Assembly (NCBI GenBank): GCA_947454705.1
Contig: CANGKZ010000008.1
Coordinates: 88,162-152,161 of the forward strand
Source: Verrucomicrobiota bacterium
Lineage (GTDB): Bacteria > Verrucomicrobiota > Verrucomicrobiia > Limisphaerales > UBA9464
Direction: 5' to 3'
Length of the DNA stretch: 64,000 bases
Shown here: one piece after another, positions 1 through 64,000 of the stretch
Layout of the letters: every line of letters starts with the position of its first letter
How positions within the stretch are numbered: position 1 is the stretch's first letter
The notes under the pieces: model-generated
Databases searched by the model: none
What the model was told of the DNA's origin: nothing
The model's input: the letters and a program-made list of their open reading frames with translations, nothing else
Program-made: the position numbers and the translations under genes

Positions 1-1508
<1,508 letters not shown>

Positions 1509-1584
1509 ACGGCCGCGAGGGAAGGGTGAAGTTTCCGAGAACGCACCCCTGCCCGGCTTCCGTCCGACGGCGGTTGGGGTGAAA

Positions 1585-2022
1585 TCAGCGGCTTCCTGCA
1601 GCCACCGGGGCATTCGCCAAGGCCAGCGCAGCCGCCGCCGAGGCATCTCCCGACCGCGCCAAACGCTGCAAAGCCACGCGGGCTTCGCGCGACAGCGGAG
1701 CGGTACGCGGTGCATGGGCAGCCACCGGGGCAGCCGATTCGCCCGGATAGCCGGCGATCGTGGGCGTGGCGCTCCCTGCAGAAAATGCGCCCGGGGCGCC
1801 ACCCGAAGCCGCGACGGGTTGAAGTCCCGAAACTCCGCCAGCGGTGAACATCGCCCGGGCGTCGTTGTTGTAGCCGGACATGAGGGTACGCCGGGTCACG
1901 GCACGAATCCCGCCGGGTTGTCCGGTGTTTCCGCCCCCGCCCGGGAGCCCCTGCCCCAAAGTTGGTGCGGTGCAAAGCAGCCCGAATCCCAGGGTCAGAC
2001 AGGCGGTCGCTCGGCGGTTCAT
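1585..2022 (-). CDS. Small exported protein of unknown function
   Basis: A 145-residue frame upstream of lepA on the same strand. The N-terminus MNRRATACLTLGFGLL followed by a small-residue stretch ending in TLGQG looks like a Sec signal peptide. The mature part is rich in Gly, Ala, Ser and Pro and shows no domain I recognise; an Ala-rich, helix-prone tail (RVALQRLARSGDASAAAALAL) may be exposed. No clear Shine-Dalgarno site precedes ATG 2022. The divergent neighbour starts about 100 bases away at 2124, so the gap probably carries two promoters. A different-frame coding read on the plus strand is not convincing. Moderate confidence that it is a gene; no function can be assigned. Confidence 0.55.
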   Translation of the reverse strand: MNRRATACLTLGFGLLCTAPTLGQGLPGGGGNTGQPGGIRAVTRRTLMSGYNNDARAMFTAGGVSGLQPVAASGGAPGAFSAGSATPTIAGYPGESAAPVAAHAPRTAPLSREARVALQRLARSGDASAAAALALANAPVAAGSR

Positions 2023-2123
2023 GGAAGAATTCGATACCCCGCCAGTGTCCCCAAGGCCAGAGCAGAATCGGCATCCTCCGACATCGGGCTTGTGTTGTCG
2101 GCTGTTTGGGGTGTCATCCCGAC

Positions 2124-3563
2124 ATGTTCGCGGGTTTCGCCGAGCTGACCTCGATCCTGGCGCTGAGCGCCGGGCTGGTTGCTTTGGCGTCTCGCGATTG
2201 GACGAGGCTTCGCTCGCTGCAAAACCCGGCAGCCTCCACCGAATTCGCCGGCTGGGTGATTCGCGGATGGATCACGCCGATGTTCATTTGGACGGCGTGG
2301 AACTTCGCCGTTTTCGCCGGATGGCTCCAAGGCGTCATTCCCCTGCTCCCGGGCGTGCCGCTCGGGCCGATCGACAAATCCCAACTCGGCGATCTCGTCT
2401 GCCACAGCGCGGCGCTGGTGCTGTTCACGGTCACCACCTACTGGATGGCCTTCACCCAGATCCCGCTGCTGGCCTACGTCTCAAAAAAGGAATACGACGA
2501 GGATCCGCGCTTCTGGAAGATCCTGTTCGGTATTTTCGTTTTCCCCATCGCGGGCTTCTTCGCCTGGTGGCTCGGGCCCGCCGGTTGGGGCTTTGCGGCG
2601 GCGCTGGTTCTGTGGCCGGTGGTCCAGTTCCTCACGATCGAACCCCGCAAGCACGTGCCCGCGTACGGCCGTGCGGTGGCGCGCATGAAGTTTGGCGACT
2701 ACCGACAGGCGGAACAGGAGATCATTCTTCAGCTGGAGAAATGCGAGGATGACTACGAGGGATGGATGCTGCTGGCGCAATTGTACGCGGAGCAGTTCGG
2801 CGAGATTGCCAATGCCACGGCGACGATCGACGACTTGTGCGCGCAGCCGGGCATCACGCCCTATCAGTTATCGCGGGCTTATCAGCGTCTGGCCGATTGG
2901 TATCTGGCGGGGCCCGCGGATCCGTACGCGGCGAAGGCGGCGCTTGAGATCATCGTGAAGCGCATTCCGGACACGCCCTTCGCACGCACGGCGCAACAAC
3001 GCATCGCCACGCTTCCACTCGACCGCGAGGAATTACTGGAGCAACGCGAGGTGAAGCGGATGCGGCTTCCGAGCCTCAGCGAGTCCCCTGCCCCCGCTGC
3101 CACCGCCGAGGCTCCGAAGGTGCCGGTCACTTCGGCCACGGCGGCCCGCGATGCCGCGCGACGACGACTGGAGCGGATGAACACGCGCATTGAATCCGAT
3201 CCGGACGATTGGTCGCTGCGGGAACAAAAGTGGGTCCTGCTCGCCGAGGAATTGAATGAAGCCGCCGCTGCGGTTCGTGAATTGGAGCAACGCCTGAATG
3301 CCGGGACGGTGCCGGTGGATCGCATCCCGGCCTGCCTGGCGCACTGCGCGGGATGGCGATTGAAGCACCTCAACGATCGCGAGGGGGGCAAACGGATTCT
3401 CGAACGCTTGATCCGCGAATTTCCCAACACGCCGCAGGCCTACGGCGCGAGTTCCCAACTTTGGTCCATGGAGCAGGAAGTCATCGCAGCCCAGCAGGTC
3501 CAACGCACCGTCACGGCGCCGCGAATTGTGGTCCGGATGCCACAAAACCCGAGCCACGCCTGA
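2124..3563 (+). CDS. Multi-pass membrane protein with helical-repeat C-terminal domain
   Basis: A 479-residue protein when started at ATG 2124 (MFAGFAELTSILALSAG); the frame is open further upstream but that part is basic and low quality and would run into the divergent gene. Hydrophobic segments lie at about residues 5-25, 50-78, 90-117 and 127-168, giving four or five membrane spans. From about residue 180 the protein is soluble and built of paired amphipathic helices with TPR-like features (FGDYRQAEQEIILQLEK, EGWMLLAQLYAEQ), then a Pro/Ala linker near 320-340 and a second helical stretch. A role as a membrane-anchored scaffold can be inferred but nothing more specific. It stands alone between lepA-side genes and the convergent SNF2 gene. 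Confidence 0.82.
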   Translation: MFAGFAELTSILALSAGLVALASRDWTRLRSLQNPAASTEFAGWVIRGWITPMFIWTAWNFAVFAGWLQGVIPLLPGVPLGPIDKSQLGDLVCHSAALVLFTVTTYWMAFTQIPLLAYVSKKEYDEDPRFWKILFGIFVFPIAGFFAWWLGPAGWGFAAALVLWPVVQFLTIEPRKHVPAYGRAVARMKFGDYRQAEQEIILQLEKCEDDYEGWMLLAQLYAEQFGEIANATATIDDLCAQPGITPYQLSRAYQRLADWYLAGPADPYAAKAALEIIVKRIPDTPFARTAQQRIATLPLDREELLEQREVKRMRLPSLSESPAPAATAEAPKVPVTSATAARDAARRRLERMNTRIESDPDDWSLREQKWVLLAEELNEAAAAVRELEQRLNAGTVPVDRIPACLAHCAGWRLKHLNDREGGKRILERLIREFPNTPQAYGASSQLWSMEQEVIAAQQVQRTVTAPRIVVRMPQNPSHA

Positions 3564-3633
3564 TCGAGGGATCGAGGCGCAGCCCGGGTTTTTGTGAAGT
3601 CTCGTTCGATTCGGCTCGGGGCCGAACAGGCGA

Positions 3634-6600
3634 TCAGTCCTCGCTGAAGAGGTATTCCAGATCGTCCTTCGACAGGTTGCTGGCGAAACCTTCCTCGCCC
3701 AACACGTCGGAGATGGTCTGCGATTTGCGCTGCTGCAGTTCCCAGATTTTTTCCTCCACGGTTCCCGGCGCGATGAGCCGGTAGGCGTTCACCGTGCGGG
3801 TCTGGCCGATGCGGTGGGAGCGGTCGATGGCCTGGGCTTCGACGGCGGGATTCCACCAGGGATCGTACAGCACCACGTAGCTTGCCGTGGTGAGGTTCAA
3901 TCCGGTGCCGGCCGCGCGGAGCGACAGGAGGAACACGCAGGCTTCGGTCTCGGCCTGGAAGGCGTTGACCACTTCCTGGCGTCCCTTGGTTTCACCCGTG
4001 AGGATGTGGGTCTTGATGCCGCGTTCCTTGCAGGCGCCCTCAAGCAGGCGGAGCATTTCCACGAACTGCGAGAACAGCAGCACCTTGTTGCCCGACTGCA
4101 GGATCGGTTCGAGGAGTTCGAACAACGTATCGGTCTTGCCGCTGGCGCTTTCGTTGCCGACGAGCCGCGGATGGCAGCAGATCTGGCGCAGGCGCGTGAG
4201 GGCGGCGAGCACGTGCATCTTGGACTTCGCCACGCCCTTTTCCTGCAGGGTCTTCATGACCTGCTCGCGGCTGCGACGCAGTTCGGCGAGGTACAGTTTG
4301 CGCTGCTCTTCCCCGAGTTCGCAGTCGCGGCGTTCCTCGATGCGGTCGGGCAGATCCTTGGCCACCTGCTTCTTCAAGCGGCGGAGCATGAGCGGACGCA
4401 GCCGGGCCGAAAGGCGACGGCGTGCGGTGTTCGATTCCCACTCGGGACCGTTGCCCTTGGGCTCGTAGGTCTCGTGGAAACTCGCCTGGCTGCCGAGGTA
4501 GTTCGGCTGGATGAAATCCACGATGCTCCACAGGTCGAGCAACCGGTTTTCCAACGGCGTGCCGGTGAGCGCGAGGCGTTGTTCCGATTCAATCTCCTTC
4601 ACCGCCTGGGTGACCTGGGCGTTCGGATTCTTGATGAACTGCGCTTCGTCGAGCACGAGCGCGCGGAACTCAAACTTGCACAGCTCCTCGAGGTCGCGAC
4701 GCAGGATCGCGTAGTTGGTCACCACGATGTCGTTCTCGGGAATCTGCTTCCGGAGGTTGTGACGCGCCTGTCCGGACTGCAGCACGAGCACCTTGAAATG
4801 CGGGGTGAACTTCTCGGCTTCACGACGCCAGTTGTGCAGCACCGAGGCCGGGCACAGCACGAGCGAGGGCTTGCGGTCCTTCTTGTGCTGGTCGTGGTAC
4901 CAGGTGAGCCAGGAGAGGGTCTGGAGGGTTTTGCCGAGACCCATGTCGTCGGCCAGGATACCGCCGAGGTGCAACCGCGACAGGTTCGCGAGGAAGTCGA
5001 AGCCGTCCTTCTGGTACGGACGCAAGTCGGCGCGGATGTTGTCGGGCAGCTTGGTGTCGGGAACGCCCTTGAAGTTGCGGAGCTTTTCCTTCAGCGCCGC
5101 GACGGCCTTCTCCGCGCCTAGGTCGGCGAGGGTCTGTTCGTCGAGATGCGTGGCGTGGATGAGCGAGGCCTTCTGCGCGTCGGCACTGAGGCTGTCGAGT
5201 CCGAGGGTCGCCGCGGTCTCGTGCGCCTTCCGGTTCGCATCGGTATCGATCTCCACCCATCCGCCATCGGGCAGCTTCACGAAGCGCGTGGTGGCGGCGG
5301 CCAGGCGTTGAACGTCGGCGACCGACAGCTTCATGCCTTCCACTTCCCACTCGGCGCTGACGCTGAGCCAGTCGATGCCCGAGCCCTTGAGCACGAGCTT
5401 TGGCTTCACCAGCTTGCGGTTGAGGAAGAGGCGCTGGAATCCGGGATTGCCGAGAAATTCGGCTTCACGCGGACGATCCGGCCAGGCGTTGGCGAGCTGG
5501 CTGAGGAAGGCTTCGTTGGCGTCGCCCACCCACAGGCCCGGATCCGGAGTGAACCAGTCGAGCTGCTGCAGCCATTGGATCGCAGCGTGCACGCGCGGGT
5601 CGTCGATCAACTCCGGTCGATCGGCATTCGCTGTACCCGCTTTGGTGCGGGACCATTCGTGTCCGGACCACTGCCATTCGGATCCGTCGCGATCGCTGGT
5701 GGCGAGGAGGCGGAGGCGGACCACTTCGTCGGCGAGTTCGAACACGAACTGCGGACGCGCGGTGTGGGTGATGCAGAGCTGGCTCCAGTCGGCCTCGGAG
5801 GCGGCGGTGATCGTGTGACCGTTCCCGGCCTTGGCGCTTTCGGCCTCTTCCGCGGCAGTGCGGGCGCGCGGCTTGGTGGTCTGCGATTTGCGGAGCTCGT
5901 TGAGCAACCGGTGCGACAGCTTCTTCACCGGCAGGACCGGACGCTGGGCCCAGGCTCCGAGGAGACTCGCCGGCGGGGCGTTGCGCAGGATGTAGAATTC
6001 GTTCTCCACCAGCACGAGCTGGGGCGAGCCGACCATGAAGAAACACTCGGCGAGCGGACGCACCTGGCCATCCGGAAGCGCAAGCAAATGGGTGAAGCTG
6101 AGATCGCCGTCGACCGTTTCCAAATGCGGCTTGAGCTCGGCGAGCTGGCCGTGGAATTGCAGATTGGTCGCCTTGCCGGTGAGTTCGAGTCGCTGGCCGT
6201 GGGCCCACATGGCGAGCCAGGTGAGGAGGTCTGCACCTTCGAGCAAGAGCAGTTCGCCGTCCTTGGTTTTTTCGCTCCAGTTGGAGTGCAGCCAGTCGAT
6301 CACCGCCCAGTCATCGGCAGGAAACAACTCGGCCTCGTGCGCGGCGCGGGTGCGGAGATCGCAGAGGTCGGACAGGAAGCGTTCCTTTTCCCCGGAGCGG
6401 GAGCGGAACAGGAGGAAGCGAACGGCCAGACGCCACTGGTTGATGGCTTCGCCGGCGCGTTGGACTTCGCAGAGAATTCGGATCGCGGCCTTGGGGGCAT
6501 CGAGATGCGTGTGGGTCGCGGGGAGGAGCCAGTTTTCCAATTCCTGAACGAACTGGGTTTCCTTCTCCGACTGCTCCACTTCCTGGAAGCGATCGAAGTT

Positions 6601-6978
6601 CGCGTACGGCAGGAGCTCGGTGGGGAGCGAACGATTGGCGCGGAGGAACAGCATGGCCACCTCTTCGAGGCGGGTCTTGCCGTGGGCCGTCTGGATGCGG
6701 GGCCACCATTCCGTGGCACCGAAATCGTTGCGGCGAAGATTGAGCTTCTCCAGGTAGTCGTCGAAGAGCAGATACGCCCGCTGGGGATCGGCGCAGGCGC
6801 CGAGAAGCTTCAGCACCGCCTCACGCTCGGCGACCTTCTCACGCGAGTCCGCGAGTTCCCGCCGAAGATCGGCAAAGGACCCGTAGGTCGTGTTGAGCAC
6901 CTTGTGATGGGCGTCATATTTTGTGGCGGCGGCGGACGGTCGGGTGACCGGGGCGGATTTTCGTGCTGTTCTCGGCAT
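3634..6978 (-). CDS. SNF2-family DNA-dependent ATPase / helicase
   Basis: An 1114-residue Swi2/Snf2-type motor, of the bacterial class that remodels DNA- or RNA-polymerase-bound complexes. The C-terminal half carries the two RecA-like lobes: Walker A DDMGLGKTLQ near residue 674, DEAQ (motif II) near 776, LTGTPLENRLLDLWS (motif III region) just after, and the motif VI SHRIGQTRTVNAYRL near 1054. The N-terminal 600 residues form a large domain without a signature I recognise; SWIM zinc ligands are not evident. The extreme N-terminus is basic. It is encoded alone, about 140 bases downstream of the next minus-strand gene, and convergent with the membrane protein at 2124. Family assignment is firm; the cellular substrate is unknown. 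Confidence 0.95.
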   Translation of the reverse strand: MPRTARKSAPVTRPSAAATKYDAHHKVLNTTYGSFADLRRELADSREKVAEREAVLKLLGACADPQRAYLLFDDYLEKLNLRRNDFGATEWWPRIQTAHGKTRLEEVAMLFLRANRSLPTELLPYANFDRFQEVEQSEKETQFVQELENWLLPATHTHLDAPKAAIRILCEVQRAGEAINQWRLAVRFLLFRSRSGEKERFLSDLCDLRTRAAHEAELFPADDWAVIDWLHSNWSEKTKDGELLLLEGADLLTWLAMWAHGQRLELTGKATNLQFHGQLAELKPHLETVDGDLSFTHLLALPDGQVRPLAECFFMVGSPQLVLVENEFYILRNAPPASLLGAWAQRPVLPVKKLSHRLLNELRKSQTTKPRARTAAEEAESAKAGNGHTITAASEADWSQLCITHTARPQFVFELADEVVRLRLLATSDRDGSEWQWSGHEWSRTKAGTANADRPELIDDPRVHAAIQWLQQLDWFTPDPGLWVGDANEAFLSQLANAWPDRPREAEFLGNPGFQRLFLNRKLVKPKLVLKGSGIDWLSVSAEWEVEGMKLSVADVQRLAAATTRFVKLPDGGWVEIDTDANRKAHETAATLGLDSLSADAQKASLIHATHLDEQTLADLGAEKAVAALKEKLRNFKGVPDTKLPDNIRADLRPYQKDGFDFLANLSRLHLGGILADDMGLGKTLQTLSWLTWYHDQHKKDRKPSLVLCPASVLHNWRREAEKFTPHFKVLVLQSGQARHNLRKQIPENDIVVTNYAILRRDLEELCKFEFRALVLDEAQFIKNPNAQVTQAVKEIESEQRLALTGTPLENRLLDLWSIVDFIQPNYLGSQASFHETYEPKGNGPEWESNTARRRLSARLRPLMLRRLKKQVAKDLPDRIEERRDCELGEEQRKLYLAELRRSREQVMKTLQEKGVAKSKMHVLAALTRLRQICCHPRLVGNESASGKTDTLFELLEPILQSGNKVLLFSQFVEMLRLLEGACKERGIKTHILTGETKGRQEVVNAFQAETEACVFLLSLRAAGTGLNLTTASYVVLYDPWWNPAVEAQAIDRSHRIGQTRTVNAYRLIAPGTVEEKIWELQQRKSQTISDVLGEEGFASNLSKDDLEYLFSED

Positions 6979-7118
6979 GGCAGACTAACGCGACAACGTA
7001 GTAAGCCATCTTCTCTCTAAACCAGCCCCGGAGGGTCAACAGGAATCGTTACAGACTTGCACTCCGATTTTGTCCTGGGTCTCCGAAAAACCACCCGTTT
7101 TGTCCAACAATCCCGGGC

Positions 7119-7910
7119 CTAAGGTCCGCCTTCGGAGGGCTTCAACCACGGCGTTCCGGCGTAGTACCACTGCGACGCCTTGAGCGGCTCCACGTGCGAA
7201 TCCGCGAAGGCAATGTTGCTCCGCGTGTTGTGGCGCAGGTGCGGGCCGCCCCAGTTCGGATCGGTGGAAGTCACGCATCCGCTGCACGGCGCATCGTCCT
7301 TGGGATCGTGCACAATCCAGCAGCCGGGCTTCTCGGTCGAAGTGACCGTCACGCACTTCTGCGCGTTGGTGGTGTTGACCGGCTGGGTGCCGCCATCCGT
7401 GAGGTGCACCGTTCCCACCGGATTGCGGATCGCCGAGTCCTTGGCCGCCGGCCAATCCTTGGCGTCCCACACGTTGGGCCAGTCGCATCCGCCCAGACGG
7501 AAATTCATCGCGTAGTTCGACACCGCCTTGTCCTGCTGATCACTGGGGTAGAGCGCGACGAGTTCCTTGAACTTCTTCGAACGCGACGGGCAGATCAGGA
7601 GGTTGGTGGTTTGTTGGTACGGCTGGAGGAAGTTGAACCAGCCTTTGCGAAACGCGTTGTCGCCGCGGACCTGGAAGGTGAACGGAAAACGCCCGCCGTG
7701 GTCGTCGCCGTACAGCCGCGATGCGAGGGACATCTGGCGGAGGCTGTTGATGCAATTCGTCGCCTTGGCCTTTTCCTTCGCCCGAGCGAGGGCCGGGAGG
7801 AGCATGCCGGCCAGGATGGCAATGATGGCGATGACCACCAGAAGCTCGATCAGGGTGAAGCCTGCCGGGAGCGAGCTCCGGGAATTCTGCGAATGCGGCA
7901 CTCGATTCAT
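7119..7910 (-). CDS. Pseudopilin-like protein, prepilin-type N-terminus
   Basis: A protein of about 263 residues with a class III signal: a short basic leader, then [19 protein letters not shown] and PALARAK. Cleavage by a type IV prepilin peptidase before FTLIELL is expected, with the hydrophobic helix inserted in the inner membrane. The C-terminal part has Trp/Asp-rich loops and an [10 protein letters not shown] motif related to the H-x9-DG tail of PVC pseudopilins. Four or more Cys residues suggest disulphides. Start chosen at ATG 7910 (MNRVPHSQ); ATG 7934 in the same frame would add eight residues. Such proteins are highly expanded in Planctomycetes, Lentisphaerae and Verrucomicrobiota and usually occur, as here, without other secretion genes next to them. 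Confidence 0.9.
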
Positions 7911-7968
7911 GACGATGCAATGATTCCAACCCACACCCGACCACCGATGGAAAAATCAACCGGCTGGG

Positions 7969-8466
<498 letters not shown>

Positions 8467-8583
8467 CGCGTTCCCAAAGTGGTCCCTCTCCGGACGGCAG
8501 CCAGTCAAGCGCGCGTTGCGTTTTTTGCAGGTCCGCGTGGGCGTCGGAGCCGGCCGCGGATGCGCCCCCAAGGACGCCCACGT

Positions 8584-9891
8584 TCAGTTCCGGGCGTAGC
8601 CGGGAACCGTCTCGCTGAGGATGTCGGCAATCGCGCGTCGCTCGCCGGATTCAAGATGGGTGTAGCGCGGTTCCTCGGCGGGCTTCTCAAGAATGGTTCG
8701 CAGACGCGTCAGAATGCGTTCGCGCAGCGCGGACGGCAGCTGCCGAAACGAGTCCGAATGAATGAGCGGACTGCAGCGGTACTTGTACAACCGCTGCTTG
8801 AGATCGAGCTCGGAGAGGGATGCACCAGTCTTGGTACGCACTCCGAGGCGCGTGTAGTCCGAGGCAAAGGGATGATCCCCGGCCAGCGCACCTTCGGGAA
8901 TCGATGCGGCCTCGCGGAACAGCAGACGGTCCAGCACCTCCTGCGCGCAGGAATCGAACACGCGTCGGGCGCTGTCGTAGGTGGGGCCTTCGGTGACCGA
9001 CTCCTTCAAGTCGCGCTGCAGGTTCTGCTGATATTGCAGGATGCGACGGCACTGATGCGCAGCGCGGGTGAGAATGTTTTGCGTGCCGCATTGATGCTCC
9101 AGGACCATTAGCGCCACCACATCACTGCCCTTGGACAGGTAGCGCGTGGCATCGACGGAATCGGGCAGCGTGGTGCGGTTGGAACCGTGATCGAGTTCAA
9201 TGGCGAGGGCTCCGTCGCGTTCGCGGCTGAGCAAGTTGCCGCGGTGCCGAACCGCTCCGCCGGATCCGGTCACGTACCATCCCGCCCACCGATCGGAGAA
9301 CGCCGTGGTGTCATCCACCACCATCGAGCCCTGACTGAAGATCGGCTGGCCGGCGCGGTCGGTGGCCACGGAGCGGACGAACACGGCAGGAATCTCGCGA
9401 ACAAACGTGCCGCCGTGGCAGCGCAGGCAGTCGGCATCGCGATGGAACGCGGTCTTGGTGCCCTCGGGCAGATGCGGATCGAAAGTGTAGAACACCGGCC
9501 CCAGTTCTGGATCGACGCTGGCCACTTCCATCAATCCACCGGGGCACCAGCCGACATAGCATTCCTCGGAAAAGTAAATCGCCCTCGGCGTGTTGGGCTG
9601 GATGAGGTTCAACTGAAGGCTGGTCTTGGAAAACACCAGCACCTGGCTCGATTCCGGAATTCGCAGTTCCTTCAACAGCGCCCGGGCCACTTCGCGATCG
9701 CCGCCTTCGAAGCGGAATTCTCCTGCTGCGACCCGCTTCTCCAGACGCTTGATGGCATCGCGCGGAGTCGTTGTGGAGTAGGAGATGGGCGACTGCTCGA
9801 AGGCGTCGTCCCCAGCGGCGACCCGCGACAGTCCTGCGACGGAAAGGATGGCCAGGCTCAAGGCCAACGGGAATGCAGGACGGTGTTGCAT
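8584..9891 (-). CDS. Exported protein with a single c-type heme motif
   Basis: A 435-residue protein starting at ATG 9891 with a Sec signal peptide (MQHRPAFPLALSLAILSVAG, cleavage probably near VAAGD). One CXXCH heme attachment site, CLRCHGG, lies near residues 153-159, followed by a His/Met-containing region. The rest resembles uncharacterised periplasmic proteins of Planctomycetes and Verrucomicrobiota in which a heme site sits inside a larger domain (FYTFDPHLPEGTKTAFHRD before it, GQPIFSQGSMVVDDTTAFSD after it). The product is probably a periplasmic monoheme protein; redox partner unknown. It is about 100 bases downstream of the small channel-like gene, possibly one transcript. Confidence 0.85.
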   Translation of the reverse strand: MQHRPAFPLALSLAILSVAGLSRVAAGDDAFEQSPISYSTTTPRDAIKRLEKRVAAGEFRFEGGDREVARALLKELRIPESSQVLVFSKTSLQLNLIQPNTPRAIYFSEECYVGWCPGGLMEVASVDPELGPVFYTFDPHLPEGTKTAFHRDADCLRCHGGTFVREIPAVFVRSVATDRAGQPIFSQGSMVVDDTTAFSDRWAGWYVTGSGGAVRHRGNLLSRERDGALAIELDHGSNRTTLPDSVDATRYLSKGSDVVALMVLEHQCGTQNILTRAAHQCRRILQYQQNLQRDLKESVTEGPTYDSARRVFDSCAQEVLDRLLFREAASIPEGALAGDHPFASDYTRLGVRTKTGASLSELDLKQRLYKYRCSPLIHSDSFRQLPSALRERILTRLRTILEKPAEEPRYTHLESGERRAIADILSETVPGYARN

Positions 9892-9995
9892 GGTGGTTCC
9901 AAAAAGGTGACGCCCTGCAACCTGATGGTATTCAGGATCACGCGCACCCCGCGTGTTGTCCGAGGCTGCACCGGGATTGGTCCGGCGGAGCGCCC

Positions 9996-10352
9996 TCAAC
10001 GTGCCGTGTCGCGCTCCTCATCGACATGAAACCGATGCAGGATCCGATGAATCACGGGGGTGAGCAGCGTCACGAACACGGAAAGGAACACCAGACCGCT
10101 GAACAGCGCGTAAGCCGAGGCAAACACCTTGGCGGTGGTGGTCGTGAGCGTTCCCACCGGTCCCATTCCGGTCAGAATCATGGAGGCATTGAGGAGCGAA
10201 TCCACCCAGCCGAAGCCCGCAAAGTGGTGGTATCCGAGCACCCCGATTCCCAGCGCCAGTAGGAGCACGCCGACCGCGATCAGAAGGGTCACGCCCATCC
10301 TTCGGGCAAATCGTCCACGGCTGGCGATGCGTTGTTTTCGGGTTTCGAGCAT
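9996..10352 (-). CDS. 2TM channel-like membrane protein with altered filter
   Basis: A 118-residue protein with a basic N-terminus, a first membrane span at about residues 19-41, a short amphipathic segment with [12 protein letters not shown] near 56-67, and a second span at about 73-103, ending in a charged cytoplasmic tail. This 2TM-P-2TM order is that of the ion-channel 2 family, but the K+ selectivity signature TVGYG is replaced by TGMGPVG. I therefore call it channel-like, not a channel. ATG 10352 is preceded by no clear ribosome site. Upstream is the divergent leuS gene at 10447. It could also be a degenerate relative with a purely structural role. Confidence 0.75.
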
Positions 10353-10446
10353 GATTGGGGAGATTTGGAGTGCCGGGAGGCAATCCGCAGTATCCTGTCA
10401 TCTCTGTTGCCTTGCGACCCATCCTTTAATCATTCTCCCGCCCCTT

Positions 10447-13173
10447 ATGTCGAGGCGCCAGTATCCGTTTCACGTCATTGAGCCCAAGTGGCAGCAGCGT
10501 TGGGAATCCGAACAAACCTTCCGCGCATGGAACCCGGGGGACCGCATCCCCGCGTCCCATCCCTTCGCCGCGCGTCACCAGCTCGGCGACCGCGAGGCCA
10601 CCGCGCAGGCGCTTCCGCCGAAGTGCTACATCCTCGACATGTTCCCCTACCCGTCCGGCGCGGGATTGCACGTGGGACATCCCGAGGGCTACACCGCCAC
10701 CGACATTCTCTCGCGCTACCGCCGCGCCAAGGGCCGCAACGTGCTTCATCCGATGGGCTGGGACTCCTTCGGTCTGCCCGCCGAGCAGTACGCGGTGAAG
10801 ACCGGTCAGCACCCGCGCAAGACCACCGAGACGAACATCGCGAATTTCACCCGGCAGATCCGGTCGCTCGGCTTCAGCTACGACTGGACCCGTGAAGTGG
10901 CCACCACCGATCCGGAGTACTTCCGCTGGACCCAGTGGATCTTCCTCCAGATCTACAACGCCTGGTACAACCCCGCGACGCAGAAGGCCGAGCCGATCTC
11001 CACCCTTACCTACCCGGCCGACCTCGACACCGAGGACAAGCGCCGCGCGTATCGCGACGGCAAGCGTCTCGCGTACGTGAGCGAAGCCCCGGTCAACTGG
11101 TGCCCCGAATTGGGAACCGTGCTGGCCAACGAGGAAGTCATCGACGGCAAGAGCGAAGTCGGCGGCTTCCCGGTCATCCGCAAGCCGATGCGGCAATGGA
11201 TGCTCCGGATCACGGCCTTTGCTGAACGGCTGCTGTCGGATTTGAACCTGCTCGAGTGGACCGATTCGCTGAAGGAAATGCAGCGAAACTGGATCGGCCG
11301 CAGCGAAGGCGCGCAGGTCGAGTTCCGCGTGGAAGCGTCCGACGCCACCGTCACCGTGTTCACCACGCGGCCCGACACGTTGTTCGGTGCCACCTACCTC
11401 GTGCTGTCTCCGGAGCACCGTCTGGTGGAATCCATCACCGCGGAATCCCAACGCGCCGCGGTCCTCGCCTATCAGGCCTCCGCAGCAGCCCGCAGTGATC
11501 TCGAACGCACGGAACTCTCGAAGGAGAAGACTGGTGTGTTCACCGGCGCGTACGCGTTGAACCCGGTGAACGGGCAGCGCATTCCCATTTGGATCGCCGA
11601 CTACGTCCTCGCCAGCTACGGCACCGGCGCGATCATGGCCGTGCCGGCGCACGACGATCGCGATCTCGAATTCGCCGAGAAGTTTGCCCTGCCGATTCTT
11701 CAAGTGGTCCAGCCGCCCGACGCCTCGAAGCCGTGGCGCGGGTTCTGCGACGAAGGCACGGCCGTGAATTCCGCCGGACCGGAGATCTCGCTCGACGGAC
11801 TTCCCACCGCCGAGGCCAAGCGCCGCATCACCGACTGGCTCGCGTCCAAGGGCGTGGGCAAACGCACGCTGAACTACAAGCTGCGCGACTGGCTGTTCAG
11901 CCGTCAGCGGTATTGGGGTGAACCCTTTCCGATCGTTTGGAAACGCGATGCCTCCGGCGCGCTGTATCACGAAGCGCTCACCGAGGCGGACCTCCCGGTG
12001 CTGCCTCCGACGCTGGAAGACTACAAGCCCACCGCCGATGGACAGCCTCCGCTCGCCCGTGCGAAGGATTGGCTGAACCTGCCCGACGGTTCGTTCCGCG
12101 AGACCAACACCATGCCGCAATGGGCAGGCTCGTGCTGGTATTACCTGCGCTATCTCGATGCGCGGAATGGTTCGTCGTTTGTCGGACGCGATGTGGAATC
12201 GTACTGGATGGGCACCACCAATCCGGGCACGACCCCGGGCGTGGACCTGTACGTCGGCGGCACCGAGCACGCGGTGTTGCACCTGCTCTACGCCCGATTC
12301 TGGCACAAGATCCTGTTCGACCTCGGCCACGTCACCACCCCGGAACCGTTCTTCAAGCTGGTCAACCAGGGCCTGATCCTCGGCGAGGACGGCGTGAAGA
12401 TGTCGAAGTCCCGCGGCAACGTGGTGAATCCGGACGACGTCCTGAGCGAGTTCGGCGCCGATGCCTTCCGTCTGTACGAAATGTTCATGGGCCCGCTTCA
12501 GGAAGTGAAGCCCTGGAACACCCGCGGCGTGGAAGGTGTGTACCGCTTCCTCGGTCGCGTGTGGCGTTTGTTCGTCGATGAAAAATCGGAGACCGAATTC
12601 GAGCAGAACACGCTCGTGGATCCGGCGGCAGAAGTCCGGTTCGTGGCCGAGATCCGGCTCGATCCGCGCGTCCGCGACGCCGCCCCCACGCCGGCGCAGC
12701 TCAAGGCGCTGCATGCGTGCATCCGCAAGGTCAGCGATGACCTCGAGGGCCTGCGTTTCAACACCGCCATCTCCGCGATGATGGTGTTCGTGAACGAAGC
12801 CATGACCTGGGAAGCGCGCCCCACCTCGGTGCTCCGCACCTTCTTGCAATTGCTCGCGCCGTTTGCGCCGCATCTCGCGGAGGAACTCTGGGACAAGCTC
12901 CATACCGCAACCGGCGTGGCGCCCACTCCGTCGCTGTCCTATGCCGAGTGGCCCAATTTTGATCCAGCCCTGCTGGTCGAGGACACGCTGGAGATCGCCG
13001 TGCAGGTCAATGGCAAGATGCGCGACGTCATCCGCGTCCCGGCCGCGGCCACGCAGGCCGAGATCGAGGCCGCAGCCCTGGTGGCGGAAAAAGCCCGCTC
13101 GTTCATCGAGGGCAAGACGGTGAAGAAGGTCATCGTCGTTCCCAAGAAACTGGTGAACGTGGTCGTCGCCTGA
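10447..13173 (+). CDS. leuS: Leucyl-tRNA synthetase
   Basis: Charges tRNA-Leu with leucine in the cytoplasm. The 908-residue product has the class Ia signatures: the HIGH-type motif GLHVGHPEG near residue 73 and KMSKS ([12 protein letters not shown]) near 651. Between them lies the CP1 editing domain with [18 protein letters not shown] and [15 protein letters not shown]; the anticodon-binding and C-terminal domains follow, with QVNGKMRD near the end as in bacterial LeuRS. Start set at ATG 10447 ([16 protein letters not shown]), which matches the family N-terminus; longer upstream frames would run into the divergent gene. A loop of about 25 residues rich in Ala and Arg (near residues 40-60) is inserted before the HIGH region. 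Confidence 0.98.
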
Positions 13174-13240
13174 AGCCGCCGAGACGCCGGATGAGACTCC
13201 GACTTTGAGAGCCTTGCCCGATGTGCTAGGGTTTTTCCCG

Positions 13241-13390
13241 ATGTCCCGCCTAACCCAGAGCGAACAGTGGATTCTTGGCGTGCTCGCGCTGATTCTCAGC
13301 GTTGGGCTCGTCACGAAGGCCTGGCTCGCCGGGCACCCGCAGCCGTCGCTCCCGGCCATCCCGGTGGTGACGATGCCGGCGGGACGTTAA
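13241..13390 (+). CDS. Very short single-span membrane protein
   Basis: A 49-residue frame (MSRLTQSEQWILGVLALIL...) with one hydrophobic span at about residues 10-30 and a Pro-rich tail. It lies 67 bases after leuS and 45 before the next plus-strand gene. The N-terminal pattern (short polar helix, QW, then a span, then a basic residue) resembles the membrane anchor found at the front of ComEA-type helix-hairpin-helix proteins, but no such domain follows. It may be a genuine small protein or a remnant. The ATG at 13241 is better placed than the in-frame one at 13205. Confidence 0.5.
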   Translation: MSRLTQSEQWILGVLALILSVGLVTKAWLAGHPQPSLPAIPVVTMPAGR

Positions 13391-13435
13391 GAAAGACCGT
13401 CAAGTTTCAGACTCACGACCCCGATACGCGCTGAC

Positions 13436-13873
13436 ATGCCGAAGGATTTCGACGAACTCCTCAACCCCGTTCTGGTGGCCGACCCGCGCTACACGCGTGA
13501 GGCCTATCATTTCGTCCGGGAGGCGCTCGATTTCACCCAGGAGCTCATCAAGCGCCGTGGCGAATCCCTGCCCCGGCCCGCGCTCGGGCATCACATCACC
13601 GGGCAGGAATTGCTTTCCGGCATCAAGGAATTCGCCCTCGTCCAATTCGGTCCGATGTCCCGCTGCGTGCTGGAGGAATGGGGCATCACCCGCTGCGAAG
13701 ATTTCGGCGCCATTGTGTTCAACCTCGTGGAGCACCAGATTCTCTCCAAGACCGAGAAGGATCGTCCCGAGGATTTTGCCGGCGGATACGACTTCAACGA
13801 GGCGTTCGTTCGTCCGTTCCGGCCCACGGGCAAATCCTCCGAAGTTCCGCCGGCCTGCGACGAGTCGAAGTGA
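13436..13873 (+). CDS. Minf_1886 family protein
   Basis: A 145-residue soluble protein of a family conserved in Verrucomicrobiota and Planctomycetes and named after the Methylacidiphilum locus Minf_1886. Characteristic stretches visible are YTREAYHFVREAL, HHITGQELLSGIKEFAL, QFGPMSRCVLEEWGI, CEDFGAIVFNLVE and DFNEAF. Function unknown; the mixed alpha-beta pattern and lack of a signal peptide suggest a cytoplasmic protein. Length is normal for the family. No clear operon partner, although it is separated from the preceding small gene by only 45 bases and from the following one by 63. Confidence 0.9.
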   Translation: MPKDFDELLNPVLVADPRYTREAYHFVREALDFTQELIKRRGESLPRPALGHHITGQELLSGIKEFALVQFGPMSRCVLEEWGITRCEDFGAIVFNLVEHQILSKTEKDRPEDFAGGYDFNEAFVRPFRPTGKSSEVPPACDESK

Positions 13874-13936
13874 TTCGGGGCAAATCGAAGCTTGGCCCGG
13901 TCCATCGCCAGGCCTAACACTGGGGGCACCTTCGTC

Positions 13937-15259
13937 ATGCGCTCCAACGCCTCCCCCTCCAAGTCGAACACCGCTGCCCTGTCGCGTCGCAGTTTTGTGA
14001 CGCGCTCCGTGCAGGCGGTCGCCGCCACCAAGCTCCTCAGCTACGCCGGCCCCGCGTGGGCGGTGTCGCCGAATGAGAAATTGAACGTCGCGTGCATTGG
14101 CGTGGCAAACCAGGGCCGGTACGACCTCGACAACGTCGCGCACGAAAACATCGTGGCGTTGTGCGATGTGGATGAGAATTTCCTCAACGCCGCCGGCACC
14201 AAGTATCCCAAGGCCCGCCGCTTCCAGGATTTCCGCAAGCTGATCGAAAGCGGCGGCATCGATGCCGTCACCGTCGGCACGCCGGATCACACCCACGCCG
14301 TGATCAGCGCCGCGGCCCTTCGCGCGGGTCTTCACCTGTATTGCGAGAAGCCGCTGGCCCGCACTGTCGGTGAAGTGCGCGCCATCACCGAACTCGCGCG
14401 GAAGGAAAAGCGCGTGACCCAGATCGGCACGCAGATCCACGGCGGAGCGAACTACCGTCGCGTGGTGGAACTCATCCAAAGCGGCGCCATCGGCGACGTC
14501 ACCGAAGTGCACGTCTGGGTCGGGGGCGGATTCGGCGGAAAGAAGCGTCCGACCGCAACCCCGCCGGTTCCCTCCACGCTCAATTACGATCTCTGGCTCG
14601 GCCCGGTCGAGCCGCGTCCCTACTCGCCGGAGTACATTCCCTTCCACTGGCGCAACTGGTGGGCCTTTGGCGGCGGCACGCTTGCCGATCTGGGATGCCA
14701 CCATCTTGATCTCTCGCACTGGGCGCTCGATCTCCGGACGCCGGAACGCGTGCGCATCGTGGACGGACCCGATCCCGATCCGGAATGCCCGCCGACCTGG
14801 CTCATCGCCGAGTATCAATACGCCGCCCGCAAGAACATGCCGCGGGTGAAGCTCCGCTGGTACCACGGCTCACGCCGTCCGCCGCAGTTCGATTCCGGTC
14901 AACTTCCCAAGTGGGGCAACGGAACGCTGTTTGTCGGATCCAAGGGCATGCTCCTGGCCGATTACGACCGCCGCGCGCTCGTTCCCTCGGAGAAGTACGC
15001 CAACTTCCAGCCCCCTGCGCCGTTCATTCCCGATTCCAAGGGTCACCACCGCGAGTGGACCGAAGCCTGCAAGACCGGCGGCAAGCCGCTGTGCAACTTC
15101 GACTACTCGGGCCCGCTCACCGAAGCCGTCCTGCTCGGAAACATCGCGCACCGCACCGGCAGCGAGATCCTCTGGAACGCCAAGGAAATGAAGGCCGTGA
15201 ACTGCCCCGCGGCCGATCAATACCTGCACGCCCATTATCGCAAGGGCTGGTCGCTCTGA
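13937..15259 (+). CDS. Tat-exported Gfo/Idh/MocA family oxidoreductase
   Basis: A 440-residue NAD(P)-dependent oxidoreductase. The N-terminus has a twin-arginine signal (LSRRSFVTRSVQAVAATKLL) ending near AWA, so export is expected. The Rossmann half follows with LNVACIGVANQGRYDL, DVDENFL and VTVGTPDHTHAVISAAAL, and the family EKPLARTVGEV motif. The C-terminal half has LADLGCHHLDLSHWAL and the usual substrate-domain strands. The GxGxxG motif is altered to GVANQG. These exported members are widespread in Planctomycetes and Verrucomicrobiota, where several act on sugars or glycosides; the substrate here cannot be read from sequence. Start at ATG 13937 gives the n-region expected for a Tat signal; a longer frame begins at 13892. 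Confidence 0.93.
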   Translation: MRSNASPSKSNTAALSRRSFVTRSVQAVAATKLLSYAGPAWAVSPNEKLNVACIGVANQGRYDLDNVAHENIVALCDVDENFLNAAGTKYPKARRFQDFRKLIESGGIDAVTVGTPDHTHAVISAAALRAGLHLYCEKPLARTVGEVRAITELARKEKRVTQIGTQIHGGANYRRVVELIQSGAIGDVTEVHVWVGGGFGGKKRPTATPPVPSTLNYDLWLGPVEPRPYSPEYIPFHWRNWWAFGGGTLADLGCHHLDLSHWALDLRTPERVRIVDGPDPDPECPPTWLIAEYQYAARKNMPRVKLRWYHGSRRPPQFDSGQLPKWGNGTLFVGSKGMLLADYDRRALVPSEKYANFQPPAPFIPDSKGHHREWTEACKTGGKPLCNFDYSGPLTEAVLLGNIAHRTGSEILWNAKEMKAVNCPAADQYLHAHYRKGWSL

Positions 15260-15369
15260 TCGAGCATCGCCGCATCGCCGCGGTACCTTTTTAGAAACGT
15301 CGGTATTCCGTATCTGTATCCGCATTAACAACCACAACACAGCACTGCACGCTCCCTACTCCGAACCAC

Positions 15370-15702
15370 ATGGCCGCTCCTGAATTCAAACTCGAAAAAC
15401 TCGTCACCACCCAGGGCGCCAGCCCGAAGAAGGGGGACCTCGTCGAAGTCCACTACACCGGCTGGTTTATGGATGGACAGAAATTCGACAGCTCGGTGGA
15501 CCGTCGCGAGCCGTTCCAGTTTCAACTCGGAGCCGGACAAGTCATCGCCGGATGGGACATCGGCGTGTCGCAATTGAAGGTGGGCGAAAAGGCCAAGCTC
15601 ACCCTGCCCCCGGAACTCGCCTACGGACGCTCGGGCTACCCCGGCGCAATCCCTCCCAACGCCACCCTGGTGTTTGAAGTCGAGCTGCTCGCGATTCGCT
15701 GA
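15370..15702 (+). CDS. FKBP-type peptidyl-prolyl cis-trans isomerase
   Basis: A single-domain FKBP of 110 residues catalysing proline isomerisation. Seen: VEVHYTGWFMDGQKFDSS, the core FQLGAGQVIAGWD with the conserved Val-Ile and Trp that floor the active site, LKVGEKAKLTLPPELAYG and the C-terminal strand ATLVFEVELL. There is no signal peptide and no membrane segment, so it is cytoplasmic. It is essentially the minimal FKBP12-like domain. It stands alone, 110 bases after the oxidoreductase. Confidence 0.95.
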   Translation: MAAPEFKLEKLVTTQGASPKKGDLVEVHYTGWFMDGQKFDSSVDRREPFQFQLGAGQVIAGWDIGVSQLKVGEKAKLTLPPELAYGRSGYPGAIPPNATLVFEVELLAIR

Positions 15703-15975
15703 GCCGCTGGATCGACATTCTGCGGGGATCCGTTCGATTCCCGTACATGCCGGTGGATGGTGGGGCAACCCATCCACCGGACCGTTCCCGTCGGCGGGAT
15801 CACGCGGAACTGAACCGCGGAGGCGCTGAGGACGGAAGTGTGGATCAATGGGGTCCGCATTGACACGCGGGGAGCCAATCGGTCTTCTCGGGCGCATCCA
15901 CTCGGTTCGCCATTTGAGACGTCGCATCGCGCGCACCAGGGAGGTCTCAATCCTGCACATCACCCGGTTCCAACG
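15703..15975. other. Intergenic gap with a hairpin and a dispersed-repeat fragment
   Basis: This 273-base gap has an 11-bp perfect stem (15750-15760 with 15770-15780) and, near 15812-15830, a fragment of the AACCGC(A/G)GAGGCGC-type dispersed repeat also seen at 17519, 41585 and 41755. No coding frame of quality is visible. Confidence 0.5.
15750..15780. repeat. Inverted repeat, 11-bp stem, after the FKBP gene
   Basis: CCGGTGGATGG is followed nine bases later by its exact complement. No T-run follows, so it is not a standard intrinsic terminator; it may stabilise the 3' end of the FKBP mRNA. Confidence 0.55.
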
Positions 15976-17292
15976 ATGAAGCCCCACGCAGTTCGTCGCA
16001 TTCTTGCCGTCCTGGTTTTTCTTCCCCTCGGTTCCCGCGCGTTGGCGGCGGGATACACCCTGGTAGACCTTGGACCGGGCGTGGCCAGTGACGTCAACAA
16101 TCTCGGTCATGTGGTGGGCTCCCGACCCGATGCGGCGCAGAACGCCACTCGCGGATTTTTCTACGATGGAAAAGCCGTTACCCCCGTGATCTCCACCAAC
16201 CGGGTGCAATACGGAATCGATCCCAGCAACGGACAGGCCCTGTACTTTGACGAGGTCCTCCACACCGCCGACGGCATCAACGATTCCGACCACATCAGCG
16301 GAACGGCACTCTACAATCCGAAGATTTCCGTCGGTCGAATTCCCTATTTGAAAAAGGGCGACGAAGTCTCGCATCCGTACCTGCCCACGGACCAAACCTA
16401 CTTCTGCTCCCGGGCCACGTTGAACAATCTGGATGTCTTGGTTGCGGTCAGTTCGGTCACCGATGGGCCGAATCTCTACAACCATTGGTCCTTCGCCATC
16501 AACGACAGCAATCAGGTCGCCGGAGCAGTCGGCGAAATCTTGCGCGGAACTCCCACGCTCACGCCCCGCGCTACGGTTTCGAAACCGGGTGCCGATTCCC
16601 TCCTCAATCCCCGCTTCTACGTGCCTTCGAACTGGAACGTCACCTTCATCGACGCCCAGCCGCCGCTCACTTCGGATCACTTTCTCGACTACGGACTCGA
16701 CCGCCACGACAGCGACGCATTCGGCATCAACGCCGCCGGTCATGCCGTTGGCGTGCGCGCCGTCGGACAAACCCGACGCGCGTTTCGCTACACCGGAGGC
16801 AACCTCGCCCTCGAGGATCTTGGAACCCTGGGAGGCGCGAACAGCGCGGCCTACGACATCAACGCCACCGATGCCGTGGTGGGGACCGCTGAAACATCCG
16901 ACGGTTCCCCGCACGCCTTCCTTTGGAGCAACGGCGTGATGACCGACCTGAACAATTTGATCGTTCCCACCCTTGGCTGGGTTCTCACGAAGGCCAATGC
17001 GATCAACAACCGTGGCGACATCGTGGGCGTGGGCAAACTGGGCGGCGTGGACCACGCGTTCCTGCTGACGGCAGTGGATTCCGCCCCGCGCTTGTCGGGA
17101 AGGAACTACTTTGGCGTCACGGTCGAGGGAATCGTCGGGAACCGCTATCGAATCGAATTCGCCACCGCGCTCGCGCCGGAAGTGTGGACGCCGTTGACCA
17201 CCCTCACCCTCACCAACGCGAGTCAGCTCTACTTCGATACCAACTCACCATCTTCCAGCCAGCGGTTGTATCGCGCCGTGCCCGCGCCTTGA
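15976..17292 (+). CDS. Exported HAF-repeat protein
   Basis: A 438-residue protein with a signal peptide (MKPHAVRRILAVLVFLPLG, cleavage near ALA-AG). The mature part carries repeats of the HAF type, in which a description-like beta unit repeats: YTLVDLGPGVASDVNNLGH, SDAFGINAAGHAVGVRA, LEDLGTLGGANSAAYDIN and PHAFLWSNGVMTDLNNL are clearly visible. The C-terminal 80 residues (NYFGVTVEGIVGNRYRIEF through LYRAVPAP) match the beta-sandwich tail seen at the ends of many exported Verrucomicrobia proteins; the lamin-tail protein at 43120-48576 ends in a comparable domain. Location is extracellular or outer-membrane-associated; function unknown. Starts upstream of ATG 15976 would lie in repeat-derived sequence. 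Confidence 0.88.
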   Translation: MKPHAVRRILAVLVFLPLGSRALAAGYTLVDLGPGVASDVNNLGHVVGSRPDAAQNATRGFFYDGKAVTPVISTNRVQYGIDPSNGQALYFDEVLHTADGINDSDHISGTALYNPKISVGRIPYLKKGDEVSHPYLPTDQTYFCSRATLNNLDVLVAVSSVTDGPNLYNHWSFAINDSNQVAGAVGEILRGTPTLTPRATVSKPGADSLLNPRFYVPSNWNVTFIDAQPPLTSDHFLDYGLDRHDSDAFGINAAGHAVGVRAVGQTRRAFRYTGGNLALEDLGTLGGANSAAYDINATDAVVGTAETSDGSPHAFLWSNGVMTDLNNLIVPTLGWVLTKANAINNRGDIVGVGKLGGVDHAFLLTAVDSAPRLSGRNYFGVTVEGIVGNRYRIEFATALAPEVWTPLTTLTLTNASQLYFDTNSPSSSQRLYRAVPAP

Positions 17293-17435
17293 GCAGGAGT
17301 TGGTGCGTTGAGCCCGAAAACTGCAGCGGTGCCGGCAGTTCGCCGAAAGGCTTCCAATCCGGCGACGACGGCGCTGACGCTGGTCGTCTTGAAGCATCGG
17401 CTACGCGGCAGCGCAGCCCCACCCCACGTCGGTAG

Positions 17436-17455
17436 GGCGGCGTTGCTGCGCCGCC
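17436..17455. repeat. GC-rich inverted repeat, REP-like
   Basis: GGCGGCG-TTGCTG-CGCCGCC, a 7-bp stem within the 247-base gap after the HAF gene. Around it (GGTAGGGCGGCG...) the sequence has the look of an extragenic palindromic repeat unit rather than a terminator, as no T-run follows closely. Confidence 0.5.
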
Positions 17456-17467
17456 GTCACTGGATTC

Positions 17468-17531
17468 CCCTTCAACGCTTCAACTTTTTAACTCTTCAAC
17501 TGCCGTTTTTGGGTTCAACCGCAGAGGCGGT
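17468..17531. repeat. CTTCAAC tandem motif plus AACCGCAGAGGCG dispersed repeat
   Basis: CCCCTTCAACGCTTCAACT and TTAACTCTTCAACT are followed by AACCGCAGAGGCGGTGAG. The same two parts recur together near 41755-41832, so they appear to travel as one composite intergenic element. No coding potential. Confidence 0.55.
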
Positions 17532-17539
17532 GAGCCAAA

Positions 17540-17845
17540 TTAGGATTGGGCTTTTTGCGTCGGGGCCAAATCCGACTCCGGCGATTCCTGCGCCGAGGTG
17601 ATCACTCCCACCTGCGCCCCCTTGAAGTAGATGTCCTTCATCCACTGCCAAGCGGTCCGCCCCGTCCAGGCCCCCACCAGCAGCCACAGGCCCAGGAAGA
17701 GGAGCCCATACGAGATCAAGCCGGCGGCATCGTCGCTCCCCCTCAACACGTACCTCCCGTAGGCACCGATGAGCACCAGGGCAACGGACGCGTGGATCTT
17801 TGCAGCGCTGATTTCGGAGGAGGATTCGGTCTTCATGGGATCCAA
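17540..17845 (-). CDS. Small two-span membrane protein, unknown function
   Basis: A 101-residue protein with hydrophobic segments at about residues 14-32 and 42-62 and a polar, acidic C-terminal tail. GYGR-like YGRYVLRG lies between the spans. No family recognised. Translation may start at ATG 17845 (MDPMKTESSS) or at 17836. It lies divergent to the MarC gene with about 165 bases between them. Composition and codon positions look coding, but nothing specific can be said about its role. Confidence 0.6.
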   Translation of the reverse strand: MDPMKTESSSEISAAKIHASVALVLIGAYGRYVLRGSDDAAGLISYGLLFLGLWLLVGAWTGRTAWQWMKDIYFKGAQVGVITSAQESPESDLAPTQKAQS

Positions 17846-18011
17846 GGGGACGGATGGAGGTGGGGCCTTTGCGTTTACTCCGGGGTTTTATGAAGGGAGC
17901 CGAATGCCGTTCACGGCGTCAAGATCCGTTCCTGGTCCATTCCGGATCGCCGGTCCCCGCTGCGTTTTGCCTTTTGCCCGGGACCGGGCCTTCAGCGAGG
18001 ATCCCTGCGTT

Positions 18012-18653
18012 GTGAGTCTGTCCGAGTACACCCTGCTGGCGCTCAGTTCGCTGTTTGTGATCATTGATCCGATCGCGACCGTGCCCGCATTCCTCGCCAT
18101 GACCGCCGGCAACACCCAGCCGGAACGCGAACGCATGTCGCGCCTCGCCCTGTCGGTCTGCGCCGGGTTGCTTATCGGGTTCGCGCTCACCGGGCGTTGG
18201 ATCTTCCACATCTTGGGCATCACCCTTCCCGCTTTCCAGATGGCCGGCAGCATCGTGTTGCTGCTCATCGCGCTGGACATGCTTAATGCCAAACGCTCGC
18301 GCGTTCACGAAACCCGGGAAGAAACCGAGGCCGGCACCGCCAAGGACGACATCGCCATCACCCCTCTCGCCGTTCCCATGCTCGCCGGTCCGGGCGCCAT
18401 CTCGACGGTGATCCTCCTGCAGGCCAAGGCGGAGTCGTGGATTCACTACGGGCTGCTGGTGGCCTCCATCCTCGCCGTCTGCGCAGCCAGCCATTTCATC
18501 CTCGTGCTGGGCTCGCGCTGGAGCCGCTGGATCAGTCCCATCGCCCTGCGGGTCACCACGCGGATCATGGGGTTGCTGCTCGCCGCGATCGCGTTCCAGT
18601 TCCTCCTCAACGCGCTCCGCGACCTCAAGCTGGTGAGCTTCTCCCCGGCCTGA
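18012..18653 (+). CDS. MarC family integral membrane protein
   Basis: A 213-residue protein with six hydrophobic spans, the usual MarC/NAAT size. Seen: SSLFVIIDPIATVPAFLAMT in the first span pair, a Gly-rich GITLPAFQMAGSIVLLLIALDML in the middle, ITPLAVPMLAGPGAISTVILL typical of the family, and a C-terminal RIMGLLLAAIAFQFLLNAL. The open frame begins at 17769 but the extra 81 residues are low quality; GTG 18012 (VSLSEYTLLAL) gives the family N-terminus. Function of MarC proteins is not settled; some archaeal members transport amino acids, and the E. coli name-giver was wrongly linked to antibiotic resistance. Confidence 0.92.
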   Translation: MSLSEYTLLALSSLFVIIDPIATVPAFLAMTAGNTQPERERMSRLALSVCAGLLIGFALTGRWIFHILGITLPAFQMAGSIVLLLIALDMLNAKRSRVHETREETEAGTAKDDIAITPLAVPMLAGPGAISTVILLQAKAESWIHYGLLVASILAVCAASHFILVLGSRWSRWISPIALRVTTRIMGLLLAAIAFQFLLNALRDLKLVSFSPA

Positions 18654-18676
18654 AAGAACCCGAAACGCGGCCCGGG

Positions 18677-19402
18677 TTATCGCCGGCCGTCGTACCAGAT
18701 CGCGCAGGCGTCCCGGTCGGTCAGCATCCGTTTGGGGCGGAACAGCGTCTTGATCAAAAACGATACCGTCTCACGGAAGGTGTACAAATGCGCCTTGCGG
18801 GCCGAGGTCAGGAGCGGGTGCCGGTGTAGGATCACCACCTTCTTTCCACGCGACCGGGCCAGGGCCTTGAGTTTGCCCGACAATTCCAATTCCTCCGCGG
18901 CGAACAGCTTGGTGGTAAACCCGCCGATCGTTCGAAACGCCTCCGCCTCCACGAAAATGAACGAGCCGGCCATGTGACGCGAAATCCGCGACCAGGTGCA
19001 CCAAAGTTGGGCAAAGAAGGTGTACCAGAAACTCAGCGGCTCGGTCCGGAGGGTGGAACCACCGGCGAGCACCCTTCCCGACGCGATGGCCTCGGCCATG
19101 TCGGCAAACAGTCCGGCCGACGGCTCGGAGTCGGCATCGACGAACAAAATCCAGTCTCCGGTCGCCACCGCGGCCCCGGCATTGCGTGCCCGGCTGATTT
19201 GATTGATCGGCTCGAACACCACCCGGGCCCCGGCGGCCGCGGCCACGGCCCCGGTTTGATCGGTCGAGTTGTTGTTGCACACGATCACCTCGGAGGCCCA
19301 ACCCCGCGCCGACAGGGCCGTCCGGGCCTGTTCGACGGCACGGAGCGTGGCCGGGAGCAGCCGCTCCTCGTTGTAGGCCGGAATGACGATCGAAACAGTC
19401 AC
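18677..19402 (-). CDS. Family 2 glycosyltransferase
   Basis: A 241-residue GT-A fold enzyme that transfers sugar from a nucleotide donor. Seen: SIVIPAYNEERLLPATL at the N-terminus, SEVIVCNNNSTDQT, the acceptor-side ISRARNAGAAVATGDWI and the metal-binding FVDADSEP. A short membrane-associating stretch (FWYTFFAQLWCTW) follows, as in GT2 enzymes working on lipid-linked acceptors. The C-terminus is basic. It is divergent from citrate synthase with 152 bases between the starts. Acceptor unknown. Confidence 0.92.
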   Translation of the reverse strand: MTVSIVIPAYNEERLLPATLRAVEQARTALSARGWASEVIVCNNNSTDQTGAVAAAAGARVVFEPINQISRARNAGAAVATGDWILFVDADSEPSAGLFADMAEAIASGRVLAGGSTLRTEPLSFWYTFFAQLWCTWSRISRHMAGSFIFVEAEAFRTIGGFTTKLFAAEELELSGKLKALARSRGKKVVILHRHPLLTSARKAHLYTFRETVSFLIKTLFRPKRMLTDRDACAIWYDGRR

Positions 19403-19554
19403 AAGACCACCCTCCGCGAGGTCCGTGCGAATGCCAAATGGAATGCATCAGCAAACGTTGTTGAAGGCTCCTTGGGAAATCCGTTGACGCTGCCAAGCAT
19501 GGCCCAACAGACTGCGCCCCGTTTTGCAGTGGTTTCGAACCCTTTTTTGACCCG

Positions 19555-20709
19555 ATGAGCTCTGCCCCGACCGCCGCCGCCTCCAATCCCTCCAACGTTT
19601 CCAAAGGCTTGGAGGGCATCATCGCAGCCCACACTCGCCTGAGTGACGTGCGCGGTGACATCGGCCAATTGATCTATTGTGGTTACGACATCAACGAACT
19701 CGCCGGCAAGGTGAGCTACGAAGAGGTCGTCCACCTGCTCCACCACAACCATCTCCCGAACACCAAGGAGCTGGCCGAGTTGAAGGCCGTCCTCGCCGGC
19801 TACCGCGAGTTGCCCCAGGGCGTCATCGACCTGATCACCGCCCTGCCCAAGGACTGCCCGCCCATGCACGCCATCCGCACCGGCGTGAGCGCGCTCGGGT
19901 GCTACGACACCGTGGCCGATGATGACACCATGGACGCCCAGCGCCGCAAGGCCCAGCGCCTCATCGCCCAGATCCCGGTGGTCATGGCCTACTTCCACCG
20001 CTCCCGCCAGGGGCTGCCGCTCGTGCACCCCGACCCCACGCTCGGCGAAGCGGCGAACTTCCTCTACATGGTCGACGGCGTGAAACCATCGGCCGAGAAG
20101 GTCAGCACGATGGACCTCTGCTACGTGCTGCACGCCGACCACGGCATGAACGCCTCCACCTTCAGCGCGCGCGTCACCATCGCCACACTGAGCGACATGT
20201 ACTCCGCGATCACCACCGCGATCGGCACCCTCAAGGGACCGCTCCACGGCGGCGCGAATGAAGGCGTGATCAAGATGCTTCAAGAAATCGGTTCCCTGGA
20301 CAAGGTGGACGCCTTCGTCGAGGAGAGCCTCGCCCAGAAGCGCAAGATCATGGGCATCGGCCACCGCGTGTACAAAGTGCTCGATCCCCGCGCCCCGCAC
20401 CTCAAGCGCATGGCCCAGGTCCTCTCCGCCAAGCTCGGCGAACCGAAGTGGATCCAGATGTCCGACCGCATCGCGGAACTCATGCTCGAGAAGAAGGGCC
20501 TCCACGCGAACGTCGATTTCTACAGCGCCACGGTCTATTACAGCCTCGGCATCCCGACCGACCTCTTCACGCCGATCTTCGCGATCGCGCGTACGAGCGG
20601 CTGGACGGCCCACGTGCTCGAGCAGCTGGCCGACAACCGCCTCATCCGCCCGCAGTCGGTGTACACCGGCTCGGTCGGCCTGACCGTTGTTCCGATCGAA
20701 CAACGTTAA
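19555..20709 (+). CDS. gltA: Citrate synthase
   Basis: Condenses oxaloacetate and acetyl-CoA, the entry step of the TCA cycle. The 384-residue length fits the shorter type II form. Active-site residues are in place: the His in LHADHGMNASTF, the His in GPLHGGANEGV followed by the MGIGHRVYK motif, and the Asp in NVDFYSATVYYSLGIP. It begins a plus-strand block with sucC and sucD, separated by about 110 and 40 bases. A 2-methylcitrate synthase is possible in principle, but the TCA neighbours favour citrate synthase. Confidence 0.95.
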   Translation: MSSAPTAAASNPSNVSKGLEGIIAAHTRLSDVRGDIGQLIYCGYDINELAGKVSYEEVVHLLHHNHLPNTKELAELKAVLAGYRELPQGVIDLITALPKDCPPMHAIRTGVSALGCYDTVADDDTMDAQRRKAQRLIAQIPVVMAYFHRSRQGLPLVHPDPTLGEAANFLYMVDGVKPSAEKVSTMDLCYVLHADHGMNASTFSARVTIATLSDMYSAITTAIGTLKGPLHGGANEGVIKMLQEIGSLDKVDAFVEESLAQKRKIMGIGHRVYKVLDPRAPHLKRMAQVLSAKLGEPKWIQMSDRIAELMLEKKGLHANVDFYSATVYYSLGIPTDLFTPIFAIARTSGWTAHVLEQLADNRLIRPQSVYTGSVGLTVVPIEQR

Positions 20710-20821
20710 CCGGCCGGTGGCACGGGTCTGCGGGAATCCCCACCAGGTTCCCGCAAGCCCGGCCGGCGACGGCGCACTTCCCCTTCAGTTTTTCAGTTTA
20801 ATTCGATTGTCCCTTTGTTGA

Positions 20822-22003
20822 ATGAACATCCACGAGTATCAGGCCAAGGCATTGTTTCAAAAGTTCGGCGTTCCCGTCCCCCAGGGCGCTGCGGCGCGTT
20901 CCGCCGCCGAGTGTGACACCGCACTGGCCAGCCTCCCAGAGGGGCCGACCATGGTGAAGTCGCAGATCCACGCCGGTGGACGCGGCAAGGGCACCTTCAC
21001 CGACGGCTACAAGGGCGGCGTGAAGTTCTGCAAGACCAAGGCCGATGCCCGCGGAATCGCAGACAAGATGCTCGGCAACACGCTGGTGACCGCGCAGACC
21101 GGCCCGGCCGGCCGCAAGGTGCAGACCGTGTACTTCACCGTCGCGAGCGACATCAAGAAGGAGTACTACCTCGCCATCCTCCTCGACCGCGCGACCTCCC
21201 GTCCGGTCATCGTCGCCTCCACCGAAGGCGGCGTGGAGATTGAAAAGGTCGCCCACGAGACCCCGGATCGCATCCACAAGGTCGCGGTCGATCCCGCCTA
21301 CGGCCTCGCCGACTTCCAGGTCCGCGAACTCATCTTCAAGCTCGGCTTCAACCCCACCGAAGCCAAGAACGCGGCCAAGCTGATCCGCTCGCTGTACCAG
21401 ATGTTCTGGGACACCGACGCCTCGATGGTGGAGGTCAATCCGTTGATCACCACTCCGGACGATCAGGTGCTCGCCCTCGACGCCAAGGTCTCCTTCGATG
21501 ACAACGCGCTGTACCGCCATCCGGAGATCGTCGCCCTGCGCGATCTGAACGAGGAAGACCCGAAGGAAATCGAGGCCTCCAAGTTCAGCCTGAGCTACAT
21601 CGCCCTCGACGGAAACATCGCCTGCCTCGTGAACGGCGCCGGACTGGCGATGAGCACGATGGACATCATCAAGCACTACGGCGGCAACCCGGCCAACTTC
21701 CTCGACGTCGGAGGTGGCGCCTCCAAGGACCAGGTCGTGGCGGCGTTCAAGATCATCCTCGGAGATCCGAACGTGAAGGGCATCTTTGTGAACATCTTCG
21801 GCGGCATCATGGACTGCAATGTGATCGCCACCGGCATCGTGGAAGCGGTTCGCGAAGTCGGCCTGAAGCTCCCGCTGGTGGTCCGCCTCGAAGGCAACAA
21901 CGTCGCCGCGGGCAAGCGCACGCTGGCGGAAAGCGGGCTCACCATTGTGTCGGGTGACACCATGGCCGACGCCGCCCAGAAGATCGTCAAACTGGTCGGC
22001 TGA
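20822..22003 (+). CDS. sucC: Succinyl-CoA ligase, beta subunit
   Basis: ATP-grasp subunit of succinyl-CoA synthetase, which makes ATP or GTP from succinyl-CoA in the TCA cycle. The 393 residues start with [20 protein letters not shown], the typical SucC N-terminus; [13 protein letters not shown] (nucleotide-binding), [11 protein letters not shown] and the C-terminal [15 protein letters not shown] and VVRLEGNN motifs are all there. sucD follows after 38 bases, so the two are expected to be translated from one mRNA at equal ratio. Confidence 0.98.
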
Positions 22004-22041
22004 ACCCCTTCGATCGACCTCCACTCCTTTCCTTTTTCGAC

Positions 22042-22965
22042 ATGGCCATTCTTGTCACTCCCCAGTCCCGGATTCTCGTCCAGGGCATCACCGGCGACTT
22101 CGGCGGACGCCACGCCAAACTCTCGCTCGACTACGGCACCCAGGTGGTGGCCGGTGTCACGCCCGGCAAGGGCGGACAGTTCTTTGAGCACGCCGGACAC
22201 AAGGTCCCCATCTTCAACTCGGTGGCCGACGCCGCCCGTGAAACCGGTGCGACCGTCTCCGCGATCTTTGTTCCGCCTCCCTTCGCCGGCGACGCCATTC
22301 TTGAAGGCGTTGCCGCCGGTCTCGACCTCGCGGTCGCGATCACCGAAGGCATCCCGGTCAAGGACATGATCCGCGTGAAGCGCGCCATGCAGGGCAGCCG
22401 CACCCGCCTCGTCGGGCCGAACTGCCCCGGCGTGGTCACCCCCGGCACCGGTGAAAACTCCAAGGGCGGCTGCCGTATCGGCATCGCTCCCGGATACATT
22501 CACAAGAAGGGCCGCGTGGGCGTCGTCTCCCGCTCCGGCACCCTCACCTACGAAGCCGTCTTCCAGCTCACGTCCAAGAACATCGGCCAGAGCACCTGCG
22601 TCGGCATCGGTGGCGATCCCGTCAACGGCACCTCGCACCTCGATGTCATCCGCCTCTTCAACGAAGATCCGGAAACCGTGGGCATCATCATGATCGGCGA
22701 AATCGGCGGCAGCGCTGAAGTCGAAGCCGCCCGCTGGATCAAGGAGCACTGCAAGAAGCCGGTCGCCGGCTTCATCGCCGGAGCCACCGCTCCCGCCGGA
22801 CGCCGCATGGGTCACGCCGGTGCGGTCATCGGCGGAGCTGAAGACACCGCCGCCGCCAAGATCACCGTGTTCCGTGAATGCGGCATCGAAGTGGCCACCA
22901 CTCCGAGCGACATGGCCGACGCCCTCATCCGCGCCGCACAGCGCGCCGGCGTCACCCTGTCCTGA
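22042..22965 (+). CDS. sucD: Succinyl-CoA ligase, alpha subunit
   Basis: CoA-binding and phosphohistidine subunit. Seen in the 307 residues: [48 protein letters not shown] with the CoA site, [16 protein letters not shown] and the phosphohistidine loop [12 protein letters not shown]. Length is somewhat above the usual 290, with small insertions. The gene is followed after 8 bases by a strong terminator hairpin, marking the end of the gltA-sucC-sucD block. Confidence 0.98.
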
Positions 22966-22973
22966 GGTATCCT

Positions 22974-23016
22974 TCCCACCGGATGGATTGGGGTCCGTCC
23001 GGTGGGACCTTTTTTC
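22974..23016 (+). terminator. Intrinsic terminator after sucD
   Basis: TCCCACCGGATGGA pairs with TCCGTCCGGTGGGA (14 bp with one G-U), a six-base loop lies between, and CCTTTTTTCTTT follows. It is the clearest terminator in the window. Confidence 0.9.
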
Positions 23017-23085
23017 TTTGCGGACGGAGTCCAAGTCCGACCGTCCGAAAAAGCCGCCCGGTCCCGCCGGGAAACAAAGCATTGA

Positions 23086-23922
23086 ATGCGTTGGATTGAC
23101 CTCATCCTGAATCTGGTCGGAATCGCATTCTGGCTTTCGTGGCGCAGCTCAATGCGCCCGGTGAAGACGCTTGGGGCTGGCACACTCGTGTCCAACCTCA
23201 AGCCGGTGGAACTCCCCGCCACCGCGCGCTGGTTGAATCCCGTCGGGCTCGCCGTGCTTCTCATCGGACGCCCCTTCCTCTACGTGGAGCTGGCGCGGAT
23301 GACCGAATCCACCGCCGCCTGGGCCCCGGGGCCCGTGACCGTCGCATTCCGGGATGATGTCGCCGGACGCCTCAGTTTCTTTTCCGTTCTGAGTTTTCTC
23401 TGGGCCCTGCTGGTCTGGCAGGCCGCACTGACCCTGTTCTCACGGATGGCCCGCCTCGGCGATCGCACCGCGGGATTGCGCTGGTTCCAGGAACTCGGTG
23501 CCCTGCCCGGTCGATGGCCCGCGTGGCTCGCGCTCCTGGTTCCCACGCTGCTGGGAGCCTTGATGTGGGCCGTGGTCGCAACTCCGTTCGCCTCCCGCGG
23601 ACTGATCCCGGCGATTCATTCCGCGACCGCACTCGCGTTTCAATCAACGTTCGTGGGCGTCTCCGTGTGGATGCCGTCGCGCTGGATGATCGTGGGTCTG
23701 CTGATCGTGCGCTTCGTGCACGACTACGTTTACCTCGGCGATCACGCCCTCTGGAGCTGGGTTCGACTCGCCACCACTCCCCTCATCCGCCCCCTGCAAT
23801 GGCTGCCCGTGCGGCTGGGCCGGATCGACGGCACCCCGCTCATCGTGGCCGCGCTGGTGCTCGGTCTTGCCTACGGGCTCGACCTCGGAATCCGCCGCGC
23901 CTTTCTGCTCACCGGCTGGTAG
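23086..23922 (+). CDS. YggT-like multi-pass membrane protein
   Basis: A 278-residue protein with about six hydrophobic spans. The last third has the YggT-type pattern: LIVRFVHDYVYLG, then WVRLATTPLIRPLQWLP, then the Gly-Ile/Asp loop LGRIDGTPLIVAAL before the last span. The next gene codes for a YggU/DUF167 protein, and yggT-yggU adjacency is common in bacteria, which supports the call. YggT proteins are linked to osmotic tolerance and cell-wall or membrane organisation, but no activity is established. The N-terminal half is longer than in E. coli YggT (188 residues). Confidence 0.8.
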   Translation: MRWIDLILNLVGIAFWLSWRSSMRPVKTLGAGTLVSNLKPVELPATARWLNPVGLAVLLIGRPFLYVELARMTESTAAWAPGPVTVAFRDDVAGRLSFFSVLSFLWALLVWQAALTLFSRMARLGDRTAGLRWFQELGALPGRWPAWLALLVPTLLGALMWAVVATPFASRGLIPAIHSATALAFQSTFVGVSVWMPSRWMIVGLLIVRFVHDYVYLGDHALWSWVRLATTPLIRPLQWLPVRLGRIDGTPLIVAALVLGLAYGLDLGIRRAFLLTGW

Positions 23923-23956
23923 GCCCGGCCCCGCGTCGCTTCCTGGATTTTCTCCT

Positions 23957-24256
23957 GTGAACCTGCCGCCCTACCTCAGCGAACGCGACGGTGCCATTTG
24001 GCTGAAGGTGAAAGCCCAGCCGCGGGCGAAAACCAACGGAATCGCCGGAGTGGTGGGCGATGCCCTGAAGTTGAAAATCACCGCGCCTCCGGTGGATTCC
24101 GCAGCCAATGAAGCGCTGGTGGAATGGCTGAGCGATCAGCTCGGGTGTCCGCGTCGTCAGATCAGCCTGTCGCGTGGCGGCACGTCACCGCACAAGGTCT
24201 TCCGAATCGACGGAGTCCCGGCGGCGACCGTGGTCGAGCGGCTCAAACCGGAGTAA
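23957..24256 (+). CDS. YggU family (DUF167) protein
   Basis: A 99-residue cytoplasmic protein of the DUF167/YggU family. Signatures are IWLKVKAQPRAKTNGI, LKLKITAPPVDSAANEALVEWL, the basic QISLSRGGTSPHKVFRI and the closing ERLKPE. Translation probably starts at GTG 23957 (NLPPYLSERDG), since earlier residues are Pro/Ser-rich and outside the family. It overlaps the 3' end of thiE (convergent) by 14 bases at 24243-24256. Function unknown. Confidence 0.9.
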   Translation: MNLPPYLSERDGAIWLKVKAQPRAKTNGIAGVVGDALKLKITAPPVDSAANEALVEWLSDQLGCPRRQISLSRGGTSPHKVFRIDGVPAATVVERLKPE

Positions 24257-24932
24257 CCGGAGCCGGCGGCAGCGGGGCCGACTCGATGCGCCGTCGCAAC
24301 TCGCGACAGGCCTTGGCGGGATCGGCCGCATTCAAGATCGCCGACACCACGCAGATTCTCCGGGCCCCGGCTTCCAGGACCGCGTCGAGGGTATCAAAAT
24401 TGATCCCCCCAATCGCGAACCACGGCATCTGCACCGAGCGTGCGGCCCAGCGAACGTATTCCAGGGTCGCCGCCGGACGGCCCGGCTTGGTGGCGGTGGG
24501 AAACACCGGGCCGATAGCGATGTAATCCGGCCCTGCGGCCATGGCACGTTCGGCCTGCGCGGGAGCGTGGGTGCTGAGACCAATCTTGGGAAATGGCCCG
24601 GGGCCGCGTCCGTTGCTGAGCGCATCGGTGTGCGTCATCCCGGCGTCGAAGAAATCCTCCTGCCCGAGATGCGCGTACTCCACGCCGAGTTCGATCGCCA
24701 GATCCCAGTGGTCATTCAGGACGAGCGGGACTCCCGCGCGGCGGGTGACTTCGAGGACCGATTCCGCAATTCGGCGGACCTCATCCGCGGGAGCCCCCTT
24801 GGCCCGTACCTGAATCAAATCTGATCCCCCATCGCACAGTTGCCGTGCCACCTCGGACGGTGCGCGCCCCGCGAGGTACGCGGAGTCCACGAAGGTATAC
24901 AAACGGGCGTTCCAGAGACTCGGGAGGATCAT
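24243..24932 (-). CDS. thiE: Thiamine-phosphate synthase
   Basis: Couples the pyrimidine and thiazole units to give thiamine phosphate. The 229-residue TIM barrel shows [38 protein letters not shown], the [17 protein letters not shown] phosphate-binding region and [13 protein letters not shown]. Start ATG 24932 overlaps the stop of the upstream pseudopilin-like gene by four bases (ATGA), so the two are likely translationally coupled even though their functions appear unrelated. No TPP riboswitch was seen upstream of the operon. Other thi genes are not in the window. Confidence 0.95.
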
Positions 24933-25768
24933 TTCTTCCGGGTGGTGTGATCGCGAAGCCATTGGTTGTCCGCCACGCTGGTGGTTCCCGGAACGCCGGA
25001 ATGGGCGCCGTGGAAATCTCCGGTGAATCCGGGATTGGACATCTTCCAATCGGTCCACTTGTGCATCTCGGCGTGACCATCCGCGAAGGAGAAGTTGGAA
25101 ACCTTGCCGTGGTAGTTGGCAGGAACGTGATACACGCCGGAGTTCCCGGTCATGAGCACTCCGAAAAACGGACGGCAGATGCTCTGCGGATGAATCTCGC
25201 CGAAGACAAAAATCTGCGAAGGCTCGCCCACGTGCGTGGTCTTCTTGGGCACTTCGTAAATCGTGTTTCCGCCCTGGTCGCCAGGCCCGTAGCTGGCATC
25301 GATCCAGCCCACGAAGGAATTCATGCCGTAGCTGCGCGGATTGCGGGCGTTGCGGCCGTTGACCTTCACCACGTAATTGTCGCCGGGGCACTTGAAGCTG
25401 CCCTTGGCGCGAAGATACACGGCGAGGACCGACACCTTGGGGTTGATCATCGCGTCGGCCGTGCCCTCCATGAGGTTGCTGCCTTCGCGTCCCTCCGACC
25501 AAAGCCGCGGGACGAAATTTGCCGGCGGATTGGTCAGGTTCAGGTTCGCATCCCCCTGCCCGTTCGGCGCGAAGTTGTCCTGAAAATCAGAAGCGTACAC
25601 GAGCGACGCCAGGATCATCTGCTTTTCGTTGTTCAGACAGCTGATGCCGGTGGCCTTCTGCTTCGCGCGCGCCAGGCCGGGGAGCAGCATCCCGGCGAGG
25701 ATCGCGATGATCGCAATCACGACCAGCAGTTCGATCAAGGTGAAGGCGGATCGGCGGCGTTGTTTCAT
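24929..25768 (-). CDS. Pseudopilin-like protein, prepilin-type N-terminus
   Basis: A 279-residue relative of the protein at 7119-7910. The leader is short and very basic (MKQRRRS), followed by [19 protein letters not shown] and [16 protein letters not shown]. The C-terminal region has an [14 protein letters not shown] motif, the H-x9-DG-like signature of PVC pseudopilins, and CPGDNYV with a Cys that may pair with another. Export through a prepilin-peptidase-dependent route and insertion in the inner membrane are expected. It is the third gene of the murJ operon, 48 bases after the TPR gene. Confidence 0.92.
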
Positions 25769-25816
25769 GTTCGTGACAAAGATGGGGTAAGGCGACCGTA
25801 GAGAACGAATCGTGAG

Positions 25817-26125
25817 TTACAACTCGGAAAGCAGCTGCTCCATCTCCGCCAGCGGTCCCTCATGATGCTGGGCAAGAGCGAGATCCCGGGCGCGCTCGAA
25901 CGCAGCGCGGGCGGCATCGCGGTCTCCGAGGGCGAGATCGCAGCGACCCAACAAAATCTGAACCGCCATCCAGTCGGGCTTTTTCTCCAGCGCACGACGG
26001 AACTCCTCACGCGCCTCGGCGATCTGCCCCGCGGCATACAGCGCGTTGCCAAGACTGAACCGGGCGAGTTCGTTGTTGGGATGCTTCGCCACGAGCTGGC
26101 GCTGACGTTCAAAGGGATCACTCAT
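25817..26125 (-). CDS. Small TPR-repeat protein
   Basis: A 102-residue soluble protein with about two and a half TPR motifs: NELARFSLGNALYAAGQIAEA, AREEFRRALEKKPDW and AAFERARDLAL. The second motif pairs Ala-Gly helices in the standard TPR register (W/L, G, Y, A, F, A, P). No catalytic domain. ATG 26125 overlaps the murJ stop by eight bases, pointing to coupled translation. It may act as an adaptor for a neighbour; the partner is not known. Confidence 0.88.
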   Translation of the reverse strand: MSDPFERQRQLVAKHPNNELARFSLGNALYAAGQIAEAREEFRRALEKKPDWMAVQILLGRCDLALGDRDAARAAFERARDLALAQHHEGPLAEMEQLLSEL

Positions 26126-27749
26126 CGGATGCGGAATCGGATTTGGATTTGGGGGCCGCAACCGCAGACGCAGCCGGTGCGGCGGTTCGGGGTGCTGGCC
26201 GGCGGCGACGTGAGATCAGCGACCGAAGTTCGGAGAATTGCGGCAGCTTCAGGAACAAGGCGGCGACTCCATACACCAGCGTCGCCAGAATCATCGGCAC
26301 GAACACCGCACCTACCCGCGTCCACAGAACCTTGTGTCCATAGTGCGACTCCCACAGCGCATTGGTGCCCCAGGCCGTCAGGCACGCGAGCATCGTTGCT
26401 CCGGTCACCGCAGCGGCGTTCGGCAGCAACGAGGCAAACTCCAATTTTGGAAGCGCCTTGCGCAGCGCGTAGCCAAGCAACGCGGTATTGGCAATGGCAC
26501 TGAGCGTGTTCGCGATGCCCATGCCCGCCTGCTGGAACGCCGGGATCATGAAGCTGCCGAGAATCAGGTTGATGGTCAGACAAACGATGCTGATGCGCAT
26601 CGGGGTTTTGGTATCGCCGAGGGCGTAAAACGCGCGGGCGAGAATGTTGTTCATCGAGAATGCGATCAACCCGGGCGCCAGACAGCGCAGCGCCACAGTG
26701 CACAGCGTGGTATGATCTGCATGAAAGCTGCCGTGCTCAAACAGCAGCCGGATCATCGGCTCGGCCAGCACCAGCAGCAGCCCCGTGGCGAGGGCATTGA
26801 TGAAGATGAGTTGAAGCACGCCCTCCTGCAGGCTCTTCCGGAATTCGGGGAACTTTTTTTCGACCGCGAGCCCGCTCAACTCGGTTAGCAAATAGGTGGC
26901 GAGGGAAACTCCCACCACGCCCTGCGGCAATTCCATGAGGCGAACCGCGTAGTTGAAGGAGGAGACGATGTTGTCGGCCGTGTGGACGGCGATGGTCTGG
27001 GTCAGGACTACATTGATCTGATACGCCGCGACGCCGAGCGTTGCGGGGCCCATTTTTTGGAGCACGCGGCGCACGGTGGGATCGGTGAACGGATTCACCC
27101 ACACAAAGCGATACCCCTGCTTACGCAGCGACGGCCACTGAACGGCGGCCTGGATGGCACCGGCAATCAGGAGCCCCCAGGCGAGGCCGAACACCTGCTG
27201 GCCCTGAAAGATCCCGAAGCGCGGGGCGAGCCACCACACCGATGCGATCATTACCAAATTGAGCGAGGCCGCTCCCAAAGCGGGCAGAAAGAACTGTCCG
27301 CGCGCATTCAGCATCCCGATGAACACGGCCGCAATGCAGGCCAGTCCGAGGTACGGGAACATCACGCGAAGGAGCCGGAGAATGAGCTCGTTCTTGAGCT
27401 CCATCGGGACGAACTCCACCAGCCCGGTGATGACGATCATCGAGAACACGACGAGCGCCGCGCAGATGACGATCAGCCCGGAGATGACCGCGTTCGACGC
27501 GTGCCACATGGCCGCTTCGCCCTCGTTTTTCTCCTTCTCCTTGAAAATCGGAATAAATGCGGCTGTGAGCGCTCCTTCGCCGAGCAGGCGCCGGAAGAGA
27601 TTCGGAATGGTAAGGGCGTAGTAGAAGGCGTCGGACACCATTCCCACCCCCATGAACCCCGCGTAAACAGCCTCGCGGGCAAAGCCCAGCACCCGGCTGA
27701 TCAACGTAGCCGTTCCTACCGCGCCCGACGATTTCAACAACCGCGACAT
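26118..27749 (-). CDS. murJ: Lipid II flippase MurJ
   Basis: Moves lipid II across the inner membrane for peptidoglycan synthesis. The 543 residues contain about 14 hydrophobic spans. Family hallmarks are SSGAVGTATLISRVLGFARE at the start, GVGMVSDAFYYALTIPNLFRR, GEGALTAAFIPIF, and in the second half ARAFYALGDTKTPMRIS. The C-terminal tail is soluble and Ala/Pro/Lys/Ser-rich. The open frame begins at 27878 but ATG 27749 (MSRLLKSS) gives the family N-terminus. The gene leads a four-gene minus operon with overlaps of eight and four bases downstream. Peptidoglycan is therefore expected in this organism. Confidence 0.96.
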   Translation of the reverse strand: MSRLLKSSGAVGTATLISRVLGFAREAVYAGFMGVGMVSDAFYYALTIPNLFRRLLGEGALTAAFIPIFKEKEKNEGEAAMWHASNAVISGLIVICAALVVFSMIVITGLVEFVPMELKNELILRLLRVMFPYLGLACIAAVFIGMLNARGQFFLPALGAASLNLVMIASVWWLAPRFGIFQGQQVFGLAWGLLIAGAIQAAVQWPSLRKQGYRFVWVNPFTDPTVRRVLQKMGPATLGVAAYQINVVLTQTIAVHTADNIVSSFNYAVRLMELPQGVVGVSLATYLLTELSGLAVEKKFPEFRKSLQEGVLQLIFINALATGLLLVLAEPMIRLLFEHGSFHADHTTLCTVALRCLAPGLIAFSMNNILARAFYALGDTKTPMRISIVCLTINLILGSFMIPAFQQAGMGIANTLSAIANTALLGYALRKALPKLEFASLLPNAAAVTGATMLACLTAWGTNALWESHYGHKVLWTRVGAVFVPMILATLVYGVAALFLKLPQFSELRSLISRRRRPAPRTAAPAASAVAAPKSKSDSASDE

Positions 27750-27985
27750 GAAGCGCCAAACCTTCCGATCCGGAGCGCTCAGAGCAAGGCGAACCTTCCG
27801 ATTCCGCACGGTCCCGGAAGGCGGCCCGGGACGATCTCGCGTCGAAATGGGCGGGGCCTTTGACAAATTCCCATTCACCCCTCAACCTTTCCTCGGCTGC
27901 AACCCACAGCCCGGGTACCACCCTTGAGCGCGTCCACCCATCGCCAACTCGAACTCGAATTGCTGACCGTGTTGCTTCAATCCCG

Positions 27986-28579
27986 ATGAACCTCCCTGCC
28001 ACCCCTACCCATCGTCGCCACGAGGATGCCAAAGCCGGCGTCGCGATCCTCATCACCCTCGCCGCCGCGCTCTGCGTGATGTCGGTGATCCAGTGGGTGG
28101 ACCAAACCCGGCTGACCCGGCAGGTGGAGGCGGAACGGAAGGACAAGGTGGGCCTGCAAACCCAGATTCAGGAGAAGGATCAGGCGAACAAGCGGTACTC
28201 CGACGAAATCACCCGCCTCGAAGCCCTGCGCAAGGATCTCGACGAAATCGTCAAAACCAACAAGGCCGAACTCAGCAAGGCCATTGCGAGCATCAAGCGC
28301 GTGGAGTTCGAGCTCGGCAAATCCACCAACTCGGCCAACCTCTACAAGGACGCCTTCGACAAGGCCAACAAGGCAATCCTCCAGCAGAACGAATCCATCA
28401 AGGAGCAGAACCTCGCGATCAAGAAGATCGCCGATCAGCGCGCTGAACTTGCCGCCAAATACAGCGATCTGGCCGACAAGTACAACAAGGTCGTGACCGA
28501 CTACAACACGCTCGTCGGACAGGTGAAGGCCGAACGCGAAGCCGCCCAAAAGGCCGCCGAGAAGCCCGAGAAGAAGTAG
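27986..28579 (+). CDS. Membrane-anchored coiled-coil protein
   Basis: A 197-residue protein with a short cytoplasmic N-terminus, one span at about residues 18-37 (VAILITLAAALCVMSVIQWV), then about 150 residues of highly charged heptad-like sequence (EAERKDKVGLQTQIQEKDQ, ITRLEALRKDLDEIVKTNK) typical of a long coiled coil. The tail is Ala/Lys/Glu-rich. It resembles other bacterial inner-membrane spacers or tethers. It is divergent from murJ with 236 bases between the starts and ends 38 bases before a bidirectional terminator. Function unknown. Confidence 0.85.
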   Translation: MNLPATPTHRRHEDAKAGVAILITLAAALCVMSVIQWVDQTRLTRQVEAERKDKVGLQTQIQEKDQANKRYSDEITRLEALRKDLDEIVKTNKAELSKAIASIKRVEFELGKSTNSANLYKDAFDKANKAILQQNESIKEQNLAIKKIADQRAELAAKYSDLADKYNKVVTDYNTLVGQVKAEREAAQKAAEKPEKK

Positions 28580-28617
28580 GGCATCCCCGGCCCCGAGGGG
28601 CTGATCACAAAAAACGA

Positions 28618-28654
28618 AAACGGCGGATCCGAAGTCATTTCGGATCCGCCGTTT
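28618..28654. terminator. Bidirectional intrinsic terminator
   Basis: A perfect 16-bp stem, AAACGGCGGATCCGAA with its complement, and a five-base loop (28634-28638). A-rich sequence precedes and GTTTCGATTT follows, so it can stop both the coiled-coil gene (plus) and the guanylyltransferase gene (minus). Confidence 0.88.
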
Positions 28655-28713
28655 CGATTTCGGAACTCAGCGTTCCAAACTTGGGGCAGCTGAATCCGCC
28701 CCGCGCGCGAGCC

Positions 28714-29967
28714 TCAAACCAATGCCTTGAGTTTCGGATCGGCAGCCAGTTTTTTCACCAGCTCCTTGATCTTCTGCGACTCGGCCTTGGTCGCCACGAG
28801 CGTGGCGTCGTCGGCCAGCACCACGATGCAATCCTTAACGCCAACCAGCGTGATGGGGGTGCGATTCTTGGTGCGGGCGTCATAGACCACATTGCGGGCG
28901 GAATCGACGTGCACGAGCTGACCCACCGTCGCATTGCCCTCGGCGTCCTGGTTCACATGACGCGCCAACGCGGGCCAGGCGCCGAGATCGTCCCAGTCGA
29001 AACTGCCATCGGCCACCACCACGTTGTGGGCGCGTTCCATCAGCGCGTAATCGACGCTGATCTTTTTGATCTCCGGATATTCCTTCGCGAGGACCTTGTC
29101 CAACACGCGGGGCCCCTTCGAGGCCGCCTCAAACCAGCGCTGACACGCCGCGCGCATCTCGGGCTGATGCTGCTCCAGCGCGTTGGTCACCGTGACGAAC
29201 GACCAGACGAACATGCCGGCATTCCACCGGTAGTTGCCTGCGGCGACGTACTCTTCGGCCCGAGCCAGATCGGGTTTCTCGACGAACTGCTCCGCCCGAT
29301 AGAACGGCGTCTTGTAGGGCTTCACGCCCTCGGGCGACGGAAGCGCCGCGAGATCATGTCGGATGTAGCCGTAGCCGGTTTCCGGTCCCGTGGCCTTGAT
29401 GCCGAGGGTGACGATGACCTGTCCGCGCGAGGCCAGGTCGAGCGCATCGCCCAGCACCTGCTGGAAATGCTTCGCGTTCGGGATCACGTGATCCGCGGGC
29501 AACACGGCCATGGTGGCCGTGGTCGAACGTGCACCAACGATCGCCGCGCCGAGGGTGACCGCGGCACAGGTGTCGCGACCGACGGGTTCGGCGATGACGT
29601 TCGCCGCCGGGAGTTCCGGAAGCTGCTTGCGAACAGCCGCCGCCTGGACGGAGTTGGTGATGATGAGAATGTTCTCCGCCGGCACGAGCGGACGCACGCG
29701 GTCCACGGCCTGCTGAAGGAAGGAGCGCCCTCCGAGCAGCGTGATCAACTGCTTCGGCGTCGCCTCGCGGCTCACCGGCCAGAAGCGTTCTCCGCGGCCG
29801 CCGGCCATGATGATGATGTAGCGATCCGACTTGGGCGCTGCGGCGCGGACCGACTTCGCTGGCTTGGAGGCCTTCTTCGCCGGGGCGGTAACCTTGGCTT
29901 TGACCGGAGTCACCTTCTTGGCGACCGGTTTCTTCGATGCGGGTTTCTTGACGGGACGGCGGCTCAT
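28714..29967 (-). CDS. Mannose-1-phosphate guanylyltransferase with basic N-terminal tail
   Basis: Makes GDP-mannose from mannose-1-phosphate and GTP. The nucleotidyltransferase domain starts near residue 50 with MAGGRGERFWPVSRE and PKQLITLLGG, followed by LPADHVI, GYIRHD, EKPDLARAEEYV, WNAGMFVWSF and DYALMERAHN. The first 48 residues are unusual: almost only Lys, Ala, Pro, Val, Ser and Thr, with PVKKPASKKPVAKK repeats similar to histone H1 or bacterial Hc tails. The cupin-like isomerase half of the bifunctional enzymes is missing, as expected for a 417-residue form. ATG 29967 overlaps the stop of trpA by four bases, so the two are co-translated despite unrelated pathways. Confidence 0.94.
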   Translation of the reverse strand: MSRRPVKKPASKKPVAKKVTPVKAKVTAPAKKASKPAKSVRAAAPKSDRYIIIMAGGRGERFWPVSREATPKQLITLLGGRSFLQQAVDRVRPLVPAENILIITNSVQAAAVRKQLPELPAANVIAEPVGRDTCAAVTLGAAIVGARSTTATMAVLPADHVIPNAKHFQQVLGDALDLASRGQVIVTLGIKATGPETGYGYIRHDLAALPSPEGVKPYKTPFYRAEQFVEKPDLARAEEYVAAGNYRWNAGMFVWSFVTVTNALEQHQPEMRAACQRWFEAASKGPRVLDKVLAKEYPEIKKISVDYALMERAHNVVVADGSFDWDDLGAWPALARHVNQDAEGNATVGQLVHVDSARNVVYDARTKNRTPITLVGVKDCIVVLADDATLVATKAESQKIKELVKKLAADPKLKALV

Positions 29968-30761
29968 GGATGGATGGCGTCGCTGAGGGTTTTAACGAAA
30001 GCAGCTACTTCAGAAACCATTTGCGGGGCTCGACCGAGCTTGGCGATGCGGTTGACCACCGCGCTGCCCACGACGATCGCTTCGGAATCAGCCGCGACCT
30101 GGCGGGCCTGTTCCGGATTTGAAATTCCAAATCCCACCGCCACCGGCAGCGCGCTGTGGGCGCGGATGCGGGCGATGGCGGACCCAATGGATTTGCTCAC
30201 CTCGGCCTGCATTCCGGTCACGCCTTCGCGGCTGACGTAGTAGATGAAGCCGCGGGCGCGCGGGGCGATCAGGGCGATGCGTTCATCGGGAGTCGTCGGC
30301 GCGATCAGGTAGATCGGCGACAATCCGGACCGCGCCATGAGGGCCTCGTAATTGGCCGATTCCTCGGGCGGCAGATCGAGCACGAGGAGTCCATCCACGC
30401 CGGCGCGGGCGCACGATTCGATGAACTTCTCCAAGCCCACGCGGTGGAGCAGATTGAAATAGATGTAGAGGACGATCGGGATCTGCGACTCCTTGCGGAT
30501 GGCGCTCACCGTTTCGAGCACGCGCGGCGGCGTGGTACCGGACTCGAGCCCGCGCTGCGCGGCCAGCTGGTTCACAATGCCATCGGCCAGCGGATCACTG
30601 AATGGCACGCCGAGCTCCAGGACGTCCACCCCGGCGGCGTCAAACGCCAGCGCGAGCTGACGCGTGGATTCCAGATCCGGATCCCCCGCCCCGATGTAGA
30701 TCACCAATCCCTTGCGTCCGGCCGACCGGAGCGCGGCAAAGCGTTGCTCAATGCGATTCAC
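29964..30761 (-). CDS. trpA: Tryptophan synthase alpha chain
   Basis: Cleaves indole-3-glycerol phosphate to indole and glyceraldehyde 3-phosphate. The 265-residue TIM barrel has FAALRSAGRKGLVIYIGAG, the catalytic ELGVPFSDPLADG (Glu and Asp), LLVLDLPPEESANY, PTTPDERI and VGFGISNPEQAR. Length is standard. The partner trpB is not adjacent; instead the gene is joined by a four-base overlap to the guanylyltransferase gene downstream. Upstream 166 bases separate it from the divergent DUF3574 gene. Confidence 0.96.
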   Translation of the reverse strand: MNRIEQRFAALRSAGRKGLVIYIGAGDPDLESTRQLALAFDAAGVDVLELGVPFSDPLADGIVNQLAAQRGLESGTTPPRVLETVSAIRKESQIPIVLYIYFNLLHRVGLEKFIESCARAGVDGLLVLDLPPEESANYEALMARSGLSPIYLIAPTTPDERIALIAPRARGFIYYVSREGVTGMQAEVSKSIGSAIARIRAHSALPVAVGFGISNPEQARQVAADSEAIVVGSAVVNRIAKLGRAPQMVSEVAAFVKTLSDAIHP

Positions 30762-30890
30762 GTTCGGTGAAGGTGCCTCGCAGCCCCACCCGGTGGCAAG
30801 GATCCGTGCACGTCGGCTTGGTCACAGGCTGCTCCACAGTCCCGCCCGCTGACGGCTTGCACGCGTCCAATTCCCCATCACACTGCGCCC

Positions 30891-30925
30891 GGCGAAGCGA
30901 CGCCACCCAAACACGGCGCTTCGCC
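30891..30925. repeat. Inverted repeat just before the DUF3574 start
   Basis: GGCGAAGCG and its complement CGCTTCGCC form a 9-bp stem with a 17-base loop, ending three bases before ATG 30928. It would hide the ribosome-binding region of that start or, if ATG 30946 is used, sit as a leader hairpin. Confidence 0.4.
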
Positions 30926-30927
30926 CG

Positions 30928-31419
30928 ATGAACGCTGCCCACGTCATGTCCCTCCATTCACTCCCGCTTTCGCGCGCTTTGAACCCACGATCGATCCGCT
31001 CCCCGCTCGCCGCCGGATTGCTGTTCACGCTGTTGCTGGCCCTTCTGGGTTCCACGGGCTGCTCGACTACTTCTGGTACATCCGCCAAACCGACGACTGG
31101 CGACCGGCCGCTGACTCCGGAGCGCTGGGTTCGCACGGAGCTCTATTTCGGTGCCATTGAAATCGGCCTCTGGGACGACTTCCTGGCCAAGGAGGTCACG
31201 CCCCGATTCCCCTCCGGACTGACGGTGTTCGAGGCCCGCGGCCAGTGGCGCAACAAGTCGGGCGAGATTCACCGGATCCCCACGCGCGTGCTGGTGATCC
31301 TCCATCCGGGCTCACCGGAAACCAACCGGGCCCTGGAGGAAATTCGCAGCCATTTCCGCGAACAGTTCCGGCACGAATCCGTCCTGCGTGCGGATTCGCC
31401 GGCGAGCGTCGCCTTCTGA
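30928..31419 (+). CDS. DUF3574 family lipoprotein
   Basis: A 163-residue envelope lipoprotein. After a long n-region and a hydrophobic stretch (LAAGLLFTLLLALLGS) lies the lipobox STGCS, so lipidation at Cys near residue 46 is expected. The mature part is DUF3574: WVRTELYFGAIEIG, WDDFLAKEVTPRFPSGLTVFEA, GQWRNKSGEIHRIPTRVLVIL. Family function is unknown. An in-frame ATG at 30946 would shorten the n-region and is a fair alternative. Confidence 0.88.
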   Translation: MNAAHVMSLHSLPLSRALNPRSIRSPLAAGLLFTLLLALLGSTGCSTTSGTSAKPTTGDRPLTPERWVRTELYFGAIEIGLWDDFLAKEVTPRFPSGLTVFEARGQWRNKSGEIHRIPTRVLVILHPGSPETNRALEEIRSHFREQFRHESVLRADSPASVAF

Positions 31420-31492
31420 TTCCGATCGATCCGTACAAATCCCCATCCCAGTTCCCATTCCCAGTCGCCTGCACCAACCCTGATACACCTCC

Positions 31493-31849
31493 ATGAATCT
31501 AATCCTCGTCCTGGTCATTGGCTTCTTCAGCGGCATCACCAACGCGTTGTTCGGCGTTGGAGGCGGTGTGGTCATGGTGCCCGCCATGACGTTGTTGATG
31601 GGCTACGATCCGAAGCGCGCCGTGGCCACGTCGCTGCTGGTGATCATTCCCACCTCGATCGTGAGCGTGGCCCAGAAGTGGAAGGGCGGTCTCATGGATT
31701 GGAACGTGGCGATGCAGATGATGCCCCTGGCAATCGTCGGTAGCCTCGTGGGGCAGATGATCTTCAACAAACTTCCCGCGGCCGATCTCAAGCGGGTGTT
31801 CGGTGGATTCATGCTGCTGGTCGGCCTCCGCATGCTCTTCGGCAAGTGA
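31493..31849 (+). CDS. Half-size TauE/SafE family membrane protein
   Basis: A 118-residue protein with about four spans. It shows the family motif FFSGITNALFGVGGGVVMVP at the N-terminus, then KRAVATSLLVIIPTSI, and the end-of-repeat motif KRVFGGFMLLVGLRML. TauE/SafE proteins, which export sulfoacetate or related organosulfur anions, are usually about 250 residues with two such repeats; this has one, so it would need to dimerise. Both ends look intact: start, terminator-like hairpin just after the stop, and no frame remnant downstream. Substrate unknown. Confidence 0.88.
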   Translation: MNLILVLVIGFFSGITNALFGVGGGVVMVPAMTLLMGYDPKRAVATSLLVIIPTSIVSVAQKWKGGLMDWNVAMQMMPLAIVGSLVGQMIFNKLPAADLKRVFGGFMLLVGLRMLFGK

Positions 31850-31862
31850 CCGAAACAAAAAA

Positions 31863-31892
31863 CCGGCCGGGACGCATGGGCATCCAGGCCGG
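31863..31892 (-). terminator. Candidate terminator for the sugar dehydrogenase
   Basis: CCGGCC and GGCCGG pair over 18 bases that can pair further (GGGA with TCC); read on the minus strand the hairpin is followed by a run of T (31855-31862 on the plus strand is A-rich). It lies 60 bases past the stop of the gene at 31952. Confidence 0.55.
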
Positions 31893-31951
31893 GTGTGGAA
31901 GTCGAAACCTAGGTCGAAGGTGAACCAGAATTGGTTCGCCGGACCTGCAGT

Positions 31952-33244
31952 TTATTCGCGGACGATGCGCGACAGCTTGTCGCTCGCCGCTCCGGTGAAC
32001 CAGCCACCGTACTCGAGGAGGTACACCGCGCCGTCGGGGCCTTCGGTCATGGCGATGATGCCGGCGGTGAATCCGCGGGCGAACGGTTCGGTTTTGATCA
32101 CGTGGTTGTCCACGGGATCCACGGTGGCAAAGCGAACCCACTTGCGTACCCAGTCGGCGTAGAACATGCCGCCGTGGTACTCGGCCGGGAAGTCATGTCC
32201 CTTCTTCGCCGGACGATAGACCGGACCGCTGGTGGCGTTGGCGCCGCCTTCGTGAATCCAGGAGATCCAGGGCGCGGTCGCATCGGGCAGCGGGCACGGC
32301 ACGTTGCCGTAGGTGGCGTAGTTGGTTCCCATGCAGCGGGGCCAGCCGTAGTTCTTGCCAGGGCGGACCCAGTTGACCTCTTCCCAGTCCTCCTTGCGGT
32401 CGAATCCGACCTCACCCACGTACACGTTGCCGGTCACGTGATCGATGTTGATGGTGTACGGATTGCGGTGGCCGTAGCTGTACACGGCCGGATGCGCATC
32501 GGCGCGGCCCTTGAACGGATTGTCGGACGGGATGGATCCGTCGAGGTTGATGCGAAGCACCTTGCCCTGCAGTGCGGAGAGCACCTGGGGCGGGTTGGTG
32601 GGATCATCCCAGAATTTCTGGGTGTCGCTCGAAACGTTGTTGTCGCCCGCGGTGACATACAATTTGCCGTCGCGGGGATTGATGGCCATCGCGCCGCCCT
32701 GATGGAATCCGCGGAGGCTCGGGATGGTGAGCAGGATCTTCTCGGATCCCTCCTTCAGCGCGGTGGCGCGCTTGGGATTGTCCACCGTGAACCGCGACAC
32801 GCGATTGCTCCACGCCGTCGCATTGGTCGGAGCCCAGGGCGCGTAGTGCAGGTAGATGCGACCATTCTTGAGGTAGGCCGGATCAAATTCGATCCCGTGC
32901 AATCCGCGCTCGTTGGCCTCGCGTCCGGGAGTCGGTTCCCAGCAGACGTTCAGCTTGGCGATCTGCTCGTGGGTGCCGGTCTTGAAATCGTAGGCCCAGA
33001 TGTGGCCCCGACGGCCGGTGAACCAGAGACGCCCGTCGGGCGCGAACTGGAGGAACAAGGGCTCGGGAATGTCCCCCATGGCGAGGACTTCGTATTTGAA
33101 TCCCGGCGGCATGCGAACCGACTGCACCGCCTTTTCCTTCGCAGAAGGCGCGGGCTTGGCCGGTTCCTGGGCCACGGGACGTGTCATTACGGCGGTCCAC
33201 GCCGCCAAGGCGACGGAGACTCCAAACAGGGTACGGAAACGCAT
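31952..33244 (-). CDS. Exported PQQ-dependent sugar dehydrogenase-type beta-propeller
   Basis: A 430-residue periplasmic protein with a signal peptide (MRFRTLFGVSVALAAWTAV, cleavage near VAQE). It has the soluble aldose dehydrogenase fold: PDGRLWFTGRRGHIWAYD, RIYLHYAPW, HQGGAMAINPRDGKLYVTAG, GKVLRINLDGSIPSDNPFKG, YSYGHRNPYTINID and VGEVGFDRKEDWEEVNW. These are the blade motifs around the PQQ and calcium site. Whether PQQ is bound cannot be read from sequence; many Verrucomicrobia and Planctomycetes homologues have unknown substrates. It stands alone between a terminator and the sigma factor terminator. Confidence 0.92.
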   Translation of the reverse strand: MRFRTLFGVSVALAAWTAVMTRPVAQEPAKPAPSAKEKAVQSVRMPPGFKYEVLAMGDIPEPLFLQFAPDGRLWFTGRRGHIWAYDFKTGTHEQIAKLNVCWEPTPGREANERGLHGIEFDPAYLKNGRIYLHYAPWAPTNATAWSNRVSRFTVDNPKRATALKEGSEKILLTIPSLRGFHQGGAMAINPRDGKLYVTAGDNNVSSDTQKFWDDPTNPPQVLSALQGKVLRINLDGSIPSDNPFKGRADAHPAVYSYGHRNPYTINIDHVTGNVYVGEVGFDRKEDWEEVNWVRPGKNYGWPRCMGTNYATYGNVPCPLPDATAPWISWIHEGGANATSGPVYRPAKKGHDFPAEYHGGMFYADWVRKWVRFATVDPVDNHVIKTEPFARGFTAGIIAMTEGPDGAVYLLEYGGWFTGAASDKLSRIVRE

Positions 33245-33306
33245 GAAGAAACCAGACTGCCCGAGGGCCCGTGCGTGTTCAATGAAAGGCTTGCGGGCAA
33301 AACAAC

Positions 33307-33332
33307 AGCGCGCCCGTTTTGGCGGGCGCGCT
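33307..33332 (-). terminator. Terminator hairpin downstream of the sigma factor gene
   Basis: AGCGCGCCCG pairs perfectly with CGGGCGCGCT across a six-base loop; on the minus strand GTTGTTTTG follows. It lies 34 bases past the sigma gene stop at 33366. Confidence 0.7.
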
Positions 33333-33365
33333 GGCGTTGTGGATCAAATTTGAAACAAGAACCGG

Positions 33366-34610
33366 TCAGGCCATGACGCCTTCGCGGGTCTCCATCCGTT
33401 CGCGGAGCTTCTTCAGCGCCGCGGCTTCGAGCTGACGAATCCGCTCGCGGGTGAGACCGAAGTCTTCACCGATCTGCTCCAGCGTCACCGGGTCGCCGCC
33501 ATCGAGGGCAAAGCGGCGGCGCAGGATCACCTGCTCGCGGGCGTTGAGGGTCCCCACCAGCTCGCGGACGAGCTCGGCGTTGGTTTCCTCGCTCACGCCG
33601 GCCCAGGGCATCTTGGCGTTGTCATCCGCGATGACATCGGCCACGCGGTTGGAGTCGGAATCATTTCCCAGCGGCGCATCGAGCGACGTGGTGCCCACCG
33701 TCGCGCTCTCGCGCCAGTGCTGGATGTCGTCCTCGCCCACACCGAGTGCGATGGCCAGTTCCGAGTCCGTGGGGGGACGCCCCAGCTTGGCCTCGAACTG
33801 ATTTTCCGCCCGGCGCATCTGGGCAATCTGCTGGACCAGATGAATCGGAAGGCGGATCGACTTGGACTGATTCGAAAGCGCGCGCTTGATCGACTGCTTG
33901 ATCCACCAGGCTGCGTAGGTCGAGAGCTTGGCGCCCTTGGTCGGATCAAAGCGCTCCACGGCCCGCATGAGGCCCATGTTGCCTTCGTTGATCAGGTCGA
34001 GCAGCGGAAGTCCGTAGTCCTCGTACTCGCGGGCAATTTTCACCACGAGACGCAGGTTGGCGCGGATCATGTGTTCGCGGGCCGCCTCGTCGCCGGCTTG
34101 GACGCGTCCTGCCAATTCGATCTCCTGCGCCGGAGTCAGCAGCGGAGTCTCGACGGCTTCGCGGAGATAAAGGCGGAGAGAGGTGTTCTCATCCCACGGT
34201 CCGCGTTCCTCGCGGACGGGCGCGGTCCCCAGCTTGACCACCGGCGTCACCTCGGGAGCCGCCACGCGGCGCGGGGCGATGGCCTTGAAGGCGGGTCGAA
34301 CGACAGGTTCCGGAACGAAGACCACCTTGGCATCGGCCACAGTCGCCTCGCGCGGCATCACCGGCGTTTCGTCCGTGCCGCGACGCATCGTGGAACGTGA
34401 TGGGCGCTTGGCCGGAGCCTGGGAGTTCGCGGCGGTGGCGCCTGCGGGCTTGATGCTGCGACGGGACATGCCCGGTCGGAGCGCAGCGAGTTTGGCGCCC
34501 TTGGCGGCCGAGACGCCGGAGACGCGAGTTCGGGAACGGCTCCGAGTTCCGGGACGCACCCGCGCGGTCGCGGCTGGGGTCCGTGTCGTCAGAAGAAGAT
34601 TCGCTTTCAT
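33366..34610 (-). CDS. RNA polymerase sigma factor, sigma-70 family (RpoD/SigA-like)
   Basis: Directs RNA polymerase to promoters. The 414 residues include region 1.2 near 125-155 (TSLRLYLREAVETPLLT), region 2 near 165-240 (RANLRLVVKIAREY, GLMRAVERFDPTKG, STYAAWWIKQSI), region 3 with RLPIHLVQQIAQMRRAENQF, and region 4 with LEQIGEDFGLTRERIRQLE. In place of an acidic region 1.1, the first 100 residues are a basic, Arg/Ser/Thr/Ala/Pro-rich tail (PGTRSRSRTRVSGVSAAKGA). It lacks the non-conserved insertion of proteobacterial RpoD. It may be a group 1 or group 2 factor; group cannot be settled here. Start ATG 34610 preferred over 34655. A structured RNA candidate lies upstream. Confidence 0.95.
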   Translation of the reverse strand: MKANLLLTTRTPAATARVRPGTRSRSRTRVSGVSAAKGAKLAALRPGMSRRSIKPAGATAANSQAPAKRPSRSTMRRGTDETPVMPREATVADAKVVFVPEPVVRPAFKAIAPRRVAAPEVTPVVKLGTAPVREERGPWDENTSLRLYLREAVETPLLTPAQEIELAGRVQAGDEAAREHMIRANLRLVVKIAREYEDYGLPLLDLINEGNMGLMRAVERFDPTKGAKLSTYAAWWIKQSIKRALSNQSKSIRLPIHLVQQIAQMRRAENQFEAKLGRPPTDSELAIALGVGEDDIQHWRESATVGTTSLDAPLGNDSDSNRVADVIADDNAKMPWAGVSEETNAELVRELVGTLNAREQVILRRRFALDGGDPVTLEQIGEDFGLTRERIRQLEAAALKKLRERMETREGVMA

Positions 34611-34790
34611 GATGTTCCGTGTGTGGTGTTCACCCGCAAATTCCGCGCAAGCCATCCGACGCTCCGGGGACTGATGCGTTCAATTTTACCCCATCGCTTG
34701 CCCCCTGCACTGTGTCGCACCCCAAGGGGTTGATGCTCCTCAAGCGAAGAGCGTGCCAGAGTGTATCGGACTGATTTGATCCGCTTTTAA

Positions 34791-34806
34791 GGCCCAAAAA
34801 AGGGCC
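34791..34806 (-). terminator. Weak terminator-like hairpin after the RNA candidate
   Basis: A GGCCC-AAAAAA-GGGCC palindrome (plus-strand reading); on the minus strand the stem is followed by TTAAAAG. Only five base pairs, so its role as terminator is uncertain. Confidence 0.35.
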
Positions 34807-34988
34807 CCAATGGCCGCCGAAGCGCGCCCTTGCGGAGCCAGAATGCGCCAATGTGGCACGAGAGGGCGTCCCATGAAGGGATCCACGACGCAAAGCCGGT
34901 AAAGAACTGCCGGCTGCGCAATCTCCCCATGGGAAACCACTTCCCCGCGCGTGCGGGGATTGGAATGGGACGTGCGTCTCGGTCACGA
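34800..34988 (-). ncRNA. Candidate structured RNA, 6S-like rod
   Basis: About 190 bases on the minus strand between dxs and the sigma gene, with nested pairing. The closing stem is 34965-34972 (ATGGGACG on plus) with 34867-34874, extended by 34977-34981 with 34859-34863. Inside are a hairpin 34943-34948/34953-34958 (CCCCGC/GCGGGG) and an apical arm 34895-34899/34910-34914 continued by GCGCA/TGCGT-type pairs. A long closing stem, a bubble and an apical stem recall 6S RNA, but the bubble contains an extra hairpin on the 5' side and no Rfam match could be run. Boxes TTGACT (35016-35021) and CATGTT (34994-34999), 16 bases apart, would place the start near 34987. Confidence 0.45.
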
Positions 34989-34993
34989 GCACG

Positions 34994-35021
34994 AACATGC
35001 GATAGTTGACCGTTTAGTCAA
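34994..35021 (-). promoter_or_regulatory. Sigma-70-like promoter for the RNA candidate
   Basis: On the minus strand TTGACT (35016-35021) is followed after 16 bases by CATGTT (34994-34999). The first box is close to consensus, the second matches three of six positions. It points at the structured RNA rather than at the sigma gene, which is 380 bases further on. Confidence 0.45.
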
Positions 35022-35022
35022 C
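35005..35022. promoter_or_regulatory. Operator-like inverted repeat GTTGAC-N6-GTCAAC
   Basis: A perfect 6-bp inverted repeat with a six-base spacer overlapping the -35 box of the RNA candidate. It has the size of a small regulator site, but no regulator gene lies nearby. Confidence 0.4.
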
Positions 35023-35063
35023 CCGCTTTTCGTGCCAGAATTTTCCGACCGATTTCCGCCGGT

Positions 35064-37049
35064 TTAGGCGGATTTTGCGGCCAGTTTTCCTTGCGCACCG
35101 AGCGGGAGGAGACGGTGAACGTCGCCCACCAGACGCTCCACGGTGAGGCCGTGGCGCTCGCGGAGGTAATCCACGGAGCTGGCGTGTTCGATGAACTGAT
35201 CAGGCCAGCCGATGCGAACCACCGGAGTGCGGACGCCGGCGTCGCTGAAGTTTTCCAACACGGCGCTGCCGTAGCCGCCTGGGATCACGTGGTCTTCGAT
35301 CGTCACCACGAGATCCGCAGCGTTGCCGAAGAACTGGTGCACCGCGGAATCCAGCGGCTTGAAGAAGCGCGGGTTGATCACCGCCACATCGTAGCCTTCC
35401 GCCTTCAAACGGTCGGCCGCCTCGCGGGCCAGACGCAGCATCGGTCCGAGACCAAAGATCGCGACCTTCGGGCCGCCGCTGCCGGCGAAGTGGGTGCAGA
35501 CTTCGGCCTTGCCGATTTCGACCACCGTCGGGATTTCCTTCACCGGAGTGCCTTCGGCGGGGCCGCGGGGATAACGGATGGCCACCGGATGCGACTGAAG
35601 CGTCGCAGTGAACATCATGTCCTGCAGCTCGTCCTCGTTCGCCGGAGCCATGCCCACGATGAGCGGGAGGCAGCGGAGATAGGCGATATCGAACAGACCG
35701 TGGTGGGTCGGACCGTCATTGGCGCTGAGGCCGGAGCGGTCCATGCAGAAGATCACCGGGAGGTCCTGCAAGCACACGTCGTGGTGGATGCAGTCGTAGG
35801 CGCGCTGGAGGAAGGTGCTGTAGATCGCCACCACCGGCTTGAAGCCCATGGTCGCCATGCCCGCGGCGAAGATCACGGCGTGCTCTTCGGCGATGCCCAC
35901 GTCGTAGTACTGCGTCGGAACCGCCTGCTCGAGCAGCTTGAGGCTCGTGCCGGTCGGCATGGCCGCGGTGATGCCCACCACATTTTTGTTCTGCTTGGCC
36001 AGCTTCACCATGGTCTGGCCGAAGACCTCCTGCCACATGGCGGGAGTACCAGGTTTGGGAACCGGAGTCTGGCCGGTCTGGACGTCGTACGGTCCGAGGC
36101 CGTGGAACTTTTCCGGATGCTTGAGGGCGGCCTCAAATCCCCGGCCCTTTTGGGTGAGGATGTGAATGACCACCGGCTCGGTGCAGGTCTTGGCGAACTC
36201 GAGCGTGCTGATGAGCAGCGGGAGATCATGTCCATCGATCGGACCGAGGTAGCGGAGACCGAATTCCTCGAACAGCATCGCGGAGCCGTGTCCGCCGCGG
36301 CCATCGGAGTCGAGCGCCGACGGCGTGTGCTCCAGTCCGACGGAATTCACAATGCCCTTGATCGCCTCCTCGGCCTTGTGTCCGAGCATGGAGACGAGCT
36401 GGCCCTTCGGCAGCTTGCGCAGCCAGGAGCTGAAATCCTTGGTGACCTTGTTGTAGTGGGGATTCGCGGTGAGCTTGCCCAGGTAGGTGGCGATGGCTCC
36501 GACGTTCTTGGCGATCGACCACTCGTTGTCGTTGAGGATGCCGATGAACTTCCGGGTGGTGCCGGCGATGTTGTTCAGCGCCTCGAAGGAAATGCCGTTG
36601 GTCAATGCGGCGTCACCGAACACACAGACCACGTGTTCATCCCCGCCCTTTTGATCGCGCGCGGCGCACATGCCGAGCGCGGCGGACAACGCGGTGCCCG
36701 CGTGGCCGGCACCGTAGCAGTCGTGCTCGCTCTCGGTGCGGAGGGCGAAGCCATTCAAGCCGCCGGTGGTGCGGATCGTGTGAAAGCGGTCCTTGCGTCC
36801 GGTTAGGAGCTTGTGGACGTACACCTGGTGGCTGACGTCCCACACGAACTTGTCCTTGGGCGTCGAGAAGCAGCGGTGCAGCGCGACGGTCAGCTCGACG
36901 ACACCAAGATTGGGACCGAGGTGTCCGCCGTTCTTGGCCAGTTTGGTGATCAGCTCGTGCCGAATGTCGTTCGCCAACTCGCCCAACTGTTCCGGGGTGA
37001 GCTTCTTCACGTGCGAGGGATGATCAACCATATCGAGATAACGACTCAT
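35064..37049 (-). CDS. dxs: 1-deoxy-D-xylulose-5-phosphate synthase
   Basis: First step of the MEP isoprenoid pathway; thiamine-diphosphate enzyme. The 661 residues have the N-terminal GHLGPNLGVVELTVALH with catalytic His, DVSHQVYVHKLLTGR, the TPP site near residues 150-190, the middle GPIDGHDLPLL, DRSGLSANDGPTHHGLFD, and the transketolase C-terminal domain. The TPP motif, usually GDGA, reads FGDAALTNG here. Length is slightly above average because of insertions after the TPP site. It is 44 bases downstream of xseB, and the pair xseB-dxs is a common gene order. Confidence 0.97.
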   Translation of the reverse strand: MSRYLDMVDHPSHVKKLTPEQLGELANDIRHELITKLAKNGGHLGPNLGVVELTVALHRCFSTPKDKFVWDVSHQVYVHKLLTGRKDRFHTIRTTGGLNGFALRTESEHDCYGAGHAGTALSAALGMCAARDQKGGDEHVVCVFGDAALTNGISFEALNNIAGTTRKFIGILNDNEWSIAKNVGAIATYLGKLTANPHYNKVTKDFSSWLRKLPKGQLVSMLGHKAEEAIKGIVNSVGLEHTPSALDSDGRGGHGSAMLFEEFGLRYLGPIDGHDLPLLISTLEFAKTCTEPVVIHILTQKGRGFEAALKHPEKFHGLGPYDVQTGQTPVPKPGTPAMWQEVFGQTMVKLAKQNKNVVGITAAMPTGTSLKLLEQAVPTQYYDVGIAEEHAVIFAAGMATMGFKPVVAIYSTFLQRAYDCIHHDVCLQDLPVIFCMDRSGLSANDGPTHHGLFDIAYLRCLPLIVGMAPANEDELQDMMFTATLQSHPVAIRYPRGPAEGTPVKEIPTVVEIGKAEVCTHFAGSGGPKVAIFGLGPMLRLAREAADRLKAEGYDVAVINPRFFKPLDSAVHQFFGNAADLVVTIEDHVIPGGYGSAVLENFSDAGVRTPVVRIGWPDQFIEHASSVDYLRERHGLTVERLVGDVHRLLPLGAQGKLAAKSA

Positions 37050-37093
37050 AGAAAAACGGGGTGGGAATCCGGGGATTCGCGCAACCGCTGGGG

Positions 37094-37363
37094 TTACACC
37101 GAGGCGACTCCTGCCTCACCTGCGGCGACCGGCCGCAGTGTCGGCTCCCCGGCCAGATTCTTTTCCAGCACCTGAATCTTCAGCTCCGCCTCGGCCAATC
37201 GGGCCTGGCAGACACGCACCAACTTGGTGCCTTCCTCGAAGCGCGCCAACAACTGCTCCAAAGGCAGCTCGTCCGACTCCATCGTTTCCACGACAGATTC
37301 GAGCCTTTTGAGGGCGTCCTCAAAGGACGGATCCTCGGAAGCGGGTTTGGAAGCCTTCGACAC
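37094..37363 (-). CDS. xseB: Exodeoxyribonuclease VII small subunit
   Basis: The 89-residue small subunit that packs around the XseA stalk to form the single-strand-specific exonuclease VII. The family signature SFEDALKRLESVVETMESDE and LPLEQLLARFEEGTKLVRVC are clear, then LAEAELKIQVLEKN. A short, Ala/Val-rich tail follows. xseA is not visible in the window. It precedes dxs by 44 bases on the same strand, an arrangement frequent in bacteria. Confidence 0.93.
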   Translation of the reverse strand: MSKASKPASEDPSFEDALKRLESVVETMESDELPLEQLLARFEEGTKLVRVCQARLAEAELKIQVLEKNLAGEPTLRPVAAGEAGVASV

Positions 37364-37410
37364 CGGGCGGAACCTAGGAAGAAACGCCTTCCCTTGCCTA
37401 GCGCTTTATT

Positions 37411-38433
37411 TCAACCCGGCAGGCCATCCTTCTCCCGGAACCGTCCGGTCAGGAAGTCGGCAACCACCGTTTCGCTCCAATATTCTCCCGACAAACCGAG
37501 TCCGGAAACAAACCCCACATGCCCTCCCCGGGCCGGTGCCAACAGGTGCACCCACGCGCTCGAATCCGCCGTGCGGGCGGGAAAACAGGCGGGTGCCAAA
37601 AATGGGTCATCCGCTGCGTTCACGATCAACGTGGGCACCCGAATTTGATGCAGCCGGGGTCCGCAGGAGGACTGGTCCCAGTAGTCCTGGGCATCCCGAA
37701 ATCCATGCAACGGCGCGGTGAAGGCATCATCAAATTGTCGGAACGTGCTCATCCCCTCCAGTGCTTCCAGTCGGAGTTTCCCGGGGAACTGCCGTTCCTT
37801 GGCCCGCATCTTTTCGCCCATGTCCTTGAGGAAGCGCTTCATGTAGAACGCGCAGTCCGGCCCGGTCATGCGCTCCGCCGCCGCTTCCAGATCACATGGC
37901 ACCGACACCCCTGCCCCGCCCCGCACGATCCCTCCCGACGCCCCCAGCTCGGTCAGGTATTTCAGCGTGAGATTCCCTCCCAGACTGAACCCCACCACCG
38001 CAATGGAGCCGAACCGTCCGGTCCGTTCTGCGTGCCGCACCACGGCGGACAGATCCTCGGTCGCACCGCTGTGGTACGAACGAAACAGCCGGTTCGCGAC
38101 GCCCGAGCATCCGCGAAAATTCCACGACAGGACGTTCCACCCCCGCCGGTGAAACGCCCGGGCCATGCCGGCCATGTAGGGACGACGCGAGTTTCCCTCC
38201 AGTCCGTGGGCCAAAATCACCAGCCGTCCGGATCCCGGTTTTGCGCCGCGTACCAAATCTGATCCGCCCTCCCACCAGTCGAGATCGAGGAAGTCCCCGT
38301 CCCACAATTCCAACCGTTCGCGCCGCCAGGGAATCGTTTGAACCCGGCGGAACAAGGTCGGCCAGATGGTCTGCCAATGGGGATCGCGCAGCCACGGAGG
38401 CGGATGGAATCCCGGATTTGGTACGACAGGCAC
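37411..38433 (-). CDS. YheT family alpha/beta hydrolase
   Basis: A 340-residue cytoplasmic hydrolase of the YheT group. Seen: [19 protein letters not shown] (family N-terminus), [16 protein letters not shown] (oxyanion region), [11 protein letters not shown], the nucleophile elbow [14 protein letters not shown] with the Ser, and near the C-terminus the His in ARGGHVGFV plus an Asp in [10 protein letters not shown]. Catalytic triad is complete. Substrates of YheT proteins are unknown, possibly short-chain esters. Its start is close to the divergent gcvP. Confidence 0.93.
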
Positions 38434-38602
38434 GGCGACTGGCTACCGGCAAAGCGACCCCTGCGTCAATCCGTTCACTTGTCGTACGATTGCAATCGCA
38501 CCCCGTCCCCGGAATGGGGCTGCCGTCAAAGAGCGCTTGCAGCATGAGCTTCTCCCATTACCGTGCGAAGGCCTTGATGGCCCTATTGATCTTCCAGAAC
38601 CG

Positions 38603-41476
<2,874 letters not shown>

Positions 41477-41514
41477 GCGGACAACGACACGGCCCGTGCA
41501 GGCCGATTGAATTC

Positions 41515-41555
41515 AAAACGCGTGGTGACTGATCCGTTCAGTCCCACGCGTTTTT
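41515..41555 (+). terminator. Intrinsic terminator after gcvP
   Basis: AAAACGCGTGG-TGACTGA pairs with TCAGT-CCCACGCGTTTT, with a five-base loop and TTTTTGTTTT following. Long and stable. Confidence 0.88.
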
Positions 41556-41839
41556 GTTTTCACGAACCTGCAGAGAAGAATTTCAACCGCAGATGGACGC
41601 AGATGGGGATCGAGCGAAAATCGCCCCGGCCTTGAGGACAGCAGAAGGACTCCTCTGCCGTCCCTCTGGGACTCGGCGACAAACGCTTCATTCGAACCCA
41701 GGCCTGAAGTCCTGGGCTATTATCTTTCCCAGACATCGAAGGCTCGCAAAAAAGCCTCTGCGCCTCCGCGCCTCTGCGGTTTCTGCTCCCTCCCCCTTCA
41801 ACTCTTCAACATTTCAACTCTTCAACCTCCGCCGCCCTG
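41556..41839. repeat. Composite palindromic repeat region
   Basis: The gap after the gcvP terminator is almost entirely repeat-derived. AACCGCAGATGGACGCAGAT starts at 41585 and its inverted relative (CCTCTGCGCCTCC...CTCTGCGGTTT) ends at 41782. In between, around 41697-41716, lies CCCAGG-N8-CCTGGG followed by GCTATTAT. CTTCAACTCTTCAAC units follow at 41798-41827. No coding frame is visible. Confidence 0.6.
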
Positions 41840-42970
41840 TCACTTCATCCCAGCCCACGGCGTGATGGCATTCAGCGCGGGAACGATCTGGCGGCGCAGT
41901 TCCAGGAAGTCGATTTCACCGGTGTGGCGGTAGATCACCTTGCCTCCCGGGGCGACCAGGATCGTGTGGGGCAGCGCTCCCTTCCACTCGGGATCGAGCG
42001 CTTCCATCAGCTTGTCCTTGTCGCCGTCGGCAAAGAGCAGGTTGCGATTCGAGGCGTGGTGTTTGGTCAGAAACTTGGCCACGGCCGGTTGCTCATCCGG
42101 GAACTGCGCGGACACCGTCACGAGCTCGAAGTCGCGATGGCGAAACCGCAACTGGGTCTCAATCAGCTCATCGAATTCCGACACACAGGGGCCGCACCAG
42201 GTGGCCCACACATTGATCAGGCGTACCTTTCCTGAGTCGGCATTTTCGCGCAGGGCCTTCAGCGCGGCGGCATCGGCGGTCTTCACCGACACCGGTTCCT
42301 TCGCCACCTTCTCGCGCCAGGCCACGTTGCCCGCCGCCTTGTCGCCCCACTTGGTGGAGCAACCGAAGACGCGCGTCTCGGCGACCGGCGGTTTGCGTCC
42401 CGCGAGCAGCGCATCGATCGCCACGCGGGTGTCGCGGGTCTTCACGTTCGCCTCGCGTTCTGAATCGTCAATTCGACCCGAGAACTCGAGCTTGCGGTCC
42501 GGTCCGAAGATAAACACATGCGGAGTGGCCGCGGGTCCGAGCTTCAGGGAGAACGCTTCGGTTTCGCCGTCGAACAGGTACGGAAAATTGAACCCGCGCT
42601 CGCGCGCGCGAAGTTTCATGTCGTCCAGGTCATCGCCCAGATCGGTGTATCCCAACTCATCGAGACGAACCGCGGCGGGGCTGTTGGGCGACACGGCCAC
42701 GATGGCCACGCCTCGATTTTGGTAATCCTTCGCGAGCGCCTTGATCCGCTCCTCGTACGCCTGCGCCGTGGGACAGTGGTTGCAGGTGAAAATGATCGCG
42801 AGGACCTTGGCTCCGGCGTACTCGCTCGACTTGTGGTTTTTTCCATCCACGCCGGGCAGATCAAATTCGGGCAGGGGCGATCCGATCGGCAGCGAGGGAT
42901 GAGTGTTTCCCTCCGCGCCAAAGGCACGCAGGCACACGCCAAGGATCAATCCAAGCAGCAGGGGTTTCAC
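41840..42970 (-). CDS. Exported protein with two thioredoxin-like domains
   Basis: A 376-residue periplasmic redox protein when started at GTG 42970, which gives a clean signal peptide (KPLLLGLILGVCLRAFGA). Domain 1, about residues 30-190, is peroxiredoxin/AhpC-TSA-like with a CNHCP motif in FTCNHCPTAQAYEERI. A linker with one Cys follows. Domain 2, about 225-370, is TlpA-like with NVWATWCGPCVSEFDELI and the cis-Pro region LPHTILVAPGGKVIYRHTG. Two CxxC-type sites in one chain suggest an internal relay of electrons or disulphides. ATG 43018 would give a longer, poorer signal. Convergent with the gcvP-side repeats, divergent from the lamin-tail gene. Confidence 0.88.
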   Translation of the reverse strand: MKPLLLGLILGVCLRAFGAEGNTHPSLPIGSPLPEFDLPGVDGKNHKSSEYAGAKVLAIIFTCNHCPTAQAYEERIKALAKDYQNRGVAIVAVSPNSPAAVRLDELGYTDLGDDLDDMKLRARERGFNFPYLFDGETEAFSLKLGPAATPHVFIFGPDRKLEFSGRIDDSEREANVKTRDTRVAIDALLAGRKPPVAETRVFGCSTKWGDKAAGNVAWREKVAKEPVSVKTADAAALKALRENADSGKVRLINVWATWCGPCVSEFDELIETQLRFRHRDFELVTVSAQFPDEQPAVAKFLTKHHASNRNLLFADGDKDKLMEALDPEWKGALPHTILVAPGGKVIYRHTGEIDFLELRRQIVPALNAITPWAGMK

Positions 42971-43119
42971 GCGGGCACAATGCTCAGGCCGGTTTCCCGT
43001 CGGCAACCGGATTATCACGAGCCCAGTCGGGACCCCCGGGGTAAAACGATTTCCACCCGGCCGGGGATTTCCGCTTCGGCCCCATCGGGTCCAGTGCTAC
43101 GTTTTTTCAAATCCTTCGC

Positions 43120-46100
43120 ATGGCTCAACGGCGTTTCCTCCCCAGCTTTGCACGCTCCGCGTTCGTGCTGCTCCTGATCGTTTCGGGCGTCATCCAACCC
43201 GGCGGGCTGGATCGCTTGATGGCGCTGCCGCCGACCGCCGCTCCGTTGCCGATCCGACTGACCCAGCCACCAGTCGAACCGCCCGGCCCCTCCTCGCGTC
43301 GATCCGGCGTCACGGTCAGCGAGATCCATTATCATCCCGCTCCCCGGACCGATGGCCGCGTCGTCGAGTTCATCGAAGTCTACAACTCGATGCCCTGGTT
43401 CGAGGAATTGGGCGGATGGAAGATTTCCGGTTCGGTGGACTTCACCTTCCCTGACGGATTCGTCCTGCCCTCGCAGGGATACGTCACCATCGCGGCATCG
43501 CCGGCCGACCTCGTGACCGTCACTGGTGCGACCAACGTCCTCGGCCCCTATTCCGGATCGCTGCCCCATTCCTCGGGTTCGCTGAAGCTTCGTCATCGAA
43601 CCGGCGCCGTCTTCGGCGAATACACGTACGCCGACCGTGCCCCGTGGCCCGCTTCTGCGGATGGCTACGGTCCCTCCCTGGTCCTCGCGCGACCGAGCAT
43701 CGGCTCGCTGAATCCGGGAGCGTGGGAGCCAAGCCGCTTCTCCGGAGGTTCCCCTTCCCGTCCCGAGCCGACCAATGCCGCAGCGCTCCCGCCGGTACGC
43801 ATCAATGAACTGCTTGCGCCCTTGCCCAACGGCGAAGGCGACGCGGGGTTTGTGGAGTTGATCAACCTATCCGATGCGACGGTGACTCTGGCAGGGATGA
43901 CGCTGTCGGATGTCTCCACCGCGGATCGCTACGTCGTCCCCAAAGGCATCACGCTTTCAGCCGGAGCCCGGCGAACGTTCACCGCCTCACAACTGGGATT
44001 CAGTCCGTCCTATCAGGGCGGAACATTGTGCCTGCGGGACTCCGCCGGCGGTGCGGTGGTGGATCTCGTTCGTTATGGACCGCTGGAACCCGGGATCGCT
44101 TGGGGACGAATTCCCGATGGTGGCCCGCGCTTTGGCCGGCTCGCTGTGGCAACTCCAGGCATCGCCAACGCCAATGCCCTCGAGTCGCCGGTGATCTTCA
44201 ACGAAGTGATGTACCACCCGCCTGGCAGCAATCCGGACGACGAATTCATCGAGCTGCACAACCCGGGCAGCACTGAGGTGGATCTCTCCGGATGGAAGGT
44301 CGGTGGCGGAATCTCCGCGACCCTGCCCGCGGGAACTCGTCTGGTCGCGGGCGGCTATGGAGTCCTCACTCGCAACGCGGAGCGTCTGCTGGCGATTCAC
44401 CCCAAGCTCAACGCATCGGCCATCCTCGGCACGTTCACCGGCGGATTGTCCAATTCCGGAGAATCGCTCGAACTGCTCAAGCCCGTGTCGGTGATCGAAC
44501 CCGGAACCAACACCTCGGGAACCATCTTCACCACCAACCAGGTCCTCGTGCAGGTGGAGGAGTTCACCTACGGCACCGGCGGACGCTGGGGCAAGTGGAG
44601 CGACGGCGGAGGCAGCAGCCTCGAATTGATCCATCCGCGGAATGACCGCCACGAAGCCGCGTCGTGGGCCGACAGCGATGAAACCCACAAGTCCGACTGG
44701 GTCACCGTCGAAAGCACGGGCAACCTCGACAACGGGGCCTCCGATGCGCCCACCGGCCTCGAACTCCTGCTCTACGGCCCGGGCGAATGCCTCTTGGACC
44801 AAATCGATGTCATCTCTGTCAGCAACACCAATCTGATCGCCAATCCAGGGTTCGAATCGGGCACCAACACCTGGGCCTTCCAGGGAAACCACGGCGCCAC
44901 CAGCCTGGAGGAGGGTGAGGGATTTCAGAGCCCGCGTTCGCTTCACGTGCGGGCTTCCGGAGCCGGCACCACCGGACCCAACCGGGTTCGCACCGCCTTC
45001 AGCGTGCGACCCACTACCGGAAAAACCGGAACGATCCGCGCGAAGGCCCGCTGGTTGAAGGGATCCCCCAACCTTTTGCTCCGCCTGCACGGCAACTGGC
45101 TCGACGCTTCGACCAACATTCTGGCCACGCGCGATTTCGGCACCCCCGGCGCACCGAATTCACGGCGAGTACCAGATCCGGTACCTTCGATTTCCGGGGT
45201 TCGACACGACCCCATCCTTCCCACCCCCTCGCAAGCCGTGCGCGTGGTGGCGCATGCCGGATCGGCCAATGGACTCAACCGTCTCTCCCTCTTCTGGCGC
45301 GTGGATCCCACCGGCGCGACCAACGAAGTGGTGATGAGCCATCACGGCGGTGGCGTGTATTCCGGTGTGATTCCCGGACAGACCAACGGGGCGATGGTGG
45401 CGTATCGCATTGAGGCCACCGATGCCGGCCCGGCCGGAGCCGCCGCGTCCTTTCCCTCCGATGCCCCGGTTCGTGAGTGCCTCATTCGCTGGGGCGACAC
45501 CCACGTGACCGGAGCCCTGGGCGGGTATCACGTGTGGATGACCCAGGCCACGTTCAACCGTTGGTCCAAGCGCGAGAAACTCAGCAATGATCCACTCGAT
45601 GTCACCGTCGCCTATGGCAACAGCCGCGTGATCTACAACGCCGGCGGCCAATACAGCGGCAGTCCCTACCACGCGCCGAGCTACTCGACACCCAACTCCG
45701 CCAACTGCGATTACCTGCTCAGCTACCCGGCGGATGACTCCCTCCTCGGCGAACAGGAAATGGAACTGCTGCAGCCGGGCAACGGCGGCGGCGACGCCAC
45801 CTGCCAGGGGGAACAACACGCCTACTGGCTGGCCGAGCAATTGGGAATCCCCGCCTGCCACCGTCGTCCCATCCTGCTTTACGTGAATGGCGTTCGACGC
45901 GGCATCGTGTACGACGACGCCCAGCAGCCCGGCCGGGAAATGGCCGCGCAATGGTTCCCCGACGATCCCGACGGCGAGGTCCACAAGATCCAGCTCTGGT
46001 TCGAATTCGATGCCACCGGATCCTCGTTCAACAACGTCGGCGCAAACCTCGCGCGTTACACCACGACCGGCGGGGTGAAGAAAACGGCGCGCTACCGCTG

Positions 46101-48576
46101 GACCTGGCCGCTTCGCGCGTTCGGCGAGGATCCCAACAACTACACCAATCTCTTCCGCCTGGTGGACGCCGTGAACACCTCGGCCACCGGCGATCCCTAC
46201 ACGCGCACGCTTCTGCACGCGACCGATGTGGACAACTGGTTCCGCACCCACGTGGTGGAACACCTGGTCGGAAACAACGACAGCTACAGCTACGGCGGCG
46301 GACAAAACATGTACGCCTACAAGCCGCAGTTCGGGCCGTGGAAGCTGATGATCTGGGACATCGACTTCGCCTTCTCCTCGGCCGATGCACGCAGCCAGAT
46401 GGACAACATTGGCGGACGCGAAATCGGACCCGTCAACACGCACCCACCCTTTACCCGCATTTACTGGCAGGCGATTCAGGACGCCGCCAACGGGCCGCTG
46501 CGTGCCGATCGCAGCAATCCGATCATCGATGCCCGCTACAACGGAATACGCACCAACGGCGCCACCACCATCAGCTCCGGATCGAACATCAAGAGTTTCA
46601 TCGCGAACCGGCGTTCGTACCTGCTCGGCCTCCTGACCAACAAAGCCGCGCCCCTGTCGTTCGTCATCAATGGCGGAACCGATTTCACCGCCACGGTCAG
46701 CCCGTTGACGTTGAGTGGCACCGCTCCGCTTGAGGCCCGCAAGATTCTCCTCAACGGATCTCCGATCGAAGTTACCTGGACCACTCTCACCAATTGGACC
46801 TATCGCGTGGGACTCAAGCCCGGGACGAACAGCTTCGTCCTCGCCGGACTCGATGCCTCGGGGAACGCACTCACCAACCATCCAGCCAGCCTGAACATCC
46901 GGTTCGATGGTGCGATTGCCGACCCAACCGGCCTTGTCGCCATCAACGAAATCCTGCCCGTTCCATCGGTCCCCGGAACCGGATTCATTGAACTCGCCAA
47001 CCGTTCGCCGTTCCCGGTCGATCTCACCGGATGGCGGCTCGACGGCGTCGGGTTCACCTTCCCCCCGGGCAGCATCATCAACGGCGGTGGATTCGGCGTG
47101 CTGGTCGAGGACCCATTCCAATTCGCCGATCTGTTCTCACCCTTGATCGCCCCGCTGGGCGTCTATCCCGGCCGCTTGAGTCCCAAAGGTGAAACCCTGC
47201 GGCTCGTCGCCCCGGGCGCGCCGCCACTCGCAGACGTGGTGGTCGATACGTTGACCTACGGCACCTCGTTCCCCTGGCCTGATCAGCTCGCGCTCGGCGC
47301 ATCGCTTCAACGCACGACCATCAAGCCGGATCACAACCGCGTCGCGGGCTGGAACGCGGTCGACCTCACTGCCGGCTCGAGTCCGGCATCGCTGGCCAGC
47401 CCCGCGCAGGCCAACACGCTGACCCCGCTTGCCACCTCGTGGCCCAACCTGCGAATCAACGAACTCCTCGTGATCAACCAGACCGGCGCCACCGACTCCA
47501 CGGGACAGCGCGGCGCGTGGTTGGAGATGTTCAACGACGGCCCGGGCACGGTCACCCTGACCAATCTCTTTCTCTCCATCGATCCGACCCAGTTGCTGCA
47601 GTGGCGATTCCCGCTCGCCGCCAAGATTGCTCCCGGCGGTTTTCTCCAGGTGTGGCTCGATCAGCGCTCCACGATTTCCACCGCCACCGAACCCCATGCG
47701 AACTTCAAGCCCGAGGCCTCGGGGGGAACGATCTACCTGTCGCAGGTCTCCAATGGCCGCGCAGTGGTGCTCGATTACCTCACCTACGGCCCGGCCACGC
47801 GCGACGTCGCCATCGGGAGTCTTCCGGATGGATCACCGGAGAACCGCCTCCTCCTCACCCGCCCCACCCCGAATGCGTCGAACTCCGGCACCGCCTCGCC
47901 GCTCCGGGTTCGGATCAATGAATGGATGGCTCGCAATGATTCCACGATTCGCGATCCCGCCGACGGGGCCTACAACGACTGGTTCGAACTCGTGAATCTC
48001 GGAACCGACCCGGCACAGCTCGGCGGATGCTTCCTTTCCACGTCCACCAACGACTGGCAGCAATTCCTGATTCCCGCCGGCTTCAGCATTCCCGCCGGCG
48101 GACGCCTCCTCGTCTGGGCCGACAAAAAACCCGGCGCCAACACCGGGCTCGACGCCCTCCACACCAGCTTCAAGCTTTCTGCCTCCGGCGGAAACCTGGG
48201 CCTTTATGCGCCCAATGGAGTGGCAATCGACCTGATCCATTACGGCCCGCAGATCGCCGATGTCAGCGAAGGTCGCGTGCCCGAGGGAGGCGACACCATC
48301 CTCGCGCTCCCGAGCGCGAGCCCGGGCTCCGTGAACCAGCCGCCCGCACCGGTGGTGTTCGCCATCCAGGTGGATCGAGAGTTCGCCACGGTGTCGTGGT
48401 CGACTATTCCAGGATTGGTCTATCAACTGGAAGGAGCCCCGGACCTTACAGGGCAGCGTTGGTCAGCCGTGGGAACACCGCAGACCGCCGGGGGAAGTAC
48501 GCTGACCGCCATCGAGCCGCTCCGCGTCGGGGACGCCAACGGCGCCCGATTCTACCGCGTTCGCATCGCTCCGTAG
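43120..48576 (+). CDS. Large exported lamin-tail / CotH protein
   Basis: An 1818-residue extracellular protein with a signal peptide (FARSAFVLLLIVSGVIQPGG). Six lamin-tail domains begin near residues 64, 226, 358, 1273, 1444 and 1596, each with a strand like SEIHYHP, RINELL or FNEVMYHP and a later FIEL(H/V/A)N. A CBM-like unit starts near 572 (LIANPGFESGTNTWAF). The centre, about 800-1120, is CotH-kinase-like: WMTQATFNRWSKRE, YLLSYPADDSLLGEQEM, NMYAYKPQFGPWKLMIWD with the IWDIDFAF Asp pair near 1078. The end is a beta-sandwich tail. It may bind, and perhaps phosphorylate, surface or matrix material. Convergent with the DUF1501 gene. Confidence 0.93.
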   Translation: MAQRRFLPSFARSAFVLLLIVSGVIQPGGLDRLMALPPTAAPLPIRLTQPPVEPPGPSSRRSGVTVSEIHYHPAPRTDGRVVEFIEVYNSMPWFEELGGWKISGSVDFTFPDGFVLPSQGYVTIAASPADLVTVTGATNVLGPYSGSLPHSSGSLKLRHRTGAVFGEYTYADRAPWPASADGYGPSLVLARPSIGSLNPGAWEPSRFSGGSPSRPEPTNAAALPPVRINELLAPLPNGEGDAGFVELINLSDATVTLAGMTLSDVSTADRYVVPKGITLSAGARRTFTASQLGFSPSYQGGTLCLRDSAGGAVVDLVRYGPLEPGIAWGRIPDGGPRFGRLAVATPGIANANALESPVIFNEVMYHPPGSNPDDEFIELHNPGSTEVDLSGWKVGGGISATLPAGTRLVAGGYGVLTRNAERLLAIHPKLNASAILGTFTGGLSNSGESLELLKPVSVIEPGTNTSGTIFTTNQVLVQVEEFTYGTGGRWGKWSDGGGSSLELIHPRNDRHEAASWADSDETHKSDWVTVESTGNLDNGASDAPTGLELLLYGPGECLLDQIDVISVSNTNLIANPGFESGTNTWAFQGNHGATSLEEGEGFQSPRSLHVRASGAGTTGPNRVRTAFSVRPTTGKTGTIRAKARWLKGSPNLLLRLHGNWLDASTNILATRDFGTPGAPNSRRVPDPVPSISGVRHDPILPTPSQAVRVVAHAGSANGLNRLSLFWRVDPTGATNEVVMSHHGGGVYSGVIPGQTNGAMVAYRIEATDAGPAGAAASFPSDAPVRECLIRWGDTHVTGALGGYHVWMTQATFNRWSKREKLSNDPLDVTVAYGNSRVIYNAGGQYSGSPYHAPSYSTPNSANCDYLLSYPADDSLLGEQEMELLQPGNGGGDATCQGEQHAYWLAEQLGIPACHRRPILLYVNGVRRGIVYDDAQQPGREMAAQWFPDDPDGEVHKIQLWFEFDATGSSFNNVGANLARYTTTGGVKKTARYRWTWPLRAFGEDPNNYTNLFRLVDAVNTSATGDPYTRTLLHATDVDNWFRTHVVEHLVGNNDSYSYGGGQNMYAYKPQFGPWKLMIWDIDFAFSSADARSQMDNIGGREIGPVNTHPPFTRIYWQAIQDAANGPLRADRSNPIIDARYNGIRTNGATTISSGSNIKSFIANRRSYLLGLLTNKAAPLSFVINGGTDFTATVSPLTLSGTAPLEARKILLNGSPIEVTWTTLTNWTYRVGLKPGTNSFVLAGLDASGNALTNHPASLNIRFDGAIADPTGLVAINEILPVPSVPGTGFIELANRSPFPVDLTGWRLDGVGFTFPPGSIINGGGFGVLVEDPFQFADLFSPLIAPLGVYPGRLSPKGETLRLVAPGAPPLADVVVDTLTYGTSFPWPDQLALGASLQRTTIKPDHNRVAGWNAVDLTAGSSPASLASPAQANTLTPLATSWPNLRINELLVINQTGATDSTGQRGAWLEMFNDGPGTVTLTNLFLSIDPTQLLQWRFPLAAKIAPGGFLQVWLDQRSTISTATEPHANFKPEASGGTIYLSQVSNGRAVVLDYLTYGPATRDVAIGSLPDGSPENRLLLTRPTPNASNSGTASPLRVRINEWMARNDSTIRDPADGAYNDWFELVNLGTDPAQLGGCFLSTSTNDWQQFLIPAGFSIPAGGRLLVWADKKPGANTGLDALHTSFKLSASGGNLGLYAPNGVAIDLIHYGPQIADVSEGRVPEGGDTILALPSASPGSVNQPPAPVVFAIQVDREFATVSWSTIPGLVYQLEGAPDLTGQRWSAVGTPQTAGGSTLTAIEPLRVGDANGARFYRVRIAP

Positions 48577-48616
48577 GCCCGACGGGAAAGCCCAGGCCGG
48601 CCGGCGAAACGCCCTA

Positions 48617-50077
48617 TCAGGCGAGCAGTTCCTTCACCAGATTTCCGTGGAGATCGGTGAGGCGGTAGTCGCGACCCGCGTGACGGAAGGTGAAGCGTTC
48701 GTGGTCGAACCCGAGCAGATGCAGCAGCGTCGCGTGCAAGTCGTGCACGTGCACCTTCTTCTCCGCTGCCGCGAATCCAAATTCATCGGTGGCTCCATGC
48801 ACGTAGCCGCCGCGGACGCCACCGCCTGCGAGCCACATGGAGAAGCCGTGATTGTTGTGATCACGCCCGTTCTGCTTGCCCGCATTGGCTCCCGGAGTCG
48901 GCAGCTCCACCGTCGGTGTCCGACCAAACTCGCCGCCCCACACCACCAGGGTGTCCTCCAGCATGCCCCGCTCCTTCAGGTCGGTCAGCAGCGCACCGAT
49001 CGCGCGATCACACTGGCCCGCGAGACGACGATGATTCGTTTCGAGGTCGTCGTGATTGTCCCAAGGCTGTCCCGCCCCGTGCCAAATTTGGACAAAGCGG
49101 ACGCCGCGCTCGAGCAGACGCCGGCCAATCAAAATCTGACGCGCCTGAACCGAGTCGCCGTAGCGTTGCCGGACCGATTCCGGCTCGCGCATGATGTCGA
49201 ACGCGTCTGCCGCATCCATCTGCATGCGATAGGCCAGCTCGAAGCTCTGGATCCGCGCATCGATTTGCCCATCCCGCGCCCGCGCGGCGCGATGCTGCTC
49301 GTTTAGTTTTTGAAGCAGATCGAGCTGCGACCGCTGTTCCTTCCGCGAGGCGTGATGGCTGGTGATGTTCTCAATCAGCTTCTCCAGCTCGGTGTGTTCC
49401 GAGTTGATGTACGTGCCCTGGTACACCCCGGGAAGAAAGCCCGACTGCCAGTTCTGCGATTCCTGAATTGGATAACCGCCGGGGCACATGGAGATGAACC
49501 CGGGCAGGTTCTGATTCTCGGTTCCGAGGCCGTAGGTCACCCACGATCCCATGCTAGGCCGCGGAAGCCGGGCCTCGCCGCAGTTCATCAACAGCAGTGA
49601 GGGCTCATGATTCGGTACATCCGCCTGCATCGAACGGATCACACACAGGTCATCCGCGTGCTGCGCCGTGTGCTGGAACAATTCGCTGATCTCCAGCCCG
49701 CTCTGACCGTAACGCTTCCAGGAAAAGGGCGAACGCCACGCGGCACCGGTCTTTCGCTCGGTGGCGAAATGAACCGGGATCTCCTTGCCGTGGTACTTAT
49801 CGAGCGAGGTCTTGCGATCGAAGGTGTCCACGTGCGACGGACCGCCGTTCATGAACAGGTGGATCACCCGCTTGGCCTTGCCGGCAAACTGCGGGGCCCG
49901 GGGCGTGAGCGGATTGGTAAAGCTGCCTTCCGAAGCGGTCGCAGGGCTCAAACCGGCGAGGCCGGTGCTGCCGAGAATGGTCGCAAGACCGAGCGATCCC
50001 ATCCCCATGCCGCAGCGGGAGAGAAATTCCCGACGCGTCAGGGCGAGGTGTTCAGGCGAAAAGGTATGCGAGTTCAT
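48617..50077 (-). CDS. Tat-exported DUF1501 family protein
   Basis: A 486-residue protein of the DUF1501 (sulfatase-like alkaline phosphatase fold) family. The Tat signal has LTRREFLSRCGMGMGSLGLA. Then come the family landmarks RVIHLFMNGGPSHVDTFDRK, GLEISELFQHTAQHADD, SMQADVPNHEPSLL, LPGFISMCPGG, VQIWHGAGQPWDNHDD, LVVWGGEFGRTPT, NNHGFSMWLAGGGVRGG. In Planctomycetes and Verrucomicrobiota the gene is usually next to a DUF1549/DUF1553 cytochrome-like partner; none is here. Location periplasmic; activity unproven. Confidence 0.95.
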   Translation of the reverse strand: MNSHTFSPEHLALTRREFLSRCGMGMGSLGLATILGSTGLAGLSPATASEGSFTNPLTPRAPQFAGKAKRVIHLFMNGGPSHVDTFDRKTSLDKYHGKEIPVHFATERKTGAAWRSPFSWKRYGQSGLEISELFQHTAQHADDLCVIRSMQADVPNHEPSLLLMNCGEARLPRPSMGSWVTYGLGTENQNLPGFISMCPGGYPIQESQNWQSGFLPGVYQGTYINSEHTELEKLIENITSHHASRKEQRSQLDLLQKLNEQHRAARARDGQIDARIQSFELAYRMQMDAADAFDIMREPESVRQRYGDSVQARQILIGRRLLERGVRFVQIWHGAGQPWDNHDDLETNHRRLAGQCDRAIGALLTDLKERGMLEDTLVVWGGEFGRTPTVELPTPGANAGKQNGRDHNNHGFSMWLAGGGVRGGYVHGATDEFGFAAAEKKVHVHDLHATLLHLLGFDHERFTFRHAGRDYRLTDLHGNLVKELLA

Positions 50078-50206
50078 CCGGGCGAAGACTCAGAAGTGAC
50101 GCGTCACCGGGAGTGGGGATTCAAGTCAAAACCGGAAAGCTCGGACCAAAGCCGGCACGACTGCGATCTTTCCAACCCTCACTCCGGCCCACTAGGGTTC
50201 CCCCCG

Positions 50207-51139
50207 ATGTCCGCTGCGAACGCCGCCCCGCCCACAGTCCCTCCCGCCAGCAAGGGGCGCATTTTCCTCATGCGGCTTTCGAGCACCGTGGTGCTGTGGT
50301 CCATCGTCCTCGCCGCGATCTTCTCCCCAAACATCATCGTCGCGAACTATGTGTTTCTCGGCCTGATGATGCTTCTGGCCGGCACCGGATTGCTGGAGTT
50401 CTACGGGCTGGTGGAAAAGGACGGACTGGTCTGCTTCAAGTGGCTCGGCGTCCTCGGCGGACTGCTGCTCATGGCGAGCACATTCTTCTACCTGACCGCC
50501 TACCTGCCCTCCTTCGCGGCCAAGTCCCGCTGGCCCTCGAAAGCAGCGGATTTCGAATCCACCGTTCTCATCCTGTTCGTGCTCGGGCTGTGCGTTCGGC
50601 AGTTCGTTTCCAAGTCGAACACCCGGGGAATGCTGGCCATTTCGACCACTCTCCTCGGGCTGATGTACGTGCCGTGGCTGCTGAACTTCATCCAGAAGAT
50701 CAACTTCTTCCCCGGCGTCGATGGCCGGTACTACGTCCTTTATTTCATCCTGGTGACCAAGTTCAGCGACGTCGGCGCATACTGCGTGGGATCGCTGATC
50801 GGCAGGCACAAGATGATCCCCCGTATCAGCCCTGGTAAGACCTGGGAAGGCTTTGGCGGGGCCATCGTGGTGTCCACGTTGACCAGCGTTGGATTCTCCC
50901 AGCTTTGCAGCCAGCACCTGAAGGAGGTCCGAATCCGCGATGCCATCATTCTCGGATTGATTCTCAGCGTGGCGGCGGTGATCGGCGACCTCATTGAATC
51001 GCTCTTCAAGCGCGAAGCCGGGGTGAAGGACTCCGGTCGGTTCTTCCCCGGAATCGGCGGAATCCTCGACCTGCTCGACAGCCTCCTGTTCAACGCCCCG
51101 CTGATGTACCTGTACCTGCGTCACGTGCTCACGCACTGA
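50207..51139 (+). CDS. cdsA: Phosphatidate cytidylyltransferase
   Basis: Makes CDP-diacylglycerol from phosphatidic acid and CTP in the inner membrane. The 310-residue protein has about eight spans. The CdsA signature is at the C-terminus: GVKDSGRFFPGIGGILDLLD, preceded by AYCVGSLIGRHKMIPRISPGKTWEG. Start ATG 50207 (MSAANAAPP) is favoured; the frame is open for another 200 codons upstream, overlapping the DUF1501 gene, but that part is antisense to it. The canonical HGG is GIGG here, a common variant. Confidence 0.95.
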   Translation: MSAANAAPPTVPPASKGRIFLMRLSSTVVLWSIVLAAIFSPNIIVANYVFLGLMMLLAGTGLLEFYGLVEKDGLVCFKWLGVLGGLLLMASTFFYLTAYLPSFAAKSRWPSKAADFESTVLILFVLGLCVRQFVSKSNTRGMLAISTTLLGLMYVPWLLNFIQKINFFPGVDGRYYVLYFILVTKFSDVGAYCVGSLIGRHKMIPRISPGKTWEGFGGAIVVSTLTSVGFSQLCSQHLKEVRIRDAIILGLILSVAAVIGDLIESLFKREAGVKDSGRFFPGIGGILDLLDSLLFNAPLMYLYLRHVLTH

Positions 51140-51156
51140 GCGGCCGAGGGGTTGGC

Positions 51157-52152
51157 TTATTCTCCCGATTCCGGCTTCGCCTTGGAGGACTTACCCGAAC
51201 CGGACGGCTTCCACGGATTGGGAGGCGGCTCGGGTTCGCCCAACACCCGGTAACGCGTGCGGAAGTGCATCTTCGCCACCCGCGGCAACACTTCGGGACC
51301 GCGCGCGGCGACCAGCTCACGTCCAGCAGTCTCCACCGCCGCCGAGGCCCCGCGTGGGAGCGCGTGCCCCATCTCCTTCTCCAACGCCTTCAACCGGGTG
51401 ACAAATTCATGGCGTGCCAAAATAGAGGCAGCCGCCACCGCGACGTCCGACTCGGCCTTGTGCCGTTGGACGAGCTCGATCTGGCGTCCCTGCTCCATCA
51501 ACGCGCGGGCAACGGTCTTGGTGTCGCGCGCAAACTGATCGCTGATGGCGCGAATCGGCGGCGGGATCATCCGGTCCTTTTGCAGCATCAGATTTTCGAT
51601 CACCCGGGCGTGTCCCCAGGCGAGGATTGAATTCACCGACCCGCTCGTTCGATGCATGCGGTTGTAGGCCTCGCAGCCGATCGGCACGACCGACACCACA
51701 CACCCCGGAGTTTCCCGAATGAGTTCAGCGAGGGTCGCGATCTGGCGGTCCGACCCGATGTTCTTCGAGTCGCGGATTCCCGAACTCTTCCATTCGCGAA
51801 TGATCTCGGCGTTCACATAGACGCCGGCCACGCAGAGCGGACCAAAGAAGTCGCCCTTGCCGGATTCATCCACGCCCAGCCGCGGATCAAACAACTCGGG
51901 CGTCAGCACTTCCTCGTATCCCAGGGCCGCGGTCTGCAACACCTCCGGCTCGAGCACGAACTCCACGAACTCGCGCGTGCCCTTGCCCTGGATGACCACC
52001 TTGCCGGATTGGTAGCAGGTCACGTTGTGGTCCGGCTTCACGCCGCTGAACCGGGCGTAGGGAACCTCACGCGGCACGTACCCGCGCTCGCGAAGAATCT
52101 TCTCGAGTCGCGCGGCCTGCTCAGGCGTCACGGTGGCGGTATGGCTGGTCAC
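51157..52152 (-). CDS. rnhC: Ribonuclease HIII
   Basis: Cuts RNA in RNA-DNA hybrids. The 331 residues consist of an N-terminal TBP-like substrate-binding domain (about 1-90; LEKILRERGYVPREVPYARF, VIQGKGTREFVEFVLEPEV) and a C-terminal RNase H domain with the catalytic GVDESGKGDFFGPL (Asp, Glu), an Asp in SGIRDSKN and the Asp in AESDVAVAAASILARHEF. The C-tail is basic and Pro-rich. The open frame starts at ATG 52272, but that upstream part is a dispersed repeat element; GTG 52152 is more likely. Convergent with cdsA, 17 bases apart. Confidence 0.94.
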   Translation of the reverse strand: MTSHTATVTPEQAARLEKILRERGYVPREVPYARFSGVKPDHNVTCYQSGKVVIQGKGTREFVEFVLEPEVLQTAALGYEEVLTPELFDPRLGVDESGKGDFFGPLCVAGVYVNAEIIREWKSSGIRDSKNIGSDRQIATLAELIRETPGCVVSVVPIGCEAYNRMHRTSGSVNSILAWGHARVIENLMLQKDRMIPPPIRAISDQFARDTKTVARALMEQGRQIELVQRHKAESDVAVAAASILARHEFVTRLKALEKEMGHALPRGASAAVETAGRELVAARGPEVLPRVAKMHFRTRYRVLGEPEPPPNPWKPSGSGKSSKAKPESGE

Positions 52153-52190
52153 GGTTTTGTCAGTAAACGATCGGCCGGCAGGGAGCAGAA

Positions 52191-52291
52191 AAACCACAGA
52201 TGGACACAGATAAAGACCCAACCGGTACGAAGCAGAGTTCCCTGGCCTCTTCTCCTCTGCATCCGTGTTCATCTGCGTCCATCTGTGGTTT
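52191..52291. repeat. Palindromic dispersed repeat between rnhC and mutY
   Basis: AAACCACAGATGGACACAGA at 52191 is mirrored by an inverted copy ending at 52291 (ATCTGCGTCCATCTGTGG...), 20 of 21 bases pairing, with about 59 bases between. Similar sequence is at 41585. It creates an ATG in frame with rnhC that is probably not used. Confidence 0.65.
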
Positions 52292-52369
52292 CAACTCGCC
52301 TTTCGAAACCGGGATTGATGCGAACGAAATAGCGTCGTTCGCGGTCTCGGCCGACGCTAGGCTGCGCCG

Positions 52370-53521
52370 GTGCCAAATGCCAGCAAGTCAGCCGCGAAAC
52401 GGAACGCACCCGATCCATCGGTGGCGGTCCGTGCGCTGATCGAATGGTTCGCCACCGCCGCGCGCATCCTTCCGTGGCGTGCCACGCTCGATCCGTACGC
52501 CGTCTGGGTGTCGGAGATCATGCTCCAGCAGACGCAGGTCAAAACGGTCATTCCGTACTGGGAACGTTGGATGCAATTATTCCCCACCCCGGCCGCGCTC
52601 GCCGCCGCGGAGGAATCGGTGGTCCTCAAGGCCTGGGAAGGACTCGGCTATTATTCCCGCGCCCGGAATCTCCAAAAGGCCGCGCGGCAGATCACCGAAC
52701 GCCCGTCCGGCACCTTTCCAACGAGCCGCGATGAGCTTCTGGAACTGCCCGGAATCGGTCCGTACACCGCCGGCGCCATCGCCAGCATTGCCTTCAACCA
52801 GCCGGCTCCGATTCTCGATGGCAACGTCATCCGGGTCCTCACCCGGGTCCATGCCCTGCGCGGCAATCCAGTGGAACGGGAGTTGAACAAGCGCCTCTGG
52901 TCACTGGCCCAGGAATGGGTCCAGCACGCCGCAGAACGCACGCGTTTCCCCCGACCTCCGTTCGCTCTTTCGGGTAGCTGCTCCGCGCTGAATCAGTCAC
53001 TGATGGAACTCGGCGCCACTCTTTGCACGCCACGGTCGCCTGGCTGTCCTGATTGTCCAATCCGATCCCAGTGCGCGGCGCATCGATCCGGAAATCCCGA
53101 GGCGTTTCCCGAAACCGCCCCTCGACCCGTGGTGACCAAGCTGCGTCGCGTAGTTGTCCTGATCGAACATCGGGATTCGATTTTGGTCCGACAGCGCCCC
53201 GAGGGGGGAATCAACGCCGGCTACTGGGAGTTCCCAGAATTGGAATTGGAACTTTCCGAATCCGGCGCCGACGCGATTGCGACTGCCGCGCGATGGAGCG
53301 GACTCGAACTGGATCAGTTCAGCATCCGGCCCGGTCTCGTGCATTCCATCACCCGATATCGCATCCAGCTGGAGGTGCTGCACGCCCGGGTCACGCGAAA
53401 GCCCGCAATCCGATCATCGAAGGAAGACCCGACTCTGACCTGGATTCCCAAACACGAACTCGCCGCGCTCCACCTGACCGCCGCGCACCGCAAACTCGCG
53501 CTGCGGCTTGAACCGAACTAA
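52370..53521 (+). CDS. mutY: A/G-specific adenine glycosylase
   Basis: Removes adenine mispaired with 8-oxoguanine. In the 383 residues: SEIMLQQTQVKTVIPYWERW with the catalytic Glu, the helix-hairpin-helix LELPGIGPYTAGAIAS, the catalytic Asp in PAPILDGNVIRVLTR, and the iron-sulphur cluster Cys set (CTPRSPGCPDCPIRSQC) near residue 225-240. The C-terminal NUDIX-like domain (VLIEHRDSILVRQRPEGGIN) reads the oxidised base. Start is GTG 52370 (PNASKSAAKR), with no better ATG near. Good match along the full length. Confidence 0.95.
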   Translation: MPNASKSAAKRNAPDPSVAVRALIEWFATAARILPWRATLDPYAVWVSEIMLQQTQVKTVIPYWERWMQLFPTPAALAAAEESVVLKAWEGLGYYSRARNLQKAARQITERPSGTFPTSRDELLELPGIGPYTAGAIASIAFNQPAPILDGNVIRVLTRVHALRGNPVERELNKRLWSLAQEWVQHAAERTRFPRPPFALSGSCSALNQSLMELGATLCTPRSPGCPDCPIRSQCAAHRSGNPEAFPETAPRPVVTKLRRVVVLIEHRDSILVRQRPEGGINAGYWEFPELELELSESGADAIATAARWSGLELDQFSIRPGLVHSITRYRIQLEVLHARVTRKPAIRSSKEDPTLTWIPKHELAALHLTAAHRKLALRLEPN

Positions 53522-53562
53522 GCCGAGAAATCCCTGCCTCAACTTTGAGGCAGGCGTTTCGC

Positions 53563-54690
53563 TTACTTCGCTGGAGCCGCCGGAGTCGAGGCCGGCTTCG
53601 CGGGGGCTCCCGGAGGCGGCAATTGGAGGAAGGCCGCCATGTCGCGAACCGCGCGCGTTTCCACGCCGGGCTTTTGCAGGAACCCGAGGTCGCGGAACCA
53701 ATCGATGAACCGGTACTGCCAGGTGCCAAACGGCATGCCGTTGCGATCCGCCAAACCCGCGCTCATGCGGCTGCCGTCGGACAATGGATCGCCCGGATGG
53801 CGGCCCGTTCCGTACATGTGGGATTCCACATTCGGGATCCCGGACTGGAGCATGGCGAGGTAGTATTCATTGGCCCAAATGGCGTGAACCCGGTCGCCCG
53901 CGCTCGGGCAGGTGATGAACGCTGGTGGTGCGGTGCGCGGGATCGACGGATTCCCACCACGCGCAAACGGCGTGGGACCGGGATAGACCAGGGACACAAA
54001 ATCCGGTCGCGAGGTCACCCCTGCGAGCGGGTCGGTGGGCTCGGAATTCTTCTTGTCGAACTCCTCGAAAAACAGCGCCGCCGGAGCCGCCAGCTCCGCG
54101 CCCGCCGAAAAGCCCATGATGCCGATCTTGTGCGGATCAATGTTCCACTCCTTGGCATGCGCCCGCACCAGTCGGATGGCCTGGAGCGCGTCGTTCACCG
54201 CATCGGCCTGCACGTTGTAGCCGTCGCGACGCAGCCGGTTGCGCAGGATCACTGTGTTGACGCCGTAGTTGTAAAAGAACGGCACGAAGTCGGCGCTCTC
54301 CGATCCCACGTTCAGCGTGTTGTGTCCGCCCCCGGCGGCCACAATCACCGCAGCGCCGGTGTTCAGTCCGCCTTCGACCGTGTGAACTTCAATCGACGGA
54401 TTGTGAATGTTCACAATGCTGCTGATCCGTCCGGGCACCGCCTTGCTGAGATTGTACTGCTCCGCCTCGCGCAGGCGTGCGGAATTGAGTTTGGGAGAGT
54501 CGGGCGGATAGAGCGTCACCACCACTCCGCCCTGCAGAATCGGCTGCGGAGCATACGGAGCGTCGTTGGTGGCTGCCGGCTTCGGAATTCCGAGCGGTGC
54601 CGGGATTGCGGGAAGTGCCGACTCAGCGATAGCCGAACCAGCAATGGCACCCAGGGAGAAAACGGAGGCGGCGAGGAAACGCAGTTTCAT
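53563..54690 (-). CDS. Exported alpha/beta hydrolase (esterase-like)
   Basis: A 375-residue periplasmic hydrolase with a signal peptide (MKLRFLAASVFSLGAIAGSA). The fold is that of carbohydrate-esterase-type or dienelactone-like enzymes: VIVAAGGGHNTLNVG near the oxyanion hole, VNTVILRNRLRRDGYN, ALQAIRLVRAHAKEW, the nucleophile elbow IGIMGFSAGAEL with Ser, and an Asp/His pair late (CPSAGDRVHAIW, GTGRHPGD). Substrate not readable; acetylated polysaccharide is plausible. It lies 66 bases downstream of the lipoprotein gene, perhaps in the same transcript as the secretin. Confidence 0.9.
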   Translation of the reverse strand: MKLRFLAASVFSLGAIAGSAIAESALPAIPAPLGIPKPAATNDAPYAPQPILQGGVVVTLYPPDSPKLNSARLREAEQYNLSKAVPGRISSIVNIHNPSIEVHTVEGGLNTGAAVIVAAGGGHNTLNVGSESADFVPFFYNYGVNTVILRNRLRRDGYNVQADAVNDALQAIRLVRAHAKEWNIDPHKIGIMGFSAGAELAAPAALFFEEFDKKNSEPTDPLAGVTSRPDFVSLVYPGPTPFARGGNPSIPRTAPPAFITCPSAGDRVHAIWANEYYLAMLQSGIPNVESHMYGTGRHPGDPLSDGSRMSAGLADRNGMPFGTWQYRFIDWFRDLGFLQKPGVETRAVRDMAAFLQLPPPGAPAKPASTPAAPAK

Positions 54691-54756
54691 GGCGGGAATG
54701 GGAGAGTCCTACCGGGTGTTCCCCCGAAAGACAAACCCGCTGACGCCAGACCCGCG

Positions 54757-55266
54757 TTATTTTCCGACTACGATCGCGTTGGGAGCCGAGTACAGATCCG
54801 GACCCGAGGGCGGATGATAGCGCACCACCACGGTGATTCCGGTCATGCGAGGACGAGTGGTGCCCCAGTTCAACGTCAGCAGATACCCCATGCCCAACGC
54901 AGAGTTTCCTGCCACTGGAGCCAACTGCTGCGGATTAAAACTCCACACCTTCAACGGCTGCGCGGCCGGGATCTCCGCCTCGGGAACGGCGCCATCGAAC
55001 ATCAGCACATCGATCCGGCCCTGGCGCATTTCGACGCCGCGGGCTTTTCCATTCTGGGTCAGATAGAACCGGATTCCGAATCCATCCGGCCCGGGGCGCG
55101 AATCGAGATTCATCGCGTTCGGATTGCCGAACAGATGGATCTCCTCGATGCCGCCGCTGCCCCCGCTGCGACCTGCGCCACGGGTGCTCGAACACCCCGC
55201 CGCAACCAGCGCTAGCCCGACGAGACCGACAACGACCGTTCGCCGGACTGGAATCCATCGAGCCAT
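54757..55266 (-). CDS. Small lipoprotein downstream of the giant secretin
   Basis: A 169-residue protein starting at ATG 55266 with an n-region MARWIPVRRTVVVG, a hydrophobic stretch and the lipobox VAAGCSS. After a Gly/Ser-rich linker the mature part is about 130 residues of mixed beta sequence (EEIHLFGNPNAMNLDSR, GFGIRFYLTQNGKARGV, RIDVLMFDGAVPEAEI). It begins 20 bases after the secretin stop on the same strand, so the two are probably co-transcribed. It is not an evident pilotin, but a lipoprotein beside a secretin gene makes such a role worth testing. No family recognised. Confidence 0.75.
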   Translation of the reverse strand: MARWIPVRRTVVVGLVGLALVAAGCSSTRGAGRSGGSGGIEEIHLFGNPNAMNLDSRPGPDGFGIRFYLTQNGKARGVEMRQGRIDVLMFDGAVPEAEIPAAQPLKVWSFNPQQLAPVAGNSALGMGYLLTLNWGTTRPRMTGITVVVRYHPPSGPDLYSAPNAIVVGK

Positions 55267-55286
55267 GCTACGAATCGAACCCGATC

Positions 55287-58200
55287 TCACTTGGTCTCCT
55301 TCGGCGTGAGCACGGGAGCCGGCGGACGCACACGGCGCAACGGCGCGTTGGTGGAATACAGCGGCTCGACCAACCGACGCTGCATGGCATCGCCCTTCAT
55401 CAGGCTCTTGAACCCGGTTCCATCGATCTGCTCGCGCGTCACCTCATCGGGATCCTGCAGCGCGGTCGCGTTCTGCCCGTTTTCCAGCACCTGCGGAGTC
55501 AGGAGAATGAGCAACTCCTTGCGCTCACGGGTCACCGAGGTGGACCGGAACATGGCGCCGAGGTACGGAATGTCGCCAAGCCAGGGCATCTTCTTCACCC
55601 GGCGATCGTCGGTGGTGGAGATCAAACCGCCGATGATGATGGTCTGTCCGCTCTGCGCGCTGACCGTGGTGTTGGCCTTGCGCTGATTGATGATCGGAAC
55701 GGTCGAGGACTTGTTGATCTGCACGTTCGAACTGCTGATGGCGCTGTTCGTGGTGCCGATCTCCATCTTCACGAATCCGTCCTGACTGATCTTCGGCGTC
55801 ACGGTGAGGTTCACACCCACGTCCTCGTATCGGAACGAGGTGGTGAGGTTGTTCTGCGCATCGAGACGGCTCTGGTCGATCAGCGGAACGCGTTGACCAA
55901 TGTTGATACTCGCCGGCTTGTTGTCGGCGGTGACGATCTGCGGACGGCTGAGCACTTCGAGGCGTCCCTGCTCCTTCAACGCGCGAAGCATGAAGCTGAA
56001 GTCGCTTCCGGTGACCGCAGCCGAGTAGCCGCCCAGGGTCTGGGCCTGATTGGCCACACCAAAATCGGTACCGGTGTTGTAGTTGTAGCCGCTCTGTTTG
56101 CCGGTGTACTTCCACTCCATGCCGAGGTCCGAATTGTTGTCGAGGGTGACTTCGGCGAGCAGCACCTGGATCAGCACCTGCGGCTGGGCGCGGTCGATCT
56201 GTTCGATGATGTTGCGAACCTGGTCGAAGTAACGCTGGTTGGCCGACAGCAACAGCGTGTTGCTCATCGGCTCGGAGACCACGGCAACTTCCTGGTCCAG
56301 CATCCGCTCCACGCCGACCGCGGCATCCGCCCCGAGGGCCTGGATCAGCTTCTGACGTTCCTGATCGAGGAAGTTGCGGATCGCGGTGGCCACGTCGGAG
56401 GCTTGGGAATTGCGAAGTCGGATGACCTCGGAACTACGCTCGTGGGCCTGGCTGGAATCCAGCGAATCGATGATCTCCGACACCAGCTTCACGTAATGAT
56501 CCGTCCCGCCAACCAGCAGGCTGTTGGTGCGGGGGTCGATGGTGACGGTGAGAGCGGTCTGTTCCGCTGTACCCAGAGTTGCGCTGGCGAGCTGCTCGTC
56601 CGGTCCGCCGGATCCATCGCCCGTGGCCGGGCGCACCAGTGTGTACTGGATGGAACGCTGACCCGCAGCGGCTGCGGTCGGCGTCATCTTGAACAGCTGC
56701 GTGATCAGCGTGGCCATCTGACGCGCGTCCGCATTGCGCATGGCGAACACCTTGATCTTGGCCTGCTGCGGCGAGCTGGCATCGAGACGCGTGATCACCT
56801 GCTCGAGCAGGCCCATGTAATCCACCGGCGCGGACACAATCAGCGAGTTCATTCGCGGGTCCGGCGTGATGAGCACCGCTTCCTTCAGCGCGGCGGTCAC
56901 CAGTTCGCGTCCGCCCGTGGTGCGGGTGATGAACTGCAGCACCGACTGCGCGTTCGGGCTCTGCTCATTCAGCGGAGCCGGCTTGGTGTTCAGGGCGGTG
57001 TTGAGAATGGTGGAGAGCGCATCGGCCCGCGCGTACTGCAACGGGAACACGCGGATCTCGTTCACCTTGGCCACCTGGTCGGTGTCGAGTTTCTGGATGA
57101 GTTCGCCAATCCGCTTGGCATCGGTCTCCCCGCAGGACACCACGATCGCATTGATGCGTTCGTCCGCGCTCACCGTGATCGGGAGGATCTGGTTCGGCAG
57201 GTTCTCGCGGAACAATCCCTGAACCGTGGTGGCGATCTTGCGGGCGTCCGCCTTGGCCAGCGGGAACACATGGATCGCGATGCCGGTTTCGGTCGGTTCG
57301 GCATCGAGCCGTTCCACCAGCGAGGCCACCGTGCTCATGTCTTCCACGGTCGCACCGATGAGCAGCGCATTGACCCATTGATCGGCCACAATGGTGATCG
57401 GATCCACCGGCTCACCCTTCACCCGCGGCGGGCGATTGGCGAAGATCGGCTGGAGCGTGGTCTGCATCTTCAACGCAGTGGCTTTCTTCAACGGGAAGAC
57501 GCGGAAGTTCAACCGGGCAAACACGCTGTCCCCGTCCAGCTGAGGCAGAAGGCGATCCACCAGTTCGAAGGCTTCCTTGCCGCCGGTGACGAGAATGGTG
57601 TTCACACGATCATCGGCGATCACCGTGGCCGGAACACTGCGTTGATTCGCATTCACCGCGATCGAATCCGCCGTGCGCTTGGCCTGAAAGAACTGCTGCA
57701 GCGTCGTCGCCAGTGTGGAGGCGCGGGCGTTTTTCAGGGCGTAGAGCTTTACGTCGGCCGTGGCGGCGAGGTCCTTGCTGTCAATGCGCTTCACCACTTC
57801 CCGCACGATGGTCAGGTTCTCCGGGCTCGCGCTGACGATGAGCGTGTTGCTGCGGGCATCGACGCTGATCGAGAGGATGTCGCGTCCGCCTGCGGCAGGC
57901 TTTCCGTTGGCTCCGGGAAGCATTCCGGGGCGGTAGAGGCCCTGCTCCACGAGCGACTTCAGAATCGAAGCCACGCGCTGGGCGTCGGCGAATTCGAGGG
58001 TGAAGGTTTCCAGCACGCCGCCGGCGATGGTCGGTTCCTGGTCGAGTTTCTCGAGCAACGTCCGAATGAGTTCGAGGTTCTCCTTGCTGGCGGAAACCAC
58101 GAGCGCGTTGTTCAGCGAATCGGGCTCAATCTTGATCTGCTCGCTCGGAAGCGGGCTTTGTCCCGGCAGCGCCTGCGCGCGGAAGCGGGCGGCAAAGATG

Positions 58201-61200
58201 CTTTCCACCATGGTGGCCACGCGGCCGGAATCGTTGTGCTTGAGCGGAAGCACGGTGAGCGGGAGCGACGGATTGTCCTGCTTGGCGTCGAGACGGGTGA
58301 GCAGGTCGTCCAGCGTGCGGTTGTCTTCCTGGCTGGCGGCCACGAGCAACGAGTTGCTCCGGGAATCGGGCAGAATGATCGGCTTGTTGCGCTGAACATC
58401 TGCGGTGCGGATCGCGGCGATGCGCTGATCAAACAGCGTGCCTAGGGTGCTCGCCACCACGCGGGCGTCGGCAAACTTCAGCGGAATCAACCGCACGCGA
58501 CCGCTCAACGCCGGGGCCGCCTGATCGAGCTGCTTGGCCAGCGTCTGCACGAGTTCAAACCCTTCGCGCGGACCGCCCACCAACAGGGCGTTGCTGCGTT
58601 GGTCGGCCATGACGATGACCTTCAGGGCATCCGCCTGACCGCGATTCAACGTGGCCCGCTGCGTCATGCGCGCGTCCATCAACTTCTGCAGCGTGGGGGC
58701 CACGACGTTCGCATCGGCATGTTCCAGCGGGATCAGGGCGATGTCGCGGAGATCAAACGGAAGCTTCTGATCGAGCTGCTTGAGCAACGCCTCGACGATG
58801 CCGAAGGCTTTGCTGTTGCCAGCCACGATCAGGGCACTGGTCCGGGCATCGACGGTGATCACCGGACGATCCTCATTGCGAAGAGCAGCAGCGCGGGCGC
58901 CGGTGTAGAGGTCGGTCAGGATCTTCTGAACCGTTGCAGGATCGGCGTGTTCGAGCGGGTAAATGCGAACCGTTTCCAATCCCGAGGCGGCGGGAATATC
59001 GAGCTGTTCAATGATCTCGGCGATCAGGGGCAGATTGTCGCTCCGCGCGGCGACCACGAGGATGTTCGACTGATCATCGGCCTGGATGGTCAGGGCCGGA
59101 CGCACCTTCGGGGTTTCGTTGCGGACCGACTTGGTGGCATCGCGCAGCGCACGCAGGCGGGTAACCTGGGTGGAAAGTCCCTCGGTGCCCGCCACGGCAT
59201 TGCCCTCGGCGAACACCGACTGGAGCAGCGGCATCACACGCGTGGCGGAGGCGTGCTTCAAACGGAAGAGACGCACATCGGTCAGGAAGCCCTTCAGCTC
59301 GCGGTCCATGTCGCGAATGATTTTCAGCGCCAGGGTCACGCCCTCGGGCTGACCGGCAATGATCAACGTGTTGCTGCGGGCATCGACCGCGACATTCATC
59401 GGATGCACCAGCGCCTTGCCCTGATCGGCGGGTTCTCCGTTCGGACCGGCCGGGCCGGCGGCGAGCTGGCGTCCCTGCGCAAAAATGGTGGTGAGGGTCT
59501 GGGCCACCGTGGCGGCATCGGCATGTTCCAGCGGCACGAGCCGCACGCCCACTCCATCCAGCACGGGCACGGAATCCATCATCTCCACAATCGCGGTCAA
59601 ACCCCGGAGGTTGTCCGGGGTCGAGGTGAGGATCAGTCGATTGCCACCGCCGTTGCCACCGGCCGGATCGGGCGCGATTCGAATCGGCTGGGACAGATCG
59701 AGCACCAGATCCTCATCGTCCGCATTCTTGATCCGAAGCCGGCGAACCTGGTCCTGAAGTTCACGCGCTTCGGGAGTCGTCTCCCCCTGCGCACCCGGCT
59801 TCAGCATTCCCTGAAGCACGGTCGCGAGCTGGGCCGCATTCGCGCGTTTCAGCGGAACAATTCGAACCTCGGCATCCACGTTGGCGGACGGCTTGTCGAG
59901 CGACCGAATCATCTGCTCCACCTGCTCCGCCGCGGTTCCCCGGGCGATGACCAGCAATCCGCGGGAACGCGCATCCACCGCCACGCTGATCGGCTCGCCG
60001 GGACGGGCGGCGTTCAATTGCGTGACGTACTGCTGCACCATTGGGAGGGTCTTCTCCGGCGACGCATTCTTCAGCGGCACCATCCGGAAGCCGACCAGGC
60101 TGTTCTGCCCGGCGTTGTCGAGCTGCTTGATGAGCGACTCCATCAGCGCGAAGTCGGTGGGACGCGCGCGAACGATGATGCTGCGCGTACGCGGCTCGGC
60201 CACCACGGTGATCCGGTTACGCGAACCGGTCTGGCCCGGAACCGGCTGAGGGGCGGGCTGCCCCGGCTGCTGGGGAACGCCGAGCGAATCCTGACGCAAC
60301 AACTCGGTCAGCGTCCGCGCCACCACCACCGGGTCGGCATCCTTGATTGGGAACAAACGGAACTCCGACTCGTGCCCGTAGAAATTCGAGGACAGCTCGC
60401 TGATCAGGCGGTCAATCGCATCCAACTCCTGCGCCGGACCGGACAGCAGCACTGCGTTGGCCGACTTGTCGATGGCGATGACCACTTCAGGGGGACCCGA
60501 TGGCGCATTCGTCGAGGCTGTAGCCACGGTGTTGGTCCCGGTTGCCGCCGGAACCTTGTCGGTCACCCGCACCGCGGTTCCCGACATCTGCGGATAAATA
60601 TTCCGAAGCATCTCGGCCATCTGCTCGGCGGTCATGCGGTCCAGCGGACGCAACCGCACCTGAATCCCGCTGTCCTTGCCGGTCTGATCCAGCCGGGCCA
60701 CGAGGTCCTGGATCTGCGCGAGATCCCCATGACGGGCAATGATGGTGAGCGAGTTGTTCGAGGGATCCGCCTCGATAACCGGACGATCGCCGCGCGGGCG
60801 GTCCTCGAACAGCGCTTCCAATTTTGAAACCACTTCGTACGCCTTGGTCTTGCGCAGCCAGATGAACTGCACGTCGCGGTCCGAACGCTCCGGGGCCTTG
60901 TCGAGCGTCGGGAGAATCTTCTCCACCACTTTAAAATGAGCCGCCGTTGCCGAAATGATCAGGCTCTTGGAGCGGTCATCCACGGTGACACTGGCAGGAG
61001 GCACGCGACGCGTCTCTCCGCCGGAAGAAGTGGCCAGGTTGACGCGGAGGTTCCGGGTCACCGATTCCAGCAATTGCTGAATGATGGCCGACACTTCCTT
61101 GGCGGTTCCGTTCTCGAGTTTGTAAATGCGGACTTCGATGTCCGTCGATCCGCCCCCGCCCTCTTGGTCGAGGTCGTGCACGATCTTCATCACATCCTGC

Positions 61201-64000
61201 ACGGCGTTGGTCGGTCCGTTGATCAACAGGCTGTTCGCTCCGGCCACGGCGGTGACGTTGATCCGACGTGAGGCGGCGGGAACGGCGCGGGTGGCTAGGG
61301 CCTTGTTGACGGCATCGGCCACATCTTCGGCGCGGCCCTTGTTGAGCCGAACGGTTTGGATGACGTTCTGGCCCTCGGGTCCGGGCTGATCGAGTCCCTT
61401 CACCATTTCCTCCACGCGCGGGAGCAAGTTGGCCGGAGCTTCGACCACGAGCGAACGATCGTTGCCACCGGGACTCACGACGAGTCGCATCGAGGGCTCG
61501 GTGCTGGCGACCTGCTTGGCGTACACCTGACTGATCATCGTGACCAAGGAGGCGGCGGAGGTCCGCTCCAGCGGGAACACCTTCATCTGCCGGCCACCGG
61601 ACTCACCGGACTTCTGCAACAGTTCCACGATGTCGGAGAGCGCCTTCAACTGGTTCTCGCTGCCCGCGACAATCAATTGGTTGCTCGGCGCATCCTCCAC
61701 GATCAACGGCTCGCTGGTTCCGAGCTCCGCATTATTCCGGGACTGATCCTGGTACACGGTGCGAACCTTGGCCGCGATCTCGGAGGTGTTCCGATCCTTC
61801 ACCGCCAGCACACGCATCGAGCGGCCGGGCTGGGATCCGAGACTCGCATCGAGCTGTTCGATGATGACCGAGGCGGACTGCAATTCCTTGGGATCTCCCG
61901 TGGCGATAATCGTGCGGGTCTTGGCATCGGTGACCACGCTCACGCGCTTCTGCGGACGACCGTAGGCGTCGTACCGAACCAAGGCGGTGCCGAGGATTTC
62001 CACCACCTTGTCGGGATCGGCGGACTTCACCTTGAACACACGGGTCGAGGCGCTCTGCGCTCCAACCTTGTCCAGCTTGCGGATGATCTCCTCCACCACC
62101 GCGAGCTCATTGGTGGTGCCGGTGACGATCAGGCGATTGGCGCTGCCATCGGGGAGAATGATGGTGTCGGCCGACGGAGCCCCGGGACGGCTGCGAGACT
62201 GTTCCTGATACAACGTGCGAACCGTGGCGGAGAGGTCGGCAGCGTTGGCCGAGGTCAGATCGTACACACGGGTGTCGCGGCCGGTCGGGACGGAGTTGGT
62301 TCCGCGAAGCTGGGCGACGATCGATTCAATCTCGGCGAGATGATTGGACCGGCCGGTGACGATGAACCGGGCGTTGCGCGAATCGGCGATGATTCGGGCA
62401 TCGGCCGAATCCGCCGTGTCACGTCCACGCCAGTGATCGCGATACAACTGCAGGACCAGCGGCTCCAAGCGGGCGAGTTCCTCCGGGGTCCCGAGATCAA
62501 TCATCCGGGTCTCGCGCGCCGCGCGGGCCACCTGGGCCGATTGCAGCTCGGTCACGATCGATTCGATCAATTTCAACTGCCCCTCGTTGCCCGCGAGGAT
62601 GAGCTGGTTGCTTTCGGCATCTTCGAGAATCAGAGCTTCGGAAGTCCCGAGCTCGGGCTGGCTCTTCACGCGGTCGTTGTAAAGCTGACGCACGCGCGGC
62701 GAGAGCGTCACCACCTTGCCCTGCTGGAGGGTGAGCGTCTTCATGCGACGCTCGGGCTGGGCGCCGAGCGATTGATCGAGCTGCTCAATGATCAGCGACA
62801 CGCCCTGCAATTCCTTCGGATCCGCCGTGACGATCAGCGTGCGGGTCTTGGAATCGACCGACACCGTGGCGCGTTTCTGCGGACGGCCGTAGGCGTCGTA
62901 ACGAAGCAACGACGCAGTGAGGATCTCCGCCACCTTGTCGGGATCCGCTGACTTGATTTTGAAGACGCGTGCGGACGATCCCTGCGCGCTGACCTTGTCG
63001 AGTTTGCGAACGATGTCCTCCACCGCGGACAATTCATTGGTGTCGCCCACCACGATCAGCCGATTGCCGCCGGCATCGGGCGTGATGAGGGTATCGGGCG
63101 CCTGCGCGCCGAGGCGTCCCTTGGCTTCCTCGGTGTAGAGCGTCTTCACCGTGGCCGCGAGTTCGACGGCGCTGGCGGTGGTGAGATCGAGGATGCGGGT
63201 CTCGCGATGTTCCGTGCGCGCCTTGCCGGTGCCGATCTGTTGCAGGATGGCTTCGATCTGCTTCAGATGCTCGGGCTTGCCGGTGACGATCAAACGTCCG
63301 CCACGGGGATCAGGAACGATTTGGGCATCGGCCGGATCAGTGTCCTGCCGATCCTTCCACTGAGCCTGATACAATTGCTGAACGAGCGCCTGCACGCGCT
63401 GCACATCGGCCGCGGTGCCAACTTCAAAGGTGCGGGTCTCGCGCGCCGACTGGGAGGGATCACCGTTGGTCTGCAGGCTGGCAAAGATGCCATCGAACAT
63501 CTTCAACTGATCCGCACGGGCCGAAACAATCAGGCGTCCGGTGCGGCCATCGCTGACGATCTGAGCATCGGCCGAGCCGAGCTGCGGATTGCTTCCCATC
63601 TGGTCCTGGTACAACTGGCGCGCGATCGGCAGCACGCGCTGCGCTTCGGCCAGGCGTCCCAAATCGAAGGACTTGGTTTCGCGCGTCGGACGCACCTGGG
63701 TTTCCAGCGTGGTGACGATTTGGCGGATCGAGGCCGCCTGTTCCTCGGTGCCCTGAACCAGCAGCCGCGTGCCCGAGGCATCGGCATACATCGTGGCGGG
63801 ACGAAGGGTCTTGCCGCGGGATTGCTCGGTGTAGATCTGGGTGACCTGGGGAAGCAACTCGGTGGCGGTGGCGTTCTTCAGCTCCACCGTGTGCAGCTCG
63901 CGAACGCCTTGGTCGGGCTTGGCATCGAGCGTCGAAAGCACGGTCTCCAACTGCCCCATGAGCGAGGCCGGCGCCATCACGATGAGCCGCTTGGTCGCGG
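55287..64000 (-). CDS. Giant secretin with about 31 N-type domains, 5' end beyond window
   Basis: A continuous minus-strand frame of over 2,900 codons, open at 64000. Thirty-one full units of 70-110 residues, plus part of another, repeat the secretin N-domain pattern: beta strand (VRLIPLKFAD), helix (ARVVASTLGTLF), strand around a D-R-N triad (VDARSNTLIVSA) and a helix closing in EQLD. The last unit leads to PQVLIQVLLAEVTL near residue 2598 and then the secretin barrel, about 2660-2830: LSRPQIVTADNKPASI, GVNLTVTPKIS, SGQTIIIGGLIS, PWLGDIPYLGAMF, ELLILLTPQVL. Outer-membrane pore of T2SS/T4P type; usual length 600-750. The signal peptide must lie outside the window. No frame breaks are visible. 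Confidence 0.95.
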   Translation of the reverse strand, partial: ATKRLIVMAPASLMGQLETVLSTLDAKPDQGVRELHTVELKNATATELLPQVTQIYTEQSRGKTLRPATMYADASGTRLLVQGTEEQAASIRQIVTTLETQVRPTRETKSFDLGRLAEAQRVLPIARQLYQDQMGSNPQLGSADAQIVSDGRTGRLIVSARADQLKMFDGIFASLQTNGDPSQSARETRTFEVGTAADVQRVQALVQQLYQAQWKDRQDTDPADAQIVPDPRGGRLIVTGKPEHLKQIEAILQQIGTGKARTEHRETRILDLTTASAVELAATVKTLYTEEAKGRLGAQAPDTLITPDAGGNRLIVVGDTNELSAVEDIVRKLDKVSAQGSSARVFKIKSADPDKVAEILTASLLRYDAYGRPQKRATVSVDSKTRTLIVTADPKELQGVSLIIEQLDQSLGAQPERRMKTLTLQQGKVVTLSPRVRQLYNDRVKSQPELGTSEALILEDAESNQLILAGNEGQLKLIESIVTELQSAQVARAARETRMIDLGTPEELARLEPLVLQLYRDHWRGRDTADSADARIIADSRNARFIVTGRSNHLAEIESIVAQLRGTNSVPTGRDTRVYDLTSANAADLSATVRTLYQEQSRSRPGAPSADTIILPDGSANRLIVTGTTNELAVVEEIIRKLDKVGAQSASTRVFKVKSADPDKVVEILGTALVRYDAYGRPQKRVSVVTDAKTRTIIATGDPKELQSASVIIEQLDASLGSQPGRSMRVLAVKDRNTSEIAAKVRTVYQDQSRNNAELGTSEPLIVEDAPSNQLIVAGSENQLKALSDIVELLQKSGESGGRQMKVFPLERTSAASLVTMISQVYAKQVASTEPSMRLVVSPGGNDRSLVVEAPANLLPRVEEMVKGLDQPGPEGQNVIQTVRLNKGRAEDVADAVNKALATRAVPAASRRINVTAVAGANSLLINGPTNAVQDVMKIVHDLDQEGGGGSTDIEVRIYKLENGTAKEVSAIIQQLLESVTRNLRVNLATSSGGETRRVPPASVTVDDRSKSLIISATAAHFKVVEKILPTLDKAPERSDRDVQFIWLRKTKAYEVVSKLEALFEDRPRGDRPVIEADPSNNSLTIIARHGDLAQIQDLVARLDQTGKDSGIQVRLRPLDRMTAEQMAEMLRNIYPQMSGTAVRVTDKVPAATGTNTVATASTNAPSGPPEVVIAIDKSANAVLLSGPAQELDAIDRLISELSSNFYGHESEFRLFPIKDADPVVVARTLTELLRQDSLGVPQQPGQPAPQPVPGQTGSRNRITVVAEPRTRSIIVRARPTDFALMESLIKQLDNAGQNSLVGFRMVPLKNASPEKTLPMVQQYVTQLNAARPGEPISVAVDARSRGLLVIARGTAAEQVEQMIRSLDKPSANVDAEVRIVPLKRANAAQLATVLQGMLKPGAQGETTPEARELQDQVRRLRIKNADDEDLVLDLSQPIRIAPDPAGGNGGGNRLILTSTPDNLRGLTAIVEMMDSVPVLDGVGVRLVPLEHADAATVAQTLTTIFAQGRQLAAGPAGPNGEPADQGKALVHPMNVAVDARSNTLIIAGQPEGVTLALKIIRDMDRELKGFLTDVRLFRLKHASATRVMPLLQSVFAEGNAVAGTEGLSTQVTRLRALRDATKSVRNETPKVRPALTIQADDQSNILVVAARSDNLPLIAEIIEQLDIPAASGLETVRIYPLEHADPATVQKILTDLYTGARAAALRNEDRPVITVDARTSALIVAGNSKAFGIVEALLKQLDQKLPFDLRDIALIPLEHADANVVAPTLQKLMDARMTQRATLNRGQADALKVIVMADQRSNALLVGGPREGFELVQTLAKQLDQAAPALSGRVRLIPLKFADARVVASTLGTLFDQRIAAIRTADVQRNKPIILPDSRSNSLLVAASQEDNRTLDDLLTRLDAKQDNPSLPLTVLPLKHNDSGRVATMVESIFAARFRAQALPGQSPLPSEQIKIEPDSLNNALVVSASKENLELIRTLLEKLDQEPTIAGGVLETFTLEFADAQRVASILKSLVEQGLYRPGMLPGANGKPAAGGRDILSISVDARSNTLIVSASPENLTIVREVVKRIDSKDLAATADVKLYALKNARASTLATTLQQFFQAKRTADSIAVNANQRSVPATVIADDRVNTILVTGGKEAFELVDRLLPQLDGDSVFARLNFRVFPLKKATALKMQTTLQPIFANRPPRVKGEPVDPITIVADQWVNALLIGATVEDMSTVASLVERLDAEPTETGIAIHVFPLAKADARKIATTVQGLFRENLPNQILPITVSADERINAIVVSCGETDAKRIGELIQKLDTDQVAKVNEIRVFPLQYARADALSTILNTALNTKPAPLNEQSPNAQSVLQFITRTTGGRELVTAALKEAVLITPDPRMNSLIVSAPVDYMGLLEQVITRLDASSPQQAKIKVFAMRNADARQMATLITQLFKMTPTAAAAGQRSIQYTLVRPATGDGSGGPDEQLASATLGTAEQTALTVTIDPRTNSLLVGGTDHYVKLVSEIIDSLDSSQAHERSSEVIRLRNSQASDVATAIRNFLDQERQKLIQALGADAAVGVERMLDQEVAVVSEPMSNTLLLSANQRYFDQVRNIIEQIDRAQPQVLIQVLLAEVTLDNNSDLGMEWKYTGKQSGYNYNTGTDFGVANQAQTLGGYSAAVTGSDFSFMLRALKEQGRLEVLSRPQIVTADNKPASINIGQRVPLIDQSRLDAQNNLTTSFRYEDVGVNLTVTPKISQDGFVKMEIGTTNSAISSSNVQINKSSTVPIINQRKANTTVSAQSGQTIIIGGLISTTDDRRVKKMPWLGDIPYLGAMFRSTSVTRERKELLILLTPQVLENGQNATALQDPDEVTREQIDGTGFKSLMKGDAMQRRLVEPLYSTNAPLRRVRPPAPVLTPKETK
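61594..62520 (-). repeat. Downstream copy of a 927-bp coding duplication
   Basis: Encodes four N-domains that match, in order, the four encoded by the next 927 bases upstream. RYDAYGRPQKR is the best marker, present once in each copy at a distance of exactly 927 bases (plus-strand CGTAGGCGTC at 61961 and 62888). Confidence 0.75.
62521..63447 (-). repeat. Upstream copy of a 927-bp coding duplication
   Basis: Partner of 61594-62520. Shared anchors are CTCGCGCGCC at 62511 and 63438 and the RYDAYGRPQKR codons. The neighbouring domain nearer the N-terminus (ELGSADAQ-like) resembles the last of each four, so an older third copy may exist. Confidence 0.75.

Follow-up and report, generated by a model that had tools for sequence, protein, structure and literature searches.

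In type II secretion systems (T2SS), the secretin GspD (PulD, XcpQ, EpsD) assembles in the outer membrane as a ring of approximately 15-fold symmetry. It usually carries three N1-type domains (N1 to N3) in addition to N0, which is bound by the HR domain of the partner protein GspC, while the pilotin lipoproteins of these systems are of the GspS or AspS type. Such a protein, with its four N-domains, is about 650 residues long (624–657 residues in the solved full-length chains), and PMC6882859 describes a GspD with four N-domains and GspC HR domains at its base that reaches about 20 nm into the periplasm. A table in PMC4827864 gives a mean secretin length of 555 ± 151 residues (n = 5,000). Extra N-domain rings (N0 to N5) are present in PilQ, the 757-residue type IV pilus secretin of Thermus thermophilus, whose six rings reportedly measure about 35 nm in length, the periplasm being about 70 nm wide (PMC4463427, PMC5745081); its authors term the six rings unusual and tie the extra ones to an unusually wide periplasm (PMC5745081). 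It is the largest secretin met in the literature consulted here.

The protein described here resembles the T2SS GspDs in its N0, its N1-type ring domains, its secretin domain and its T2SS operon, and Thermus PilQ in having extra N-domains, but it comprises 44 N-domains and about 3,980 residues. Its size is far beyond the range described for secretins, and it is a conserved, widespread variant: T2SS secretins with about 25–65 N-domains occur in two phyla, with unit-by-unit conservation in the order studied. We found no description of giant secretins in the open-access PubMed Central literature on secretins and T2SS in these phyla. The question of how a secretion machine crosses an envelope with far-apart membranes, as in PVC bacteria, thereby becomes testable: since unit numbers differ between lineages while the order of the units is fixed, the width of the envelope can be set directly against the length of the putative tube.

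Domain organization of the array and its relation to GspD

The stretch analyzed (the window, 64,000 nucleotides) corresponds to G000:C8:88162-152161, G000 being a draft genome of 80 contigs, 5.45 Mb and 95.7% completeness. The array and its neighbour have the following features:

54757..55290, minus strand: gene for a 177-residue lipoprotein, overlapping the end of gspD
55287..63998, minus strand: giant gspD, C-terminal 2,903 codons; the 5' side leaves the window
55485..55982, minus strand: C-terminal secretin (pore) domain PF00263, by Pfam
56190..63941, minus strand: tandem N1-type (beta-alpha-beta-beta-alpha) units 12–42 of 42, by HMM, Pfam and structure model
61611..62537, minus strand: four-unit block, second copy (units 18–21)
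62538..63473, minus strand: four-unit block, first copy (units 14–17), main length-variable zone

The frame at 55287-63998 is single, uninterrupted and open at the window edge, and its 2,903 codons agree with the initial annotation, which had reported an unbroken frame of more than 2,900. In the genome sequence, as read from locus L007, the gene continues beyond the window to G000:C8:155420 and amounts to 3,990 codons if it starts at a TTG overlapping the upstream gene's stop codon. An alternative ATG lies 14 codons after this TTG and opens, as judged by eye, a clear signal peptide; it is the likelier start and gives a protein of 3,976 residues and 428.8 kDa, signal peptide counted. The protein had been noted as more than four times the normal secretin size; it is indeed oversized, but the factor was too low, the product of the whole gene being about seven times as long as the mean secretin.

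The whole gene encodes, in this order, a signal peptide, N0, one N1, 42 tandem N1-type units and an ordinary secretin domain, that is, 44 N-domains (N0 and 43 of the N1 type) for a single pore domain. An HMM grown from the array itself delineated the 42 contiguous units (residues 246–3690); it found no units in 50 shuffles of the 3,990-residue protein and, when applied to the five other secretins of the same genome, one to five units in three of them and none in two. In the window frame, Pfam gave a Secretin_N score of 904.5 bits with 27 stretches passing individually, so that the units are secretin N-domains, and the one C-terminal secretin domain that had been proposed was recovered as PF00263 (171.6 bits, for a cut-off of 27.5). 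The window edge runs through unit 11, and units 1–10, N1 and N0 lie outside. Units 12–42 are wholly inside, hence the first count of about 31 N-domains, which holds for the window and falls short of the 44 of the whole gene. The N1 ahead of the 42 units was recognized from a Pfam stretch and from a profile alignment. As for N0, at about residues 90–160, this copy scores 17.3 bits, below the Pfam cut-off of 27; PF21305 (N0) was nevertheless matched at E <= 0.1 in 20 of 21 giants (best 2.1e-6), and the 21-member profile aligns with N0-N1 of the solved GspD 5wq7 (9e-12).

The assignment of the protein to GspD of a T2SS is firm. Its C-terminal 917 residues passed the NCBIfam equivalog model for GspD (TIGR02517, 437.2 bits versus a cut-off of 351.35) but not that for PilQ (TIGR02515, 259.5 versus 284.35), and among solved chains, the nine closest to the C-terminal part all belong to GspDs (5wq7 at the top, E 3.5e-43), each entry containing 15 chains. 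The middle of the array behaved in the same way: below E = 0.001, a profile of units 14–19 retrieved solely GspDs from the PDB (13 sequences). In an AlphaFold model, these units form six beta-alpha-beta-beta-alpha folds joined by linkers of 2–10 residues, so that each of the modelled units must adjoin its neighbour. The seven best Foldseek matches of this model were GspDs (E down to 2.7e-9); rank 8 was 8co1 (an entry titled type II system, with chain Q1 named type IV piliation protein) and rank 9 again a GspD. TM-scores over the whole six-unit piece were low (0.16–0.24; 0.21–0.24 for the seven best) and the piece, modelled as a monomer, had a pTM of 0.28; the model therefore does not give the orientation of one unit relative to the next, and its inter-unit geometry was not used. 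All tests with a clear outcome pointed to GspD, so that we are not dealing with a new kind of machine.

The T2SS operon and the distribution of giant secretins

It had been stated that no other T2SS gene adjoins the array. This does not hold beyond the window edge: gspE, F, G, H, I, J, K, L and M lie directly upstream of the giant gspD, on the same strand. GspE, GspF and GspG are clear by Pfam; GspG exceeds its T2SS equivalog cut-off (99.3 versus 88.85 bits), and GspE and GspF score best with T2SS models, yet below cut-off. GspH is over the Pfam cut-off, GspI, GspJ and GspK are weak matches, and GspL is PilM-like, PilM being its closest match. A T2SSM match was obtained for GspM in just 2 of 16 relatives (best E 0.0004). 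The gspM gene is found upstream of the giant gene in 18 of the 20 relatives fetched by place. A prepilin peptidase gene is present elsewhere in the genome. No canonical GspC was found: Pfam gave no PF11356 match in the genome.

The GspM-like protein (L127:874-1956; L007:12221-13216) contains a conserved RDxxRPY motif and a proline-rich linker, and its size is nearly constant in 16 relatives (372-column alignment) although their unit numbers differ. By eye, its C-terminal part resembles the HR domain of GspC/PilP, a likeness to which profile searches lent no support; the functions of GspM and GspC may be fused in this protein.

Of 75 related loci, 65 have the gene for the 177-residue lipoprotein next to the giant gene, and it was found in 18 of the 20 relatives fetched by place. 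The lipoprotein is predicted to fold into an Ig-like beta-sandwich (mean pLDDT 88.5); fold searches returned generic Ig-like matches with middling scores and no named T2SS pilotin among the matches listed. It is a possible pilotin-like or stabilizing partner of the secretin.

Within the same family, at least 28 of 50 genomes contain a secretin frame of at least 2,300 residues and at least 36 of 50 one of at least 1,200 residues, among the matches listed; ten of the shorter frames run into a contig end. The giant gene largely comes and goes with gspL of the operon: among the matches listed, a frame of at least 1,200 residues was present in 35 of the 43 family genomes with gspL and in one of the seven without (Fisher p 0.001, a value that serves as a guide only, the genomes being related). 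The exceptions comprise eight gspL-bearing genomes with no such frame among the matches listed, that of G002 running into a contig end, and G044, which has a 1,320-residue frame without gspL. In G014 to G016 the giant gene and gspL are on separate contigs, and no T2SS gene was found upstream of the giant gene in the locus from G014 (L018). Two genomes of the same genus, G006 and G008 (95% complete, about 60 and 90 contigs), show neither gspL nor a giant frame among the matches listed, which indicates that the giant gspD is not essential to the family.

Across the order, frames of at least 2,400 and up to 5,155 residues were found in at least 40 of 144 genomes and at least 14 of 42 families, among the best matches listed. 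The named relatives include Verrucomicrobia subdivision 3, Pedosphaera and Limisphaerales metagenome assemblies. The giant gene is also present in public records under the names Akkermansia muciniphila or Klebsiella pneumoniae (L047, L052, L053, L055, L058 and others); for these metagenome assemblies the names look wrong. In 287 genomes of the phylum outside the order, there were at most 15 Secretin_N matches each, compared with 30 in our genome, for at most 20 candidates scored per genome among the matches listed. Frames of 2,431–6,169 residues were detected (E <= 1e-45) in at least 13 of 292 genomes of Planctomycetota (the phylum label of the G461 record). The 13 copies fetched have 24–63 units, and a gspL homologue lies upstream in 11 of them. 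The longest giant (L126/L127, from the Planctomycetota-labelled G461) has 6,165 codons and 63 units by HMM. G461 also encodes a 4-unit secretin, and at least two planctomycete genomes (G461 and G463) carry a normal-size copy as well.

In a tree of secretin domains, the 33 giant rows fell on one side of a branch and 14 normal secretins of both phyla, with 1–4 units, on the other (support 81/95; 84% of bootstrap trees). On this best tree the giants would have a single origin, although the result is not conclusive. The first tree also contained L128, L129 and three small secretins of our genome, which were left out of the second because of their long branches; the long-branch row L145 was kept. 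One of the 33 giant rows, L099, shows just 8 units because its contig ends there. L128 and L129 are secretins of intermediate size from other PVC genomes (L128:2059-6087 from G332, 9 units, 1,342 residues; L129:3239-7627 from G734, 7 units, 1,462 residues). Like the giants they have multiplied N-domains, and L128 is encoded beside GspE and GspF homologues; however, they are far shorter, and they sit on long branches outside the giants, with an unsure placement.

Unit order and array length

The units of the array are individually conserved by position. All 42 match one-to-one and in order in 20 loci, corresponding to 15 distinct contigs (five pairs represent one contig twice). Orthologous units of L007 and L015 are 54–95% identical, whereas the best match of a unit within its own protein is 24–49% identical, the exceptions (59 and 71%) being inside the duplicated block. 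Units 16 and 20, the most similar pair within the gene, share 71% of their residues and 76% of their DNA positions. Unit 16, which is among the most conserved units, has a predicted beta-hairpin insertion (RYDAYGRPQKR). Loci L093, L103, L108, L110 and L111 failed the motif filter and were read separately, and the unit maps do not include L112, a long contig with many breaks in the frame.

The equal length in related genomes that had been put forward as a check is not found everywhere (24–63 units). Within the order, the variation is located mainly in one zone, units 13–22, which comprises 6, 10, 14 or 22 units in 46 of 60 loci, or in 36 of 46 when contigs present twice (recognized by hand from their length) are counted once. 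Array length therefore changes mainly by gain or loss of a four-unit block. In the remaining loci the zone has 7, 8, 11 or 13 units, so that four is the main step and not the sole one; a strict four-unit rule was discarded on these grounds. The shortest arrays (L024 and L030) and some others differ outside the zone as well. The order of units 28–42 extends to two planctomycete copies, L121 and G461; in L114 it is hardly kept.

Possible arrangements of the array in the envelope

Taken together, we consider it somewhat better than an even bet that this T2SS GspD builds, from stacked rings, a periplasmic conduit of more than 100 nm, perhaps spanning a variable periplasm; the six-ring PilQ of Thermus is a precedent. 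The N1-type ring domain has been multiplied to 43 copies between N0, which would face the inner-membrane platform (GspE/F/L/M), and the C-terminal domain, which would form the usual outer-membrane pore. The units in between would most likely build a stack of rings, each of about 15 protomers, making up one continuous tube through which pseudopilus and cargo could cross at sites where the inner membrane has withdrawn far from the outer membrane. If each of the 44 rings is assumed to contribute about 3 nm, the tube would be about 130 nm long, with a mass of about 6.4 MDa, and its length would shift mainly through the four-unit block. A stack of this kind would rank, to our knowledge, with the longest protein conduits of cell envelopes. 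The claim that the stacked array is far too long for a normal periplasm is borne out, provided that every domain forms a ring. Ring stacking, 15-fold symmetry, tube length and a function in a wide envelope are all inferred for the giant protein; what argues for an ordered stack, and against interchangeable binding beads, is the strict positional conservation of the units.

Several points bear on the width to be spanned. The genome encodes nine TolC-type proteins of ordinary size (frames of 483–556 residues), which argues that the envelope is not uniformly wide and leaves room for a zone of local widening or for a bent tube. Of the three outcomes that had been envisaged for the array (an unusually wide envelope, folding back, or re-use as a binding sleeve), a uniformly wide envelope is thus disfavoured, and so is a sleeve of interchangeable beads, in view of the positional conservation. 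TamB, whose length was considered as a gauge of envelope width, was dropped, there being no TamB match in the genome, and we found no measurement of envelope width for this order in the open-access PubMed Central literature. In Planctomycetes, the periplasm is described as variable and sometimes greatly enlarged (PMC5394234). According to the same source, the crateriform structures that link the membranes in tomograms of Planctopirus sit where the gap is small, which we count against a gap-spanning stack.

Alternatively, only the last few units and N0 of this GspD would form rings, while the others would be a folded-back or spread scaffold binding peptidoglycan, cargo or partner proteins in an envelope of normal width. 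We regard this as rather unlikely, though as the most serious of the alternatives. The normal-length TolC-type proteins speak for it, units 28–42, with their order kept in L121 and G461, could be the ring-forming part, and the GspM-like protein stays at nearly the same size in relatives with differing unit numbers. However, units are conserved by position along the whole length, whereas shuffling or homogenization would be expected of interchangeable beads; furthermore, the linkers are tight in the modelled units, and the six units tested match the ring-forming N-domains of GspD.

All units could also stack into a tube that bends or coils within an ordinary periplasm, serving as a long storage or sorting conduit and not as a gap-spanner. 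The TolC-type proteins also fit this arrangement, and purified Thermus PilQ is reported to be flexible and to hinge between its rings N4 and N5 (PMC5745081). Against it, we know of no strongly bending secretin, and bending should be opposed by the width of the tube and by the stiff pseudopilus within; we hold this arrangement to be distinctly improbable. Still less probably, the machine would export a filament, type IV pilus-like or other, through a long sleeve, for example kin to the planctomycete crateriform structures and fibres, and would not be a protein-secreting T2SS: GspL is indeed closest to PilM, and fibres attach to the crateriform structures of Planctopirus (PMC5394234), but against it stand the T2SS equivalog score of GspG, the best scores of GspE and GspF with T2SS models (below cut-off as they are), and the passing of the GspD cut-off but not of the PilQ one.

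Finally, an assembly or prediction artefact is refuted in practice: the source is an 80-contig draft in which repeats can mis-assemble, and the gene is broken into two or more frames in L046, L079 and L112, but the same gene, with the same order of units, recurs in many independent assemblies, two of the 13 planctomycete giants are on contigs of 3.84 and 3.62 Mb, and the units, only 76% identical in DNA for the closest pair, are too divergent to collapse. In L112 (a 1.08-Mb contig labelled FR-Pedosphaerales-1) the giant gene is split into many frames, probably by sequencing indels; in L046 and L079 it is in two frames.

A broader and more tentative reading, which we would put at somewhat below even chances, is that proteins are exported, in whole lineages of Verrucomicrobiota and Planctomycetota, by way of a continuous secretin tube of 25–65 stacked rings, mostly longer than 100 nm, acting as a ruler across a variable, enlarged periplasm. 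In that same reading, the rings would be distinct and fixed in order, and tube length would be set mainly in quanta of four rings.

Two other genes of the window were identified by Pfam. At 43120-48576 (plus strand), a 1,818-residue protein combines five stretches of lamin-tail domain with a CotH kinase domain. The gene at 48617-50077 (minus strand) encodes a match to DUF1501, a type of protein common in PVC bacteria.
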